64,000 nucleotides of DNA. Source: Synechococcus sp. MEDNS5 (lineage in GTDB: Bacteria; Cyanobacteriota; Cyanobacteriia; PCC-6307; Cyanobiaceae). Positions 1-64,000 of this stretch are shown piece by piece. Every line of letters begins with the position of its first letter. Positions within the stretch are counted from its first letter, which is position 1. Location: contig NZ_CP047952.1 of NCBI RefSeq assembly GCF_014279875.1, forward strand, positions 310,001 to 374,000, written 5' to 3'. Made by a program: the position numbers and the translations under genes. The notes beneath the pieces are model-generated. The model did not search any database, was not told the origin of the DNA, and saw only the letters and a program-made list of their open reading frames with translations.

Positions 1-717
1 GTCGCTAAGGCCCGGCAGCATGCCCGCGGCGTTGCTGAGCTGCAGGGACAGGAAGCCGAGAGGCCCCACCGTGCCGGCAATGGCTGCCACCACAGAGAGT
101 CCGTCGGCGAGGTCTCCAAGAGGACCTTCCACCCACCGTTGGGGGAGCAGTCCCACCAGCAGGGTGCGAGGCCGCAGTGGTTCGCCCCGTTGTTCCTGGA
201 TCGAGAGCGTGATCGTGACCGTGGTGGCCACAAGTGCCCAGGCCAGGAACCCCCAGTGCAGGAAGCTCACGGCCAACGAGGGATCGACAGCTGCTGCTGT
301 GGAACCTTTGACGTCGCTGAAGTAAGGCGCTGGCGTGCGGAAGTGGAATAGCGGTTCGGCCGCTGACCAGAACACTCCACCACCGGCCAACAGCGTGCAG
401 ATCAGCACGGCGCACCAGTCAAAGAATTTCAGACTTGGCTGGGCGTCGACTCCTCCCAGGCGCAGCCGTCCTACTGGACTGATCGCCATCACCACGGCAA
501 TCACGAACAGCAACAGCACCATCCACTGCCACAAGCCGCCAAGGGATCCACTGACGATTGCTTTGCCGGAGCTGGTGAATTGCTGGGCCAGTGTGAGGTC
601 AACGGCCGCCAGCACCAGAAAGGCCAGCAGAGGGCCCGCACCGATCCAAAGGGGCGGGCGACGCCACCATGGCCCTGTTGAAACGGGACCATCGTTGAAA
701 TTGGTTTGATCGCTCAC
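1..717 (-). CDS. BCCT-family betaine-type transporter, N-terminal part (runs off the left edge)
   Basis: Open reading frame on the minus strand from a GTG at 717 to the window edge with no stop (239 codons). The protein is hydrophobic with several membrane segments. A stretch reading GGVDAQPSLKFFDW followed by AGGGVFWSAAEPLFHF is the diagnostic BCCT block (compare the usual GMGIG-x-x-FWG-x-AEPLxH). BCCT carriers are Na+- or H+-coupled symporters or antiporters in the inner membrane for zwitterionic quaternary-amine solutes such as glycine betaine, choline or carnitine. Here the usual GMGIG glycine motif reads roughly LLAGGG, so the substrate may not be glycine betaine. It is the last visible gene of the operon 4026-1 and starts 35 nt after the flavoprotein gene. 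The C-terminal half is outside the window. Confidence 0.85.
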   Translation of the reverse strand, partial: MSDQTNFNDGPVSTGPWWRRPPLWIGAGPLLAFLVLAAVDLTLAQQFTSSGKAIVSGSLGGLWQWMVLLLFVIAVVMAISPVGRLRLGGVDAQPSLKFFDWCAVLICTLLAGGGVFWSAAEPLFHFRTPAPYFSDVKGSTAAAVDPSLAVSFLHWGFLAWALVATTVTITLSIQEQRGEPLRPRTLLVGLLPQRWVEGPLGDLADGLSVVAAIAGTVGPLGFLSLQLSNAAGMLPGLSD

Positions 718-752
718 GAAAACGCTGTAACGAAGAACTAGCGGGTCGCGCT

Positions 753-1940
753 TCAGGCGCGCACGGCCTCGCGCTGGTGACTCCAACAGGAGAGATCCAC
801 GGCCGGTGACTCTCCGCAGGCCAGTTGGGCGAGGGAATCGCCGACAAGTGGAGCGAACTTGAAAGCCTGGCCGGAGCCCCCGGCAAACAGGCTGAGTTTT
901 GGCGTGAGGCGGTCGAGAACGAAGTTCACATCACTCGTCATGGAGTACGGACTCATCACGGTTTCCACCCGTTCCTGCACACCATCAAGTTCGTTGAACA
1001 GAAAGCTGTCGAGAAGTTCGACCAGTCGAGCTGGGGGTTCACTGCACATGGCATTGGGTTCAGCGACCCGCAGCTCCTTTGGAGCCCAGTCGATGCCGGC
1101 CTTGATGCGCGGCCGTCCATCCGCTGTGCGGCTGAGAACAGGGAATCCGTAGTACAGGCCACCATCGTCGCCGCGTTCCCGTTGGAAGCAGAACCATTGC
1201 GGATAGCGATCCGCCAGGGAGGGATCAACGGTGTAGTGCGCCCACAACATCGGCCAGATCTCGAGCTTCGGTGAAAGACCAAGCGGGGCCAGCAACAGAT
1301 CACTCCAAATACCACACGCGACCACCACCTGATCGGCGGCGATGTGATGACCGTCGGCCAGAGTCACGCCCCCGCCGTTGGCGTCAACCCCTTTTACCGG
1401 AGTTTCCTCCAGGAGCTGATGACCCGCCTGTTCCGCTGTGCGCCGCCAGTGGGCGATCACCTTGTCGCTGCGCACCGCCCCGGCGGTGGGCTCGAACAGA
1501 CCGGTGAAGTCGGGTTTGGGTTTAAGCGGAAACCGTTCGGATATTTGTTTTGCGTTCAGAGCCTCATAGGGAATGTTCTGTTCATCCATCACCCGTCGGG
1601 CGCCAGGGATGGACCCCTCGATGGTTTCTTCATCCCAGCTTTCGCCGTAAAACAGCAATCCGTGGGTTTCCCGCAGATGCTGTCCAGCGTGCTGCTCCTC
1701 CTCCCGCCAGAGCCGATTGGCTTCCTGGGCCAGGCGGCAGAGCACCGGGTCGGAATACATCTCCCGGAACATGCGGGTTTCGCCGAAGCTGCTGGCCCGT
1801 GCATGGGCCAGGGTCTTCGCTTCCAGCAGCACCACATCACGCACTCCCCGCCGAGCAAGAGCTGCTGCACAGCTCAGACCGGCCATGCCGCCACCGACGA
1901 TCACGACCTCGGCTTGGACAGGCATTGGTGGTTGGCTCAT
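753..1940 (-). CDS. FAD-dependent oxidoreductase of the monomeric sarcosine oxidase / NikD family
   Basis: 395 aa, usual length for the MSOX family (PF01266 fold). The FAD ADP-binding motif VVIVGGGMAGLSCA is at residues 12-25, and the family motif SSFGETRMFR (residues 50-59) carries the arginines that bind the substrate carboxylate in MSOX. K280 (RIKAG) matches the oxygen-activating lysine, and GGSGQAFKF (354-362) carries the C-terminal substrate lysine K361. The cysteine that covalently holds FAD in MSOX aligns with S330 (MSPYSMTSD), so FAD is probably not bound there covalently. Family members oxidise secondary or cyclic amino acids: sarcosine, N-methyltryptophan, pipecolate, and piperideine-2-carboxylate to picolinate (NikD). 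The start overlaps the dehydrogenase stop by 4 nt (ATGA), so the genes are translationally coupled. Exact substrate unknown; a picolinate-forming role is my inference from the neighbours. Confidence 0.85.
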   Translation of the reverse strand: MSQPPMPVQAEVVIVGGGMAGLSCAAALARRGVRDVVLLEAKTLAHARASSFGETRMFREMYSDPVLCRLAQEANRLWREEEQHAGQHLRETHGLLFYGESWDEETIEGSIPGARRVMDEQNIPYEALNAKQISERFPLKPKPDFTGLFEPTAGAVRSDKVIAHWRRTAEQAGHQLLEETPVKGVDANGGGVTLADGHHIAADQVVVACGIWSDLLLAPLGLSPKLEIWPMLWAHYTVDPSLADRYPQWFCFQRERGDDGGLYYGFPVLSRTADGRPRIKAGIDWAPKELRVAEPNAMCSEPPARLVELLDSFLFNELDGVQERVETVMSPYSMTSDVNFVLDRLTPKLSLFAGGSGQAFKFAPLVGDSLAQLACGESPAVDLSCWSHQREAVRA

Positions 1941-2989
1941 GCCGCGTCTCCGAAACTCAGACCGATCGGATCATTTTCCGGTTCTGCGGCCACTTCCACA
2001 AGGGCAGCCCCCACCGATAAGCCCTGATCACGCTGATTGAGATAGTTGGTTGCGCGTTGGCGCACTTCCTGGCGAACGAAGGCATAGACGTCGTTGGCGC
2101 CCGCACCGTCCCAGGCATCGGGTGAAAAGCGTTCAATCGAATCAGCGATCACCGCACCGGCATTCACCAGCGGATCTGGGAGTACCCGGATACCGCGCCG
2201 GCGCAGGTCGTCCGCGAGCTGGGGCTGCTGGAAGGGGGCGTTCGCCGCTGGCACCACTGCAGCCACCTTCAGGGCGGATGCCATCTCTGCGTTGATCAAC
2301 CCGGAAATGGAACAGGGGATCAGGAGATCCACCTTGAGCTCCCACCAAGGGCAGTCGCTTGGCAGGGGGGTGGCTCCGGGAAAACTTGCACGCGATCTGT
2401 CGAGATCGGCGGTGAACACGGTCCAGCCGTGTTGAACCAGCACGCGAGCCACCGTGCCTCCCACGGCGCCGCAGCCATGCACAAGAGCGCGGCCAGGGGT
2501 GGCCTCACTGAGCTCAGCTTCCAGCACGGCTTCAACCGCGCCCAAGGTGCCGTGGGCCGTGGCGGCACTGGCGTCCACCGGACTTCCCACAGCAGCCAGC
2601 ACATAGGGGGTGAGCGCCATCAGGCGCTCCATGTCTTCCAGGCTGGTGTTGAGGTCACAGCCTGTGATCATGGCGCCATCGAGAGATTCGAGCAGGCTGG
2701 CGGTGACGTGGATCAGCTCGTCCTTGACCGCCGCCGGTTCAGCGGCGCGAGCCACGATCTTGCCGCCGGCGAAGCCTGTTCCGTAGAGGTCATGCTTGTG
2801 CGTCATCAGTCCAGCCAAACGTTCTCCGTCGGCGATGCACGCTTCGTCGCTTGGATAGTTGAGCAGGCGCAGTCCACCATTGGCGGGGCGCGCGGAGTCT
2901 GTGTTCTCAGCGACGACAAACACCGACAGATGATCCGAAACGTGCTCAGCGAGCACCGACACGGTCGGCTTGGTAGGGGTGGTTGTCAT
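1937..2989 (-). CDS. Glu/Leu/Phe/Val-family amino acid dehydrogenase
   Basis: 350 aa, close to leucine dehydrogenase length. The family reaction is NAD(P)-dependent reversible oxidative deamination at the alpha carbon of an L-amino acid. Visible hallmarks: K65 and K77 (in GFAGGKIVA), 12 residues apart as are the substrate and catalytic lysines of leucine dehydrogenase; D112 in CDLNT; GSPVDASAATAHG (residues 135-147); Rossmann motif VHGCGAVGG (170-178); and LPDPLVNAGAVI near 270-281. The substrate cannot be read from the sequence. Because it sits between a methyltransferase and a NikD-like flavoprotein, a lysine 2-dehydrogenase role (giving piperideine-2-carboxylate after cyclisation) is possible; that is inference. 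Overlaps the upstream gene by 1 nt and the downstream gene by 4 nt. Confidence 0.85.
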   Translation of the reverse strand: MTTTPTKPTVSVLAEHVSDHLSVFVVAENTDSARPANGGLRLLNYPSDEACIADGERLAGLMTHKHDLYGTGFAGGKIVARAAEPAAVKDELIHVTASLLESLDGAMITGCDLNTSLEDMERLMALTPYVLAAVGSPVDASAATAHGTLGAVEAVLEAELSEATPGRALVHGCGAVGGTVARVLVQHGWTVFTADLDRSRASFPGATPLPSDCPWWELKVDLLIPCSISGLINAEMASALKVAAVVPAANAPFQQPQLADDLRRRGIRVLPDPLVNAGAVIADSIERFSPDAWDGAGANDVYAFVRQEVRQRATNYLNQRDQGLSVGAALVEVAAEPENDPIGLSFGDAA

Positions 2990-4026
2990 CAGGCAACTTT
3001 CTCCATCATTTGGTGGTGTTCGACGTAATCAAGGCTCCACTCGCTCGGGTTATCGGCGATGCGTTGCTGGAGGCGCTCATAGACCAGGTCAGCGGCCTTG
3101 TCGCCCGCGGCACTGGCGAAGCTGTGTCGACTCCAGCTGCGGATCGTGGCCATCAGGCCCGCCGCGAAGGTGGCCGTGTCGCCATCCTCGTTCCAGCGCC
3201 TGCGGTATGGGCACTTCACGTACACCGTGCGTTCATCCACCAGACGCAGACCGTTGCGGTAAGGCGCTGATGATTCATCCTTCAACGGCGCCATGAATTC
3301 GTCAGGGGATTTGTAGAAGTTCAGCACCGTGCCGTTGCGGTACTGCTCCTCACTGATCACACCTTCATCGGCCAATCCACGCCAGATCTGATGTAACTGG
3401 TCGTGCACATTGCGAGTCTCCCCGCCGTTGTGTCCGAGATAGCGGCCTTCGTTGTCACGTGACAGGTTCACGGTCAGCAGGCGACCACCCGCGATCAGCT
3501 CGCGGCTGCGCAGTTCCAGCACGTAGGTCCAGTCTTTGAGAGCCTGGGCTGTGAAGCGTTGTAGAGCATCGGCGTCGCCCGAGGCCAGCACGTGCGTATG
3601 GGTGTCGAGCGGGCCGGGTGACTGGCTCAGCCAGTGCATGGCTGTTGCTGAAAAGCCGAAGCTGATGGTGTTGGGGCCGACGGAGGGCTCGTAAAAACTC
3701 CGGGCACTCACCAGAACTGTGGGCTTGGGTTCCCTGGGAATCTGCAGAGCCAGATTTTCGGCCAGGGCCACATTGTCGTTGCTTGGCAGGTCGTTGCCGA
3801 TCAACGTGAGATGAGCTTGCGGCTGATTGGCATGCAGGCGATCGAGGATCTGGTTCCAAAGCCCTACGGCGGTGCCTCCATCGGCTGCTCCGTAATCGAT
3901 CAGCACGTGGCTGTCAGATACAGGAAGTTGATCCACACAAGTCAGGGCCCAGTCCGAGGCGGCTTCGATGCAGAGGAGAGCGCCTTCGGTCTGCGCGCTG
4001 TAACCCGTGGTCATGGCAATGGCCAT
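2989..4026 (-). CDS. SABATH-type SAM-dependent methyltransferase
   Basis: 345 aa, similar to plant SABATH enzymes (about 350-380). Motifs in order: GYSAQTEG near residue 8 (family N-terminus), SAM-binding LIDYGAADGGTA (42-53), GNDLPSND (77-84, equal to the plant NDLPGNDFN signature), and SFGFSATAMHWLSQ (122-135), the SABATH substrate-pocket motif with W132. The family methylates carboxyl groups (salicylate, benzoate, jasmonate) or ring nitrogens (caffeine pathway, coffee trigonelline synthases). First gene of a four-gene operon. Start taken at 4026 (MAIAMTTGY); a second in-frame ATG at 4014 is equally possible. Family assignment is firm; whether it methylates O or N, and on what substrate, is not visible. 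Confidence 0.85.
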   Translation of the reverse strand: MAIAMTTGYSAQTEGALLCIEAASDWALTCVDQLPVSDSHVLIDYGAADGGTAVGLWNQILDRLHANQPQAHLTLIGNDLPSNDNVALAENLALQIPREPKPTVLVSARSFYEPSVGPNTISFGFSATAMHWLSQSPGPLDTHTHVLASGDADALQRFTAQALKDWTYVLELRSRELIAGGRLLTVNLSRDNEGRYLGHNGGETRNVHDQLHQIWRGLADEGVISEEQYRNGTVLNFYKSPDEFMAPLKDESSAPYRNGLRLVDERTVYVKCPYRRRWNEDGDTATFAAGLMATIRSWSRHSFASAAGDKAADLVYERLQQRIADNPSEWSLDYVEHHQMMEKVA

Positions 4027-4078
4027 GGACCTCGTCAGCGACAGCGTTCACGGTACAGGAGTCATCTGTCAGGACTTC

Positions 4079-4092
4079 GTGACATAGGTCAC
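4079..4092. promoter_or_regulatory. CRP-type palindrome GTGA-N6-TCAC upstream of the SABATH operon
   Basis: Perfect dyad GTGACATAGGTCAC, matching the core of the CRP/FNR consensus (TGTGA-N6-TCACA), 53 nt upstream of the ATG at 4026, in the short gap between rdgB and the operon. It does not match the NtcA consensus GTA-N8-TAC. Position fits activation of the operon. Which regulator binds, if any, is unknown; a 14-bp match can occur by chance. Confidence 0.45.
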
Positions 4093-4102
4093 CACGGTGG
4101 CC

Positions 4103-4696
4103 TCAGGCCTCAAGCAGCAGTTGCCGGAGCTGGGGTTCCAGCAGGGCGAAGGCCCGGCCCCGGTGACCCTGCGCTTTCTTCTCTGGTGGAGCCATCTCGG
4201 CAAAGGTGCGTGCGGTGCCATCCACCTCGAAGATCGGGTCATATCCAAAGCCGCCTTCGCCTCTGGGGATCCGCGTGATCTGTCCTTCGCAGCGTCCCTC
4301 CACTTCCAGCAACACGCGACCACCAGGAGCGGCCAGGCACAAGGCAGCGCAGAAATGCGCACTTCGGTCGTCGCGATCCTTCAGGGCCTTGAGCAGTCGG
4401 CCGATGCGCTCCGGGTCGGTAGGGGCATAGCGGGCGGAATGCACCCCAGGGGCTCCGTCAAGAGCGTCAACGCTCAGGCCTGAGTCGTCTGCAAGGGCCC
4501 AGGAGTTGGTGGCGTTGGCGACGGCCACGGCTTTCAAGCGGGCGTTGGCAGCGAATGTCTGACCCGTTTCCTCCACCTCCAGTCCCTCCGGCTGGGCTGT
4601 GATCTGCAGGGGAAGGCTGTTCAGCAGGTGTTCGAATTCACGAATCTTGCCGCGATTGCCACTGGCGATCACCAGTGTTCGCAGTGAAGGGCTCAT
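4103..4696 (-). CDS. rdgB: Non-canonical purine NTP pyrophosphatase (RdgB/HAM1 family)
   Basis: 197 aa, normal family length. Hydrolyses dITP, XTP and ITP to monophosphates, keeping deaminated purines out of DNA and RNA. Visible signatures: N-terminal nucleotide-binding motif IASGNRGKIREF, central ALADDSGLSVDALDGAPGVHSARY with the metal-binding acidic residues, and C-terminal GRAFAL. Start ATG 4696 overlaps the stop of the upstream phosphohexomutase by 4 nt (ATGA), so the two are cotranscribed. The SABATH operon follows on the same strand 76 nt downstream, separated by a possible operator. Confidence 0.93.
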   Translation of the reverse strand: MSPSLRTLVIASGNRGKIREFEHLLNSLPLQITAQPEGLEVEETGQTFAANARLKAVAVANATNSWALADDSGLSVDALDGAPGVHSARYAPTDPERIGRLLKALKDRDDRSAHFCAALCLAAPGGRVLLEVEGRCEGQITRIPRGEGGFGYDPIFEVDGTARTFAEMAPPEKKAQGHRGRAFALLEPQLRQLLLEA

Positions 4697-6156
4697 GCTG
4701 CCTCCGCGAAGCTGCGGGCCCAGGCGAGCACCTCAGCCACCCGCCCAGCATCCGGAGCCTCGCAGTAGAGGCGCAACAGCGGCTCGGTTCCTGAGAAACG
4801 GAGCATCAGCCAATGGCTTGGGCCCAGTCGCAGCTTCACCCCATCGGTGGTGATCACCTCTTGAACGGCGACACCAGCCACCGTTTGCGGTGGCTGGTCC
4901 TCTAGCAGTGCCTCGAGGCGGCGGCGCGAGTCCATGTCGGGCAGGCGCAGGTCGAGGCGGTCGTAATGGCAGGCCCCTCCGCAGCGATTCCGCAAGGCTT
5001 CGAGCCGCTTTCCCAGAGGCTTGCCGCCTTCCACAAGAGCCTCGAGAACCAGCATCGCTGCGAACAGGGCGTCCCGTTCCGGAAGGTGCATGCCGAAGCC
5101 GACGCCGCCGGATTCCTCGCCGCCGATCAAGACATCTCCGCTCAGCATCTCCGCAGCGATGTACTTGAAGCCCACGGGCAGTTCGAGCACGGTTCGACCG
5201 AGATCCTCGGCAACCAGACGCATCAGATCAGAGCCACTCACGGTCTTCACGACAGTGCCCGGCAGCTTTCTTGACCCTGCCAGATGGTCGATCAGCAGTG
5301 GCATTAACTGCTGGGTACTGCAGAAACAACCGGTTTCATCAACCGCCGCGATCCTGTCGCCATCGCCATCGAACACCAGGCCGACGGCTGGCTCACCTGC
5401 CTGCGTGGAGGCCTGCACGGCGGCGATCAGCTGTTCCAGGTGGGGGGCCAGAGGTTCCGGCGGGCACCCTCCGAAGAGTGGATCGCGGACACTGCGGATT
5501 TCGGAGACGATCCCTTTCGCCTCTTCACCAAGGAGGTTCTGCACACAGCCGGCGGCGGAGCCGTGCATCGGATCCACGATCACCTTCAGGCCCATGGATT
5601 TCAGGCCCTGAGTGATGGCGCTCAGATTGAGCTTGTTGCGAAGGCCCTGGAGATGCTCGTCCCGAGCATCAAAACGGGGCAGGTCGCCAGCCACAGGAAC
5701 GCTGATTCCACCTGCAGCCAGCCGCTGTTCCACCGCAGCCGTGAATTCACCCTCCACGGAGCCGCCGAAGGGCCCTTTGATCTTCAGGCCCAACCATTCC
5801 GGTGGGTTGTGACTGGCGGTGATCACGAGGGCGCCGAGGGCCTGGCGCTGCACCACAGCCCAGCTGCAGGCGGGAGTGGGTACTGCAGTGTTCGTGAGCA
5901 AGGGATCCAACCCGGCCCCGCGTACGGCCGCGGCGATCGCCTCGGCCAGCTCAGGAGCGAGAAAGCGCCGGTCGTAACCGATCACAACCGTGCGGCTTTT
6001 AAGGCCCTCAGGTGCCTGATAAGCCAGTTCCCGGGCAGCTGCCGCTGCTACTGGAAGGAGCCGCTCCACGGTGATGTCCACCCCGAGAATTCCGCGCCAC
6101 CCATCGGTTCCGAAACGGATTGGTGCTGCCGTCAGGGGAAGAGGAGCCGACGCCAT
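4693..6156 (-). CDS. Phosphoglucomutase/phosphomannomutase family protein
   Basis: 487 aa from the ATG at 6156, chosen because the family N-terminus (PIRFGTDGWRGI) begins there and longer starts at up to 6243 would run into the divergent neighbour. Alpha-D-phosphohexomutase with all four functional loops: phosphoserine loop TASHNPP (S115), metal loop DGDGDR (263-268), sugar loop GEESGG (346-351), and a C-terminal phosphate loop RFSGTEPLLR. Interconverts hexose 1- and 6-phosphates; glucose versus mannose preference is not decided by the sequence. In cyanobacteria this type feeds glycogen and sugar-nucleotide synthesis. The separate glmM at 53506 covers glucosamine phosphate. Confidence 0.9.
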   Translation of the reverse strand: MASAPLPLTAAPIRFGTDGWRGILGVDITVERLLPVAAAAARELAYQAPEGLKSRTVVIGYDRRFLAPELAEAIAAAVRGAGLDPLLTNTAVPTPACSWAVVQRQALGALVITASHNPPEWLGLKIKGPFGGSVEGEFTAAVEQRLAAGGISVPVAGDLPRFDARDEHLQGLRNKLNLSAITQGLKSMGLKVIVDPMHGSAAGCVQNLLGEEAKGIVSEIRSVRDPLFGGCPPEPLAPHLEQLIAAVQASTQAGEPAVGLVFDGDGDRIAAVDETGCFCSTQQLMPLLIDHLAGSRKLPGTVVKTVSGSDLMRLVAEDLGRTVLELPVGFKYIAAEMLSGDVLIGGEESGGVGFGMHLPERDALFAAMLVLEALVEGGKPLGKRLEALRNRCGGACHYDRLDLRLPDMDSRRRLEALLEDQPPQTVAGVAVQEVITTDGVKLRLGPSHWLMLRFSGTEPLLRLYCEAPDAGRVAEVLAWARSFAEAA

Positions 6157-6208
6157 AAGAAGCCTGCAATGCACTGGATCTAGCAGCCGGCCGCCGTAAC
6201 GTCGGCCC

Positions 6209-7687
6209 ATGGGTGACACCCGCTCTGCTGACAAGCCGCTCACAGATCGTCTGCTGCGCAGCTGGACCCGCTGTCGCCGGCGTGCCTGGTTGGATCGCCA
6301 TGGAGACGACCAGTTAAGGCTTTATACGGCCCACCGGACGCTTCAGCTCGATGATCAGCAGCGCAGTTTTGTGGCTCTCATGGCCAAGAAACCTGGCCAT
6401 GGACTGCAGGCCTGTGAACAGGGAGAGGGTGGTGTGGTGGGATTGCGGCTGCGCTCCACCACCCGGGATGGTCTCGCTGTTGAGGCTCACCCTGCGCTCC
6501 TTCAGCGACGAGAGGGGGCCAGCCGTTGGGGACGTTTTGTCTACCGACCTGTTCTGGCAAGGCAGGGGCGACGGCTGACGCGTGAACACAGGCTGCAGCT
6601 GGCCCTAGCCGGGCGTCTTCTCGAACGCCTGCAGCAGGCGCCTGTCGCCGACGGCCTTGCCCTGGCTGGCTCCGGCCGGCGCCTCGAGCGGGAAACCGTG
6701 CCGCTCGGCGGCGGACTTCAGCATCAGCTGGATGAGTCTCTCTCCAAGCTTGCGGCAGATCTGAGTCGCCCCATTCCGCCGGCTCTGGCGGCGGACCGCC
6801 GCAAATGCACATTGTGTTCATGGCGTGGTGTGTGCAATGCCGATGCCGCCCGTGAAGGCCACCTCAGTGAAGTGAGCGGCATCGGTGCCAAACGCAGGGA
6901 GATGCTGATGGAGATCGGCATTGATGGCCTGGCGGCTCTGGCCGACGCCGATCCAGAGCGGCTGGCGCTGCAGCTCGAGCGATTCGGTGAGCAGCATGGT
7001 GCTGTGGCGGCGCCTCTGGTGGCGCAGGCACGGGCCCAACGCGATGGATGTGCGGAGCCACTGGTTGCACCACCAGCCCTTCCAGAACTGGCTGAAGCGC
7101 CTGGGGTGCTGTTGTACGACATCGAATCCGATCCCGATGCCCGCGACGATTTCCTGCATGGATTCGTGCGCTTACCAAGAGCATTGGATGGTCGCTGGGA
7201 TCTCTCGCTGGCCACTTATCACCCTTTGCTGGCGCTGCAGGAGCACGGGGAGGGTGCTTGTTGGACGCGCCTCCAACGGATGCTGAGGCATTACCCCGAT
7301 TGGCCCGTGCTCCACTACGGAGAAACCGAATCCCTGGCGCTGCGTCGCATGGCCCAGCGTCAGGGGATGGGGGATGCGGATCAGATGGTGTTGCGACGTC
7401 GGCTGGTGGATGTTCACGAGCGATTGCGACGTCATTGGCGTCTGCCGCTGAACAGCTACGGGCTCAAGACCGTGGCGGACTGGCTCGGCTTCCGCTGGGG
7501 ACAGGCTGGAGTGGATGGTGCCCGAGCACTGCTTTGGTGGCGGCAGTGGCGGGGAACCGGGCAGGGGGACCGGGGCCACGTGCAGGCTCTGCGCTGGATT
7601 TTTGCCTACAACCGGGATGACGGCCTGGCGACCTGGGCGGTGGCCGCCTGGTTGTTGGCACAAGACGAAACGGAGCGGAAGGGTTAA
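6209..7687 (+). CDS. TM0106-family RecB-like putative nuclease
   Basis: 492 aa. The C-terminal half starts with GVLLYDIESDPDARDDF, an RNase H-like exonuclease domain (PF13482 type) with D-x-E metal ligands. The N-terminal half resembles a RecB/Cas4-like PD-(D/E)XK region and ends in a cysteine cluster, KCTLCSWRGVCN, as in iron-sulfur Cas4/AddB-type nucleases, then a helix-hairpin-helix-like segment VSGIGAKRREMLMEIGI. Matches the TIGR03491 family, whose cellular role is not established. Divergent from the phosphohexomutase (53 nt gap); its stop overlaps the 3' end of ygfZ by 4 nt on the other strand. Confidence 0.8.
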   Translation: MGDTRSADKPLTDRLLRSWTRCRRRAWLDRHGDDQLRLYTAHRTLQLDDQQRSFVALMAKKPGHGLQACEQGEGGVVGLRLRSTTRDGLAVEAHPALLQRREGASRWGRFVYRPVLARQGRRLTREHRLQLALAGRLLERLQQAPVADGLALAGSGRRLERETVPLGGGLQHQLDESLSKLAADLSRPIPPALAADRRKCTLCSWRGVCNADAAREGHLSEVSGIGAKRREMLMEIGIDGLAALADADPERLALQLERFGEQHGAVAAPLVAQARAQRDGCAEPLVAPPALPELAEAPGVLLYDIESDPDARDDFLHGFVRLPRALDGRWDLSLATYHPLLALQEHGEGACWTRLQRMLRHYPDWPVLHYGETESLALRRMAQRQGMGDADQMVLRRRLVDVHERLRRHWRLPLNSYGLKTVADWLGFRWGQAGVDGARALLWWRQWRGTGQGDRGHVQALRWIFAYNRDDGLATWAVAAWLLAQDETERKG

Positions 7688-8550
7688 CGCCCGCTTGGTG
7701 GATCTTGAAAGGCGCCGGGACGCTGCAGCGTCAAGGTCAATGGATGGGGCCGGGACTCCGTGGTTTCGCTCTGCAGTTCCTCGGCCTCGAGTGCTTGTCG
7801 TCGGATCAGGGCCAGACCACACTGAGGTTCATTCCCGTTTGGATGAGCAACGCTGGTGATGCGTCCGGCTCGTTCACCGTTCAGGGTCAGCCCATCCCCT
7901 GGCTTGAGCTCTGCGGCCTCTTGATCTGCGCATTGCCAGCAGCGCAACTGCTGTTTCACCGCACCACGAGATCCCAGTTTGGCCAGGGTTTCTTGGCCCA
8001 GATAGCACCCTTTCTCGAGGTTCACCCACGCCGCCAGGCCCAGCTCAAAAGGGTTGGTGTCGCCATTGATCTCTTCGGCACCGAGGGGCCAGCCCTGCCG
8101 AAGCCGCCAGCGCTCCAGTTCGGCCGCGGTGCACGCTTGCGTTCGATCCCACGGCGGAGGAGGGTTGGCGTCGTGATCCAGCCAAAGCACGCTCTCCGGA
8201 CCTGGTGCTTGGCCGCTGCTCAGGTGCTGCAGGCGCCTTTGCTGTCGCGGCGCACCGAGCTTGACGCGGTCAGCCGGGAAGATCACACGATCCAGGCCTT
8301 TGGCCAGATGGTCCGGGTTGCCGTTGAGCACCAGCACATCGGCGCCTTGATCGTCGAGGCGGAGCTCCAGCAGCGCCTGCACCCGGCCCGTGGCATTGAG
8401 CCAGCACGCCTGAAGCAACTGCCCTGAGGATGCGCCTTCCACCCTGGCGCTTGTCTGGCCGTGCAGGAATCCCGCGCAGCCCGAGCCTTCGAGGCGGATG
8501 ACGTCAAAGTGCTCGTCCCAGAGAAGGGCTTGTGGTTTCGATCCATCCAT
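7684..8550 (-). CDS. ygfZ: Folate-binding protein YgfZ/GcvT family
   Basis: 288 aa. Contains the YgfZ signature KGCYLGQE (residues 180-187) and follow-on LGSRGAVKQQLR. YgfZ proteins bind tetrahydrofolate and assist maturation or repair of certain [4Fe-4S] enzymes. The ATG at 8550 is chosen over an upstream TTG at 8556 because it lies just 2 nt after the pyrE stop, a normal operon spacing. Cotranscribed with pyrE. Confidence 0.9.
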   Translation of the reverse strand: MDGSKPQALLWDEHFDVIRLEGSGCAGFLHGQTSARVEGASSGQLLQACWLNATGRVQALLELRLDDQGADVLVLNGNPDHLAKGLDRVIFPADRVKLGAPRQQRRLQHLSSGQAPGPESVLWLDHDANPPPPWDRTQACTAAELERWRLRQGWPLGAEEINGDTNPFELGLAAWVNLEKGCYLGQETLAKLGSRGAVKQQLRCWQCADQEAAELKPGDGLTLNGERAGRITSVAHPNGNEPQCGLALIRRQALEAEELQSETTESRPHPLTLTLQRPGAFQDPPSGR

Positions 8551-8552
8551 CG

Positions 8553-9134
8553 TCAAGCCGTCAGCTCCTTGGCGCGGGTTGCCACCTGGTCCAGTTTGAA
8601 CAGGCTGACCAGCTCGAGATCGGCCGCGGCCATCGCGGCGCTGCCCCCTTCCTCACGATCCACAATCGTCACAACCCGTCCCACGCTGTACCCCGCCTCA
8701 CGAAGCTGCTGCACGGCTTTGATCGATGAGCCACCGGTGGTGACGACATCTTCCAGCACCGTGACGCGGGCGCCTGGCTCGGGCAGAGGTCCCTCGAGCC
8801 AGGCTCCAGTGCCATGGCCCTTTGCCTGTTTGCGCACGATCAGGGCATCGAGTGCACGGCCTTGCTGCGCGGCCGCCATCGCCACACCGCTCACCAGGGG
8901 ATCAGCACCGAGGGTGAGTCCCCCCACCGCCACGGCCTCCTCGTCCACTAGCGCGAGCATCGCCGGACTCAGCAGGGCAAGGCCGCTGCCACTGAGGGCG
9001 ACGGGCTTGCAGTTCACGTAATGGTCGCTGCTGCGGCCGGAAGCCAGGGTGAAGTGTCCAAACCGATAGGCCTCCCGCGCCAGGCGGTCGAGAAGAACAT
9101 CGCGATCCATGGATGGGTCGGAACGATCGGTCAT
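8553..9134 (-). CDS. pyrE: Orotate phosphoribosyltransferase
   Basis: 193 aa from ATG 9134 (a GTG at 9149 would add 5 residues). Converts orotate and PRPP to OMP in pyrimidine synthesis. The PRPP-binding motif [14 protein letters not shown] and the dimer-loop lysines in [10 protein letters not shown] are present, and the N-terminal [14 protein letters not shown] is typical. Operon with ygfZ downstream; divergent from the secreted hypothetical at 9194. Confidence 0.95.
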
Positions 9135-9193
9135 GGGGGGCTGGTGCACGGCGAATCCTCTGCCTAGTTTGCGCGCAGAGTTGCTCCCTTCCC

Positions 9194-9715
9194 GTGGCCA
9201 GGCATTGCCTCAGCCCGTTGCTTCTGTTCATTCCTCTGGTGCTGTGTCCCAAAGGGCTGGCCAGGCCGATGGTTTGCACCACCACACTGGAAGCACCTTC
9301 GGGGATCTCGGCTTCGGCTCAAGGCGTCGCCCAGCCTGTGGAGGTGACCCGTTGTGGGCCTGTGGAGACCACCGAAGCCCTGATCGAGCGTCGTTTTTAC
9401 ACTTGGACGTCGTCCTATGCCCGAGGGGTCGACCTTCTGCACCAGGTCACTGATCTGTTTGGAATCGCGCTGGCTGGGTCCGATGGACAGCGATTGATGG
9501 GTCTGGGATTCCCCGACCAGACCATCATCTGGGACGGATCTGCTCTGCAGAACACCACCCGGATGCTGCTCGAAGAGCAGAGCGCACCGATTCCCTGGCG
9601 TACGGTTGATTTGTCCAATGGATTCGGCAGCAGCCTGGCTGAGGAAATGCAGGAGCCCAAGTCCGTGGTGAAGCCGTCACCAGACCCCTTTCCTGCTGTT
9701 CGTGCGCTGTGGTAA
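9194..9715 (+). CDS. Conserved secreted or periplasmic hypothetical protein
   Basis: 173 aa from the GTG at 9194, chosen because it gives a clean signal peptide ([21 protein letters not shown]) directly at the N-terminus; an ATG at 9113 would overlap the pyrE start region. After the signal, two cysteines (MVCTTT, VTRCGP) and a moderately acidic domain follow. I do not recognise a functional domain. It likely faces the periplasm or lumen. Ends 12 nt before a tRNA gene. Confidence 0.6.
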
Positions 9716-9727
9716 GACCTCGGTTGC

Positions 9728-9800
9728 GGGGGTCTAGCAATCTGGTGAATGCAGCGAACTCATAATTCGCCTAAGGCGAGTTCGATCCTCGCGACCCCCA
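9728..9800 (+). tRNA. tRNA with CAT anticodon (elongator Met or Ile2)
   Basis: 73-nt cloverleaf: acceptor GGGGGTC/GACCCCC, D arm GCA...TGC, anticodon stem GCGAA/TTCGC with loop CTCATAA (anticodon CAT), T arm GCGAG-TTCGATC-CTCGC, discriminator A; CCA is not encoded. CAT can be elongator Met or the Ile2 tRNA whose C34 is converted to lysidine by TilS. The sequence alone does not settle which; the initiator is unlikely because position 1-72 is a normal G-C pair. Confidence 0.9.
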
Positions 9801-9813
9801 TCCCCTTCTCCGA

Positions 9814-11121
9814 ATGCGCCCCTTTCTGCTGATCGCGCTGCTGGTTCTACCGGCTCTGTTTTCAGCGGCCGAGGTGGCACTGCTGAGGCTCCGGCCCAGT
9901 CAGGTCCAGGAGTTCAGCGAGCAAGGTCGGCCCGGTGCTCAGGCTTTGCAGAGGCTGCTGCGGCGCTTGCCGACAGCGCTGCTCATGACGCAGTTCGGGA
10001 CGTCGTTGTCGCTTGTGGCGCTCGGCTGGACGGGGCGGGGCTTCGGTCAGCGCTGGTGGCCCCTGGATATGCCTTCCGGCCGTTGGTGGGACCTGGCCTG
10101 GTTCCTTGTGCTGGTGGTGATGGCCACCCTGATCGCTGGGGTGTTGCCTCGGGCCTGGGTGCTCAGTCGCCCCGAACGCGCTGCGCTGCAGCTGGGGCCA
10201 GTGCTGGAGGGCGCGATCCGCGCATTGCAGCCCCTTCTCACGCTCCTCAATGGTCTGGCCACGCTTCTTCTGCGACTCGCCGGCCTCAGTCAACGCTGGG
10301 GCGCCACCGTTTCGGTGCTGTCGGCCAATGAGCTGGAAACCTTGATCGAAAGCGGCGGCGTGACAGGACTCAAGCCCGATGAGCGCAACATCCTTGAGGG
10401 TGTGTTCGCTCTGCGCGATACCCAGGTGCGGGAAGTGATGGTGCCTCGCTCCGGGATGGTCACCCTGCCGGTTGAGGTGCGCTTCGCTGGGCTGATGGAG
10501 GCGGTGCATCGCACCCGTCATGCTCGTTTCCCTGTGATTGGTCAATCGCTTGATGACGTTCGTGGTGTTCTTGATCTCAGGCGCCTAGCCGAACCCATCG
10601 CTCGAGGAGAACTGAAGGAAGACTCTTCGTTAGAGCCCTACCTGATGCCTGCTGAGACCGTTCTGGAAACCAGCAACCTTGCTGATCTCTTGGCGATCAT
10701 CCGTTCAGGTCATCCCCTGCTTCTGGTCGTGGATGAACATGGCGGCACCGAGGGACTGGTCACCGCTGCTGATCTCAACGGCGAAATCGTCGGCGATGAG
10801 CCTGCCGAGGAGAGCGATGAACCGGATCTTCAGCCGGTGGAAGACCAGCCGGGGACCTGGCTTGTTGCAGGCGATCTGGAGATCTTCGAGCTGAACCGCC
10901 AGCTCTCGCTGGATCTGCCAGAGGCCAGCGACCACCACACCCTTGCCGGCTTCCTGCTGGAAAAACTTCAGCACATCCCCTCCCCCGGCGAAGCTCTACG
11001 CCATGACGGGGTTCAGTTCGAGATCTTCGCCATGGCGGGACCTCGAATTGTGCGGGTGCGTCTGGTGCTGCTGGATCAGGAGGTCTCCACCGAGGAATCT
11101 CCCAATCCAGAAGAGCCGTAA
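9814..11121 (+). CDS. CNNM/CorC (HlyC) family transporter-like membrane protein
   Basis: 435 aa. The N-terminal DUF21/CNNM domain has about three or four membrane helices (from residue 2 LLIALLVLPALFSAAEVALL; the F-S-A-x-E motif is diagnostic), then tandem CBS domains (around residues 190-330, with VREVMVPRSGM) and a CorC_HlyC domain at the C-terminus (WLVAGDLEIFELN, LAGFLLEKL). Bacterial members transport or regulate Mg2+ and related divalent cations, with the CBS pair sensing nucleotides. Starts 13 nt after the tRNA. Confidence 0.88.
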   Translation: MRPFLLIALLVLPALFSAAEVALLRLRPSQVQEFSEQGRPGAQALQRLLRRLPTALLMTQFGTSLSLVALGWTGRGFGQRWWPLDMPSGRWWDLAWFLVLVVMATLIAGVLPRAWVLSRPERAALQLGPVLEGAIRALQPLLTLLNGLATLLLRLAGLSQRWGATVSVLSANELETLIESGGVTGLKPDERNILEGVFALRDTQVREVMVPRSGMVTLPVEVRFAGLMEAVHRTRHARFPVIGQSLDDVRGVLDLRRLAEPIARGELKEDSSLEPYLMPAETVLETSNLADLLAIIRSGHPLLLVVDEHGGTEGLVTAADLNGEIVGDEPAEESDEPDLQPVEDQPGTWLVAGDLEIFELNRQLSLDLPEASDHHTLAGFLLEKLQHIPSPGEALRHDGVQFEIFAMAGPRIVRVRLVLLDQEVSTEESPNPEEP

Positions 11122-11182
11122 TTCCGTTTCGCTAACCGCCGCGTCGATCACCGATAATCAGCGCGTTCGCGCAGGCTCGCTG

Positions 11183-12187
11183 ATGACCGACACCATGGTT
11201 CCGGTGAAGGTCGGCGTGATCGGCATCGGCAACATGGGCTGGCACCATGCCCGCGTTCTCAGCCTTCTGAAAGACGCTGATCTGATCGGTGTGGCCGATC
11301 CCGATTCCGCCCGTGGGAGTTTGGCCAGGGAGCAGTTCGGATGTCGCTGGTTCGCTGATTACCGCGACATGCTCGCTGAGGTCGAGGCCGTCTGCATTGC
11401 TGTGCCGACCCTGCTCCATCACCCCGTGGGTCTGGCTTGTCTGGAAGCCGGTTTGCACGTTCTGATTGAAAAGCCCATCGCTGCAAGTCAGGAGGAGGCC
11501 GCTGCTCTGATTGCTGCCGCCAGCAGAGGAGGCCGTCTGCTTCAGGTTGGTCATATTGAGCGCTTCAACCCCGCTTTCCGGGAGCTCACCAAAGTGGTGG
11601 CCAATGAGGAGGTTGTGGTGTTGGAAGCACGCCGGCACAGCCCCCATGCCGACCGCGCCAATGATGTGTCTGTGGTTCTGGATCTGATGATTCACGATCT
11701 CGACCTTGTGCTGGAACTCGCTGGCTCATCGGTGGTGCATCTGGCTGCGGCAGGTGGTCGCAGCTCGGCAGGCCCGATTGACTACGTGAATGCCACGCTG
11801 GGTTTCGACAATGGTGTGGTGGCCAGTCTCACGGCCAGCAAGATGAGTCATCGCAAGATCAGAAGCCTCAGCGCTCACTGCCGCTCGAGTCTGGTGGAGA
11901 CGGACTTTCTCAATCACAACCTGCACATCCACCGTCGCGCCCATGAGTGGTACTCGGCAGACCACGGTGAACTGCTCTATCGAAACGACGGGTTCATCGA
12001 GGAGGTGAGCACCACGTCCATCGAACCCCTCTACGCCGAGCTCGAGCATTTCCTGCAGTGCGTGCGGGGCCGGGAGACACCAGCAGTGGATGGCCAACAG
12101 GCTTCCAGGGCTCTGCGGTTGGCTGATCTGATTGAGCAGGCAGTGGAACAACCTGGCGTTGGCATTCCGCTAGATGCGCCGATCTGA
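11183..12187 (+). CDS. Gfo/Idh/MocA-family NAD(P)-dependent oxidoreductase
   Basis: 334 aa from ATG 11183; the frame is open further upstream, but the Rossmann motif VGVIGIGNMGWHHARVL begins 8 residues after this ATG. The catalytic EKP motif (LIEKPIAAS) and the second-domain GHIERFNPAF are present. The HIERFNPAF variant is common in UDP-GlcNAc 3-dehydrogenase-like and other sugar-nucleotide dehydrogenases, so a role in surface-polysaccharide sugar synthesis is plausible; the substrate is not certain. Follows the CNNM gene by 61 nt. Confidence 0.85.
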   Translation: MTDTMVPVKVGVIGIGNMGWHHARVLSLLKDADLIGVADPDSARGSLAREQFGCRWFADYRDMLAEVEAVCIAVPTLLHHPVGLACLEAGLHVLIEKPIAASQEEAAALIAAASRGGRLLQVGHIERFNPAFRELTKVVANEEVVVLEARRHSPHADRANDVSVVLDLMIHDLDLVLELAGSSVVHLAAAGGRSSAGPIDYVNATLGFDNGVVASLTASKMSHRKIRSLSAHCRSSLVETDFLNHNLHIHRRAHEWYSADHGELLYRNDGFIEEVSTTSIEPLYAELEHFLQCVRGRETPAVDGQQASRALRLADLIEQAVEQPGVGIPLDAPI

Positions 12188-12212
12188 GTCGGGTCTCTCT
12201 TGCCTCAGGGTT

Positions 12213-15200
12213 TCAGTTGAGAGTGTCCTGATCGGCGAGCTGACGCAGGGCCTCGATCTGCCAGTGCCTGCAGAGTGCAGGGGATGACCGGTAAAACTGA
12301 TCCCACGCACTGGCTTTGTGTTGGGCGTAATCAGCCTCGGTCAGGTCGGGGTGGGTGGCGTGCCAGCCAACGCGAACCGCATGGCCGATCACCACGTCCA
12401 GAGCGATGTCATCGTCAATCTGGATCCTGGGATTGGCGGTGGCAAAAGCCATCAGTGAGAGCAGGGTTTCCGTGCACAGTTGCCGGTACTCGGGCGCGGT
12501 GATTCGGCTCAGAAGATGTTCAACCTGGATCGCGAAGTTGCGTTCGCCGGGAGTTTTCTCCAACAGGAGGGCGCTGGTCAGCCGATTGCGGCGTTCAAGT
12601 TTGTCACCAATCACCAGCCCCCGGCAGTGGTGCAGAAGCGACCAGATGCCTGCATAGAACTCCTTGGGGACCTGCTGAAGGGAGCCCAGACGAATGCGAT
12701 GTTGCAGCCAGTCGTTGCCACCGGGACCGGTTTCAAGTGGTTCCGGCACACTCCATTGCACCTGCCCACGCACATGCAGCAACTCTCGGCGCTGCAAGGC
12801 GTCGCGGGCATGGTCGACATCCTCCAACACCGTGCGCAGCCGTTGGCCAAGGCGGTGCGGCGGTTCATCACACACGGCTTCGAAGGCTTCGTCTTGGCTG
12901 AGTTGTCGTTCAGTGGCAAGCTCAGACGTGAGCAGCAGCATCAACTGTCCGAGCTGGAAGGTCAGAGAACCTCGGATCATGTCCGGTTCGCGTCGAGCGA
13001 TTCCGTCGAGCGCCAGCAAGAGTTCCTGCTGCAGCATCCACTCGCGACTATCACTGCCGCTTGTTTGCTCGATCAGGGCTGCAATCGCCTGGCTGGACAC
13101 GGGAGTACTCAGTCGGGAGGCCTTGGTGTAATTCCGTCCAACCACCACCTGTTTCTGACGGCTGAGCAGGTCGATGAGTGCGTCGTCCAGCTGCGGGTGA
13201 ATCAGTCCCATGGCACCGGCGCAGCGACGGGCCACGTTCCAGTCCTCCTGCTGAAGCCCCCGTCTGTAAATCTCCTCCAGCAGCGTTTTGATCTCCACCG
13301 GAGCACCCTGAGGGCCGCTCAGAACCGCTGCGCTTCCCAGCCTGCGCGTGAGTAACTCCAGCACTTCGGCCTGCTCTCGCAGGGAGTTGCTGGACCAGAT
13401 GCGCCGCCGCAGCTCCTCCAACGAAGTGTCATCCAGCTCCTGTTCCTGAGCAGCGGTGAGGTCACTCAGATCCGTCGAGGCCCTTAGCAGTTGCCTGGCA
13501 GAGGCCGCGGCTGTCAGGCTCGAGGTCCTTGGCGATCCCGGCAGGTCATGCCACTGAGCACGGGTTGCCAGGGTTTCCAGATTGGCGAACTCCACACGAA
13601 CGTCCTCCACGCAACCACTGCGGAGACGCTCTGTGAGGGCAAGCAGATGGGTGTCACCCCGCTCCAGCAAGGAGGCTTGCACCGGAATCAAGAGCAGGGG
13701 TGAGCCAGGCCCCTGCCAGTGCCTCTGCAGCAGATGCAGCTCGTTCACCACACTGTCCACCAGGTGCCTGGGATCGTGACTGAGATAAAACGTTCCCTCT
13801 TCAAGAACGGCGGGAAGAAAGGCCAGCTGCCTGTCACCCAGTCGGTAGAGCCTGGCACTGGCAGCAGTCTCAGGCCTTACAGGTGGATGACCGCTCAGGC
13901 CGAGAACCTCATCCACGCCAACAGCGCCCAGGTGTTGCCGCAGTGCATCGGAGCTCAGAACCTCGATCCCTGCAGCGTCTGAATCGATCACTGGTAGCCC
14001 CAGCTCCTTCAGGCGCAGGGCCACGCTGGAGTCGTTCGGGACGAGGCAGACCAGCACCGATTCGGCGCCAAGAACGCACGGCAGACGTCGACCACAGGGA
14101 TCGAGGTCTGCCGCCTCGATCAGCCCGTCCATCAGCATCTCCCCGAGCCAGGCCAGGCTCTGCGTCCAAAGCAGGGGGACGTTGTCATTGGCGACCCGTT
14201 TCTGGCTCCCGGGCACCTGGCGTTCGTGCTCCAGGGCTTCTGCAGGAACGAGGTAGAGCTCCGGGTAGAGCATCTGCCCATTGCGTTCCACGCGGAGGGC
14301 TTCCAGGCGATGGCGCCACTGCCTGGCGTCGTCCCAGCGCTCCTCAAAACAGGCGGTGACCAGTTCATAGGCCAGGAACAGGGGCCACTCCGACTCGACC
14401 CCCTCAAACGTGGCTAGTTCATCGCATTCGTAGTGCAGTCGGGTGATGTCTTCCACCACGGTCTGGTGGCCGTCCCGCCGGAAGCGCTTGTACCCGTAGA
14501 GGCCGCCCAGTTCCCTGCGGATGCGTCGGGCCGTGCGTTCGACGAGCTCAGGATCCTCGAGAGCCCAGGCGGGATAGCCGATCACCGAAAGGCAGGCGCT
14601 GTCCACCTCTTTGCTGGCGGATTCGCGCGGGAGAAGCCCTTGCAGCGCTCGCCGCAGACGCACCACCGCACCAGGGGGGATCAGGACGGTCACGCTGCCA
14701 TCGCCATGGGCGGCGAAGAGATCCACGCCGTCCAGAGCCTCCAGGGCAGCCTTCGCCATGCCGATCGAGCTGGCATTGCGTTCTGGCAGTCCGTGGTTGC
14801 CCTTGTCTCCCCGTTCCCAGATGCCGTAATCGGGGATCTGGTAGGCCCGGGCGACGTAATAAACCAGGTTCTGAATGAAGGCCGCCTCGTGGCGGTTGTG
14901 GATCACGGCCAGACCACCGCGACTCAACTGGGCCAGTTGGAGCAGAAAGAGTGATGTGGCATCCAGCTGGAGGTGCCCCCAGCCGTCATCGGGCACCACC
15001 GGTTCGCCATTGCGGCTGTCGTACTTGGCATGGAGCGCATCCAGCGGATCCAGGCTTTGCTTGAAGCGTTCAACCTTGTCCGCCTGACGCATCATGGCGC
15101 TGAGCAGTCCGCGCATGAGGTCGACCACCCGCTGCTCCAGTTCCCAGCTGCGTTGGCAGGGGCCTAGGAGTTTGCGGTGGGCAATGGCCAATCCCCAAAC

Positions 15201-15398
15201 GCACTGGATCGAATACACGCAGTCGCGAACCCAGGCATCGCCGTAGTTGCCGTGAACGGTGTGGGCCGTGCTCGCAGGAAGCAGTCCGCTGAGAGGGTTC
15301 TGCCGTTGCAAGACCACGGCTTCAATGGCGCTGTCCAGGTGCTGCAACTGGACCAGCTTCTCTTGGTGATTCCCGGCAACCGGATGGGACAGAACCAT
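12213..15398 (-). CDS. Phosphorylase-kinase-alpha/beta-like glycoside hydrolase family 15 protein
   Basis: 1061 aa from ATG 15398. The N-terminal half has the GH15 (alpha/alpha)6 barrel motifs HGNYGDAWVRDCVYSIQCVW and DYGIWERGDKGNHGLPERN, the latter with a likely catalytic-region glutamate; the long C-terminal half resembles the regulatory part of eukaryotic phosphorylase kinase alpha/beta subunits. Cyanobacteria often carry one such protein; activity is unproven, with glycogen or glucan metabolism suspected. A longer start at 15542 would overlap the divergent tagA-like gene, so the shorter one is preferred. Confidence 0.8.
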   Translation of the reverse strand: MVLSHPVAGNHQEKLVQLQHLDSAIEAVVLQRQNPLSGLLPASTAHTVHGNYGDAWVRDCVYSIQCVWGLAIAHRKLLGPCQRSWELEQRVVDLMRGLLSAMMRQADKVERFKQSLDPLDALHAKYDSRNGEPVVPDDGWGHLQLDATSLFLLQLAQLSRGGLAVIHNRHEAAFIQNLVYYVARAYQIPDYGIWERGDKGNHGLPERNASSIGMAKAALEALDGVDLFAAHGDGSVTVLIPPGAVVRLRRALQGLLPRESASKEVDSACLSVIGYPAWALEDPELVERTARRIRRELGGLYGYKRFRRDGHQTVVEDITRLHYECDELATFEGVESEWPLFLAYELVTACFEERWDDARQWRHRLEALRVERNGQMLYPELYLVPAEALEHERQVPGSQKRVANDNVPLLWTQSLAWLGEMLMDGLIEAADLDPCGRRLPCVLGAESVLVCLVPNDSSVALRLKELGLPVIDSDAAGIEVLSSDALRQHLGAVGVDEVLGLSGHPPVRPETAASARLYRLGDRQLAFLPAVLEEGTFYLSHDPRHLVDSVVNELHLLQRHWQGPGSPLLLIPVQASLLERGDTHLLALTERLRSGCVEDVRVEFANLETLATRAQWHDLPGSPRTSSLTAAASARQLLRASTDLSDLTAAQEQELDDTSLEELRRRIWSSNSLREQAEVLELLTRRLGSAAVLSGPQGAPVEIKTLLEEIYRRGLQQEDWNVARRCAGAMGLIHPQLDDALIDLLSRQKQVVVGRNYTKASRLSTPVSSQAIAALIEQTSGSDSREWMLQQELLLALDGIARREPDMIRGSLTFQLGQLMLLLTSELATERQLSQDEAFEAVCDEPPHRLGQRLRTVLEDVDHARDALQRRELLHVRGQVQWSVPEPLETGPGGNDWLQHRIRLGSLQQVPKEFYAGIWSLLHHCRGLVIGDKLERRNRLTSALLLEKTPGERNFAIQVEHLLSRITAPEYRQLCTETLLSLMAFATANPRIQIDDDIALDVVIGHAVRVGWHATHPDLTEADYAQHKASAWDQFYRSSPALCRHWQIEALRQLADQDTLN

Positions 15399-15447
15399 GG
15401 CCTTGCGTTCGACCGGATCTAGATTCTCCCTCGGAGCCTTTTCGGAG

Positions 15448-16194
15448 ATGGAAACAATCAGCACTGGCCCGCGAGATCGCCGTCGCTGCCACGTTCTTGG
15501 GGTTCCTGTTGACGCTTGCCGCGACGTGGCGGCTTCAGCCATCGGCCTGCATGGAGAGGGTGGGGGTCAGATCGTGACACTCAATGCTGAAATGACGATG
15601 CGGGCACGTCAGGACTCAGATCTGGGAGCGGTGATTGCCCAGGCCGACCTGGTGGTTCCGGATGGAGCAGGAGTGGTCTGGGCCTTAGGTCGTCAGGGGG
15701 TCAGGGTGCGTCGCAGCCCTGGTATCGAGCTGGCCTGGTCTCTGCTCAGCTATGCCGAAGCTCATGACTGGTCCGTTGCCCTGGTGGGTGGTTCACCCGA
15801 GGTGATGGAGCGTTTGAAGACCACGCTGGCTCGGAGCCATCCCCGCTTGAGGTTGCTGATGGCAGAGCACGGATTTCAAGCCTCAGAGGCTTGGCCGGCT
15901 CTGGAGTCTCGTCTGCGCGGTCTGCGGCCTGATCTCGTGCTGGTGGCTCTTGGTGTGCCCCGTCAGGAAGTCTGGGCGAAGAGCATGCGTCAGTCCCTTC
16001 CGGGGCTCTGGATGGGCGTGGGTGGCAGCTTCGATGTCTGGTCCGGCCTCAAGCAGCGCGCACCGGAGTGGACCAGTCGACTGCAGATGGAATGGCTTTT
16101 CAGGCTGCTCCAGGACCCATCACGCTGGCGGCGTTATCTGGTGCTCCCCCAATTCGCTTGGGCTGTGCTTCGAGCGGGCGGTCGTCGGCGTTAA
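15448..16194 (+). CDS. WecG/TagA/CpsF-family glycosyltransferase
   Basis: 248 aa. Family GT26: transfers a ManNAc-type sugar from UDP-sugar onto a lipid-linked GlcNAc acceptor during polysaccharide or teichoic acid-like synthesis at the inner membrane face. Motifs: HVLGVPVDAC, ADLVVPDGAGVVWALG (residues 66-81), LVLVALGVPRQEVW, and WMGVGGSFDVWSGLKQRAP, all characteristic. Start METISTGP chosen at 15448, 49 nt from the divergent GH15 gene. The WecA-type transferase at 31558 could supply its lipid substrate. Confidence 0.9.
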   Translation: METISTGPRDRRRCHVLGVPVDACRDVAASAIGLHGEGGGQIVTLNAEMTMRARQDSDLGAVIAQADLVVPDGAGVVWALGRQGVRVRRSPGIELAWSLLSYAEAHDWSVALVGGSPEVMERLKTTLARSHPRLRLLMAEHGFQASEAWPALESRLRGLRPDLVLVALGVPRQEVWAKSMRQSLPGLWMGVGGSFDVWSGLKQRAPEWTSRLQMEWLFRLLQDPSRWRRYLVLPQFAWAVLRAGGRRR

Positions 16195-16199
16195 CGCGC

Positions 16200-16343
16200 T
16201 TAACGAAAGCCTACGGAGGCCTGCCAAACGAAGGCCAGAAGCAGGAAGAAAACGGGGATGATCGGAAGGATGTCGATCAGTGGGCCGAATGCCTGGTAGG
16301 CCTCGGGAAGTTGGGCCAGCAGGTCAAGGGAGAAGGCAGCCAT
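16200..16343 (-). CDS. psbK: Photosystem II protein K
   Basis: 47 aa. Sequence ends [24 protein letters not shown], the single membrane helix and conserved C-terminus of PsbK, which sits at the PSII periphery near CP43 and helps bind plastoquinone and stabilise the complex. The N-terminal residues ([11 protein letters not shown]) are the cleaved leader usual for PsbK, with mature protein starting near LPEAYQAF. Start ATG 16343 preferred to the longer frame to 16463, which would overlap tgt. Lies just downstream of tgt on the same strand. Confidence 0.95.
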
Positions 16344-16374
16344 CCCGGCGAACAGTTCGGTCAGTGAGCGGACG

Positions 16375-17493
16375 CTACCACGTGTGATGGGCCGGTGAGT
16401 CGTCGTTCCAGGGACGGAAATCCTCTGCAAAACAGCCTTCGCGAATCGCGCGTTCCATGGCACTGGTGAAGCGGATCAGATGCGTGAGGTTGTGCAGGCT
16501 CAGCAGGGTCAGTCCGAGCAGCTCTTCACTGCGGATCAGGTGGTGCAGGTAGGCCCGGGTGTGTTGCTTGCAGGCGATGCAGGGGCACGTGGGGTCGAGC
16601 GGTGTGTGGTCGTGCCGGAAGCGGGCGTTGCGGAGGTTCCAGCGTTCCCCGGCCACCATGGCTGTGCCGTGCCGCCCGAGGCGGGTGGGGAGCACGCAGT
16701 CGAACAGATCGATTCCATTGGCGACAGCGACGGCCATTTCCTGCAGCGTGCCGATGCCCATCAGGTACCGCGGACGGTCATGAGGCAGCAGGGGCGTGAC
16801 TTGCCGAACAATGCGGTGCATGTCCTCCACCGGCTCTCCCACGCTGACGCCGCCGATGGCGATGCCCGGGAGGTCGAAGTCGGCGACCGCTCTTGCGCTG
16901 GCGTCCCGCAGGTGAGGGAAGCACCCCCCTTGCACGATCCCGAACAAGGCCTGGTCGGTGCGGGTGTGGGAGGCCACGCAACGTTCGAGCCAGGCATGGG
17001 TGCGCCGACTGGCCTCCTCCACATCATTTTCCGTGGCTGGGTAAGGGGGGCACTGATCAAACGCCATGGCCACATCCGCGCCCAGGGCCATCTGGATCTC
17101 CATCGAGCGTTCCGGCGTCAGCAGGATGCGGCTGCCGTCCCGAGGATTGCGGAAATCAACGCCATGGTCGTCGATGCGATTGAGGTCCCCCAGGCTGAAC
17201 ACCTGGAATCCTCCTGAATCGGTGAGCATCGGGCCCTGCCAGCCCATGAAGCGATGGAGCCCGCCGGCGGCCTCCACCACGGCTTCACCGGGTTGGAGGT
17301 GCAGGTGGTAAGTGTTTGAGAGCACCATCTGTGCTCCCGTCGTGACGAGTTGATCGGCTGTCACGCCCTTCACGGTGGCCAGCGTTCCCACGGGCATGAA
17401 TCGCGGCGTACTCACCGGTCCATGGGGAGTCTGAAAACAACCGCAGCGTGCAGCGGTGTGCCGGCATGTTGCGTTGATCTGGAAGTCGAACAT
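16375..17493 (-). CDS. tgt: Queuine tRNA-ribosyltransferase (tRNA-guanine transglycosylase)
   Basis: 372 aa. Exchanges G34 of GUN-anticodon tRNAs for preQ1 in queuosine synthesis. Motifs: [27 protein letters not shown] with the catalytic-region aspartate, [17 protein letters not shown], the second aspartate in [14 protein letters not shown], and a zinc site [17 protein letters not shown]. Start MFDFQIN (17493) matches the family N-terminus; two upstream in-frame starts add only a few residues. psbK follows 31 nt downstream on the same strand. Confidence 0.95.
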
Positions 17494-17538
17494 CCGCATC
17501 TCCGCTACCCGCATCTCTGCCTAGGTCTTGACCCTACG

Positions 17539-18351
17539 GTGAGGTCAGATCGCCGATGCTGCCCCCTGAGAATCGCTTCTCTGTTCTGGCTTCGGGATCT
17601 AGCCGGTGCCTGGATTTTCTATTCCGTTCTGCCCGCCTGGCCCTGGCCTTCGCCACGGTTTGAGCGCATTGCCCGCTTTGCTCCCTGGATCGGCCTGGTG
17701 ATCGGTGGCCTTCAGGCGTTGCTCTGGGTCCTGCTCAGTGCCATGAGCTGGTCGGCTGAGAGCTGTGCCTTGATGGTCATCGCCCTGGCAGCCTGGCTCA
17801 CGGGTGGATTGCATGTCGACGGCCTGATGGACACGGCCGACGGTCTGGCTGCAGGGCAAGAGCGCTGCCTTGAAGCCATGGACGACAGTCGTGTCGGAGC
17901 TAGCGGTGTTCTGGCTCTGCTGCTTGTTGTGCTTCTGCAAGCAGGGGCCTTGATCAGGCTGGGGCCATGGGCCCCGATCGCGCTGGTGATGGCTGCTGTG
18001 ATTGGCAGGATTGCTCCTCTCGGCGCAATGGCATGGTTTCCTTACCTCCGCCAGGGCGGGACTGCGGCCTTTCATCGCCGGCACTGGCGTGGGGCCCAGG
18101 ACTGGGTGCCGGCCATGATCCTGATCGTGTTGCTCCTCTGCGGCGCGGCCTTGTGGGGGGGCGGTCTCGTTCAGTACTTGGCTCTGGTCTCAGTGGTGGG
18201 CCTGGGAGCTGCTTGGCGGGTTGTGGAGTGTCTCGGGAAGCGCCTGGGTGGTCACACCGGAGACACCTACGGAGCCTGTCTGATGTGGGGAGAGACCTTC
18301 ACTCTGCTGAGTTCAGCGCTGCTCTTTCCTGCGTGGTTGGCGGCAGGCTGA
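17539..18351 (+). CDS. cobS: Adenosylcobinamide-GDP ribazoletransferase (cobalamin synthase)
   Basis: 270 aa from the GTG at 17539. Integral membrane enzyme of the last steps of cobalamin (pseudocobalamin in these organisms) synthesis, joining the lower-ligand ribazole to adenosylcobinamide-GDP. Motifs: LTGGLHVDGLMDTADGL (metal-binding D-x-x-D-T-x-D), DDSRVGASGVLAL, and GHTGDTYGA. About six or seven hydrophobic segments. Its 3' end overlaps the histidine kinase gene on the other strand by 53 nt. Confidence 0.92.
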   Translation: MRSDRRCCPLRIASLFWLRDLAGAWIFYSVLPAWPWPSPRFERIARFAPWIGLVIGGLQALLWVLLSAMSWSAESCALMVIALAAWLTGGLHVDGLMDTADGLAAGQERCLEAMDDSRVGASGVLALLLVVLLQAGALIRLGPWAPIALVMAAVIGRIAPLGAMAWFPYLRQGGTAAFHRRHWRGAQDWVPAMILIVLLLCGAALWGGGLVQYLALVSVVGLGAAWRVVECLGKRLGGHTGDTYGACLMWGETFTLLSSALLFPAWLAAG

Positions 18352-19444
18352 GCAGGAAGGCATTGCCCTGATTCGGCAGACAGGGATCCAGTTCCGCCGG
18401 TGATCGCAGGAGTTCGAGCTGTCCTCCCCGTTGCCGGGCAAGCGTCTGTGCCAGGGCGAGACCGAGCCCTGATCCTGCTCGCTCGCTGCTGGTGCTCCCG
18501 CGGACCCCTTTCAGAAAAATCCGATCTCGCTCGTTCTCGGGAATGGGCGGGCCCGCATCCCAAACGCACACCCCATGGTCATGCAAGTGCAGGCCCAGGT
18601 CACAGCCATTGGGGCTGTAACGAAAGGCGTTCTCCAGCAGGTTGGCCACGATCTCAGCGGCCACGGCATCGGCGGCCGGACGTTGTCTCTGCGTCCAGCT
18701 CGGCCATCGCTCCGGTGCTCGCCATAGCCGTCCCTGCAGCGCGGCCGTAGCAGCGGCGCGTTCCACGAGTGGGCTCAACAGGTCGGCGATCGTGAGATCG
18801 GGTGCGTCAGCAGGCACAGGTGGTAGCAGCAGTGGGGTGGCGTTCTCCGGCTCAAGCCGCAGGTCCTCCCGGCCGATCCCTTCGAGAGAGCTGACATAGC
18901 GATCGAGTTGCGCCTGTTCGCGGATCAGGTTCTCCACCAGTGGTCGTTGCTGGTCATCGGGACCCAGGCGCCGCAGCAACAGCTGGGCGTAGGTCCTCAG
19001 GGCTGTGAGCGGATTGCGCAGCTGGTGCACCATCAGCGAAAGCTGCTGACGCTGAACATCCAGCCGGCCATTCAGCCGGTCTTGCTCGAGTTCCAGTCCG
19101 CGAATGCAGGCCAGGGTTTCGGCGCAGGTCTGCAGGCGGTCGTCATGGGCTGTGGTTGGCCCGGCTCCTTCGTGCCGTTCAGCCCGCAGCACGCCGAGGA
19201 GCATGGATTGATGCCGCAGGGGGTACCAGCGTCGTTCCGGTGCTGCGCTGCGCAGGCTTGGATCCTGGGCGATCGAGTCAGGAAGGGCGACTTCCTGGGG
19301 GGACTGGGCGATCAGGGTGAGGCTCGGTGTGGCTCCTTCCTGCCGTTCTGTGAGGTAGAGGGCCAGGCGTTCGGCGGCTCCGTCGCTGGTCAGGGCGTTG
19401 AGATGTTGCTGCGCCAGAGCCAGAAACCGATCAGAAAGATGCAT
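18299..19444 (-). CDS. Soluble sensor histidine kinase (possibly Hik2/chloroplast sensor kinase type)
   Basis: 381 aa, no membrane segment. Residues 1-120 resemble a GAF-like sensor region. H-box MVHQLRNPLTALRTYAQLL with phospho-acceptor H140; N-box VANLLENAFRYSP; G1 box VWDAGPPIPENERDRIF; G2 box GSGLGLALAQTL. The H-box wording and GAF-plus-kinase layout recall Hik2/CSK, the kinase conserved between cyanobacteria and chloroplasts and linked to redox sensing; that subtype call is tentative. No response regulator gene is adjacent. Overlaps cobS tail to tail. Confidence 0.85.
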   Translation of the reverse strand: MHLSDRFLALAQQHLNALTSDGAAERLALYLTERQEGATPSLTLIAQSPQEVALPDSIAQDPSLRSAAPERRWYPLRHQSMLLGVLRAERHEGAGPTTAHDDRLQTCAETLACIRGLELEQDRLNGRLDVQRQQLSLMVHQLRNPLTALRTYAQLLLRRLGPDDQQRPLVENLIREQAQLDRYVSSLEGIGREDLRLEPENATPLLLPPVPADAPDLTIADLLSPLVERAAATAALQGRLWRAPERWPSWTQRQRPAADAVAAEIVANLLENAFRYSPNGCDLGLHLHDHGVCVWDAGPPIPENERDRIFLKGVRGSTSSERAGSGLGLALAQTLARQRGGQLELLRSPAELDPCLPNQGNAFLLSLPPTTQERAALNSAE

Positions 19445-19828
19445 CAGCCGGGCGGTGTTCGGAAACTGTCAAAGAGGCGACAGACGCCACTCGCTTGCTA
19501 ATTCAGAAAAAAGTCTTAAGATCAGATGAACGACCAAAAGCCCATCCTTGTGAAGGTTGGGTTCTGTCGATTGTTGGATCAAGGTTGCGCTTTACGCACG
19601 ACCAAGGTTACAGCAGAGGTTGATGAATCTTCTGTTGTCGTCAGCAGCCTTGTTGACGAGTGCAACGGTGCGTCTCCATTCACGGAAGCGGTTCGCCAGC
19701 TCATTCGTGTTTTGGAGCGCTGAATTCTGGATGCTTGTGATGAGCGTCCTGCGGTATGCGCTGAATTCACGGCTCTTCCCGCTTGTCCATTGTTTTTTCC
19801 TTTCTCCCGCTAAGGGTCGACCACAACC
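19445..19828. other. Longest gene-free gap in the window (384 nt), leader region of the DUF3155 gene
   Basis: Lies between the divergent histidine kinase and DUF3155 genes and should hold both promoters. It holds an 11-nt direct repeat, GCGCTGAATTC, at 19717-19727 and 19758-19768. A 65-codon frame (19526-19723, plus) is open but has no recognisable family and I do not call it a gene. The gap has lower GC than its surroundings. A small RNA or a long 5' leader is possible but nothing in it identifies one. Confidence 0.5.
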
Positions 19829-20197
19829 ATGTCTAAGAAGCGCAAGCGGATCAGCCGCCGCCGTCTCGCCGGCCAACGGGTTCTCGCCCATGTACCGACG
19901 TTTCATCTCGAAACCGGCGAGCACAAGCCCGTCACTGCAGCCCGCCGCTTCATCGCGGAGGGCGGACTGGTGCCTCCTGCCCTTCTGAACGTCCGGCGCA
20001 ACGAGCACACCACGGACCGTTTCTTCTGGGGAGAAAAAGGTCTGTTTAGCGCGCAGTACGCCGAAGAAAATCATTTTCTCTTCCCTTCCTTGCGATTGAT
20101 TGTCGACAACGTCGGCGAAGAGGTGATCTTCGAGGGCCTCGAGCTTGCCTCCGACGACTGGGAGGAGATGGAGGAATACGAATACGCGTTCGTTTGA
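19829..20197 (+). CDS. DUF3155 domain-containing protein
   Basis: 122 aa. Very basic N-terminus (SKKRKRISRRRL), then KPVTAARRFIAEGG and the strongly conserved block RRNEHTTDRFFWGEKGLFSAQ-YAEENHFLFPS, typical of cyanobacterial DUF3155 (PF11352). Acidic C-terminus (DDWEEMEEYEYAFV). Function unknown; the basic head could bind nucleic acid, but this is not shown. Preceded by a long untranslated region. Confidence 0.88.
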   Translation: MSKKRKRISRRRLAGQRVLAHVPTFHLETGEHKPVTAARRFIAEGGLVPPALLNVRRNEHTTDRFFWGEKGLFSAQYAEENHFLFPSLRLIVDNVGEEVIFEGLELASDDWEEMEEYEYAFV

Positions 20198-20206
20198 GCC
20201 GACTGT

Positions 20207-20830
20207 CTAAGGCGCCTGGCTGATTGGCTTCAGCCAGGACTGCAGGGCCTGAACCATCAGAGGCTGAGTGGTCTCGGGGATGGTGTGCCCTCCTGAAAAA
20301 GTGATCAGCTGGCATGTCTCACTCTCGCCGCCCAGCTGTTCGGCCAATTCTGTTTGCGCTTCGACGGGAACGACGTCGTCATCCCGGCCGTGGATGAGCA
20401 CGACCGGGGGCCGTTCTGTTCGCGGTTGCCAATGGGGGTGGGGATAGGCGCTGCAGGCGATGATCCCTGCCAAAGGGAGTTGACATCCCACATCCAGGGC
20501 CATGGCGCCCCCCTGAGAGAAACCCAGCAATACCGTTCTTGAAAGCGGAATCTGCTGTTGATCGATTGCCTCGAGGCGCTCTTTTAACTGGTTCACAGCT
20601 TGGGGAACGTCGGCCCATTGCGCTGGAAATAACCCGTACCACTGACGCCCAAAGCCTGCCGGGTGAGGCAACGGTGCGTTCAAGGCCAAGCACTCCAAGG
20701 CCAACCCAGAACCTCTGGCGAGGGATTCGCCCAAGGGCATCAGATCACTGGCATCGGCCCCCCAGCCGTGCAGAAGCACCAGACGTATCTGGGGGTGTTC
20801 CTCGCTGCAATGGATCAGGAGGTCGTCCAT
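20207..20830 (-). CDS. Alpha/beta-hydrolase, phospholipase/carboxylesterase family
   Basis: 207 aa from ATG 20830, where the fold begins (LVLLHGWGADASDL, oxyanion-hole HGxG). Catalytic triad readable: nucleophile serine in LLGFSQGGAMAL, aspartate in IHGRDDDVVP, histidine in SGGHTIP. Matches PF02230, small cytosolic esterases active on acyl esters or lysophospholipids; true substrate unknown. The long upstream extension to 20941 is rejected because it overlaps the divergent purH start. Confidence 0.88.
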   Translation of the reverse strand: MDDLLIHCSEEHPQIRLVLLHGWGADASDLMPLGESLARGSGLALECLALNAPLPHPAGFGRQWYGLFPAQWADVPQAVNQLKERLEAIDQQQIPLSRTVLLGFSQGGAMALDVGCQLPLAGIIACSAYPHPHWQPRTERPPVVLIHGRDDDVVPVEAQTELAEQLGGESETCQLITFSGGHTIPETTQPLMVQALQSWLKPISQAP

Positions 20831-20889
20831 AAAGCTCTTGACCGACTGCTGCGTAGGTTGGCGAAAGGTGTCTCCTCTGTCCTGCTGCC

Positions 20890-22476
20890 ATGGCCCCCAC
20901 AGCGCTGCTGAGTGTGTCTGACAAGAGTGGTCTGGTGCCACTGGCCAAGACCCTGCTTGAGCGTCACGGGTACCAGCTTCTTTCCAGTGGCGGTACGGCC
21001 AAGGTGTTGCAGGAGGCCGGTCTACCGGTCACGCCTGTGGCCGATCACACCGGTGCCCCGGAGATCCTGGGTGGTCGTGTGAAGACGCTCCATCCCCGCA
21101 TTCATGGCGGAATCCTGGCTCGTCGCGGTGATCCAGAGCATGAAGCGGATCTGCAGGCTCAGCAGATCACGCCGATTGATGTGGTGGTGGTCAATCTTTA
21201 TCCCTTCCGAGAGACCGTCGCCGATCCCGCTGTGAGCTGGGAGCGGGCGATCGAGAACATCGACATTGGAGGGCCCACGATGGTGCGCTCCGCAGCCAAG
21301 AACCATGAACACGTGGCTGTGCTGACCGATCCAGACCAATACGACCGCTTTCTCCAGGACCTGGCTGAATCGGGGGGGACCGTGAGTTCTGCGCTGCGGC
21401 GGCGGCTGGCCCTGGAGGCCTTTGCTCACACCGCGGCTTACGACGCTGCGATTACGCGCTGGATGCAGAGCAGGCCAGAGTTGCAGCCTGCCGACGACCC
21501 ATCAGCATCTCCACTCCCTTGGCTGGAAGCCCTGCCCCTGCGCCAGCGGCTGCGTTACGGCGAGAACCCTCACCAAAGCGCAGCCTGGTACAGCACACCC
21601 AAGGCTGGGTGGGGAGGCGCCATTCAGTTGCAGGGGAAGGAGCTGAGCACCAATAACCTTCTCGATCTCGAAGCAGCGCTCGCCACGGTGCGGGAGTTCG
21701 GCTATGGCCAGAGTGGGAGCCACCCGGCTGTGCGGCCGGCGGCTGTTGTGGTGAAACACACCAACCCCTGCGGTGTGGCGGTCGCCGATCGAGAAGCGGC
21801 CGCCCTGACCCGAGCCCTGGACGGCGATCGTGTCAGCGCCTTCGGGGGCATTGTGGCGGTCAACGGTCGCGTGGATGCCCCCGCTGCCCGTGAACTCACC
21901 AGTCTTTTCCTGGAGTGTGTGGTGGCGCCGGAGTATGCGCCCGAGGCCCGGGAGATTCTCGCGTCGAAGGGCAATCTCAGAGTGTTGGAGCTCCCATCCA
22001 CTGCGATCGATGCTGCCGGGCATGACCATCTGCGCAGCATTTTGGGTGGTCTGCTCGTCCAGGATCTGGATGACCATCCGGTTGCAATGGATGCGTGGAC
22101 CGTGGCCACTGAGCGGGCTCCCAGTCAGGCTGAGAGCGATGACCTGTGCTTTGCCTGGCAGTTGGTCCGTCATGTCCGCTCCAATGCCATCGTCGTGGCC
22201 AAAGAGGGTCAGAGCCTCGGAATCGGTGCGGGGCAGATGAACCGGGTGGGGTCAGCCCGGATTGCCCTCGAGGCGGCAGGGGATCGAGCTCGCGGCGCCG
22301 TCCTCGCCAGTGATGGCTTCTTCCCATTCGATGACACGGTGCGATTGGCGGCGCAGCACGGCATCACGGCTGTGATTCATCCGGGAGGCAGCAAGCGTGA
22401 CGAGGATTCCATCAAGGCATGTGATGAACTCGGGCTGGCGATGCTGCTCACGGGGCGGCGGCACTTCCTGCATTGA
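20890..22476 (+). CDS. purH: Bifunctional AICAR transformylase/IMP cyclohydrolase
   Basis: 528 aa, full length. Catalyses the last two steps of IMP synthesis. N-terminal cyclohydrolase (MGS-like) domain: [41 protein letters not shown]-terminal transformylase: [25 protein letters not shown] with the catalytic K-H pair, [10 protein letters not shown], and [12 protein letters not shown] plus [11 protein letters not shown]. Divergent from the esterase gene, 59 nt between starts. Confidence 0.97.
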
Positions 22477-22545
22477 GTTCGTGGGTGTCGCTTCTGATGA
22501 CCTCGGAGTCCTAGCCTCGCGAAAGCTCCCACGCGATGACTTGTG

Positions 22546-23007
22546 ATGACGCTTGCCGCGCTGCCTTTCGCCCTGAGTTTCGTTCACCCACTGATGATGT
22601 GGGTGCTGCTTTTGGCGTCTGCCTATGCGATGTATCTGGGGATTAAAGCCAAGAAGACCCGCACGGGAACGCCTGAACAGCGCAAGGCTTTGATCCCTGG
22701 AAAGTTCGCTCAGCGTCATTTCCGCTGGGGTGGGCTGCTGCTAGGGCTGATCGTTCTCGGCAGCATCGGTGGCATGGCGGTCACCTATCTGAACAACGAC
22801 AAGCTGTTCATGGGCCCTCACCTCCTGGCCGGACTGGCCATGACGGCCATGATCGCGGTGGCGGCGTCCCTGTCACCGTTCATGCAGCAAGGCAATGTGA
22901 TCGCCCGCAAGGCCCATGTCGGTCTCAATATGGGGATGATGACCCTCTTCCTCTGGCAGGCGGTCAGTGGAATGGAAATCGTCAACAAGATCTGGTCGAG
23001 TCGCTGA
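22546..23007 (+). CDS. DUF4079 domain-containing membrane protein
   Basis: 153 aa. Four predicted membrane helices (residues about 3-22, 57-77, 85-105, 120-140), with FVHPLMMWVLL at the N-terminus and a basic loop KAKKTRTG after the first helix. Matches the cyanobacterial/plant DUF4079 family (PF13301). The histidines HP, GPHLLAG and KAHVGLNMG could be cofactor ligands as in cytochrome-b561-like four-helix proteins, but this is speculation. Follows purH by 69 nt; convergent with DUF1997. Confidence 0.82.
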   Translation: MTLAALPFALSFVHPLMMWVLLLASAYAMYLGIKAKKTRTGTPEQRKALIPGKFAQRHFRWGGLLLGLIVLGSIGGMAVTYLNNDKLFMGPHLLAGLAMTAMIAVAASLSPFMQQGNVIARKAHVGLNMGMMTLFLWQAVSGMEIVNKIWSSR

Positions 23008-23022
23008 CGGCTCGCGAGGCGA

Positions 23023-23586
23023 TTAGAAGGTGGCCCGTCGTCGTGGCGGGCAGGCAAGCCCATGGCTTCCATGGAAGTCTTCCTGCACTTTCCAGGTGAG
23101 CCGCCGTGAAATCTGCCTCACGATCTGACGCAGCAGTCGATCACCGCTGGATTGCACCAGGCCATCGGGGAGCATGGTGATCACTTTCGGAAGTGAGATC
23201 CAGATGCTGAGATCCAGCTCCCAGCGCACGCAGGTCGCAGGAAGGCCCCGGTCAACGTCGTTGATCAGGGTGAGACCAGCCTGAAAATCAACGTCGTAGA
23301 GCGCGGCCAATGCGGGATCCACCGCTGGCAGCGTCACCGTTTCAATGGCATAGCTGCCCTCATGGCCAGGCAGCAGGCGCAAGGCGATGGTTGGCTCCAC
23401 CTCGAAGCCGAAATTCCCGAACCGCCCAAGGGTCATGACATAAGCCTGGGCGTCAAGAGCCTGTGCCTCCATCGGTGCGGCGCAACGGCGGAACCAATCG
23501 TCGTGTCGATCGAGATAGCTGGCTACCACAGCTGAACTGGCGCGCATCTCCATGCAGTCACTGAAGTGGCTGCGATAACAGCGCAC
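23023..23586 (-). CDS. DUF1997 family protein
   Basis: 187 aa from the GTG at 23586; a TTG at 23691 would add 35 residues that look non-conserved, so the start is uncertain. Contains FRRCAAPMEAQALDAQAYV, GRFGNFGFEVEPTIALRL and VRWELDLSIWISLPKV, features of the plant/cyanobacterial DUF1997 family (PF09366), a START/SRPBCC-like lipid-binding fold candidate. Function not known. Sits between DUF4079 (convergent) and ispH (upstream, same strand). Confidence 0.7.
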   Translation of the reverse strand: MRCYRSHFSDCMEMRASSAVVASYLDRHDDWFRRCAAPMEAQALDAQAYVMTLGRFGNFGFEVEPTIALRLLPGHEGSYAIETVTLPAVDPALAALYDVDFQAGLTLINDVDRGLPATCVRWELDLSIWISLPKVITMLPDGLVQSSGDRLLRQIVRQISRRLTWKVQEDFHGSHGLACPPRRRATF

Positions 23587-23709
23587 CTGTGGATCCTTGC
23601 CATGGCAGGTGCGGAGGGAATCGGCTGGTGGTCTCGACAAGAGCAGCACGGATGAGCGTCCCTGGCAGGGGTGATCCCCAAGATGAACCAATGTAAAGCG
23701 AGCTGGTCT

Positions 23710-24909
23710 TCAGTTCCTCTCGCTGAGACTGATTAATTGCTGGATCACGTGTTCCACAACACGATCCGGGGTCGAGGCGCCGGATGTGATGCCCACCGAG
23801 ACGGATCCTCCCGGCAGGAAGTTCTGTTCGCGGATGAGCTCTTGGCCGAGAGGTTTGTGTTCGATGCTGTTATCGGCACTGATGCGCTCTGGTGTGTCGA
23901 TATGGAAGGAGCGGATGCCGCGGTTGATGGCGATTTCCTGGAGATGTGTGGTGTTGGAGGAGTTGTAGCCGCCGATCACCACCATCAGGTCGAGGGGTTC
24001 ATCCACAAGGGAAAACATCGCGTCCTGGCGTTCCTGGGTGGCATCGCAGATGGTGTTAAACGCCAGGAAATGCTCATTGAGTTGCATTGGGCCGAATTTG
24101 CTGAGCATGGTGCGTTCAAATAGGCGACCGATCTCTTCGGTTTCCCGTTTGAGCATGGTGGTCTGATTGGCAACGCCGAGTTTTTCAAGATCCTGATCCG
24201 GATCGAAGCCCGGGGAGCATGCTTTGGAAAAGCGAGCCATGAAGCTGCTCCGGTCTCCTTTGCCCAGGATGTAATCCGCGACGATCTGCGCTTCCTCAAG
24301 GTCAAGAACCACGAGGTAGGTTCCAGCGAAGGAGCTGGTGGCCAGGGTCTCCTCATGCTTCACCTTGCCGTGAATGATTGAGGTGAACGTCTGTTTCTTG
24401 TGCTTCTCCACGGTGTTCCAAACCTTGGAGACCCAGGGGCAGGTGGTGTCAACGATGTGGCATCCCCGTTCATTGAGCAGCTGCATCTCCTGAACCGTCG
24501 CGCCAAAAGCGGGAAGAATCACGACATCTCCAGAGGTGACACCGGAGAAGTCCTTCACGCCTTGCTCAACGGGGATGAACTGAACGTTCATCTCACGGAG
24601 GTGGTCGTTGACTGAAGGGTTGTGAATGATCTCATTGGTGATCCACAAGCGCTCACTGGGGTAGTGCTTCCGGGTTTCATAGGCCATGGCAACAGCGCGC
24701 TCCACGCCCCAGCAGAAGCCGAAGTCCTTGGCGAGGCGCACTTGAAGCCGACCATGGTTCAAGCGGTACCCGTTGTCACGAATGGATCCAATCAGGCTGC
24801 TTTGGTAGGCCTGCTCCAGGCTTCCGGCCACCTCTTCAGCACGTCCGAACCCTCGGCGGTTGTAGCGGTCGGAATGGTGCAGGGAGCGCTTGAAGGCGTG
24901 GGTATCCAT
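23710..24909 (-). CDS. ispH: 4-hydroxy-3-methylbut-2-enyl diphosphate reductase
   Basis: 399 aa, the long cyanobacterial/plant form. Last step of the MEP pathway: HMBPP to IPP and DMAPP with a [4Fe-4S] cluster. The three cluster cysteines are in [24 protein letters not shown] and [13 protein letters not shown]; catalytic E in [10 protein letters not shown] context; [14 protein letters not shown] binds diphosphate. In cyanobacteria, ferredoxin supplies electrons. Separated from amt upstream by a terminator. Confidence 0.97.
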
Positions 24910-24988
24910 GGTCGCGACGACGATGCGATGACTCTATGGGCTGCGGGTCAGGCTTGACTCCCCCCTCTCGAGATGGAACGAACCGGTC

Positions 24989-25022
24989 CAAAAAAAAGCC
25001 CCGGCTTCAGGGCCGAGGCTTT
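24989..25022 (-). terminator. Rho-independent terminator of amt
   Basis: On the minus strand AAAGCCTCGGCC - loop - CCGGGGCTTT forms an approximately 10-bp GC-rich stem with one mismatch, followed by eight T. It lies 20 nt after the amt stop and ends transcription before ispH. Confidence 0.88.
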
Positions 25023-25041
25023 GGATCTTTGAAACCGGAAA

Positions 25042-26511
25042 TCAGTTCCCAGAGGAAGCGAAGTCGGGATAGGCCTCCATGCCGTGCTCACCGATGTCAA
25101 GACCCATGGTCTCTTCTTCTTCGCTGACACGAATGCCCCCGAACAGTGCACCGATGATGCTCCAAGCAATCCAGCAGGTCACCAGTGGCCAGATGGCGTA
25201 AGCCGCGCAGCCAACAGCTTGGATGCCGAGCTGGGAGAAGCTTCCACTGTTGAAAAGGCCGATGCCGGTTGCACCATCAACACCCCATAGGCCAACCACC
25301 AGGGTTCCCCAAATACCGCATACGCCATGAACTGAGAAGGCGCCCACAGGATCATCGATACCTGCGTTGTCGAGGGCTGCGACCGAGAACACCACGATGA
25401 TGCCGCCGATCAAACCTGCCACCCAGGAGCCAACCATGGTCATATTTCCGCAACCCGCGGTGATGCTCACCAGGCCGGCAAGGATGCCGTTGATGATCAT
25501 GGTGAGGTCAGGTTTGCCGGAGGTCATGGTGGAAACCACGGTGGCGCCAATGGCTCCACCAGCTGCGGCAAGGGTGGTCGTCACGGCCACGTAAGCAACC
25601 GTTTGGTCCATACCCAGCACAGAGCCGGGGTTGAAGCCATACCAGCCGATCCAGAGGATCAAGGCACCGAGTGTGGCGATCGCCATGTTGTGGCCGGGAA
25701 TGGCTTGAGTTCTGCCATTCACGTACTTGCCGATACGGGGTCCAAGCAGCATGGCGCCAACTAGGCCTGCCCAGGCGCCCACGGAGTGAACGATTGAGGA
25801 ACCGGCAAAGTCGATGAAACCCAATTTAGCGAGCCAGCCATCACCATTCCACTGCCAGGAGCCGGAAATCGGGTAGATGAAAGCGGTAAGGACCAGCGCA
25901 AAGATCACGAATTCACCGAACTTGACCCGTTCAGCAACCAGTCCGGAAACGATGGTTGCAGCAGTTCCTGCGAAAGCAGCCTGAAAGAGGAAATCAACGG
26001 ATGGAACAAGATCTCCATTCGTGACCATCTCAGGCGTCACCGTGGGATCAAAGAACAGACCAAAAGCGCCGCCTTTGCCGTAGTAAAGAATTCCCTCCCA
26101 GAAAGCGCTGCCGTACATCAGCGAGAAGCCGATGAACCAGTAGGCAGTCACCGCAAGGGCGAACACAAAGAGGTTTTTGGCGAGAATGTTGACTGCGTTC
26201 TTCTGGCGACACATCCCGGCTTCCACCATGGCGAAGCCGGCGTTCATAAAGATCACCAGAATGGTGGCGATCAGCAACCAAAGGTTGTTGGCGAGGAACG
26301 CTGCGTTGAGATCGGGGAGTTCAGCAGCGTGGGCCGACAAGTTGAAGAGGCCGAGTCCCAAGAGGGCTACAGGCACACATGCAAGCCACGTGAGCGAGCG
26401 GTTTGTGCGGAAGCCGCGGATGCTTCGTAAAAGGAGCATTGGCCCCTCCAGCAGGCTTGCCTCCTGGAGAGCTTTTCGCCTCCCTGATGGAGAGTTCAAA
26501 GCAGTTGTCAT
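25042..26511 (-). CDS. amt: Ammonium transporter
   Basis: 489 aa including a signal-like hydrophobic N-terminus (around residues 40-65, ending ...NLSAHAAELPDLN), usual for cyanobacterial Amt1. Eleven-helix Amt/Rh channel. Visible motifs: NLWLLIATILVIFMNAGFAMVEAGMCRQ split over the first helix, DFAGSSIVHSVGAWAGLVGA with the first pore histidine, and FSVHGVCGIWGTL with the second. Imports NH4+ or NH3 across the inner membrane. Start ATG 26511 preferred to 26586, which would cover the promoter. A perfect NtcA box lies 83 nt upstream, so nitrogen-limitation induction is expected. Confidence 0.96.
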   Translation of the reverse strand: MTTALNSPSGRRKALQEASLLEGPMLLLRSIRGFRTNRSLTWLACVPVALLGLGLFNLSAHAAELPDLNAAFLANNLWLLIATILVIFMNAGFAMVEAGMCRQKNAVNILAKNLFVFALAVTAYWFIGFSLMYGSAFWEGILYYGKGGAFGLFFDPTVTPEMVTNGDLVPSVDFLFQAAFAGTAATIVSGLVAERVKFGEFVIFALVLTAFIYPISGSWQWNGDGWLAKLGFIDFAGSSIVHSVGAWAGLVGAMLLGPRIGKYVNGRTQAIPGHNMAIATLGALILWIGWYGFNPGSVLGMDQTVAYVAVTTTLAAAGGAIGATVVSTMTSGKPDLTMIINGILAGLVSITAGCGNMTMVGSWVAGLIGGIIVVFSVAALDNAGIDDPVGAFSVHGVCGIWGTLVVGLWGVDGATGIGLFNSGSFSQLGIQAVGCAAYAIWPLVTCWIAWSIIGALFGGIRVSEEEETMGLDIGEHGMEAYPDFASSGN

Positions 26512-26593
26512 GAAAAGAAAGCGGAACTGCAGATCGGACTGTCGTGAAGACCGTCTCGCAGACCTAAGATGTACATCGATGGACACCTGGCAA

Positions 26594-26607
26594 GTAGCAG
26601 TTGTTAC
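26594..26607 (-). promoter_or_regulatory. NtcA-binding box in the amt promoter
   Basis: GTAACAACTGCTAC on the minus strand, an exact GTA-N8-TAC. It is followed after 22 nt by CATCTT, one base off the TAN3T -10 element of NtcA-activated (class II) promoters. The box ends right at the stop codon of sfsA, so the sfsA 3' end doubles as the amt promoter. NtcA itself is encoded at 46315-47049. Confidence 0.8.
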
Positions 26608-27368
26608 TAAACTGCCGATTGCCTCTCTTGGATGGCGCGTTTGCCTCGCCAGAGAATCTTGTCTTTTTCAAATTGGAATGCGCTGGGGACAACTTCCACC
26701 CCTTCCGAAAGTGCTTGACGGAAGAGCTCTCCGTAGCGCGGATCAGCGCTGTCACCTGGTGCAAAAGCTGTGACATCCGGTCTGCTGATGCATGGCACCA
26801 ACACACCTCGAGCTTCAGGCAGCACATGCATCAGTTCCTGCAGGTGCTTTTGGCCGCGTTCGGTGATGGTGTCTGGGAACAGGGCCAAGAGCCCATCGCT
26901 CCAGGTGGTGTTTTTGACCTCTAAATAGATCGGCCTCGGATCCTCAGCGTTGGCCTCCGGTGTCAGCAACAGATCGATGCGGCTGCGGCGGTGCTCGCCG
27001 TAGGCCACCTCAGCTCGGATTTCAGCGATCGGACCCAGCTGGTCCTCTAGGTGGCCGGCCTCAATCGCTGCCCTGATCAGCCGGTTGGGTAAAGCGGTGT
27101 TAATCCCAACCCAACAAGGATTCCCATCAGCACCGAGTACTTCGGCCTGCTCCCAGGTCCAGGCCAGCTTGCGGGTTGGGGAAGGGGCGTGGCGTAGACG
27201 CACCCGCTGGCCAGGAATCAACACGCCGGTCATCGGTCCGGTGTTGGCGCAGTGAGCGGTCACGCACGATCCATCCTCCAGCTCGATGTCTGCCAGAAAA
27301 CGCTTGTAGCGCTTGATCAATATCCCCTCCGTCAGCGGTTCGAATGAGAGGAGAGGGGTGCCGGTCAT
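26607..27368 (-). CDS. sfsA: SfsA family DNA/RNA nuclease-like protein
   Basis: 253 aa, standard length. Motifs: LIKRYKRFLADIEL, CANTGPMTGVLIPG, the PD-(D/E)XK-like block RIDLLLT...YLEVKNTTW and FPDTITERGQKHLQEL, and VPSAFQF near the end. First described as a sugar-fermentation stimulation protein in E. coli; the fold is nuclease-like and the biological role is unsettled. Upstream of amt on the same strand, divergent from murJ. Confidence 0.93.
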   Translation of the reverse strand: MTGTPLLSFEPLTEGILIKRYKRFLADIELEDGSCVTAHCANTGPMTGVLIPGQRVRLRHAPSPTRKLAWTWEQAEVLGADGNPCWVGINTALPNRLIRAAIEAGHLEDQLGPIAEIRAEVAYGEHRRSRIDLLLTPEANAEDPRPIYLEVKNTTWSDGLLALFPDTITERGQKHLQELMHVLPEARGVLVPCISRPDVTAFAPGDSADPRYGELFRQALSEGVEVVPSAFQFEKDKILWRGKRAIQERQSAV

Positions 27369-27444
27369 GGGGGCGGGCAGGTTCTAGCCATGGTGCCTGG
27401 AAATCAACCGAGAATTGGAGCAGTAGTGGCGGCTGGCAGCGCTG

Positions 27445-29052
27445 ATGGCGAGATCTCTCAAGCGCATTGCCCTGGTGGTCACCGTTGGGACCCTTGTCAG
27501 CAAATTCGGCGGCCTTGTCCGGCAGTTGGTGATCGCGGCAGCGTTCGGCGTAGGCGCTGCCTACGACGCTTACAACTACGCCTATGTGCTTCCCGGTTTT
27601 CTGCTCATTCTTCTGGGGGGCATCAACGGGCCCTTTCACAGCGCCATGGTGAGTGTGCTCAGCCGCAGGCCCAGAGATGAAGGCGCCCACATCCTGGCCA
27701 CCCTGAACACCACGGTGAGTGCTCTGCTGCTGGCGGTCACCCTGGTGCTGGTGATGGCTGCCGGTCCATTGATCACCCTGGTTGGGCCAGGCCTGCCGCC
27801 CGAGCTGCATCGCATCGCTGTCGCGCAGTTGCAGGTGATGGCCCCGATGGCCCTGCTCGCCGGTCTGATCGGTCTGGGATTTGGGTCGCTCAATGCCGCC
27901 GATGAATTCTGGATTCCAGCGATTTCGCCGCTGATGTCGAGCCTGGCGCTGATTCTCGGTGTCGGCTTGCTCTGGTGGCAGCTTGGTTCCGCCATCGCCC
28001 TGCCTGAACATGCCCTCTGGGGAGGGGTGGTGCTGGCCCTGGCCACGCTCTCTGGAGCCATCTTGCAGTGGTTGTTGCAATTGCCGGCCTTGATTCGGCA
28101 GCGACTGGCCCGGTTCCAGTTGTCCTGGGACTTTCGTCACCCTGGCGTGCAGGAGGTCTGGCAGGTGATGGGTCCCGCCACCCTGTCCTCCGGAATGCTT
28201 CAGATCAATGTGTTTACCGATCTGTTCTTCGCATCGGGGATCCTCGGCGCAGCTGCAGGACTTGGTTACGCCAATCTTCTGGTGCAGACGCCGCTTGGAC
28301 TGATTTCCAATGCTCTGTTGGTTCCGCTTCTGCCCACGTTCTCCCGGCTCACGGCTCCAGAGGACCGCCCTCAGCTCATCGCCAGGATCCGTCAGGGCCT
28401 GATGCTCTCCACCGCCTCGATGCTGCCGTTGGGCGCTTTGTTTCTGGCGTTGGCTGCTCCGATCGTTGCTCTCGTCTACGAGCGCGGTGCCTTTGATGCA
28501 CAGGCGGCGCAATTGGTCACCGGGCTGTTGATGGCTTACGGAATTGGCATGCCGGCCTATCTCGGCCGCGATGTGCTCGTGCGGGTGTTCTACGCCCTCG
28601 GGGACGGCACAACTCCCTTTCGACTGTCGTTGGCCGGTATCGGTCTGAATGTGCTGTTCGACTGGGCCTTGGTTGGGGGGCCCTCCCCCTGGGGACCTCA
28701 GCTGCCCTTTGATTTCGGGGCGCCTGGGCTGGTGCTGGCCACGGTGTTGATCAATGCCCTCACCTGTCTGGCGCTGCTTCTTGTGCTCCAGCAACGCTTG
28801 GCAGGCCTGCCTCTGCGCAGCTGGGGGTTTGACGCCCTGCGACTTACCGCAGCGGCAGCGCTGGCAGGTTGTGCTGCCTGGGGGCTCAGCACAACGGTGC
28901 AATGGCCTTCTGATCTGATCGGCCGTGGGCTCCAGGTGGCTCTCTCCGGAGGCTTCGGCGGGGTTCTGTTTGCGTTGTGCGGGCAGGCGCTCGGGATCGC
29001 TGAAGTCGTTGAGATCAATCAGGGGATTGCGCGGCGCTTCAGTCGTCGCTGA
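27445..29052 (+). CDS. murJ: Lipid II flippase MurJ (MviN)
   Basis: 535 aa with about 14 membrane segments. Flips lipid II across the inner membrane for peptidoglycan synthesis. N-terminal LVSKFGGLVRQLVIAAAFG (SR-type amphipathic helix and conserved R), ...YNYAYVLPGFLL, QINVFTDLFFAS and GTTPFRLSLAGIGLNVLFDW are typical. The 3' end overlaps the convergent small gene at 29039 by 14 nt. Confidence 0.95.
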   Translation: MARSLKRIALVVTVGTLVSKFGGLVRQLVIAAAFGVGAAYDAYNYAYVLPGFLLILLGGINGPFHSAMVSVLSRRPRDEGAHILATLNTTVSALLLAVTLVLVMAAGPLITLVGPGLPPELHRIAVAQLQVMAPMALLAGLIGLGFGSLNAADEFWIPAISPLMSSLALILGVGLLWWQLGSAIALPEHALWGGVVLALATLSGAILQWLLQLPALIRQRLARFQLSWDFRHPGVQEVWQVMGPATLSSGMLQINVFTDLFFASGILGAAAGLGYANLLVQTPLGLISNALLVPLLPTFSRLTAPEDRPQLIARIRQGLMLSTASMLPLGALFLALAAPIVALVYERGAFDAQAAQLVTGLLMAYGIGMPAYLGRDVLVRVFYALGDGTTPFRLSLAGIGLNVLFDWALVGGPSPWGPQLPFDFGAPGLVLATVLINALTCLALLLVLQQRLAGLPLRSWGFDALRLTAAAALAGCAAWGLSTTVQWPSDLIGRGLQVALSGGFGGVLFALCGQALGIAEVVEINQGIARRFSRR

Positions 29053-29347
29053 GGGTCACGGTTCTGTCGTCGCGCACTTGAATCGGTAACTCGAGCTGTT
29101 GCCGGCCTACGAGCTGCGGACCCTGCACCGAAACGATCCTGGCTTCAATTCCGAATTCACGGAAGGCAGTGTCAAGTTCCTGAATCAGGGCCTTCTCCAC
29201 CTGCGCTTCGGGGTCCACGACCTTGCCGATCAGGCGCTCTCCAAGGCGGCCAATGCGCTGACGCACCACTTCACGTGCGTTGGTGACTTCAATGATCAGC
29301 ACGCGCGTTCCCAGATCGGGAGCAACCTTATCGGCAGTGGTCCTCAA
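29039..29347 (-). CDS. Conserved hypothetical protein downstream of DUF3181
   Basis: Up to 102 aa from a TTG at 29347 that overlaps the DUF3181 gene by 20 nt; a GTG at 29302 gives 87 aa. No family recognised. It begins with a hydrophobic strand (VLIIEVTNA), then a basic stretch, REVVRQRIGRLGERLIGKVV, and a predicted alpha-beta C-terminus. Translation is probably coupled to DUF3181. Confidence 0.6.
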   Translation of the reverse strand: MRTTADKVAPDLGTRVLIIEVTNAREVVRQRIGRLGERLIGKVVDPEAQVEKALIQELDTAFREFGIEARIVSVQGPQLVGRQQLELPIQVRDDRTVTLSDD

Positions 29348-29612
29348 GAATCTGTTCGAGGTCGGAAAGTTGCGAGGACGGCAACAGCCTCGCTAAGGGC
29401 AGCCGACTGCTCCCGCCTCCGATCGGAACCTGGACACGTTCGACAGCCTGGCGAGCGGCGATCTCCGCTCCCTGGTCGACGAGTGCGCTGCATTCGATCG
29501 CGAGGGCCTCGGCCAGGCCCGCATCTTTCAGGTACAGGTGCCAACCGGAGACCTGCAGGTACAGACGATCGCCGATGGCCGAGGTCAGATCATGCAGATC
29601 AGCGGCATCCAT
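29328..29612 (-). CDS. DUF3181 family protein
   Basis: 94 aa. IGDRLYLQVSGWHLYLKDAGLAEALA matches the cyanobacteria-specific DUF3181 (PF11378) core, and the C-terminus (PLARLLPSSQLSDLEQILED) fits. Small soluble alpha-rich protein, function unknown. First of a two-gene unit with the downstream 29039 gene. Confidence 0.78.
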   Translation of the reverse strand: MDAADLHDLTSAIGDRLYLQVSGWHLYLKDAGLAEALAIECSALVDQGAEIAARQAVERVQVPIGGGSSRLPLARLLPSSQLSDLEQILEDHCR

Positions 29613-29664
29613 GGTTAGGGCAGGCAGTGGTTATTGCAAGCAGTTAGACAGTCGCATGATGGCT

Positions 29665-29919
29665 TCACGTCGCCGGGTTGTCTGTATCCAGCTGTGGACG
29701 AAGTTTCAGCACCAACGTGAGATGCACAGCCAGTCCTACCAGCCAAAGTCCAGTCAGAACATTGAGATGGCTCCAGGGATGGCGCATCTCTTGCAGAAAC
29801 CAGAGCCCGCTGTTCACGGCAGCGAACACCATGCCGTGAAGCGTGAGATTCACAACCCGGTTGAAGTGCCGGTAAGTGGGATCAGTGGGGTCAGCAGGTC
29901 CGTACCAGCGGATCGGCAT
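29665..29919 (-). CDS. Small two-helix membrane protein, conserved hypothetical
   Basis: 84 aa. Starts MPIRWYGPADPTDPTYRHFNR, then two hydrophobic helices at about residues 26-44 (GMVFAAVNSGLWFLQ) and 53-73 (LTGLWLVGLAVHLTLVL). No domain recognised; the proline/aspartate-rich head and length suggest a thylakoid or plasma-membrane small protein. Same strand as the DUF3181 pair, 52 nt upstream of it. Confidence 0.65.
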   Translation of the reverse strand: MPIRWYGPADPTDPTYRHFNRVVNLTLHGMVFAAVNSGLWFLQEMRHPWSHLNVLTGLWLVGLAVHLTLVLKLRPQLDTDNPAT

Positions 29920-30013
29920 GGAGGGAAACCGAAAGGAATGGAAATGATTCTGGCGTGGGGATGTGCCTCAGTTGACGAAGGGCCCCTTCGTGGGGTCAGA
30001 TAGTGGGACGCCA

Positions 30014-30087
30014 GCGCTTGTAGCTCAGCGGATTAGAGCATCTGACTACGGATCAGAGGGTCGGGAGTTCGAATCTCTCCAGGCGCG
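30014..30087 (+). tRNA. tRNA-Arg (ACG anticodon)
   Basis: 74-nt cloverleaf: acceptor GCGCTTG/CAGGCGC, D arm GCTC...GAGC, anticodon stem CTGA-CTACGGA-TCAG with ACG (A34 is normally deaminated to inosine by TadA), T loop GTTCGAATC, discriminator G, no encoded CCA. Followed at once by a strong terminator. Confidence 0.96.
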
Positions 30088-30092
30088 CTGTT

Positions 30093-30117
30093 AACTGCCT
30101 TCGGGCAGTTTTTTTTT
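30093..30117 (+). terminator. Rho-independent terminator after tRNA-Arg
   Basis: AACTGCC-TTCG-GGCAGTT hairpin (7 bp, stable TTCG tetraloop) running into nine T. It begins 6 nt after the tRNA and insulates it from glyA. Confidence 0.95.
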
Positions 30118-30177
30118 GGTTCAGCACTTCTTCTGTTGACCGTTGCCTACCATCCAATCAACGCATCGAGGCAATGC

Positions 30178-31467
30178 ATGGTGGATTTCGAAACCGCTCC
30201 GATCAATGCACCACTGGCAGACTCCGACCCTGCGATTGCCCGCCTGATCGATCAGGAGCGCGACCGCCAGGAAACCCATCTTGAGCTGATCGCGTCGGAG
30301 AACTTTGCATCGAGCGCCGTGATGGCCGCTCAGGGATCCGTATTGACCAACAAGTACGCGGAAGGCCTGCCGCACAAGCGTTACTACGGCGGTTGTGAGC
30401 ACGTCGATGCCATCGAGGAACTGGCGATTGAGCGGGCCAAGGAGCTTTTCGGTGCAGCTTGGGCCAACGTTCAGCCTCACAGTGGCGCCCAGGCCAACTT
30501 TGCTGTCTTCCTGGCCCTGCTTCAGCCGGGCGACACGATCATGGGTCTGGACCTGTCCCATGGCGGGCACTTGACCCATGGTTCACCGGTGAATGTGAGT
30601 GGCAAATGGTTCAACGTTGTCCAGTACGGGGTTGATCGAGAGACCCAGCGGTTGGATATGGAAGCGATCCGTCAGCTGGCCCTCGAGCACAAGCCCAAGC
30701 TGATCATTTGTGGGTATTCGGCTTATCCCCGAATCATTGATTTTGCGGCTTTTCGTTCGATTGCCGATGAAGTTGGCGCCTACCTGCTGGCCGATATGGC
30801 CCATATCGCAGGCCTGGTGGCAGCCGGCGTCCATCCCAGTCCTGTTCCCCATTGCGATGTGGTGACCACCACAACGCACAAAACCCTGCGCGGTCCCCGC
30901 GGTGGTCTGATCCTTTGCAGGGATGCTGATTTTGCCAAGAAGTTCGACAAAGCCGTCTTCCCCGGTACCCAAGGCGGGCCTCTGGAGCATGTGATTGCGG
31001 CCAAGGCTGTGGCCTTTGGCGAGGCGCTCCGACCTTCTTTCAAGGCCTACAGCCAGCAGGTGGTGGCCAATGCCCAAGCCCTAGCCGACCGATTGATGGC
31101 CCGCGGCATCGATGTGGTGAGCGGAGGCACTGATAACCACGTGGTGCTGCTTGATCTGCGCAGCATCGGTATAACCGGCAAGGTGGCTGATCTCCTGGTG
31201 AGCGACGTGCACATCACCGCCAACAAGAACACGGTCCCCTTCGATCCAGAATCTCCGTTCGTGACCAGCGGGCTGCGTTTAGGGACCGCTGCTCTCACCA
31301 CCCGAGGCTTCGATGCAGATGCGTTCGCTGAGGTGGCTGAGGTGATCGCTGATCGCTTGCTGAATCCTGAGGACGATGCGATTCAATCGCGTTGCCTGGA
31401 GCGTGTGGCGAGTCTCTGTCGTCGTTTTCCCCTTTACGCAACGTCGACTGAGCCGGCGCTTGTCTGA
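30178..31467 (+). CDS. glyA: Serine hydroxymethyltransferase
   Basis: 429 aa from ATG 30178; an upstream TTG at 30136 is less likely. PLP enzyme: serine and THF to glycine and 5,10-methylene-THF, central to one-carbon supply and, in cyanobacteria, photorespiratory balance. Motifs: [31 protein letters not shown], and the PLP-lysine site [16 protein letters not shown]. The product feeds ThyX and PurH made elsewhere in the window. Confidence 0.97.
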
Positions 31468-31557
31468 CTGGTCCAAGCAGGCCTGGATTCCCAATTCAGG
31501 TCTGCCTAGATTGGGTGTGACAAGCCCCTTTTCGGGCCGCCCTCTCCGGAGTTTTGC

Positions 31558-32703
31558 GTGACCATCGCGAGCACTCCTCTCGCAGTCGCTGTTGTGATTT
31601 TCCTGGCGGCGGCCTTGGTCACCATGGTGACCGTGCCGCTGGTGCGCCGGCTTGGCCTTCGCCACGGCTTCACCGATGCTCCTGACTCCCGCAAGCAGCA
31701 CAGCGTGCCGATGGTCCGGCTCGGTGGTGTGGCCATGGTGCTCGGGTTCAGTGTCGCGCTCGGTCTCACGTGGTTGGCCGGTGGTTTCGGCATGCTCACC
31801 CCCGCGCGGGATCAGCTGATCTGGACCACGCTTGCGGGGTCTCTGTGTTTCTTCATCATCGGCTTGGCCGATGATCTCTTTTCTCTCTCTCCATGGCCTC
31901 GTCTGGCGGGCCAGGTGGCGGTTGCCATGGTGGTCTGGTCCCAGGGCGTGAGGATCGGCGCCATTGACTTGCCTTGGGCATCCAGCACCGCTGACGCTGT
32001 TGTGCTTCCGGGCTTGGTGAGCCTGATCGCCACTGTGATCTGGCTTGTGGGCATCACCAACGCGATCAATTGGCTCGATGGACTCGATGGCCTGGCGGCC
32101 GGAGTTGCTGGGATCGCGGCCATCGGACTGGTGTCCGTGAGTTTCTCTCTGCATCAGGTCGCTGCTGCGTTCCTGGCGGCAGCGTTGGCTGGAAGTTGTC
32201 TTGGTTTCCTCCGGCACAACTTCAATCCTGCTCGGATTTTTATGGGTGATGGGGGGTCATACTTCCTCGGCTTCAGCCTCGCTGCCATCAGCATCGTTGG
32301 CCCAGCGAAGGGTCTCACCACGGTGAGTTTGCTGCTGCCTTTGCTCATTCTTTCTTTGCCCCTGGCCGACATGTCGGCCGTGATCATGGGGCGCTTGAGT
32401 TCCGGACATTCCCCTTTCTATCCGGACCGTCGCCATCTGCATCACCGGCTTCTGAGAGCGGGGTTCAGCCACCGTCGCACCGTGCTGCTGATCTATGTGT
32501 TCACCCAGTGGCTTGCGGCCTTGGCCATGGTGGTGGCCAATGTGGAAATGCGCTTTCTCTGGTTAGGTCTGGCGACGGCCATCCTCGTTGGCACGGTGGT
32601 GGTGATGCAGAAGCAGAAACAGGCAGAGCTGGCTCAGGAAGCGGCGGCAGAGGATGCGCTTCCGGGGAACCGGCAATCTTGCTCCTGCGATCACCATGGC
32701 TGA
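31558..32703 (+). CDS. Polyprenyl-phosphate sugar-1-phosphate transferase (MraY/WecA family)
   Basis: 381 aa from a GTG at 31558, about eleven membrane helices. Transfers a sugar-1-phosphate (probably GlcNAc-1-P or similar) from UDP-sugar to undecaprenyl phosphate. Motifs: [30 protein letters not shown] (catalytic D-D), [33 protein letters not shown], and [10 protein letters not shown] (the H-H loop of WecA-type rather than MraY-type). Starts O-antigen or other surface-glycan assembly. Overlaps cinA by 8 nt. Confidence 0.92.
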
Positions 32704-34021
32704 CGGTGCAAGCCGTGCTGGCGTGGAGATTCTCTGCATCGGCACGGAGCTTTTGCTCGGAAATATCGTGAACGGCAATGCACGCTGGCTTGCCGAGGAG
32801 CTGGCTGCTCTGGGTCTGCCTCACTTCCGGCAAATCGTTGTAGGAGACAACCGGGATCGTTTGATCGCTCAGGTGCGGGAGATTTCCTGTCGTTCCAGGG
32901 TGTTGATCACCACAGGTGGTTTGGGCCCGACCCCCGATGACCTCACCACCGAAGCGATTGCTGCGGCCTTCGCGACTCCCCTCGAGGAGCGGGCCGATGT
33001 CTGGGCTGACATCACGGCCAAGTCACGCAGCCGTGGAAGGGAGCCCAGCCCGGAGACCCGGCGGCAGGCCCTCCTGCCTGTCGGCGCGACGTTGCTTCCC
33101 AATCCCACCGGAACGGCGCCGGGGATGATCTGGTCACCCACCGAAGACTTCACGGTGCTCACCTTCCCGGGCGTTCCCAGTGAGATGCGTGCCATGTGGC
33201 AAGCCACCGCGGCTCCTTGGTTCAACCAGTCGGGACTCTCCAGTGGCGTGTTTGTCAGCAGGTTGCTTCGCTTCTGGGGAATCGGCGAATCAACCCTGGC
33301 CGAACAGGTCAGTGATCTGCTGGATCAGGCCAACCCCACCGTGGCTCCCTACGCCGGCCGCGGCGAGGTGAAGCTGCGCATCACCGCCTGCGCGGCTTCG
33401 GAGCCTGAAGCCCGTGAGCTCGTGGATGAGACCGAACGAGATCTCCGGGATCGAACAGGCGATCTCTGTTTCGGTGCCGATGATGATTCACTTGCTTCGG
33501 TGGTGCTGAAGCACCTGCGCGTGCGTGGGGAGACCCTGGCTGTGGCGGAATCCTGCACGGGTGGTGGGCTGGGCTCCGAGCTCACCGCAGTCCCTGGTTC
33601 TTCGGAGGTCCTGCTCGGCGGCGTGATCGCCTATGCCAATGCAGTGAAGTGTGAGTTGCTGGGTGTTCCCTCCTCCCTCCTGGAAGAAGTCGGCGCTGTC
33701 AGTGACCCGGTCGCCCAGGCGATGGCTGAGGGGGTGCGACGGCTGACAGGCAGCGATTGGGCCCTCGCACTCACGGGAATTGCCGGTCCGGGAGGTGGTA
33801 GCGATCAGAAACCAGTCGGGCTGGTGCATATCGCTGTGGCAGGACCGGACGGTTGTGAGAGTCACCCCATCCGGCTTGGCTCATCCCGAGGACGGGACTG
33901 GATCCGGTTGGTGAGTGCTGGGGAGGCGCTGAACCGCCTGCGGTTGCGCTTGATGGCCATCGAGTCGGGGCGGGGAAGTGAGTCTGTCGACAAGCCGTTA
34001 GGGTTGAATGTTCAAGGCTGA
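32696..34021 (+). CDS. cinA: CinA family protein (ADP-ribose pyrophosphatase / NMN deamidase)
   Basis: 441 aa from the ATG at 32696 inside the end of the preceding gene. N-terminal MoaB/MogA-like domain: [21 protein letters not shown] and [18 protein letters not shown]-terminal CinA domain: [28 protein letters not shown] and [17 protein letters not shown], with the serine/threonine residues of the NMN amidase active site. Roles in NAD salvage of NMN; the competence link is known from Gram-positives only. Confidence 0.94.
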
Positions 34022-34027
34022 CCTGGA

Positions 34028-35449
34028 ATGAGCAGCGGGACCCTTTACGACAAGGTTTGGGATCTGCATCGCGTCGCTGATCTTCCTGGTGGATCCACTC
34101 AGTTGTTCATCGGCCTGCACCTGATTCATGAGGTGACCAGTCCTCAGGCCTTCGCGGCCCTGGAAGACAAGGGACTTGCTGTGCGCTGTCCTCAGCGCAC
34201 CGTGGCCACGGTGGATCACATTGTTCCAACCACCAGTCAGGCCAGGCCGTTTGCGGATCCACTCGCAGAGGAGATGCTGAGCACACTGGAGCGAAACTGT
34301 GCCAACCACGGCATCACCTTGCATGGTCTTGGCAGTGGTCGCCAGGGAATCGTGCATGTGATTGCGCCGGAGCTCGGTCTCACGCAGCCCGGAATGACAG
34401 TGGCCTGTGGTGACTCGCACACGTCCACGCATGGGGCCTTCGGGGCCATCGCCTTCGGGATCGGGACCAGTCAGGTGCGCGACGTCCTCGCCAGCCAGAG
34501 CCTGGCGATGAACAAGCTCAAGGTGCGTCGGATCTGGGTGGAGAACACGCTCACCCCTGGGGTGTTCGCCAAGGATTTGATCCTGCACGTGATTCGCTCC
34601 CTGGGTGTGAAGGCGGGGGTGGGACATGCCTATGAATTCGCGGGTCCAGCCATCGAGGCGCTGTCGATGGAAGAGCGCATGACCCTCTGCAACATGGCGA
34701 TTGAAGGGGGTGCGCGCTGCGGTTACGTGAACCCTGATCAGACCACCTTCGACTATCTCCACGGGCGTGCTGAGGCGCCTTCGGCAGAGGCCTGGGACCG
34801 GGCGGTGAGCTGGTGGCGATCTCTGGCCTCCGGTGCTGATGCCCGCTTCGACGATGAGGTGCGCTTTGATGCCGCCACCATCGCTCCCACGGTGACCTGG
34901 GGCATCACACCCGGTCAGGGAATCGGTGTTGATGAGACCGTGCCCACGCCCGAGCAGCTTGACCCTGCCGATCGTCCCATCGCGGAGGAGGCTTATCGCT
35001 ATATGGATCTGGCGCCCGGACAGGCGATCGCAGGGGTGCCTGTGGATGTGTGCTTCATCGGCAGTTGCACCAATGGACGGCTCAGTGATTTGCAGGCTGC
35101 GGCTGCGGTGGCCAGGGGACATCATGTGGCCTCGGGCATCCGGGCTTTTGTTGTGCCTGGATCTGAACAAGTGGCCCGGGCTGCGGAGGCCGAGGGTCTC
35201 GATGCCGTGTTCCGCGAGGCCGGATTTGAATGGCGGGAACCTGGCTGTTCCATGTGTTTAGCCATGAATCCTGATCGGCTGGAGGGGCGTCAGATCAGCG
35301 CCAGCTCAAGCAATCGCAATTTCAAGGGCCGGCAGGGTTCGGCCAGCGGCCGAACGCTGCTGATGAGTCCCGCGATGGTTGCTGCCGCCGCCATCACAGG
35401 TCAGGTTCGTGATGTGCGGCAGCTGAACTGCATGACTTCCGATGACTGA
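34028..35449 (+). CDS. leuC: 3-isopropylmalate dehydratase large subunit
   Basis: 473 aa. Aconitase-family [4Fe-4S] enzyme isomerising 2- to 3-isopropylmalate in leucine synthesis. Cluster cysteines in [13 protein letters not shown] and [29 protein letters not shown] and [11 protein letters not shown] are typical. Its stop overlaps the leuD start by 8 nt, giving stoichiometric subunit production. Confidence 0.97.
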
Positions 35450-36056
35450 GACCACTCCTTTCCCGCAAGGTCCAATCCCGATGGTGAGGGGGCGCGCACT
35501 CGTGCTGCGCGGCGATGACATCGACACCGATCGGATCATTCCCGCCCGCTTCCTCAAATGCGTCAGTTTCGAGGCTCTCGGAGCACAGGCCTTTGCGGAT
35601 GATCGCCAGGAGCTGGCCGGTCGCCATCCCTTTGATCAGTCCGTGCACGCCGGGGCCTCGATCCTGGTGGTCAATGACAATTTCGGCTGCGGGTCAAGCC
35701 GTGAGCATGCTCCCCAGGCGCTGATGCGCTGGGGGATCAGGGCTCTGGTGGGTGTGAACTTTGCTGAGATCTTTTATGGCAACTGCCTTGCGCTCGGGAT
35801 TCCCTGTGCCACCGCCTCGTCGCAGCAGATCAGCCTTCTTCAGGATGCTGTGGCCGTGGATCCTTCAGTGAACTGGCTGCTTGATCTCAACGGTCTTACT
35901 TTTTCAGCCGGTTCCGTCTCCGAGTCGATCCAGGTGGCCTCGGGTGCTCTCGACATGTTGCGCAGTGGTCAGTGGGATGCCACAAGCCAGTTGGTGGCAC
36001 GAGATGCCGAACTCACACGCACCATGGAGAACCTTCCTTACCTTCGCGGGTTCTGA
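35442..36056 (+). CDS. leuD: 3-isopropylmalate dehydratase small subunit
   Basis: 204 aa. Swivel domain partner of LeuC. Motifs: [39 protein letters not shown] (substrate-binding loop) and [18 protein letters not shown]. Usual length for bacterial LeuD. Forms the heterodimer with the overlapping leuC product. Confidence 0.97.
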
Positions 36057-36108
36057 CGCGGCAGCCGGCTCCAGGATTGTCTATGAATGAGACAGAGGGG
36101 CTCAGGTC

Positions 36109-36579
36109 ATGGTGAATCCCAGGTTTTATTCATGGGCAGCTGCATTGTTCACAGCGCTGCTGACACCCTTGGCTCTCCAGGCGGGAACGCCGCAATCCAT
36201 CAAGGTTGTTCCCTATGGAACGCCGCAGGAGCGATTGCTTCAGCTTGGAGCCTGCACCGGATGCGATCTGCGTGGGCTGAGCCTTCAGGGTGAGCATCTG
36301 ATTGGTGCGGATCTGCGCGACGCTGATCTACGGGGAGTGGATCTTCGGCAGGCCAATCTCGAAGGGGCCGACCTCAGCGGTGCTCGGCTCGATGGAGCTG
36401 ATCTGCGCGGAGCACGGCTCAGCAATGCCGACCTCACAGACACAGACCTGCGACGTGCCGACTTGCGCGATGCGGTTGTGATCAATGCCTATGCCCCGAA
36501 TGTGCGAACGGATGGCATGCGTTTTGCCGGGGCCGACCTCACGGGGAGTCATCTGATCTATGGCGGCGGTCCCGACTGA
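36109..36579 (+). CDS. Secreted pentapeptide-repeat protein
   Basis: 156 aa. Signal peptide at residues 7-25 (YSWAAALFTALLTPLALQA). A cysteine pair, GACTGCDLRG, opens a run of about 13-15 A(D/N)LxX repeats (ADLRD-ADLRG-VDLRQ-ANLEG-ADLSG ...) that fold as a right-handed quadrilateral beta-helix. Such proteins are abundant in cyanobacteria, often lumenal or periplasmic; ligand unknown. Convergent with the DUF3769 gene, 11 nt apart. Confidence 0.85.
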   Translation: MVNPRFYSWAAALFTALLTPLALQAGTPQSIKVVPYGTPQERLLQLGACTGCDLRGLSLQGEHLIGADLRDADLRGVDLRQANLEGADLSGARLDGADLRGARLSNADLTDTDLRRADLRDAVVINAYAPNVRTDGMRFAGADLTGSHLIYGGGPD

Positions 36580-36590
36580 TCTGCAGCGCT

Positions 36591-39500
36591 TTAGAAGGGG
36601 CGACTGTCGAGGGGGTTGGGGAGAGGGTCTGACGAATAGGGAATGAAAGGTCGGCCCGTTCCGGTGAAGTTGAAGTCGTTGAGGCGGAAGCGGAATCCAC
36701 CGATGCCCTCATAGGGGTTGTAGTAGAAGCCGAGGTCATAACTGCGTCGCTGCCAACGCAGTTCGATGTTCGAATTGATCACATCGCCGTAGAACTCCGA
36801 GGCTGGATCGATGTTGAGAGCAACGCCTGCATTCAGAATTAGGGGGCCTGCGATCTGCTGCGTTAGGCCAAATCCAAGGGTGCCGAGATCGATGGCTTGA
36901 TCGAATTCAAAAGGACTGGATCCCTGCTTCAACGTTCCTCCGCCAACAACAGACAGTTGGGTGTAATCGAGGAAGGGCTTGCTGAAAGTGCCAAGGGTGA
37001 GCGTTGGTCCTCCAGTAAGGCTGATGGTGTTCTGGCGGTTGCCGTCGCCGAATGCTGCCAGCGAGGTGTTCACATTGGAACGCAGCTCCAAGCCAGGAAC
37101 AATCGCCACAGGGCTGTAGCGGTAGGCCGCTTCAGGGGTTAGCGATGCAGGCTTCCCACGCCAAAGTTGGTAGCTGCTGTTGAGCGAGCCGTAGAAGTTG
37201 GCCCGCAGGGTGTCGATCAGGTTGGTGCTGGTGAAGCTCTCTGCCTGATAGTTGCCAACCCCAAAGCGCCAGATGTAGTCGTTGCTCAGCTTCCCCCAAC
37301 GCCAATCACCTTTCTGCTCAGCGAAGGCACCGAGTGCGCTGTAGACATCCGTCTCACCAAGTGATCCGTTCCAGGTTCGATAGCGGTAAGCCCCAAAAAC
37401 GCGAGCGTTCACGTCGCCGATCCATGGCAATGGAACAGTGCGCTTCGCTGTACCCCAGAAACGACTTCCGTTGCTGAAGTTGCGGGGATTGAAGGTGCTG
37501 ATTTCGGCCTCAATGTTGGTCGACAATCCCAAAATCTTTGCGTTGAGCTCCGCCTCTAGACCGAAGAGGTCACCGACGGTGTTGTCTTGGGTGACCTCTT
37601 CGCTATCGATGGATGATCCAGGCGCCACATAGCTGTTGTTGTCACCATTGATGGCGCGCTGGAGCAAGAATTGAGGCTGGATGTCTAAGACGACATCATT
37701 AGAGAACTCAATTGGTCGCAGGTTTCGACCGACGAAGAAGCCGCTGCGGTCTTCATTGTCGATTCCGAAAACCCAACGGTTCTCCACCTCTTCCTGTTTC
37801 TGGATTCTCTGTGTTCGAGATACAGGAATCGGCAAACGCTCTTCAACGATCAAGCGATTGCGTTCACTCTTGATCAAGATGTCGCCATTATCTTCTTCTG
37901 TTGCCACCACGTTTTCGGCATCAATGCGTGTCTGCGCCGGGGTGAAGGGGTCGTTGGTGAAGGCCATGCGATCGGCGCTCCACCCATCTGGAGTGAGACG
38001 GACCCTGGCAGCCTGAATGCGCCAGCGGCTGATTTCTCCTGTGATGAACTGGGTTCGTCCTTTTTTGTTCAGCTGGGCGGGTCTCACTCCGCCGTAGCGA
38101 TTGGCTGCGAGCACTTCATTATTTCGAGCATTGGCGGATCCACGGTTGCGTTCAAATACGAGACGCTGCTGCAGCTGAATGCTGCTGATGCGCTGATCGA
38201 TAGCGGCGATCGCTTGTGTTCGCAGACGTTCCTGTTCCCAGAGAGACAGCTTGGAATTTTGTGTTTGGGAGAGGACTGGGGTGGAGGGTGCGTTGGCTGA
38301 GGTCGACGGCGCTGGGCGCATGGGGTTGCCGAGCGTGATGTCTTCGAGTTGCTCGTTCAGGGGCTGGGGGGAGACACGCGCGCTGCGTACTGGGTCAGGG
38401 CAGCCCAAGGGCGGTGGTGCCTGCGGTGAGATGGCTTCGGGCTTGTCCTGGCCCCAGCGGTAACGGACGCCGATTAGGTAAGCGTTACTTCCTTCCTTTA
38501 CGCCGCTGTAGGTGCCGAAAGCACCGGATCGGTGGTGGATGCGTCCAACCAGGGAAAGCTCTGGAGAGACGGCTGCCTCCAGTTCAAAGGCGAGGTAATT
38601 GAGGAGCTGGGCGAAGTTCTCTCGATAGGTGCGTTCGTAGTTGCTAACTGCGGAGTTGTAACTGATGCCTTCCACAAAGCCGAAGCTCAGCCAAGGTTGA
38701 AGCCAGAGGCGAGCTCCGATGCCAATGATGCCCTCGGCGAAAGCTTGATCGGGGGTGTCGGCATTGGGGACGCTCTGGTTGAAGGGGCCTCCTTGCTGTT
38801 GGTAAGCCTGGTGGCCAAAGAGATCCGCTTCCAGTTCGATCGCCAGCGGGCCAGCGCGCCAGATGCGCTTCTGCATGCTCACGCCCAGCAGGTACTCCGG
38901 ACGCAGGCGTCCGTTGAACAGAAAGGTGTCGCCGAAATTGGAATCGATCATCTGCCCGCCCCAGGCGGTGATCGCCCAGGGATGGGGATGCCAATTGGGA
39001 ATCGGGGGAAGATCTGGCGGACACGCCATACCGACCTGATCATCAGAAGCTTGACGGGGCGCAACCTCAGGCACCAGCCATTCCGGAGAGAGGGGAAGCT
39101 CCAAATCCCAGAATGTGCTGTCATCCCCTTGCGGACTCAGTCGCTCTGCGGTGCTGGCCCCAAGGTCGATGTCGAGAGCAGTTGGAAATCCAAGCCCACT
39201 GCTTTCCAGCACGGGGAGCCTTCGCTCGGGTGTATCTGAGGGCTGACGTGTTTGCCCTCGGTCGGCATTGCCTGCGGAGGGGAAGGGATTGAAATCAACG
39301 GCTGCTGTGTCCAGATCCAAGACGCCGTACACGTCTTCCATTTCTCCGCTGCCTTGGATCAGGCTTAAGCGCAGGGTGCTGGCTTGGAAGTACTGGGCCC
39401 CCCTGCGAAAGCGCACACTTCCGCGTGCAAAGAGCGTGTTGAACTCAGCGTCGAATTCGATGCGGTCGGCTTGAAGCACCCCACCGTTGAGGGTGGCCTG

Positions 39501-39800
39501 CACATCGCCTGTTGCGATAAACAGGTTGCGGCGGGCGTCGAACGACTGGCTGTTCGACCGCAGAAGCAGTTCAGCCGGAGGTTGAATCGCTTGTGGCTGT
39601 AGGTCCTGCTGATCACTGGATGTGGCCGACGGATCTGGATCATCCTCAGGGGTCTCTTCGACGAGTACCTCGGCGTTGGACTCAGGAACGATGCCGAAAT
39701 CCACTAACTCTTCCCCCTCCGCCGCTCCAACAGGAACGATCAGAGCCGAAGCGATGGCCAGCAGACCCGTGATGGTGATTGGCGCCCGGAAGGCTGGCAA
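36591..39800 (-). CDS. DUF3769 outer-membrane protein (cyanobacterial LptD-like)
   Basis: 1069 aa. Signal peptide MPAFRAPITITGLLAIASAL, then a low-complexity acidic linker, then an OstA/LptA-like beta-jellyroll at about residues 78-170 (NLFIATGDVQATLNGGVLQA) and a large C-terminal beta-barrel rich in alternating aromatic strands (DUF3769, PF12600) ending ...NPLDSRPF with a terminal phenylalanine, as for BAM substrates. Arrangement matches LptD, which inserts LPS into the outer leaflet. Function in LPS export is inferred from this architecture. Confidence 0.85.
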   Translation of the reverse strand: MPAFRAPITITGLLAIASALIVPVGAAEGEELVDFGIVPESNAEVLVEETPEDDPDPSATSSDQQDLQPQAIQPPAELLLRSNSQSFDARRNLFIATGDVQATLNGGVLQADRIEFDAEFNTLFARGSVRFRRGAQYFQASTLRLSLIQGSGEMEDVYGVLDLDTAAVDFNPFPSAGNADRGQTRQPSDTPERRLPVLESSGLGFPTALDIDLGASTAERLSPQGDDSTFWDLELPLSPEWLVPEVAPRQASDDQVGMACPPDLPPIPNWHPHPWAITAWGGQMIDSNFGDTFLFNGRLRPEYLLGVSMQKRIWRAGPLAIELEADLFGHQAYQQQGGPFNQSVPNADTPDQAFAEGIIGIGARLWLQPWLSFGFVEGISYNSAVSNYERTYRENFAQLLNYLAFELEAAVSPELSLVGRIHHRSGAFGTYSGVKEGSNAYLIGVRYRWGQDKPEAISPQAPPPLGCPDPVRSARVSPQPLNEQLEDITLGNPMRPAPSTSANAPSTPVLSQTQNSKLSLWEQERLRTQAIAAIDQRISSIQLQQRLVFERNRGSANARNNEVLAANRYGGVRPAQLNKKGRTQFITGEISRWRIQAARVRLTPDGWSADRMAFTNDPFTPAQTRIDAENVVATEEDNGDILIKSERNRLIVEERLPIPVSRTQRIQKQEEVENRWVFGIDNEDRSGFFVGRNLRPIEFSNDVVLDIQPQFLLQRAINGDNNSYVAPGSSIDSEEVTQDNTVGDLFGLEAELNAKILGLSTNIEAEISTFNPRNFSNGSRFWGTAKRTVPLPWIGDVNARVFGAYRYRTWNGSLGETDVYSALGAFAEQKGDWRWGKLSNDYIWRFGVGNYQAESFTSTNLIDTLRANFYGSLNSSYQLWRGKPASLTPEAAYRYSPVAIVPGLELRSNVNTSLAAFGDGNRQNTISLTGGPTLTLGTFSKPFLDYTQLSVVGGGTLKQGSSPFEFDQAIDLGTLGFGLTQQIAGPLILNAGVALNIDPASEFYGDVINSNIELRWQRRSYDLGFYYNPYEGIGGFRFRLNDFNFTGTGRPFIPYSSDPLPNPLDSRPF

Positions 39801-39908
39801 ACCCGCTCAGCAGTGGCCGGCGATCCTCCCATGGGCAGGAGCATTACAAGCCGTTGGATGACCAGTGATCGGCGTGGACCCGACCGATGGAACTTCAGCG
39901 AGTGGTGG

Positions 39909-40028
39909 TCAATCTTCGAGGTCCTTACGGCTCGGTGTGCGGCTGGGATCGCTCGCGAGGAAGCCGAACACGAAGATCCCGAGGAAAAAGAAGACGACCG
40001 AGTAAACGGAGATCTTGAGGGCGAGCAT
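39909..40028 (-). CDS. psbI: Photosystem II reaction-centre protein I
   Basis: 39 aa, too short for many ORF callers. Reads [17 protein letters not shown] (one membrane helix), then [19 protein letters not shown], essentially the canonical PsbI. It binds next to D1 and CP43 early in PSII assembly. Lies 108 nt from the DUF3769 gene on the same strand and divergent from the GH38 gene. Confidence 0.96.
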
Positions 40029-40089
40029 GGAGACCGACCGGCGTCATGGACAGCGTCATCATCTTATGGGTCAAGGATGTGAGTTCACG

Positions 40090-43053
40090 ATGCAGGACCC
40101 TCTGCAGCCCCGGCGATTGGCGTGGATTGAAACGTTTCGGTGTCGCAGTCGCCTGGATCTACTGCCCAGGTGGCACCGCTGCGGTGATCATGAGCAACGG
40201 CCTGTGCTGACGGAACCCTGGGGGGCAGTCCACCGACCTGACTGGGCTGAGCGGGGGTTGTTGATCTGGCCCAGAGGTGGCGTATGGCTGAACATTGAGC
40301 AGGTGATCCGCTGGCCGTCGCACTGGCTTCAAAGCTCACATCAGCAGGAGCGTCTTGTGCTCAGTTGGTGGGCGGATGAGGTCCGGGTCTGGGTTGATGA
40401 TGTGCTGGTCCACAGCGGTGACCTGTTCGATACCCGCTGCCGTTGGGTTCTGCCGGAGCGTTGGCGCAGCAGTTCAGGACTGCGGGTTCGGCTTGAGCTG
40501 CGCAGCCCATGCCATGACGATGGCGCTCTGATCAGCAGCCAGTTGGTGAGGGAGCCGTGTGATCCCCAAGTGGACCCTGACGGTTGCCTCCTGCCGGAGG
40601 CGTTGGATCTTCTGCAGCTCAGCCATCCTCCAATCCCTGAGTCGTGGCTCGACTGTGAGCCCAGTTCAGACCGGGCTGTCGCCTTGGTGCAGGCCCATCT
40701 GGCAGAGCAGGCTCCCGCCAATGGTGTCTTGCATTGGGTTGGCCATGCCCACCTTGATCTGGCCTGGCTCTGGCCAGTGGCCGACACCTGGCAAGCGGCC
40801 GAGCGCACGTTCCGTTCGGCCCTGGCGTTGATGGAGCGCTGGCCGGATCTGCATTTCGCCCATTCCACGCCGGCTCTTTATGCCTGGATGGCCCAGCATC
40901 GGCCTGCGCTCTTTGCCCGCATTCAGGAGGCCAGTCGTAAGGGGCGCTGGGAGCCCATCAATGGCCCCTGGGTCGAAACCGACTGCGTTCTGATCAGCAC
41001 AGCCTCCCTGTGGAGGCAGTTCGACAGCGGCCAACAATTCAGTCGCCAGCACTTCCCTGAATGGAGGCATGACCTGGCCTGGCTGCCTGACAGCTTCGGA
41101 TTTGGCGCCGGGCTTCCTGCGGTCGCCAACGCCACCGGCGTGCACTGGTTCTGCACCCACAAACTGGCTTGGAACGCGACGAATCCATTCCCCCACAGGT
41201 TGTTCCGCTGGCGAGGCCGCGGCTCCGCCGAGGTGATGGCCTTGATGCTTCCTGGGATTGGCACCGATGCCGACCCCGTGGCGATGGGGGCTGAGCAGCT
41301 CGCGTTTCAACAGAGCACTGGCATCGACCGGGCGTTGTGGCTTCCCGGTGTGGGAGATCACGGAGGTGGCCCGACGGCCGAGATGCTGGAGCAGCTGCAG
41401 CTCTGGCAAGACCATCCTCAGTCTCCGGCCCGTGAAGGCGGCACCGTGCGTGGCTTTCTGCAGCACCTGGAGCCTCTGCGCACGGAATTACCGGTTTGGC
41501 GTGATGAGCTCTATCTCGAGCTGCATCGGGGTTGTGCCACCTCTCGCCCTGATCAGAAACGCCACAACCGAACCCTGGAGCGACTGCTGCGGGAAGCCGA
41601 TCTCGTGGCAGCACTGCTGGGCCGGGAGGGGCAGGACTGGGCCTGGTCGGTCCTGCTCTTTCATCAGTTCCATGACATTCTTCCCGGCACGGCCATCCCA
41701 GAGGTGTTTGATCATGCCGAACCGCAGTGGCGCGCCGCCCGTCGCGCGGCTGCGGCTGCCCGTGATGCAGGTCTGAAGCATCTCCTCTCTGGGGACTCAT
41801 CGGACCATGGCGATGAAAGCTTCGCCCCTGGGCGCTGGGCCTGGTGTGCGCTGCAGCCCCTGCCGCGCTGGTCGCCGCTGGTACGGCTTCCGCGAGGGCA
41901 ATGGTCCAGCGCCGGTCGGGGGCTGCCGGTTCAGGCGGCAGCTGCCGGCGGTGTCTGGGTGCAGCTGCCTCTCGTCGATGGAGTGAGTGCGGTGCCGCTC
42001 GAGCGCTCTGACCATCGTTCCGAGCCTTGTCAGAGCGTCGAGGCTGTGCGCGACCCCGTTCGGGTCACAGCCCTTGAAAGCGGAGGTTGGAGGCTATCTA
42101 ACGCACAACTCTCCATCGACGTTGGGCCCCGGGGACTGGTCGGTCTGCGGGATGCTGGGGGTTGCGACTGTCTGGCGGCACCGCTGCGCCTGAACCGCTA
42201 CCGCGATCACGGTGAGTTCTGGGATGCCTGGGATCTTGCCGCTGAGTACCGGAAGCATCCGTTGCCCATGCCAGAGCGCTGGCAGGTGGAGCTGCAGGAC
42301 TCTGGCCCCTTGGTGGCCCGCGTCACGCTGCGCGGGCAGTTCGGAGTTAGTGCACTTCGACTGGATGTGCTGCTCTGTGCTGACTCTCCCCTCGTGGAGC
42401 TGCGCCTCAGTGTTCAGTGGCGCCAGTCCCATGAGGTCTTGCGCCTTGAGTGTCCCCTGCTGAGCCCTGCGGTGCGCTGGGCCTCCGACACCAGCGGTGG
42501 TGTGATCGAGCGACCTGCCGTGCCGCGCACACCCATGGAGAGAGCGCGATGGGAGGTGCCTGTGATCTCCTGGTTGGCCAGCGTTTCTGCCGCTCCAGGA
42601 GGTGGGCTGGCGCTGTTGCTCAATGGACCTCAGGGTGCTGATGCAGGGTCAGATCACCTCGGGGTGTCCTTGCTCAGAGGTCCAACCTGGCCGGACCCCT
42701 CGGCCGATGCCGGCTGGCATCGGCAGCGTGTGGCATTGATGCCGCTGGCCGAGGGATGGATGCGCAACGGTGTGCCTCAGGCGGCCATTCGATTCCGAGA
42801 GCCGGGGTGGCATGGCCCTGTGGGCCTACAGGCCCTTTGGCAGGGGCTTCCCGCTGTCCCCGATGGCGTGATCCCCTTGGCCATCAAGCCCTCAACAGCA
42901 GACTCGGCGTTGGTGATTCAGCTGCTGAACCCCGGCGCCCAGCGCTTGTGTTGGCACCTCGATGGTGTCTGGGCGATGCCAACGGGGGAGACCAGCATCC
43001 AATTGAGGCCCGGTGAACTCAGGGAAGTTCGGTTGGTCCGTCAGTCCTCGTGA
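40090..43053 (+). CDS. Glycoside hydrolase family 38 alpha-mannosidase
   Basis: 987 aa from ATG 40090 (ATG 40066 adds 8 residues). Large GH38 retaining alpha-mannosidase: zinc ligands in [14 protein letters not shown] (H-x-D), nucleophile aspartate in [13 protein letters not shown], further ligand histidine in [10 protein letters not shown], middle-domain [10 protein letters not shown], and a C-terminal jelly-roll with [10 protein letters not shown]. No signal peptide, so probably cytosolic. May recycle mannose-containing glycans or solutes; natural substrate unknown. Its last 13 nt overlap the 3' end of psbN. Confidence 0.9.
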
Positions 43054-43181
43054 TCGTCGAAGGGGTCGTCGAGGCGTTTTGAGGGCGGACCGAAGGCTGT
43101 GTACACACCGAAACCGGTGAGACCAAGCAAGGCAGCCAGAACGGCGATCGCAACGGACATGGCCGGCGAAGAACTTTCCAT
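43041..43181 (-). CDS. psbN: PsbN protein (PSII assembly)
   Basis: 46 aa. [20 protein letters not shown] with one N-terminal helix, then [20 protein letters not shown], the conserved PsbN tail. Despite its name it is an assembly factor, not a PSII subunit. Divergent from psbH, the arrangement conserved through cyanobacteria and chloroplasts; stop codon lies inside the end of the GH38 gene. Confidence 0.95.
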
Positions 43182-43266
43182 CACATCTCTCGACAGGATC
43201 GGCCTCTTCCGGGCCGGGACCCCTAGAGTATCTGGACTGAACTACACCCGAGACCCAAGCGCCGTT

Positions 43267-43467
43267 ATGGCTCAACGCACTCGTCTGGGCGATCTGCTCC
43301 GTCCCCTTAATTCTGAGTACGGCAAGGTTGTGCCTGGCTGGGGAACCACCCCAGTGATGGGAATTTTCATGGTGCTGTTCCTGGTTTTCTTGCTCGTCAT
43401 CCTGCAGCTTTATAACCAGTCCCTGATCCTTGAAGGGATCAACGTCAACTGGAATGGGGCTGGCTGA
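43267..43467 (+). CDS. psbH: Photosystem II phosphoprotein-type subunit H
   Basis: 66 aa. [20 protein letters not shown], then [18 protein letters not shown] (single helix) and [14 protein letters not shown], typical of PsbH, which stabilises CP47 binding. Cyanobacterial PsbH lacks the N-terminal phosphorylated threonine segment of plants. First of a plus-strand run psbH-tatA-pth-DUF3146. The 85-nt psbN/psbH intergenic region has a TAGAGT that could be a -10. Confidence 0.97.
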
Positions 43468-43502
43468 TTTCTGCCGGCTCATCCCCCTTTTGGGCGAGGC
43501 TC

Positions 43503-43748
43503 ATGAACGTGTTTGGAATCGGCCTTCCTGAGATGGCCGTCATTGGCGCCGTTGCATTGCTTGTGTTCGGTCCGAAGCGCCTTCCTGAGCTCGGCCGCAC
43601 CCTGGGCAAGACCTTGAAGGGGTTTCAATCCGCTTCCAAGGAATTTGAGCGGGAAATCAACAAAGCCATGGCTGAGCCTGAGGTGCTTCCTGAGGCTTCT
43701 GAGCCCACGACGGACACCACGCCGTCGAAAGGCGCCAGCGCTGACTGA
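43503..43748 (+). CDS. tatA: Twin-arginine translocase subunit TatA/TatE
   Basis: 81 aa. N-terminal helix MNVFGIGLPEMAVIGAVALL, the FGPKRLPELGRTLGK hinge and amphipathic helix, and an acidic/Thr-Ser-rich tail. Forms the translocation pore in the Tat pathway exporting folded proteins across thylakoid or plasma membrane. 35 nt after psbH. Confidence 0.95.
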   Translation: MNVFGIGLPEMAVIGAVALLVFGPKRLPELGRTLGKTLKGFQSASKEFEREINKAMAEPEVLPEASEPTTDTTPSKGASAD

Positions 43749-43750
43749 TC

Positions 43751-44380
43751 GTGATCAACTCCGGCGACCTCCGATTGGTGGTGGGTCTTGGCAATCCGGG
43801 TGACCGTTACGCCTCGACCCGTCACAACGTGGGGTTCATGGTTCTTGAGCAGCTTGCTGCGCGGGAACATGCACGGTTCAGAGCCATGGCCAAGCTCCAG
43901 GGTGATCTTGCGGATATCGGCGCCGGCCCCGATCGTTTGCGCCTGTTGATGCCCAAGACCTTCATGAATGAGAGCGGCCGATCGATCCGGTCCACCCTCG
44001 ACTGGTTTGGTTTGAGCTTGGGACAGGTCATCGTCCTCGTTGATGACATGGACCTGCCTCTGGGACGCCTGCGCTTGCGGGCCCAAGGCAGTGCCGGCGG
44101 TCACAACGGCTTGAAAAGCACGATTCAGCATCTCGGCACCCAAGAGTTCGCACGTCTTCGCATTGGTATTGGCGCTCCGGGGCGTTCGCCTGAGGAGCGG
44201 CGGGCTCGCACCGTGTCCCATGTGCTGGGGCAGTTCAGCCGTGAGGAAGAGCCTTTGCTGAAGGAGGTGTTAGACGAAGTTCTCGCCGGGCTGGAACGAA
44301 TCCAGCGTCAGGGATTGGAGAGGGCAGGGAATCACATCAATGCCCTGAATCTCGCCCCTGCTCAGAGTGAGTCGGGTTGA
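43751..44380 (+). CDS. pth: Peptidyl-tRNA hydrolase
   Basis: 209 aa from a GTG at 43751, 2 nt after the tatA stop. Releases peptides from prematurely dropped peptidyl-tRNA. Motifs: VVGLGNPGDRYASTRHNVGF with the catalytic histidine, LLMPKTFMNESGRS, LVDDMDLPLGRLRLR, and SAGGHNGLKSTIQHLGTQ. Complete length. Shares its stop with the start of the DUF3146 gene. Confidence 0.96.
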   Translation: MINSGDLRLVVGLGNPGDRYASTRHNVGFMVLEQLAAREHARFRAMAKLQGDLADIGAGPDRLRLLMPKTFMNESGRSIRSTLDWFGLSLGQVIVLVDDMDLPLGRLRLRAQGSAGGHNGLKSTIQHLGTQEFARLRIGIGAPGRSPEERRARTVSHVLGQFSREEEPLLKEVLDEVLAGLERIQRQGLERAGNHINALNLAPAQSESG

Positions 44381-44637
44381 TGGCGCCATTGCCCGTCACC
44401 ACGGCACATCTAAGGGTGCATCGCCAGAGTTTCAGCGACCAGTGTTTGGAAGGTGAGGTTCAGGCCGGTGGCTTTGTCTGGGAGTTTCAGTGGTTCTTCA
44501 ACCGCGGTGAGCTCAGCGTTGAGCCTTCGCTCGGACGCGCCCTGATCCAGGATGCGTTGCTGCGATTTTTGGTGAGGTCCGATTACCGGCTGGAGGCTGG
44601 AGGGGATTACAGCTTCACGGTGAGAGCCAAGTTCTGA
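44380..44637 (+). CDS. DUF3146 family protein
   Basis: 85 aa. AGGFVWEFQWFFNRGELSVE, then PSLGRALIQDALLRF and the ending GGDYSFTVRAKF match the cyanobacterial DUF3146 family (PF11344). Small beta-rich soluble protein with unknown role. ATG overlaps the pth stop by 1 nt (TGATG); its 3' end overlaps the convergent YqgF-like gene by 23 nt. Confidence 0.82.
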   Translation: MAPLPVTTAHLRVHRQSFSDQCLEGEVQAGGFVWEFQWFFNRGELSVEPSLGRALIQDALLRFLVRSDYRLEAGGDYSFTVRAKF

Positions 44638-45055
44638 TGTGGGGGGCTGGCGCAGGCCATTGGAAACGGCAGTTGAGCGCAGATTCGAGTGTCACCAGTG
44701 CTGCAACAGCATCGAGATCGCAGGGGGGGATGCGTAGTCCCTCAGGCAGCAGTCGCCGCCAGCCTCTGGGAGGCCAGAGCTCCCAGTAGCGACTCCTTGC
44801 CAGAAGGGTGGTGCCGCGTTCGTCAACAATGGTGACCTGCAGATCCGCCGGTAGCTGCTCACGCCAGTGCTCACTGGCTGTGCCGTTGCCCATCACCATG
44901 CGAGCAAGAGGGGCCTGCGAGCGCCACTGCTCCAGAGTTTCCAAGACGGAGCCTGTTTGGACGACTTGGCCCTCAAGGACGACTTCCAAATCCGTGTCGA
45001 CGAGCACGAGCCCGCACTTGCTTCGGCCTGGATCCAGAGCGGCGATGCGGGTCAA
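44615..45055 (-). CDS. RNase H-fold YqgF/RuvX-like protein
   Basis: 146 aa. Starts RIAALDPGRSKCGLVLVD, the first strand and catalytic aspartate of the YqgF/RuvC superfamily; VTIVDERGTTLLARSRYW supplies the mid acidic residue and CDLDAVAALVTLES the last. Such proteins process pre-16S rRNA ends or resemble Holliday-junction resolvases. A second, canonical YqgF may exist elsewhere. Overlaps the DUF3084 stop by 4 nt. Confidence 0.72.
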   Translation of the reverse strand: MTRIAALDPGRSKCGLVLVDTDLEVVLEGQVVQTGSVLETLEQWRSQAPLARMVMGNGTASEHWREQLPADLQVTIVDERGTTLLARSRYWELWPPRGWRRLLPEGLRIPPCDLDAVAALVTLESALNCRFQWPAPAPHIRTWLSP

Positions 45056-46257
45056 GGAGAGTCCTCCGCAGGGGTGGGCTTGAAGCTGCGTTGAAGCCGA
45101 ATCTCAATCGCCACGGGGTCGGCTGTTTCAGTGCCGCCGAGTGCCACCGCTTCCAGCTCAACCCGTCCGGTGCTGCGATCGATCAGGGTCTGTCCAAGCG
45201 CGTTCAGCGCCTGGGAGTCGAATTGCAATCCTTTGCTGATGGATCCGCGCCGTTGAATCTCCGCCAGCGTTGAGGCCAGTAGCAGGTTCAGCCTGTTGCG
45301 GACCTGTTCCGCGGATGTTTCTCCGCTGGCCAGGGCGGTCGCCGCAAGCACCTCGCCATCGCGGGTGATGGTGAGGTTCGGCCTGACCTCAGGAAAGGCA
45401 TACACAACCGTTTCTCCCTGCAGCACGTTGGCGGCCGAGCGCAGCAGCACAACCCACGTGCCTGGTTTGCGGATGGCGTCTTCCAGGCGTTTGATGTCCT
45501 GACGGGGCACCAACAGGATCTGCTTATCGGGCGCTTGCCCTGGGAGAACCTGCTGGTAAGCCTGCAAATTGGCCTCTCTCAGCACCTGGTCGATCACCTG
45601 GCGCGCCTGGTCAGGACGTTCAAGCTTGAGGGTGGCTGTTGCGAGGGGCTGGCCACTGCTGATGGCCACATTGCCGCGGCGCAGGGCCAGAAGATTGCCT
45701 TCCAGCTGTTTCAACTCGGCTTCGCCGGAGCGGATGCGATTGCGCACCGCGGCAAGCTCACGGTCGGTTCTGCGGATTTCGTCGTCGCGTTGGCGAACGT
45801 CCTGGCTCAGGCGCAGTCGTTCTGCTTCCAGTCGGCGCGTTTGCTCCTGTAGGGGTTTGAGTGTTTCTCTCAGCTCGTTGGCTTGCTTGCGCGCTTCTTC
45901 AAGGCGTCTGCGCGCTTCGATTTCATCCTTGCGCGCTGTCTCGAGTTGTTGTCTGGATTGTCTCTGCGCCGACCGGCTGGACTCCAGGTCCGCCCGGCTG
46001 GTGCGCAGCCGGGCCTGGAGGTCATTCAGTTCAAAAAGGCCAACGCGCAACTGCCGACTCACGAGCAGCATCAGGCCCAGGGAGAGGACGCTGATCAGAC
46101 TGCCGGTGAGCACCGTGATCACCACCGCGGTCTGACGGGGACGCAGGCCGAAGAGGCTCAGCCGAGCCTTGCCCACCCTGGATCCGAGGCGATCCCCCAG
46201 GGTCGAGAGCACGCCTCCGAGGACCAGCAATGACAGCAGCAGTAACCAGCCGGTCAC
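45052..46257 (-). CDS. DUF3084 domain-containing membrane-anchored coiled-coil protein
   Basis: 401 aa. Two N-terminal helices (residues about 3-20 and 44-65) around a basic loop, then a long coiled coil (about 75-190, rich in Q/R/E/L: RLEAERLRLSQDVRQRDDEI), then a globular DUF3084 domain (PF11283). Topology resembles small membrane-anchored scaffolds. Function unknown; conserved in cyanobacteria. In operon with the YqgF-like gene; ntcA ends 58 nt upstream. Confidence 0.82.
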   Translation of the reverse strand: MTGWLLLLSLLVLGGVLSTLGDRLGSRVGKARLSLFGLRPRQTAVVITVLTGSLISVLSLGLMLLVSRQLRVGLFELNDLQARLRTSRADLESSRSAQRQSRQQLETARKDEIEARRRLEEARKQANELRETLKPLQEQTRRLEAERLRLSQDVRQRDDEIRRTDRELAAVRNRIRSGEAELKQLEGNLLALRRGNVAISSGQPLATATLKLERPDQARQVIDQVLREANLQAYQQVLPGQAPDKQILLVPRQDIKRLEDAIRKPGTWVVLLRSAANVLQGETVVYAFPEVRPNLTITRDGEVLAATALASGETSAEQVRNRLNLLLASTLAEIQRRGSISKGLQFDSQALNALGQTLIDRSTGRVELEAVALGGTETADPVAIEIRLQRSFKPTPAEDSP

Positions 46258-46314
46258 AGTGAATTCATTGCAGGGCGTGCAGGTTAAACGCCGCTATCTT
46301 CACCCGTCCGACGG

Positions 46315-47049
46315 TCAGCTGAAGCGTTTGGCCAAGGCGATCGGATCGAGCACTGTGATTTTTTTGCGGTCAATCTCTACAAGTCCCGAATTGCGTAGGT
46401 CTCCAAGGAGGCGGGTAATCGTGACCCGGGTGGATCCAATGGCCTCGGCGATGGCTTGGTGCGACAGCCGCAGATCGATCGTGATCCCCTGGTTCCCAGG
46501 GATGCCGAAGTCGCGGCAGAGCACCAGCAGAAAACTCACCAGGCGGGACGACATGTCGCGGTGGGTGAGTGTTTCGATCATGGTCTCCGTTTGGAGAATT
46601 CGGCTTGAAAGTCCCTGCAGCAAGAGCAGTCCAACCGAGGTGTCGGCTTCGATGGCCTGTCGGACTGATGTGGCGGGAGCCGTGACCATTTCCACTCTCG
46701 TGAAGGCTACGGAGTGGTAGAAGCGATCGGAGCGATGGCCGGTCAGCAGAGAAAGCACACCGAACAGGCTGTTCTCTCGGAGCAGCGCCACGGTGATCTC
46801 CTCCCCTGACTCGTAGACGCGAGAGAGGCGCACCGCACCTCGGCGGATCAGGTAGACACGCTCGGCGGGATCGCCCGGGAAGAAGATGGTTTTGTTGCGT
46901 TCCACCAGCTCCGTGTTGGCGCCATCCAGGTCTCGGATCACCTCCAACAGGGTTCTGCTGGAGGGAGCGGGTGCGTTGGCCAAGCTCACATTGGTGGCTC
47001 GACCGGCCTGGGGCACTGTGCGACTGAAGCCGCGGATCACTTCGGGCAT
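46315..47049 (-). CDS. ntcA: Global nitrogen regulator NtcA (CRP family)
   Basis: 244 aa from ATG 47049 (GTG at 47058 is possible). Transcription factor activated by 2-oxoglutarate and PipX, controlling ammonium, nitrate and urea genes. Effector domain: [55 protein letters not shown]-binding helix-turn-helix [20 protein letters not shown] (196-215), identical in type to known NtcA. The N-terminus is about 20 residues longer than freshwater forms. It probably regulates itself and amt in this window. Confidence 0.97.
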
Positions 47050-47071
47050 GGCCAGCACATCGCTCAGGGGA

Positions 47072-47112
47072 AGCTAAGAAGTGATCGACTCTCACCCTGT
47101 AGCAACGCACAC
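47072..47112 (-). promoter_or_regulatory. NtcA-type promoter of ntcA (autoregulation)
   Basis: On the minus strand GTG-TGCGTTGC-TAC (47112-47099) is a one-base variant of GTA-N8-TAC, followed after exactly 22 nt by TAGCTT, a match to the TAN3T -10 element. The spacing is that of class II NtcA-activated promoters. It lies in the 75-nt gap between rph and ntcA. Confidence 0.65.
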
Positions 47113-47124
47113 GGTTCGAAGGGC

Positions 47125-47850
47125 TCAGCGCAGTTGTAGAGCCTCGTTCTGGGCGTCCATGAGCTGCTTCAGCCCAGGTTCCGCTCGGTCGAGGAGCAGG
47201 TTCAGTTGCTGCCGGCTGAAGGCTGTTCCTTCCGCTGTTCCCTGCAGTTCCAGCAGGTCACCGCGGTCGTTCATCACCACATTGAGATCAACATCAGCCC
47301 TGGAATCCTCGCTGTAATCCAGATCCAGCAGGGCCTCGCCCCCGAGTAGCCCCACCGACACAGCCGCCACCTGGGAGCAGACCGGATTGGTCTGGAGGAC
47401 CCCCTGCTGCACCAGGGACGCGCAGGCGCGATGCAGGGCCAGCCAGGCTCCGGTGACGGAGGCGGTGCGCGTGCCTGCGTCGGCCTGAATCACATCACAG
47501 TCGACCAGCAGGGTGTTCTCTCCCAGCGCCTCCATGGAAAGTGCGGCTCGCAAGCTGCGGCCGATCAGGCGTTGGATTTCCTGGGTGCGTCCAGAGAGCT
47601 TGAGCCATTCCCGTCGCTGGCGTTCGGGGGTGGAGCCAGGCAGGAGCCGGTATTCCGCGCTGAGCCAACCGAGGCCCTGATCACGGCGCCAACGCGGTAC
47701 GCCTTCTTCGCGGCAGACGCTGCAGAGCACAGCGGTTTGGCCGGTGCGAACGATCACGGAGCTGAGGGCGAAGCCCATGGGATCCCATTCGACGGCGAAG
47801 GGCCTCAGTTCGGACGCTTGGCGTCCGTCTTTGCGGGAGCTGGTGTTCAT
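47125..47850 (-). CDS. rph: Ribonuclease PH
   Basis: 241 aa from ATG 47850, where the family starts ([17 protein letters not shown]). Phosphorolytic 3' exoribonuclease trimming tRNA ends. Motifs: [71 protein letters not shown]. The much longer frame up to 48162 would cover the divergent promoter region and is rejected. ntcA follows on the same strand. Confidence 0.95.
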
Positions 47851-47888
47851 GCCTGGCGACGATGGCTTGATTGAGCCTGCCAGTTGGA

Positions 47889-47925
47889 CCGAGACACCAT
47901 GGGCCGAGACACCATGGATGGTGTC
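47889..47925. repeat. Tandem 14-mer repeat and palindrome between rph and the CobO-like gene
   Basis: CCGAGACACCATGG occurs twice with a 1-nt spacer (47889-47902, 47904-47917), and the second copy continues into a perfect inverted repeat GACACCAT-GG-ATGGTGTC (47908-47925). It sits in the 159-nt divergent intergenic region, in a place suited to an operator. No known regulator motif is recognised. Confidence 0.6.
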
Positions 47926-48009
47926 AAAGGGCTTGTGGATCGGATTCGCACCGCTAGATTCAAACTCTGCTGGGCCGTCTGGACACCAGCCCTGACGCCA
48001 GCGACCGAG

Positions 48010-48618
48010 ATGACAACCAGCCTGAGCCCCAGCCATCGATCCCGAGACGCCCGCAGTGCGGATCATCGGACGCTGGAGCAAGCCGGTTTGCGCGGACTGC
48101 CTGCCCTCGAGCCGAGGCCGCCGTTGCATCTGGTGGCCCAGGAGGGACAGCTGCAGGTTCACACGGCCCCGTACCGTGGCAGTTACGGCACCGTGTTAAG
48201 TCAGGCTCTGCGCAGCGCAGGGCTGGGGAGCCGGGTGATGGTTGCCCAGTTCCTTAAAGGCGGTGTTGTGCAGGGGCCTGATGCAGCCGTCACGCTTTGT
48301 GATCGCCTCGTCTGGATGCGTCCGGCCGTTCTGGAGTGCCTGTCTCAGCCTGTTGCTCAAGCGGAGCCAGGGGTTGTGGACGCTGTGCAATCCATCTGGA
48401 ACGCCTGTTCCACGCAGCTGAGACGTGGAGATCTTGATCAGCTGGTGCTCGACGAGCTCGGTCTGGCCATTGCCTACGGCTATCTCGATGAGCAGGAGGT
48501 GCTGTGTCGTCTGGAGCAGCGTCCGGCATCGATGGATGTGATCATCACGGGGCCATCCATCCCCGACTCACTGATGGCTCTGGCTGATCAGGTCACGGAA
48601 TTGCGCAGGGGGTTCTGA
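48010..48618 (+). CDS. CobO/BtuR-like P-loop-fold protein with a degenerate P-loop
   Basis: 202 aa. Fold and motifs follow cob(I)yrinic acid a,c-diamide adenosyltransferase: [47 protein letters not shown]. But the ATP-binding loop, normally TG(D/N)GKGK(T/S)T, reads [10 protein letters not shown] (residues 52-61), without the lysine and hydroxyl residues that bind phosphate. So it is either non-catalytic, or uses another nucleotide mode. Start ATG 48010 preferred to 47884. Stop/start overlap with dcd. Confidence 0.75.
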
Positions 48619-49211
48619 TGCTGAAAAACGATCGCTGGATCACCGAGCAAGCTGCTCAGGGGATGCTTGAGCCCTTCCAGGCAGGGCTCGTGCGTCATTT
48701 GGAGCCTGATCAGAAGTTGCGCCCAGTGTTGAGTTTCGGTTGTTCGTCCTATGGCTATGACCTGCGCCTCTCACCGCAGGAGTTCCTGATCTTCAAGCAT
48801 GTGCCGGGCACGGTGATGAACCCCAAGCGCTTCAATCCCGCGAACTTGGAGCCCACCGAACTTCATCATGACGAGGACGGTGATTACTTCATCCTTCCGG
48901 CCCATTCCTATGGCTTGGGTGTGGCGTTAGAAAAGATGAAAGTGCCGCCCAACATCACAGTGATCTGCCTGGGCAAGAGCACCTATGCCCGCCTGGGCAT
49001 CATTGTGAATACAACGCCGGCGGAAGCCAGTTGGGAAGGGCACCTCACTCTTGAATTCAGCAACAGTTCAGGCGCTGATTGCCGCATCTATGCCAATGAA
49101 GGCATCTGCCAGCTGTTGTTTTTTGAAGGTGATCCCTGCGACACCACCTACAGCGATCGCCAGGGCAAATATCAACACCAGCCTGAGCGGGTAACGCTCG
49201 CAAAAGTTTGA
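48618..49211 (+). CDS. dcd: dCTP deaminase
   Basis: 197 aa. Deaminates dCTP to dUTP, feeding dUMP to ThyX. Motifs: SFGCSSYGYDLRLSPQEF, FILPAHSYGLGVALEKM, GKSTYARLGI, PAEASWEGHLTLEFSN with the catalytic glutamate, and CQLLFFEGDPCDTTY. ATG shares a base with the CobO-like stop (TGATG). Convergent with thyX. Confidence 0.96.
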   Translation: MLKNDRWITEQAAQGMLEPFQAGLVRHLEPDQKLRPVLSFGCSSYGYDLRLSPQEFLIFKHVPGTVMNPKRFNPANLEPTELHHDEDGDYFILPAHSYGLGVALEKMKVPPNITVICLGKSTYARLGIIVNTTPAEASWEGHLTLEFSNSSGADCRIYANEGICQLLFFEGDPCDTTYSDRQGKYQHQPERVTLAKV

Positions 49212-49221
49212 AACCTTGCGA

Positions 49222-49243
49222 GGCGCCCTGACCTCAGGGCGCC
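49222..49243. terminator. GC-rich palindrome between dcd and thyX
   Basis: GGCGCCCTGA-CC-TCAGGGCGCC, a perfect 10-bp inverted repeat (9-bp stem with an ACCT loop) 11 nt after dcd and covering the thyX stop. No T-run follows on either strand, so it may be a bidirectional transcription stop or an mRNA 3'-end stabiliser rather than a classical terminator. Confidence 0.5.
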
Positions 49244-49959
49244 AATCGTGCCTTGTGCAGTCGGCTTTTTTCGTACCAGGCCGCGAACTCAGGTGCCCAC
49301 TGCTGCAGGTGGGGCCACATCAGGTCGCAGAGCTCGCGGATTTCCTGCTGTGCATCGAGCTTGGCGCGCAAGTCCATGAAGTGCAGGAAGGCTCGCAGGC
49401 TGAAGCTCACCACGAAGTGCTGGCGGTAGTCAAAGGGAAGAATGCCGCGGGCATGTTCCTCAGCGAAGCCGGCGCGCAGTCGATCCCGATAGCGTTCGGA
49501 CGCCTGCCGGCAGAGCTGCAGATCCTGCGCCCGCAACGCCTCGCTGTAGGTGTATTTCTTGCCTTGGCGATCGCTGTAATCCCCCACTGGCCTGAGGTAG
49601 AAAACATCTTCCAGATCCAGTTCGCCATCGGCAGCTCTGGCAATGCGCTCGCCCGTATAGCGCATGGATTGCACATCGAAGCTCACACCCACCCGATGGG
49701 TGCGGGCCTGCTGCATCACCGAGTGGGGAAACCAGCCCACGTTCAGCACGATCTGGGCATGCTCGAGCGGACCGTAGTGGCCTCGCTCGCCGGCGAGTAA
49801 ACGCTTCACGCAGATCTCGCCGGCTTTGGTTTCGTCAGGCCAGTCGGCGCGGTCTGCAGCCACAAAGCCCTCGCTGTAGTCCTGATGCATGCCGGCATAC
49901 ACGCACTGCTGCGGGTTGGGGGTGGCGGCAATCAGGTCGACGCGGAAGCGGGGATCCAT
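49234..49959 (-). CDS. thyX: Flavin-dependent thymidylate synthase
   Basis: 241 aa from ATG 49959, where MDPRFRVDLIAATPNPQQ begins. Makes dTMP from dUMP with FAD, NADPH and methylene-THF. The ThyX motif is RTHRVGVSFDVQSMRYTGER, a variant of RHRxxSxxxxSxR, and HYGPLEHAQ and HFMDLRAKLDAQQEI fit the family. No thyA in the window; dcd next to it supplies substrate. The longer frame to 50079 overlaps the thioredoxin gene. Confidence 0.94.
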   Translation of the reverse strand: MDPRFRVDLIAATPNPQQCVYAGMHQDYSEGFVAADRADWPDETKAGEICVKRLLAGERGHYGPLEHAQIVLNVGWFPHSVMQQARTHRVGVSFDVQSMRYTGERIARAADGELDLEDVFYLRPVGDYSDRQGKKYTYSEALRAQDLQLCRQASERYRDRLRAGFAEEHARGILPFDYRQHFVVSFSLRAFLHFMDLRAKLDAQQEIRELCDLMWPHLQQWAPEFAAWYEKSRLHKARLAP

Positions 49960-50008
49960 GGTCACGTCGGATTGGGAAAAAAGCGTGTGCTGATCATGGC
50001 CGGTCTGC

Positions 50009-50557
50009 TTAGGAATGGCTGCGTGGGCCGGCGGCCGAGTCCATCGTGGTCGGCTCGGGCATGGGACTGGTACTGCCAACGCCCGTCAGCGTTGGCAAGG
50101 CTGCATTCGTTACCAGCGCGGCGGCCAGGGTGTTCAGTTCGCTTTGCGTGCGTCCACCAATCGAGCGCCCTCGCAGCTGTCCATCAGCAGCGAACAGGTT
50201 CAGCTGGGGAATGCCAGTCACGTCGTAGCGGTCGGTGAGGTCGAGCCAGCGAGGGTTGTCGATGTTCACGAGGACGACGTCGAGATCGTCGGTGTGTGCG
50301 TTTTCCATCGCCAGCATCGCGGGAGCCATCTCCCGGCAGACCTCGCACCAATCGGCGTAGAACTCCAGGATCGTGGGCCGGCCATTGCTCAGTGCAACCT
50401 CTGGCGCCAGGGAGCGTCGGGCCAGCTGGTCGAGGGGTGATTCCGCCATCCCTCCGTTGCGCACCAGAAACAGGCTCACGGCTAATGCAATGGCCGACAC
50501 GAGCAGAAGACCTTTCTGCAGGGGTGTGAGGCTTGAGCTCTCGGGAGTGCCAGTCAT
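50009..50557 (-). CDS. Membrane-anchored thioredoxin-like protein (TxlA/HCF164 type)
   Basis: 182 aa. One N-terminal membrane helix (residues 16-33, GLLLVSAIALAVSLFLV), then a thioredoxin domain with active site YADWCEVCREMAP (C71, C74) and cis-proline TGIPQLNLF. HCF164/TxlA delivers reducing power into the thylakoid lumen for cytochrome c maturation. Start ATG 50557; ATG 50581 adds 8 residues. Ends 50 nt before the thyX start on the same strand. Confidence 0.88.
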   Translation of the reverse strand: MTGTPESSSLTPLQKGLLLVSAIALAVSLFLVRNGGMAESPLDQLARRSLAPEVALSNGRPTILEFYADWCEVCREMAPAMLAMENAHTDDLDVVLVNIDNPRWLDLTDRYDVTGIPQLNLFAADGQLRGRSIGGRTQSELNTLAAALVTNAALPTLTGVGSTSPMPEPTTMDSAAGPRSHS

Positions 50558-50621
50558 CCAGGAGAGGGATCGAGAACCCATCTTGACAGGACAAACCAGC
50601 TGCTGTTGCTAGCGTTTAGCC

Positions 50622-51146
50622 GTGGATCCAGCATCGCTATCCGGTGTCTATCCATCAGGGAACCCCGCCACGCTGATGCCACTCCTGCGCTTTTTGCTGC
50701 TGCCCCTCAGAGCTCCTTTGCTTCTGGTGCTCTTCGGTGTGTCGCTGTTCCTCGGTCATCACTGGGCCATACAGGAAACCTGGCTTGCGCAGGCCCATCA
50801 GATGAGTGTCCACGTGTTCTGGACGATTGAACTGATTCAGGCCTTTGTTGTTGTGGTGGTCTGCACCATGCCTGATCTGCTGCTGCGACAACTCTCCTTG
50901 CTGATGGCCTCCAGTCGGGTGCTCAGCCTTGTGGTCACGCTCACCTTGGTGATCACTGTTGGCTTGTATGTGCTCAGCCTCAGCCTGCTCTCTGATGTGT
51001 TGATTCTGGCCTCTGCCACCCTTCTGGCTCGGTTGGATCTCACCCGGATCAAGGTGGTGCCGTCTCCCCAGATCACCGCCTTCTGGCTGTCAGTGATTGT
51101 GATCAGCGGAATCTGGATCGGTCACGACCTTCCCAGTCCGGTCTGA
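50622..51146 (+). CDS. Hypothetical integral membrane protein
   Basis: 174 aa from a GTG at 50622; ATG 50676 gives 156 aa. Four hydrophobic segments (after residue 19: LLRFLLLPLRAPLLLVLFG; then FWTIELIQAFVVVVV, VLSLVVTLTLVITVG, ITAFWLSVIVISGIW). No domain recognised; no charged residues point to a transport role. A TTGACA at 50583-50588 would fit a -35 for it, divergent from txlA. Its end overlaps the lytic transglycosylase by 44 nt on the other strand. Confidence 0.6.
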   Translation: MDPASLSGVYPSGNPATLMPLLRFLLLPLRAPLLLVLFGVSLFLGHHWAIQETWLAQAHQMSVHVFWTIELIQAFVVVVVCTMPDLLLRQLSLLMASSRVLSLVVTLTLVITVGLYVLSLSLLSDVLILASATLLARLDLTRIKVVPSPQITAFWLSVIVISGIWIGHDLPSPV

Positions 51147-53211
51147 GATAGGCCCAGAGATTCCCGAGCACTTTCTTGGTGTACAGCCTCGTTTCCGGAT
51201 AGGGAATCCGTTCAACCCAAAGCTCCGGATCCCGGGCGAGTTCCTCACTCCGCCAGGAACCAGCTGCTCCCGGCCCAGCGTTGTAACTTGCGGCGGTGAG
51301 CCAGGGGTTTCCCTGCCATTCCGTGAGTAACCAGGCCAGGTAACGCGCTCCCAGGGTTGCGTTGCGTCCGGGTTGCCTGAGATCAGCATCGCTGAGAGGG
51401 GCTCCTGCCATCTCCGCTGCAGTGGCCGGCATCAGCTGCAACAGGCCCACGGCTCCCACCGGCGATTGCACGCCTGGGGAAAAGCGAGATTCCTGACGGG
51501 CGATCGCCAGAAGTAATTCCAAGCGCACCGCTTCCTGCTGCGCTGCGGCGCTGAACTCAGGCAGAAGTGGTCGGGGGTGTTGGCTTTGATGCAGCTGCAG
51601 CTGCGTGTCGTCATCGGGAGAGACAAGCCGCAGGTTGGCCCTCCACAGCCGACTCAGGCCCGTCCAGAAGTCCTGCACCCCCAGGCGCAGCCGACCTTCG
51701 ATGAGCTGGCTCTGCGGGGATGGCTTGGCCGTGGCCTGGCTGCTGCGCCAGGTGTCCCAGGCCTCCTGGCGCAACCCCAGTCTCCAGAGTTGATCCACGA
51801 AGCGATCACCGCTGTTCAGAGGGCTCCAGCCCTGACGCTCCCAGGCGTCGTTGTTGGCATTGATGGTCCGGGTTGCAGTGGCAGCCGCTTCCCCGTTCAG
51901 TGCGGGCAGATCGCCGCCTCCAAGCCGGGCTTCGGCACGCCAGGTGTAATACCCCGGCGGATAGGCCTTGATCAGGGCCTCCCAGACCCGCTCTGCCTGC
52001 TGCTGTTTCCCCAGCTTGGCCAAACTGAAGCCGATCCAGAACTGCTGTCGTGCGGCCAGGGGATCGGGCAGCTTGTTCCCGGGGATGGTCTTCAGAACGC
52101 TGAGGGCCTGGTCCCATTGGCCCTCCAGTAATGCGTTGCGGGCCAGATCCCATTGCAGCTGCCAGATCGCGGGGTGATCCGGCCATTGTTTCAGGACCTC
52201 CAGGCCGTTTCGGTCGGCGTTCAGGCGTACGCGGGCTGCGGCCACATCCGCTGAACGCTCTTGCAGCTGTAGTGGCAAGGCATCCAACAGCGCCTGATTC
52301 GGCCTCAGCGGCTCACTCAGCAGAGCCGCTGCCCTTAAGGCTTCCTCGGATTGAGGATGGGCGTTGGCCAGCTGCAGCAGCATTGCTTCCCCGCGACGTT
52401 TCTGGGCTGGGGTTCCGCGCCAAAGGGTGCGGCCGATGATCAGCGCCTGGGGCGGTTGCAGCGGGGTGCCCTGCAGGCAGAGCTCCGAGGCCGTGCCATC
52501 CCCGAGTTCGGCCAGGGCAGAGGCAAGGTTGAGCCGTTGCTCTTGAGACAGTCCCGTGCCGGTGATATCCCCACAGGTGCGGCGAATGAGGTTGGCCGCT
52601 CCAGGCCAGCGGGGGCCCCAGCGTGCCAGGTGCAAGGCGTTGGCCTGAAGGGTGTCCTGGTTGGCGTCATCGGGGAGTTCTGCAGCCGCCGCGAGGGTGG
52701 CGGGATGGGCAGGCTGCTGGGACAGCAACTGTTGTTTCAGTTGCGCGTCGTCGCCCTTGAGGTAGTAGCGGGCATCGGCGCTGGCGGCGCTGGTTGGGAA
52801 GCGCTCGAGCAGGCTTTGCCAGCGCTGCTCTGCTTCGACGGGCCGGCCGGCCCGTCGAGCTGCCAGGGCCTGCTGCTTGAGCGCCACGGCCGCCAGGGGC
52901 GACGGTCCCCATCCCTGGCCAGCGAGCAGCCGTCGCTGGCGCTCTGGTGAGTCCCGACTGCGACTGGCGAGGAGCAAGGCCGCTTCCCTGCGCTGCAGCG
53001 GGTCAATCGACCAGCGATAGCGCGCCCATACCTGCGCGCTCTCCATGCGAGCGGTCACAGGGACGTGACGCTGACGCAGCAGCCGTTGGCCCCCCACGAT
53101 CGCCATCACCGTGAGAATCGACGTGCCTCCGAGGAGCAGCAGTCCGCGGGTCGGTCCAGCACTCACACACGGTCTTTGAACTGCTGGCATTCTGTTGCCA
53201 GTGGCAGGCAT
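51103..53211 (-). CDS. Lytic transglycosylase with SLT domain
   Basis: 702 aa. N-terminal membrane anchor (residues 24-40, LLLLGGTSILTVMAIVG), a long alpha-superhelical TPR-like region (about 60-510) as in Slt70, and a C-terminal SLT domain: LLLAIARQESRFSPGVQSP with catalytic glutamate, GAVGLLQLMPATA, and TAASYNAGPGAAGSW. Cleaves the peptidoglycan glycan strand to 1,6-anhydro products. Released sugars may connect to the GlcNAc-kinase-like gene nearby. Confidence 0.93.
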   Translation of the reverse strand: MPATGNRMPAVQRPCVSAGPTRGLLLLGGTSILTVMAIVGGQRLLRQRHVPVTARMESAQVWARYRWSIDPLQRREAALLLASRSRDSPERQRRLLAGQGWGPSPLAAVALKQQALAARRAGRPVEAEQRWQSLLERFPTSAASADARYYLKGDDAQLKQQLLSQQPAHPATLAAAAELPDDANQDTLQANALHLARWGPRWPGAANLIRRTCGDITGTGLSQEQRLNLASALAELGDGTASELCLQGTPLQPPQALIIGRTLWRGTPAQKRRGEAMLLQLANAHPQSEEALRAAALLSEPLRPNQALLDALPLQLQERSADVAAARVRLNADRNGLEVLKQWPDHPAIWQLQWDLARNALLEGQWDQALSVLKTIPGNKLPDPLAARQQFWIGFSLAKLGKQQQAERVWEALIKAYPPGYYTWRAEARLGGGDLPALNGEAAATATRTINANNDAWERQGWSPLNSGDRFVDQLWRLGLRQEAWDTWRSSQATAKPSPQSQLIEGRLRLGVQDFWTGLSRLWRANLRLVSPDDDTQLQLHQSQHPRPLLPEFSAAAQQEAVRLELLLAIARQESRFSPGVQSPVGAVGLLQLMPATAAEMAGAPLSDADLRQPGRNATLGARYLAWLLTEWQGNPWLTAASYNAGPGAAGSWRSEELARDPELWVERIPYPETRLYTKKVLGNLWAYLRPDWEGRDRSRFR

Positions 53212-53214
53212 TGG

Positions 53215-53418
53215 ATGGGTGCGGATCAGCGCACGCCCCGCCCGGGGCGGCGGCAGCGACTGCGTTGCGCGATCGTCTGCGGTGTGGCCCTTGTGCTGTG
53301 GGGGATGCGCTGGCTCTGGCCGTTGCAGTGGCTGCCTGGATGGATGGTGCTTCTGGTTGGCGCCTGGGCGTTGCTGGAACTGGCGGCCATCCTCTTGATT
53401 CCGCAGCGCTGGCGTTGA
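53215..53418 (+). CDS. Small two-helix membrane protein, hypothetical
   Basis: 67 aa from ATG 53215. A basic head, RTPRPGRRQRLRC, then two hydrophobic segments (AIVCGVALVLWGMRWLW; GWMVLLVGAWALLELAAILL) ending PQRWR. Positively charged ends with W-rich helices suggest a small membrane protein; no family recognised. Start lies next to the divergent transglycosylase start; glmM follows 87 nt later. Confidence 0.6.
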   Translation: MGADQRTPRPGRRQRLRCAIVCGVALVLWGMRWLWPLQWLPGWMVLLVGAWALLELAAILLIPQRWR

Positions 53419-53505
53419 ACGCTTGGCGTGCAGCTATTGGCCTGTCCTTGCGCCGAAGTTCTGATGCTGTCGGGCCTTTTAAGGTTCACCCATCAATGAG
53501 ACTCC

Positions 53506-54894
53506 ATGGCCTCACCTGCATTCCATCCCCTGGATTGTCCTGATCCTGCCCAGGTGAGTTTTGGCACCGATGGCCTGCGTGGCCATGTCGGTACGGCGAT
53601 CACCTCCACGCTGGCTCTGCAGGTGGGGTTCTGGTGTGGACGGGTTCTCCCCTCTGATGGGCCTGTGCTGATCGGGATGGATTCCCGCACGAGCGGATCC
53701 ATGCTCGTATCGGCACTCGCGGCCGGTCTCACCGCAGCGGGGCGGGAGGTCTGGACCCTTGGGCTGTGCCCAACCCCGGCAGTGCCGAGCCTGATCCGCC
53801 GGTTTGAGGCAGCCGGTGGCTTGATGGTGTCCGCCAGCCATAACCCACCGGAAGACAACGGCATCAAGGTGTTCGGTGCCGATGGCAGCAAGCTCGGCTC
53901 TGCGCTTCAGTCGCGCATCGAAGCCGGTTTGCGCGGTCAGGAGCCGCCGTTACCGCAAGCGCATGCGTTCGGGGTGTCACACCAACGGTCTGATCTACTC
54001 GATCTCTACCAACAGGATCTTCTCCAAAGCGTGCAGCATCAGCGGCTGGATGGTGTGCCGATTGTTCTGGATCTCTGCTGGGGCTCGGCGACAGCCTGCG
54101 GGGCCGCGGTGTTCTCCGAGCTCGGTGCCGATGTCACGGTTCTCCATGGCGAAGCCGATGGGGAGCGGATCAATGTGGGTTGCGGGTCCACCCATCTCGA
54201 GCCCCTGCGGCGGGCCGTGCTGGAGCGTGGGGCGACCATGGGTTTCGCCTTTGATGGTGATGCCGACAGGATGCTGGCGGTTGATGGCCGGGGCCGCATC
54301 GTCGATGGTGATCATGTGCTCTTCCTATGGGGCTCAGCGCTGCAGGACAGCGGCGTGCTCCCCGACCAGAGGCTGGTGGCCACGGTGATGTCCAATCTCG
54401 GTTTTGAGCGGGCCTGGCAGGCGCGTGGCGGGCAGCTTGATCGCACTCCGGTGGGTGATCAGCATGTTCATGCCGCCATGGTCCGCAGTGGTGCGGCGCT
54501 CGGCGGCGAGCAATCCGGCCACATTCTTTCCTCAGCCCACGGCTTGTCGGGTGATGGGGTGCTGACGGCCCTGCAGTTGGCCAGCCTTTGCCATGGCCAG
54601 GGGATCACCCTGGCCGATTGGTTGGACCGCAGCTTTGAGGCTTACCCCCAGAAGCTGGTGAATGTGCGGGTACCTGATCGGTCACGCCGCAAGGCCTGGG
54701 CGGACTGCCAACCACTTGCTGATTTGGTGCAGCAGGCCGAGCGCAGCATGGCGGACGACGGGCGGGTGCTTGTGCGGGCCAGTGGCACCGAGCCACTCCT
54801 GCGGGTGATGGTGGAGGCGGCCGATCCCAAGGCCGTTGAGCATTGGACCCAGCGCCTGGCGGACGCGGCGGACAAGCACCTCAATGCGGCGTGA
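53506..54894 (+). CDS. glmM: Phosphoglucosamine mutase
   Basis: 462 aa. GlcN-6-P to GlcN-1-P for UDP-GlcNAc, peptidoglycan and LPS. Phosphoserine loop VSASHNPPEDNGIK (S111; the DNGIK ending is the GlmM form), metal loop FAFDGDADRML, sugar loop LGGEQSGHIL, phosphate loop RASGTEPLLRVM. Overlaps the convergent sugar kinase by 14 nt. Confidence 0.95.
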   Translation: MASPAFHPLDCPDPAQVSFGTDGLRGHVGTAITSTLALQVGFWCGRVLPSDGPVLIGMDSRTSGSMLVSALAAGLTAAGREVWTLGLCPTPAVPSLIRRFEAAGGLMVSASHNPPEDNGIKVFGADGSKLGSALQSRIEAGLRGQEPPLPQAHAFGVSHQRSDLLDLYQQDLLQSVQHQRLDGVPIVLDLCWGSATACGAAVFSELGADVTVLHGEADGERINVGCGSTHLEPLRRAVLERGATMGFAFDGDADRMLAVDGRGRIVDGDHVLFLWGSALQDSGVLPDQRLVATVMSNLGFERAWQARGGQLDRTPVGDQHVHAAMVRSGAALGGEQSGHILSSAHGLSGDGVLTALQLASLCHGQGITLADWLDRSFEAYPQKLVNVRVPDRSRRKAWADCQPLADLVQQAERSMADDGRVLVRASGTEPLLRVMVEAADPKAVEHWTQRLADAADKHLNAA

Positions 54895-55849
54895 GCTGAC
54901 AGCAATCGCGGGCCAGGGCCAGAGCGCCATCACAGGCGTCTCCTAGGGGTTGGGTCCAGCGAGCACCTGGTAAGTGCTGCTGCATTGCCTGGTGTACGGC
55001 GCCGTTGAATTCCCTGAGATTCAGAAGTGCGCCTCCGTGGGCGCAGAGGTTGGGTTCATTCAGACTCAGCTGTCTGGCCACGGCGCTGGCGGCTTCGGCG
55101 AGAGCGAATGCTGATCGATCAAGGATTCTCCGGGCTTCGCGATCTCCCTGGGCGGCGGCTTCATCCACCAGCGGTGCCAGGCGTGCTAGATCGGCAGGCT
55201 GATGATCCTGCTGCACCACCAGGGTTTTGAGCGCGTCGGCGGTGCGGCAGCCGAGGCTTTCCCACAGCCTCTGGCGCAGGGGCCCATCGGCCAGACGTCC
55301 ATCGGCCATGCGCAGGCTCACCTGCAGGCCCTGGTGCCCGAGGTCGAACGCTGAACCTGCGCCATCGAGGCGCCAACCCCAGCCGCCGCAGCGGTGTTCT
55401 TCGCCAAGGGTGTTGCGTCCCACCACGATCATTCCCGTTCCACTGATCAGCACGATTCCGGCTTGGTCGGCGAAGGCGCCGCGCAGGGCGGTGCGTTCAT
55501 CGCCCGTGGCGACGCAGCGCCCCTCGGGGAGGTTCACCACTTCATGCAGCAGTGAGGCTGCGCGGGTCTGCAGAGCTGTGCCGGCTTCCACGCCACTCGC
55601 CCCCACGGCCGCCGCAGCCAGTGGAGCCTGGCAGCCATGGGGCCAGGCGGCCTGCAGGCTGGAGCGGATGGCTTCCCGGAAGCGTTCCTCGCCGCCCGAG
55701 GCATCCAGATGGCTGACGCCGCTGCCAGTGCCCTCTCCCACCACATGCCAGCCACCCCCAGTCCAGCGACTGAGCCTGCAGCGGCAATGGGTCTGACCAG
55801 CATCGAATCCAGCCAGCACGGGGGTGGTGTCCGTGGTGGAGTCAGTCAT
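54881..55849 (-). CDS. BadF/BadG-type ATPase, probable N-acetylglucosamine kinase
   Basis: 322 aa. ASKHA fold: LAGFDAGQTHCRCRLS (phosphate 1, G-x-D-x-G-x-T), GIVLISGTGMIVVGRN (phosphate 2, SGTG) and ERTALRGAF; GGWGWRLDGAGSAFDLGHQGL is the GlcNAc kinase motif of eukaryotic and bacterial NagK-like proteins. Probably phosphorylates GlcNAc released by peptidoglycan turnover for reuse via glmM opposite it. ATG 55849 overlaps the ictB stop by 4 nt; last gene of a FIST-trmB-ictB-kinase operon. Confidence 0.82.
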   Translation of the reverse strand: MTDSTTDTTPVLAGFDAGQTHCRCRLSRWTGGGWHVVGEGTGSGVSHLDASGGEERFREAIRSSLQAAWPHGCQAPLAAAAVGASGVEAGTALQTRAASLLHEVVNLPEGRCVATGDERTALRGAFADQAGIVLISGTGMIVVGRNTLGEEHRCGGWGWRLDGAGSAFDLGHQGLQVSLRMADGRLADGPLRQRLWESLGCRTADALKTLVVQQDHQPADLARLAPLVDEAAAQGDREARRILDRSAFALAEAASAVARQLSLNEPNLCAHGGALLNLREFNGAVHQAMQQHLPGARWTQPLGDACDGALALARDCCQLTPH

Positions 55850-57144
55850 GCCTTTGGACGGGATTGGCTGAGGGTGGCCAAGCAGAACCATCCACTGATC
55901 TGCACTTCAGGCCGGAAGAAGATGGTGTCGGCGGCCCCATGCACGAGCAGCCCGGTGATTGCTGCCAGGCAGCCGATGCAGGGAAGAGCCAGATCAGCAT
56001 CGGACGCCAGTGCTTTCAAGCCGCTACGCACGCTGGCAAGCGCTAACCCCATACAGGCGATCAGGCCCGGAATGCCTGTTTCCACAAGCAGTTCCAGAGG
56101 CACGGAGTAGGCGCTCAGGGCATTGAATTTCGGTTGTTGATACAAGGGGTAGACGCTGTTGAAGGCAGCGTTCCCCGGGCCGATTCCCAACCAGGGGCGG
56201 TCTTGGATCATGTCGATCGCAGCCAGCCACACATTGATCCTGAAGTTGTTGGAGCTGTCGCCGCGTCCGGCAAGCAGGCTCATCACCCGGGTGCGGATCG
56301 GGTCCACCTGGGTGACGGCCAGTGCCAGCAGCACCCCCCCGGCCCCCAGCAGGGCCAGGGGCACCAATCGCTTCCAGAGTGGGGGCCAGTGGCGAATGGC
56401 GCGAAGCACCAGAAGCAGCACCAGGCTGCCCAGGGCCGCCACCAGGGCCAGCCATCCCCCTCGGCTGTAGCTGAAGAGCACCGACGCACTCCCAAGGATG
56501 AGGGCAGTCGCCGCAAAAACCCGGCTTCCCCATCCGCGCCAGCGGATGCAGGCCACCAGCGCCAGCGGCAGGATCGGCACCAGGTAGCCCGCCAGCAGAT
56601 TGGGGTTGCCGAGCGGCCCATAGATCCGGATCGTTCCTTCGGCGACTGAATTCGGGTCAGCCCAGCGGGCCAGCTCTTCGGTGGGGGCATAGAGCTGGCG
56701 CAGGGCCAGCACATCGGTGACGAGCGATCCCCCGAGGAGAGCTGCCATCAGCCGATCCCACCATTCCGGCCGCACGGCGAGCAGCTGGCGCATCAAGGCG
56801 TAAACCCCCAGGTAGCTGAGCAGTTTCACCAGCCCCTTGAGGGCCGCGGCAGGGACTGGCGAAAAGCCTGTGGCCAGCACGGCGACGCCCAGAAACAGCA
56901 GCAGCCAGCCGCTGATTCCACCCAGCCGCTCGGGAGGCTTGGTGAGCGACCACAGCAGCCAGAGAGCACCGCAGGCCAGCACGATCAACCCCAGCCCCGT
57001 GCGCGTGACCAGAGGCAGTCCTGCGAGCAGCAGGATCAGCGTGATGCCGGCCAGATTGCTGAGGCGCTTCTGCTGCGTTGCCGAACCGGGGAGACATCCC
57101 TGCCAGCGCAGCAACCATGGGGACGGATCTGAAGCCTCAGCCAT
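55846..57144 (-). CDS. ictB: IctB family O-antigen-ligase-like membrane protein
   Basis: 432 aa from ATG 57144, which overlaps the trmB stop; longer frames to 57351 lie inside trmB. About ten membrane helices and the Wzy_C loop [20 protein letters not shown] with [17 protein letters not shown], the IctB hallmark. IctB was described as a bicarbonate-accumulation factor, but its fold is that of O-antigen ligases, so a glycan role is equally possible. Confidence 0.88.
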
Positions 57145-57850
57145 CCGGGGGGGATGCATCATTGGCGGGATTATCGACCCGTTGCCAAGCAATCTCCAGA
57201 TCTTCACGATCCGGCAGTGGCTGCTGGTTGCGCCTGTAGAGCACCCGATAGGCAGGGAGACCCAGCTCCTGCACATAGCGTTCCCGTTCCGTAGGCACCG
57301 GCAGAGGGTTGTCGGCTCTCCAGGGTTGGGCGTCCTCGGCGGGGCGATCAAAGCATCCGCTCAGCTCAACCAGGGCCACCATCGGGTCGATCACGGCCAG
57401 CACGTCACTCTGAACAAACAGCTCCCGACCCGGTTGCAACGTGGCAGCAATGGCCAGCAACAGGGAGGGTTGCAGCACGCGTCGTTTGCGGTGCCGACGC
57501 TTAAACCACGGATCCGGAAACTGAATGCTCACCAGCTGCAGGCGATCGTGTGGCAGCGCGGCCATCCATCCTTCCAGGCTGACATTGGCATTGCAGAACA
57601 GATAGTGCAGGTTGAGGCGTTCAAGGCGGTCCCGATCGCGCTGGGCGGATCGCACCAGGGGCCGTCTGATTTCTACACCCAGGTGATTGCGATCCGGCCT
57701 TATTGCGGCCAGCTCCTGCAGGTAAAGGCCCCGGGCGCAGCCGATGTCCAGATGAATGGGGCGGCTGGGGTCATCAAACAGATGATCCGGCGCAGGCAAC
57801 TCCAGCGGCAGCTGAAAGAACCGGCTGAGGGGATTGACGTGCTGACGCAT
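57137..57850 (-). CDS. trmB: tRNA (guanine-N7-)-methyltransferase
   Basis: 237 aa. Makes m7G46 in tRNA. Motifs: [17 protein letters not shown] (SAM site, D-I-G-C-A-R-G), [35 protein letters not shown] (conserved P-D-P-W), and [15 protein letters not shown] shares its base with the FIST stop; stop overlaps ictB by 8 nt. Confidence 0.95.
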
Positions 57851-59175
57851 CAGGACGGCGAGGACTCGAGCGGTGCATGGCGGAGAAGGCCCCAGCAGGC
57901 GGTGTATCCATGCAGATGCGTCGCGCCGCCGAGGGGACCGATCTCGCCGTTGCAGAAACTTCCGGCCATGGGGAGATTCGGCATCACCTCACGGGCGATG
58001 CTCACGTCGCCATCAGCGGTTCCGAACAGGCCGCTGCCTCGGCCCAGGCAGGCGAACAGCAGGCCACAGAGCGGATCCTTCTCGGCTGAGGTTGAGTGGC
58101 TGGTTTGCAGCAGTTGGCGTGCTTCCTGGCGGGAGGCCTGCGCTTCCCGCAGCTGAAATTGAACGTTCTGCCCCGCGCGAACCCTCTCGGCCACGGCAAC
58201 GGCTCCATTGCGGGGATCCACACCGATCAGGTTGCGAACCAGGAACGTGCGCTCCTGCTCGTTGTTGCCTGCTGGATCGGACTGTCCGCTGTCGGATGCG
58301 AAGCGTTGCAGCTTGGCCAGTGCGGCCCCTGCGGAGAGTTCCTGCCGCTCAACACCCAGAAACAGCGAGTGCTGCACCAGTTCACGATCTTCGGCGCTCA
58401 GTCCTGCAAGCACCCGCTGCAGGCAAGCCACGGGGCTGTCGCGCCGGTCGCCATCGCTGAGTTCCAGAAGCACATTGCGCTGGGCCTGCTCAATCGCGAA
58501 CACCGGACCGATCGGTCGACACCCCTGCGCCACCACAGGGTCGAGAAACCAATCGCCGCCAATGCTGAGGCCAACGGCTCCGGCTGCGACGCCATCGCCG
58601 CAGAGCAGGGAGCCATGGGCGGCGTTGTGGGGAATGGCGATTCCGCCGATCTTGTCCACCGCGGGGTAGGCGTAATCCAGACCGCTGATCAGATCATTGA
58701 TGCCGCTGCACGTGGGATCGATCAACAGCAGAAGTGATCGACTGGATCCCGGCTTCAGGCCCACCCACTCGTGCCAGTGCTGCGCAGCGCCGTCAAGATC
58801 CGGAAGGTCGTTGCTGTTGAGTTGCACGCTCTGCAGCTGGGCTCCAGGAAGGTTGAGCAACATCACGCTCAACGCAGGGTTCTGCTCCACTTCATGGGCT
58901 TCGTTGTCCGCTGTGGTGCCCACAACACCACCGCCGAGGCATCCCAGCCAGTGGCTGGCGTGAAGACGCTGCTGAAGCAGGGGCAGCAAGCGGGGAAGAT
59001 CACTGGCGAAGTGACTGGACACGAACACCAGGGCAACGTCGGCAGCGTTGGCCCCGAGGGTGCTGGACACATCCCGAACGGCCTCCTCCATGGATGGCTG
59101 ATGGGAGAGGGCATGGCGGCAACGCGCTTGGGAACCCGAACTCCGGAACCAGTCGAGAGGATTAAACGGAACCAT
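57850..59175 (-). CDS. FIST domain protein
   Basis: 441 aa from ATG 59175, which avoids overlap with the divergent DUF3177 gene. [25 protein letters not shown] and [18 protein letters not shown] at the C-terminus: [20 protein letters not shown] followed by [24 protein letters not shown] is a predicted small-ligand (amino-acid) sensory domain, usually fused to signalling outputs; here it stands alone. Shares an operon with trmB. Ligand unknown. Confidence 0.88.
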
Positions 59176-59245
59176 GAATTGGACCCTACCAATCCTGTGG
59201 TCTTGATGGATGGCACTGATAATGACGTGCTGATGTGCCTGGCCG

Positions 59246-59857
59246 GTGCCTGATCTCACGACCCGAACCCTGGTGTGGCTGACCTACCGCCTGGGCGCCA
59301 CGATTGCTCTTGGTCTTCCCTTGATCCTGTTGATCTGGGCTGGAGTTCGCCGTGATCCGGCCCTTGTGCGCCTGCTGAGCATCTACTGGAAGGTGGCCAG
59401 CCTTCTGGCCATCAGTGTGCTGTTACTCACCGATCAGCGGCCGATCGGCTACGTCACGGCCGTGCTGGCCCCCTTGCTGATGGCTGGATCGGTGTGGTTC
59501 TGGGTGGATCTCAACGAGGAACTGGCCGACAGTCCCCCGGGCCGGGCTCTGCCGATGACCGTGCGCATCTGGCGCTGGTCCCTCACGGTGTTTGCGGTTT
59601 TCGCCGTTGGCATGTCCGGGTCGGCGCTGGGTTGTGCCCGCGCACTCGAGGCCGCCGAGTGCAAGATCTGGCTCGAAGCTCCCAAGGGGCTGCACCGGGT
59701 TGCGGAACGCCTGTTTGATTTCGTGTTCGGCGGCCAGTGGACGGAAGCCGTTGCCGCCTTCATCGGCTATGTGGCTCTTGTGGCCTATGCCGTGGGCCTG
59801 TTGCAGTGGCTGCTGGTGCGCTTCCCGCGCCAGGGTCGGGTGGCCGGAGAGTTCTGA
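59246..59857 (+). CDS. DUF3177 family membrane protein
   Basis: 203 aa from GTG 59246. Five hydrophobic segments: LGATIALGLPLILLIWAGV, LLAISVLLLT, YVTAVLAPLLMAGSVWFWVD, LTVFAVFAVGMSG, and IGYVALVAYAVGLLQWLLV. Two cysteines in LGCARALEAAECKIWLEAP may be lumenal. Matches cyanobacterial DUF3177 (PF11375); role unknown. Coupled to the next gene (stop/start share a base). Confidence 0.8.
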   Translation: MPDLTTRTLVWLTYRLGATIALGLPLILLIWAGVRRDPALVRLLSIYWKVASLLAISVLLLTDQRPIGYVTAVLAPLLMAGSVWFWVDLNEELADSPPGRALPMTVRIWRWSLTVFAVFAVGMSGSALGCARALEAAECKIWLEAPKGLHRVAERLFDFVFGGQWTEAVAAFIGYVALVAYAVGLLQWLLVRFPRQGRVAGEF

Positions 59858-60174
59858 TGCCGGTGGATGACGACTTGGTGCACGCCTTCGAGGAGCGCAC
59901 CCGCCAACATCCCGACCGTGTGGTGCGCTTGCGGGGACAGGTTGATGATGAGCCCTTCGAGCTGTTGATTTTTCGCGGCTTCAGCAGCAGCACCACCCAT
60001 CCCACCTCCTTTGATCCGGATGCCTCCGTCCTGCCCGACGGCACGCGCTTGGATCAAGTGGAAGTGCTGCAGGGCCCGTTGTCGCCAACGGGCGAGATCG
60101 TGTTGTCAGGTCCGATGGAGCCTGTTGCTCTGCTGGATGAGGAGCACTGGGTCAAAGCCTCCCAAGCACGCTGA
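59857..60174 (+). CDS. Conserved cyanobacterial protein (possibly DUF7734 type)
   Basis: 105 aa. Core [20 protein letters not shown] and [19 protein letters not shown]; the same block is known from plant-plastid proteins, which I recall as DUF7734, though I could not verify it here. Predicted all-beta soluble. Follows DUF3177 by overlap; its last 23 nt overlap the 3' end of ileS. Confidence 0.6.
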
Positions 60175-63058
60175 CGCAGCGGCCGCAGAGATGGGGATGA
60201 TCGGCATGCTGGCCCACATCACTCTCGTAATGCCAACAGCGCTCGCATTTGCTGCCGCGGGCCCGGGCGACTTCGATGATCGCAACGTCGTCGTCCTGGT
60301 TGGCAAGCAGTTCCGCCCAGGGTTCACCGCCAATCTGCAACTGGGACACCAAAAGCCAATCGCGTAGGCCATCCACCTCGGGATGGCCATGGTTGTTGAG
60401 CCACTGCAGAGCGGATTGCAGGCTTGTGCTGTGGGCCTCAAGGCGAACCGATGCCTCCAGAGACGCGCCCAGCTCCTGACGGCTGCGGCAGTCTTCCAGC
60501 ACCTTGTTCACGGATGCCCGCAGCTCGCGCAGTTGCTGCATCGGTTCGTTCAGGGACGCGTCGCGCCAACTGTCCGGCGCGGTCGGCCACCCGCGTTGGA
60601 AGACCGAGGCCTCGTTCACGGCGTAGGGAAGGTTTTGCCAGATGTCTTCGGCCATATGGCAGAGCACAGGCGCAATCAAGCCTGCCAGGCGTTCGATGAT
60701 CAAGGCCATCACGGTTTGACAGCTGCGCCGGCGCTGGTCGGCGGGAGCGCTCACGTACAGCCGATCTTTGGCGATGTCGAGGTAGAAGTTGGAGAGGTCG
60801 GTGACGCAGAAGTTCTGCAGCAGTTGGAAGAAACGGAAAAACTCGTAGCTCTCGAAGGCCTCCGTGATCTCATCCATCACCTCGGCGGTGCGCTGCAGCA
60901 TCCAGCGGTCCAGCAGCGGCAGGTCGGCCACGGCAATGGCGTCGGTTTCCGGGGTGAAGTCATGCAGGTTGCCGAGCAGGTATCGGCTGGTGTTGCGCAC
61001 CTTGCGGTACACGTCTGCCAGTTGCCTGAGAATTCCGGCGCCAATCGGCACATCGGCGGAGTAATCCACGGAGCTCACCCAGAGCCGCAGCACATCGGCG
61101 CCGTAGGCAGGCTCCTGCTTCTGGTTGTTGCCCCCCTCGATGATCACCATCGGATCGACCACATTGCCGAGGGATTTGCTCATCTTGCGGCCTTTCTCAT
61201 CGAGGGCGAAACCGTGGGTGAGCACCCGCTTGTAAGGCGCCTTGCCGTTGACGGCGACGGAGGTGAGCAGGGAACTCTGGAACCAACCGCGATGCTGGTC
61301 GGATCCCTCCAGGTAGAGGTCAGAGGGATAGTTGAGGGTCTCTCTCTGGCTTGTCACCGCGGCCCAGCTGGATCCGGAGTCAAACCACACATCCATGGTG
61401 TCGGTGCCTTTGCGCCATTGATCGGCCTGGTCGGCGTAGGCGGGCGGTAGCAGAGCCGCTTCGTCTTTCTCCCACCAAACATCGCCGCCGTGGGCGGCGA
61501 TCAGCGTTTCGATGTGGGCCAGGGTGTCGGCGTTGAGCAGCACCTCGCCGTTGCTGCGGTGGTAAAAGACAGGGATCGGCACTCCCCAGGTGCGCTGGCG
61601 GGAGATGCACCAGTCCCCCCGCTCCTTCACCATCGCTTCGATCCGGTTACGGCCCGAGGCGGGGGTCCACTGCACTTGATCGATGGCCTCAAGAGCCTGC
61701 TTGCGAAAGCCCTCCACCGAGGCGAACCACTGTTCAGTGGCCCGGAAGATCGTGGGCTTTTTGGTGCGCCAGTCGTAGGGATAACGGTGGCCGTAGGCCT
61801 CCTGCTTGAGCAGTGCTCCTGCAGTCTCAAGGGCCTCGATGATCGCCGGGTTGGCATCTTTGAGCACGTTCAGGCCTGCAAAGGGGCCGGCTTCCGCGGT
61901 GAGGGTGCCGGCTTCATCCACAGGGCAAAGCACGGGCAGGCCGTGCTTCTGGCCGGTGTGGAAGTCGTCGACGCCGTGGCCTGGGGCGGTGTGCACAAGG
62001 CCTGTTCCGGATTCGGTGGTGATGTACTCGCCGCCGATCACCACTGGGCTGGTGCGATCCAGCAGCGGATGCCGGTAGGTGAGCCCGGCAAGCTGAGCCC
62101 CCTTCACCGTGGCGCGACGCTTGAGGGGGCGCTCCAGGGTTTTGGAGAGCGATTCGATCAGATCGGCTGCCACCACCAGCATTCGGCCGTTGCCATCGTC
62201 GACCAGGGCGTAGTCGAGCCGTTCGTTAACCGACACCGCCAGGTTGGCCGGAAGCGTCCAGGGAGTGGTGGTCCAGATCGCCACCTGCAGGGCATCGCCC
62301 AGGGGAGCCGCCTCAGTGGGCAGGTCGATGCCATCGCTCTGCAGGGCCTCCCGCAGGGGGGAGGGGACTTCCACCGCTGGAAACGCCACATACACGCTGG
62401 GGCTGGTGTGGCCGTCGGGATATTCCAGTTCGGCCTCGGCCAGGGCGGTGCGGGAACTGGGACTCCAGTGCACCGGCTTCAGGCCCCTGTAGATGTGCCC
62501 CTTGAGCACCATCTCGCCGAACACCTTGATCTGGGCGGCTTCGTACTCCTTCTGCAGCGTGAGATAAGGCTGCTCCCAATCGGCCCAGATGCCCCAGCGC
62601 TGGAAGCCCTTCATCTGGCCATCCACCTGCTTGCGGGCGTAAGCAGCAGCTTTCTTGCGCAGCTTGATCGGCGTCAGCGCCTGGCGCTGTTCCGGATCCA
62701 TCGACTGCAGCACCTTGAGTTCGATCGGCAGGCCGTGGCAGTCCCAGCCCGGCACGTAGCGCACCTTGCGGCCCCGCAGTACTTGGTATTTGTTGATCAC
62801 GTCCTTGAGCACCTTGTTCAGGGCATGGCCCATGTGCAGGGCACCGTTGGCGTAGGGAGGCCCGTCGTGGAGGGTGAACGTGGGGCCACTGTTTTGGAGC
62901 CCCAGCTGCCCATCAATGCCGTTCTCGCTCCAGAAGGTCTGCAGTTCCGGCTCCCGCTTCACCGCATTGGCACGCATGCCAAAGCCTGTTTGCAGCAGGT
63001 TGAGCGTGTCCTTGTAGGAGGGACGTCCCTCGGCGGCGTCGCGGGTCTCCTTGCTCAC
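60152..63058 (-). CDS. ileS: Isoleucyl-tRNA synthetase
   Basis: 968 aa from the GTG at 63058, where the family N-terminus ([18 protein letters not shown]) starts; the longer frame to 63295 overlaps the Ycf66-like gene. Class I synthetase: HIGH motif HMGH (75-78), KMSKS motif [15 protein letters not shown]1 editing domain with [11 protein letters not shown] and [10 protein letters not shown], and a C-terminal zinc finger, CERCWHYE...CGRC. Convergent overlap with the DUF7734-like gene. Confidence 0.97.
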
Positions 63059-63080
63059 GTTGGGGCAGCTGCAACCGGAA

Positions 63081-63695
63081 TTATCCGTCTTCGCTGGGTG
63101 GGGTTGCGGCTTCTGGATCAGGCGTTCTCGGTTCCGCTGCTTTTTGGGCAGGTGCTTCAGCTTTGGCTGCTTCAGCTTTGCCTGCTGCAGACTCCGGTTC
63201 GGGCCTGACCCAGCGCTTGCCTGTGCGGCTGCTGCCTTCAGGGCGGTCAGCGGCTGGCGCTTTGGGCTTGAGGCTGCCCAGGGCCTGGCCGGCATTGCTC
63301 AGCAACGTGCTCGATGTTGCGGTGAGCTGCTGCAGGCTGGTGGACCAGCGCTCACTGGATTTCAATCGCTGCTGCTCCTCGGGGCTCAGCTGCTGCCAGC
63401 GGGCCTGAGCCACTTCGCTTCCGAGGCGGCTGATCAGCAGCCCTGCGCAAACCACCGCCAGCATCGGTGCTCCCCGGAGGCGGTCGCTGCTGGTCACCAG
63501 CACAAGCCCCAGCAGCAGAACCACGGCACCCCACACTCCATCGCGCGGTCTGCTCAGTTCCGTGACCAGAAGCGGAAGCACCAGCACCGCCAGGCCCAAC
63601 ACCAGACAGAGATCTCCTGCAAGGGTGGCCAGCATCACGAGGTCCAGGGGATTTACCCATTCTGGGCTGCTGCCTAAAGTTGCAACCTTGCCCAT
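63081..63695 (-). CDS. Ycf66-like membrane protein
   Basis: 204 aa. Three hydrophobic segments in the first 95 residues ([50 protein letters not shown]) with the [10 protein letters not shown]-like N-terminus and SDRLRGAPM that recall Ycf66 (PF07444), then a K/E/A/P-rich disordered tail. Function unknown; linked to plastid genomes of some algae and mosses. The ATG at 63695 lies inside the 5' end of tRNA-Leu on the other strand; no better start is visible. Confidence 0.65.
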
Positions 63696-63771
63696 CTGGC
63701 GGAATTGGTAGACGCGCTGGTTTTAGGTACCAGTGGCTTCGGTCGTGGGGGTTCAAGTCCCCCGGTGGGCA
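63690..63771 (+). tRNA. tRNA-Leu (TAG anticodon)
   Basis: 82-nt class II tRNA: acceptor GCCCATC/GGTGGGC, anticodon stem CTGGT-TTTAGGT-ACCAG (TAG), a long variable arm (GGCTTCGGTCG region), T arm GGGGG-TTCAAGT-CCCCC, discriminator A, CCA not encoded. The first six bases overlap the Ycf66-like gene start on the minus strand. Confidence 0.95.
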
Positions 63772-63824
63772 TCCGTTTTCCTAATTTGGTAGCTCTTAGC
63801 AGTCGGCTGACGCTCCTTCGCTGA

Positions 63825-64000
63825 ATGACCCAGGCTTTCGTACAACCTGAAATGCCTGTTGCGGAGGTTCGTTTGCGTTCTGTTCCCAAACAGTTTGTAG
63901 ACCCTCCTGCGGCCTGGAATCCCACGGTGGGCTTGTTTCTGGGCGGTTATGCCCTGGCTGCGCTCACCATCTGGGGCTGGTTTTCAGCCGGTTGGCCGTT
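63825..64000 (+). CDS. crtR: Beta-carotene hydroxylase CrtR-type, N-terminal fragment
   Basis: 58 codons to the right edge. After an N-terminal head (MTQAFVQPEMPVAEVRLR), the block PKQFVDPPAAWNPTVGLFLG-GYALAALTIWGWFSAGWP matches the start of marine Synechococcus CrtR-like membrane fatty-acid-hydroxylase-superfamily enzymes that hydroxylate beta-carotene to zeaxanthin, the main carotenoid here. The histidine boxes that would confirm it lie outside the window. Confidence 0.75.
   Translation, partial: MTQAFVQPEMPVAEVRLRSVPKQFVDPPAAWNPTVGLFLGGYALAALTIWGWFSAGWP

Follow-up and report, generated by a model that had tools for sequence, protein, structure and literature searches.

Does the gene cluster at the start of the 64,000-nucleotide stretch of Synechococcus sp. 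MEDNS5 DNA analysed here (the window) encode the synthesis of homarine? Homarine is an abundant nitrogen-containing marine betaine, and neither a biosynthesis nor a degradation pathway had been characterized for it at the time of the study that measured it in marine plankton (PMC8269262). A homarine catabolic pathway was reportedly published in 2026 (Nature Microbiology). A marker of synthesis would make producers readable from genomes and metatranscriptomes and would allow strain-level predictions. The cluster is likely a de novo homarine operon that starts from lysine and also provides for the uptake or retention of betaines; in the absence of enzyme data, what each protein acts on, the methylation of the ring nitrogen and the way in which transport runs are all inferences. 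The first-pass annotation had taken this pathway as not known to be assigned to these genes, and this held within the open-access literature searched, in which no gene of homarine biosynthesis was found to be assigned. That search covered titles and the beginnings of abstracts and left subscription papers largely out of scope, so that an assignment elsewhere is not excluded.

Table 1. Features at the start of the window, with proposed functions worded as such.
Feature	Coordinates	Strand	Assignment
MT	2989-4026	minus	SABATH-family SAM-dependent methyltransferase, 345 aa; proposed picolinate N-methyltransferase
DH	1937-2989	minus	ELFV (Leu/Phe/Trp/Glu dehydrogenase family), 350 aa; proposed L-lysine 2-dehydrogenase yielding piperideine-2-carboxylate
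FO	753-1940	minus	NikD/monomeric-sarcosine-oxidase-type FAD oxidase, 395 aa; proposed to convert piperideine-2-carboxylate to picolinate; FAD probably non-covalent
BCCT betaine/choline/carnitine carrier, N-terminal part	1-717	minus	continues past the window start
Ham1-type NTP pyrophosphatase	4103-4696	minus	PF01725 5.7e-58; probably housekeeping

The identities of the genes are established. The first-pass annotation had named a SABATH methyltransferase, a Leu/Glu-type dehydrogenase, a NikD/sarcosine-oxidase flavoprotein and a BCCT carrier, and all four families held with Pfam scores above the curated cut-offs. Its description of four coupled genes with overlaps of 1 and 4 nt and a 35-nt gap was also confirmed in the ORF list of the window: MT and DH overlap by 1 nt (position 2989), DH and FO by 4 nt (1937-1940), and FO is separated from the carrier gene by 35 nt if the latter starts at GTG 717. 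This start codon is a choice, the longest ORF starting at 786. The whole carrier gene extends approximately over genome positions 309137-310717, and its product matches PF02028 at 3.6e-46 over the portion that falls in the window and with 421.3 bits over its full length (gathering score 27). The Ham1-type NTPase gene lies directly upstream of MT with a spacing of 76 nt. It adjoins MT in most Synechococcus loci; among the loci compared, it was not seen beside MT in those of Prochlorococcus, in the Myxococcales MAG or in L036.

In the proposed pathway, DH would take the alpha-amino group off L-lysine with NAD+ to give 2-keto-6-aminohexanoate, whose ring closure would yield piperideine-2-carboxylate. 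FO would then convert this compound to picolinate in two successive two-electron steps, reducing O2 to H2O2, and MT would methylate picolinate at its ring nitrogen with SAM as the donor, giving homarine (N-methylpicolinate). Finally, the BCCT carrier may serve the reuptake of homarine or related betaines from seawater; both the transport of homarine and its direction are inferred, without uptake data.

Synteny and co-occurrence of the genes are shown. MT, DH and FO were present in the same 53 of 300 Cyanobiaceae genomes, and in all 53 they are adjacent, ordered alike and on one strand. The carrier was found in 52 of these 53 genomes and above the cut-off in none of the 247 others, and it lies next to the enzyme genes in 51 of the 52. 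The exceptions are few: MIT9201 has no BCCT match despite carrying the cluster, one genome (G270) has the carrier away from the cluster, and another (G030) encodes a DH relative without MT and FO. In one genome the reading frame of MT is broken, subject to confirmation by resequencing. This arrangement is not a matter of chance, because adjacency, order and strand are kept in 53/53 genomes with the carrier next to them in 51/52. Beyond the family, a Myxococcales MAG contains all four genes together in the same order at 45-55% identity, which suggests that they form one functional unit. Across the phylum, MT was found in 5 of 214 sampled cyanobacterial genomes including that of the window, and all five are Cyanobiaceae. 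A search of Myxococcota with DH matched 59 of 140 genomes at 28-38% identity, except for the known cluster, and a search of Alphaproteobacteria with FO matched 5 of 96 at 28-31%. Carriage of the cluster by phages was considered and rejected as without support: neither DH nor MT had a relative in the viral contigs scanned, FO and BCCT being outside these scans.

The flavoprotein carries much of the argument for a picolinate intermediate. FO meets the DAO domain and MSOX/NikD fold assignment (PF01266 1.2e-47, 163.6 bits, above the curated cut-off), and its best PDB sequence match is NikD of nikkomycin synthesis (2oln, 1.8e-37; other structures 2q6u and 3hzl). The structure model does not separate the candidates, as NikD 2q6u tops the list with Z 34.6 and sarcosine oxidase 1zov is tied with it at Z 34.0. 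The model is also weak at the active site, with pLDDT <50 at 49-60, 104-109 and 251-261. In the tree, FO groups with NikD and apart from the sarcosine oxidases (support 97/96, with long-branch warnings); four of the five alphaproteobacterial matches entered this tree and the residue tables, L167 being left out. The motifs T-x-EG-x-I-x-G, which holds Glu101, and P-x-WF-x-FQ are shared by NikD and 62/62 FO rows (58 distinct sequences), and all six sarcosine-oxidase-like comparators lack them. Each of the NikD active-site positions Arg53, Glu101, Tyr258, Asp276 and Lys358 is matched in all 62 rows. Glu101 corresponds to E108 of FO, and Asp276 to Asp284 within a K-x-G-I-D284 motif found in 62/62 rows; the latter correspondence rests on the HMMER alignment and the motif, MAFFT having left NikD unaligned there.

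FO and NikD thus share their fold, these residues and motifs and the proposed reaction, but they differ at two places. The FAD-linking Cys (NikD Cys321), present in NikD and in all six comparators, is absent from FO, where Ser330 stands in 61/62 rows and Asn in one (L056), and the place of Trp355 next to the flavin is taken by Gln in 62/62. The setting is different as well, FO occurring with a dehydrogenase and a methyltransferase and NikD in an antibiotic cluster. The nikkomycin pathway relies on an aminotransferase for the loss of the alpha-amino group. The residues of sarcosine oxidase are not met either: Cys315 is replaced by Ser or Asn, and His345 by Gln and His269 by Asp (the latter in the motif register) in every one of the 62 rows. 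The NikD-type assignment made at first reading therefore held by best PDB match, tree and motifs, and failed for the covalent-FAD Cys and for Trp355. FO consequently does not qualify strictly as a NikD and it is possible that it acts on another substrate; it remains a candidate picolinate-forming oxidase, its oxidation of piperideine-2-carboxylate being inferred from sequence and context without enzyme data.

DH matches PF00208 (6e-17) and PF02812, both above the curated cut-offs, and its model (mean pLDDT 88.9) resembles PheDH 1c1d (Z 35.6), LeuDH 8gxd (Z 33.8) and the tryptophan dehydrogenase ScyB (Z 29.9). A Lys/Lys/Asp set with known roles is characteristic of ELFV dehydrogenases. These catalytic residues are kept in DH, K65, K77 and D112 being invariant in 15 rows. 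Identity to the Leu/Phe/Trp enzymes is 22-29% and the position of LeuDH Leu40 is Asn37 in 63 of 64 DH rows, with X in one. The only other pocket change seen is Ile to Glu28. The Leu40 to Asn37 exchange, inferred from sequence, points to an altered pocket and not to a substrate. No acidic residue could be shown to line the pocket by sequence comparison, distances in the model pocket not being inspectable. None of the matches listed carries the name of a lysine 2-dehydrogenase, and the best NCBIfam match is ScyB at 102 bits, far below its 600-bit cut-off. Hence the family assignment held, while lysine as the substrate stays a proposal, inferred and without assay.

MT is a SABATH protein (PF03492 8.3e-22, 78.2 bits against a gathering score of 29.8) with PDB relatives that include a bacterial fatty-acid O-methyltransferase (5f2k, the closest solved) and the plant SAMT 1m6e. 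Its N-methylation of picolinate is inferred, in the absence of enzyme data. The plant trigonelline synthase CTgS of coffee belongs to the SABATH family and N-methylates nicotinate. MT would likewise transfer the methyl group of SAM to a pyridine carboxylate, but its substrate would be picolinate, and it stands in its own bacterial branch, in a tree without any plant trigonelline synthase. This branch (support 100/100) unites MT with the Prochlorococcus, Myxococcales and Electrothrix methyltransferases. The methyltransferase of Candidatus Electrothrix gigas, a clade member outside the cluster genomes, begins 23 nt behind nadA (quinolinate synthase), with nadB two genes further. FO had no match in the Electrothrix gigas genome, and the element shared by the two settings may therefore be a pyridine carboxylate. 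Such substrates for MT are a possibility hinted at by genomic context only: the linkage comes from a single genome on a long branch, the known one (1/59) among the Electrothrix relatives searched.

Homarine was detected in both Synechococcus strains assayed, up to 18 mM in WH8102 after correction and about 0.2 mM in WH7803 (PMC8269262; correction PMC10134881). All four genes are present in WH7803, 95-97% identical to those of the window, yet this strain contains about 100-fold less homarine than WH8102, whose cluster is known here only as a predicted five-gene operon, SYNW0229-0233, with SYNW0229 as the carrier (PMC2874817). The chemistry reported for these cells agrees with the proposed product, and the low amount in WH7803, with its intact cluster, counts against the reading. 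Diatoms and a haptophyte make homarine too (PMC8269262); their genes were outside this comparison. A comparable layout is found in the WH8102 glycine betaine system (GsmT/SdmT and ProVWX; SYNW1913-1917, PMC2874817), where genes of solute synthesis are likewise numbered beside betaine transport, but the enzymes are different and the product proposed for the cluster is an aromatic betaine. Overall, the inferred route from lysine through piperideine-2-carboxylate and picolinate to homarine is supported and remains a candidate, because there are no substrate data, two NikD residues are missing from FO and the two strains are about 100-fold apart in homarine.

The alternative that survives best, although unlikely, keeps the enzyme logic and changes the compound. 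Another amino acid would be used and another N-heteroaromatic product formed; ornithine, for example, would pass through pyrroline-2-carboxylate to pyrrole-2-carboxylate and then be methylated. Or the product would be a methyl ester and not an N-methyl betaine. In its favour, the specificity of DH cannot be read from its sequence, the closest solved relative of MT is an O-methyltransferase, and FO departs from NikD at Cys321 and Trp355. Many SABATH enzymes are carboxyl methyltransferases. Against it, an uncharged ester does not fit the linked betaine carrier, the clade member linked to nadA argues for pyridine acids with their six-membered ring (one genome), and homarine itself is reported in Synechococcus cells (PMC8269262).

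It is very unlikely that picolinate or homarine comes from quinolinate (NadA/NadB) or tryptophan, with the cluster acting at methylation only and DH and FO serving elsewhere. Heal et al. derived homarine from the decarboxylation of quinolinate made from tryptophan by an uncharacterized enzyme (PMC8269262), and the nadA and nadB neighbors of the Electrothrix gene agree with such a source. Nevertheless, MT is accompanied by DH and FO in 53/53 genomes, FO is similar to a picolinate-forming oxidase, and none of the four cluster genes is decarboxylase-like by Pfam.

Equally improbable is a catabolic or salvage cluster, in which the carrier would bring in a betaine or an N-methylated amino acid for demethylation or oxidation by FO, in the manner of sarcosine oxidase or N-methyltryptophan oxidase, and DH would deaminate the product. 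The tied fold match to 1zov and 190.5 bits against NCBIfam PRK11259 (N-methyltryptophan oxidase/monomeric sarcosine oxidase), below the cut-off of 257, speak for it. Opposed to it are the SAM methyltransferase that is part of the unit in 53/53 genomes, the loss of His345 and His269, and the two NikD motifs missing from the sarcosine-oxidase comparators. Finally, an aromatic signalling or auxin-like role, with DH as a ScyB-like tryptophan dehydrogenase and MT as an indole-acetate/salicylate-type carboxyl methyltransferase, is suggested by the ScyB profile match and by SAMT 1m6e and can be all but dismissed, since it leaves the BCCT carrier and the NikD motifs of FO unexplained and the Leu40 position, Asn in DH, is occupied by hydrophobic Met in ScyB (5b37).

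With homarine synthesis from lysine retained as the preferred reading, a bolder version is slightly favoured over its negation, its functions being inferred. The cluster would be the first homarine gene set, made of an ELFV lysine 2-dehydrogenase, a NikD-like aromatizing oxidase that works with FAD bound non-covalently and a SABATH N-methyltransferase of bacterial type, and it would have been passed among marine Synechococcus, part of Prochlorococcus and further bacteria; in cable bacteria, the methyltransferase of this clade would instead receive its substrate by way of quinolinate synthase. If true, one N-methylating enzyme has been joined to two separate routes to the pyridine ring.

More distant relatives of MT, with 34-38% identity, were set aside (35 loci, L098-L132; Proteobacteria for the most part, two Acidimicrobiales); the 13 of them that were placed in the tree fall outside the 100/100 clade. 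None of these loci gave a match to DH, FO or BCCT. Among the 15 of them that were viewed as raw ORFs, at least four contain a TRAP carrier, confirmed by Pfam in two.

The cluster joins a SABATH methyltransferase (MT), an ELFV amino-acid dehydrogenase (DH), a NikD-like flavoprotein oxidase (FO) and a betaine/choline/carnitine carrier (BCCT), all members of already known families. By ORF coordinates, successive overlaps are 1 nt and 4 nt, and FO and BCCT are separated by 35 nt, provided that the GTG at 717 is the BCCT start. MT had no NCBIfam match and those of DH were all far below their cut-offs. The source genome (2,435,869 bases) is closely related to Synechococcus WH7803: compared gene by gene, the two clusters (WH7803 locus L053) share 95-97% identity.

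Genes of the proposed homarine cluster, in order of transcription
Gene	Position	Strand	Description
MT	2989-4026	minus	first gene; SABATH methyltransferase, Pfam above curated cut-off
DH	1937-2989	minus	second gene; ELFV dehydrogenase, Pfam above curated cut-off
FO	753-1940	minus	third gene; FAD-dependent (DAO) oxidase, Pfam above curated cut-off
BCCT	717 down to 1, continuing outside the window	minus	fourth gene; BCCT carrier, Pfam above curated cut-off

The first-pass annotation had proposed a homarine (N-methylpicolinate) operon; this candidate is supported and is the likely reading, with all substrates still inferred. DH would convert L-lysine and NAD+ to 2-oxo-6-aminohexanoate, NH4+ and NADH, and the oxo acid would close spontaneously to piperideine-2-carboxylate. 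FO would then oxidise the latter with 2 O2 to picolinate and 2 H2O2, MT would methylate picolinate with SAM to homarine, and BCCT may serve in homarine recovery or uptake. A literature search of partial coverage turned up no paper that assigns these genes to homarine.

Among solved structures, the top sequence match of FO was NikD (1.8e-37), the oxidase of nikkomycin synthesis that converts piperideine-2-carboxylate to picolinate, with sarcosine oxidases behind. NikD also came first in comparison of the FO model, tied with sarcosine oxidase (Z 34.6 vs 34.0), and the predicted fold had a mean pLDDT of 75, falling below 50 in several active-site stretches. A 20-row tree, which carried long-branch warnings, grouped FO with NikD (support 97/96) and placed six sarcosine-oxidase-like proteins elsewhere. 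Residues are more telling on this kinship than tree or fold. NikD Glu101 within T-x-EG-x-I-x-G and the NikD motif P-x-WF-x-FQ were both found in 62/62 FO rows of the cluster, which represent 58 distinct sequences; none of the six sarcosine-oxidase-like comparators has either. K-x-G-I-D was likewise present in 62/62 rows; its Asp corresponds to NikD D276 by HMMER alignment and to the place of sarcosine oxidase His269 by motif register, MAFFT having left NikD unaligned in this stretch. Glu101 and Asp276 belong to the NikD active site, and their loss slows but does not abolish piperideine-2-carboxylate oxidation. Two features of NikD are absent: its FAD-linking Cys is replaced by Ser in 61 of the 62 rows and by Asn in one (L056), and Trp355 by Gln in all 62. 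Because both residues are missing, FO is classed as NikD-like and not as NikD.

The DH model shows the fold of ELFV dehydrogenases (Z 35.6 against PheDH) and carries Lys65, Lys77 and Asp112, the Lys/Lys/Asp residues with catalytic roles in this family. In leucine dehydrogenase, Leu40 lines the side-chain pocket. This position is Asn37 in 63/64 DH rows and X in the remaining one, whereas the 23 comparators have Leu, Ile, Phe or Met there; Glu28 occupies, in 63/64 rows, a position where 20/23 comparators have Ile. The pocket is thus altered and more polar, though whether Glu28 reaches it is undetermined. Lysine is an inference not read from these residues; it is proposed because its deamination yields the substrate of NikD.

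Of 300 genomes drawn from Cyanobiaceae, 53 had a close MT (in two more the only matches were at 24%), 54 had DH and 53 had FO. The three genes co-occur in an identical set of 53 genomes, adjacent, ordered and on one strand in every case, with MT frame-broken in two. BCCT was above cut-off in 52/300 genomes, all within this set, and was the next gene in 51 of the 52; the exceptions, G270 (BCCT elsewhere) and G229 (no BCCT), belong to a single genus. MT was present in 28/34 genomes of genus g5 (17/19 of good quality) and was patchy in the Prochlorococcus genus of G270 (10/171; 4/58 of good quality). A phylum-wide draw gave MT in 5/214 genomes, all five inside Cyanobiaceae. In a scan of named genomes covering 80 of 174 relatives, MT, DH and FO occurred together in WH7803, RCC307, Prochlorococcus MIT9401, MIT9201, HNLC1 and HNLC2. 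The complete four-gene array, in unchanged order, also occurs in a Myxococcales MAG (L094), with identities of 45-55%.

Several loci depart from this pattern. Prochlorococcus loci L033, L085 (MIT9401) and L089 (MIT9201) hold diverged MT-DH-FO (~49-56% identity) without adjacent BCCT. The broken MT genes (L039:9201-10231 in G242, L040:7596-8629 in G231) accompany DH, FO and BCCT matches without a stop, and could be natural losses or sequencing errors. Similarly, the FO match starting at residue 47 in G112 and one in-frame TGA in the BCCT match of G273 might reflect start errors or decay. The one DH-bearing family genome without close MT or FO (G030, 2.9 Mb; its copy is included in the 64 rows) has a lone DH relative at L035:8573-9568 (~60% identity), with a spermidine-synthase domain in one of the downstream ORFs tested.

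Homarine was contained in both Synechococcus strains grown by Heal et al. (PMC8269262), and corrected intracellular levels reach up to 18 mM (PMC10134881). WH7803, which has the cluster by sequence, contains ~0.2 mM, nearly 100 times below WH8102 (PMC10134881); this difference is unexplained and may be regulatory. In WH8102, SYNW0229-0233 is a predicted operon with SYNW0229 as the BCCT gene (PMC2874817). Its gene count equals the order BCCT, FO, DH, MT, Ham1 (an NTP pyrophosphatase gene) of relatives, the WH8102 sequence itself not having been compared.

Four less likely explanations rival homarine synthesis from lysine. The cluster could make a different N-heteroaromatic product. Alternatively, quinolinate would be the source and MT the sole relevant cluster enzyme; Heal et al. 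derived homarine from quinolinate via an uncharacterised decarboxylation (PMC8269262), but the shared occurrence of MT, DH and FO speaks against this view. A third rival is a catabolic oxidase cluster, in line with the top NCBIfam match of FO, N-methyl-L-tryptophan oxidase, which at 190.5 bits lies below its cut-off of 257. The last is an indole pathway.

In a 24-row tree, MT formed a 100/100 clade with its Prochlorococcus and Myxococcales relatives and the MT of a cable bacterium, Candidatus Electrothrix gigas (L096; 39% identity, long branch), outside which lay 13 further relatives from bacteria and a single fatty-acid methyltransferase. At L096 the MT start codon lies 23 nt downstream of the gene for quinolinate synthase (NadA, scoring above cut-off for TIGR00550); past a P-type ATPase gene comes that for L-aspartate oxidase (NadB, above cut-off for TIGR00551). 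No FO match was found in this genome (DH was checked at the locus only); in the absence of FO, the clade MT thus adjoins an alternative source of pyridine carboxylate, in one genome. Trigonelline, homarine or N-methylquinolinate are conceivable products. The full order at L096:4865-10971 is nadA, SABATH methyltransferase, heavy-metal P-type ATPase and nadB; 58 other genomes in the same family gave no MT match. Finally, SABATH methyltransferases adjoin a TRAP carrier (DctP, DctQ, DctM; Pfam on L102 and L123 only) at L102, L109, L123 and L124, gammaproteobacterial loci that include one from a Granulosicoccaceae MAG; the carrier might take up a methylated acid.
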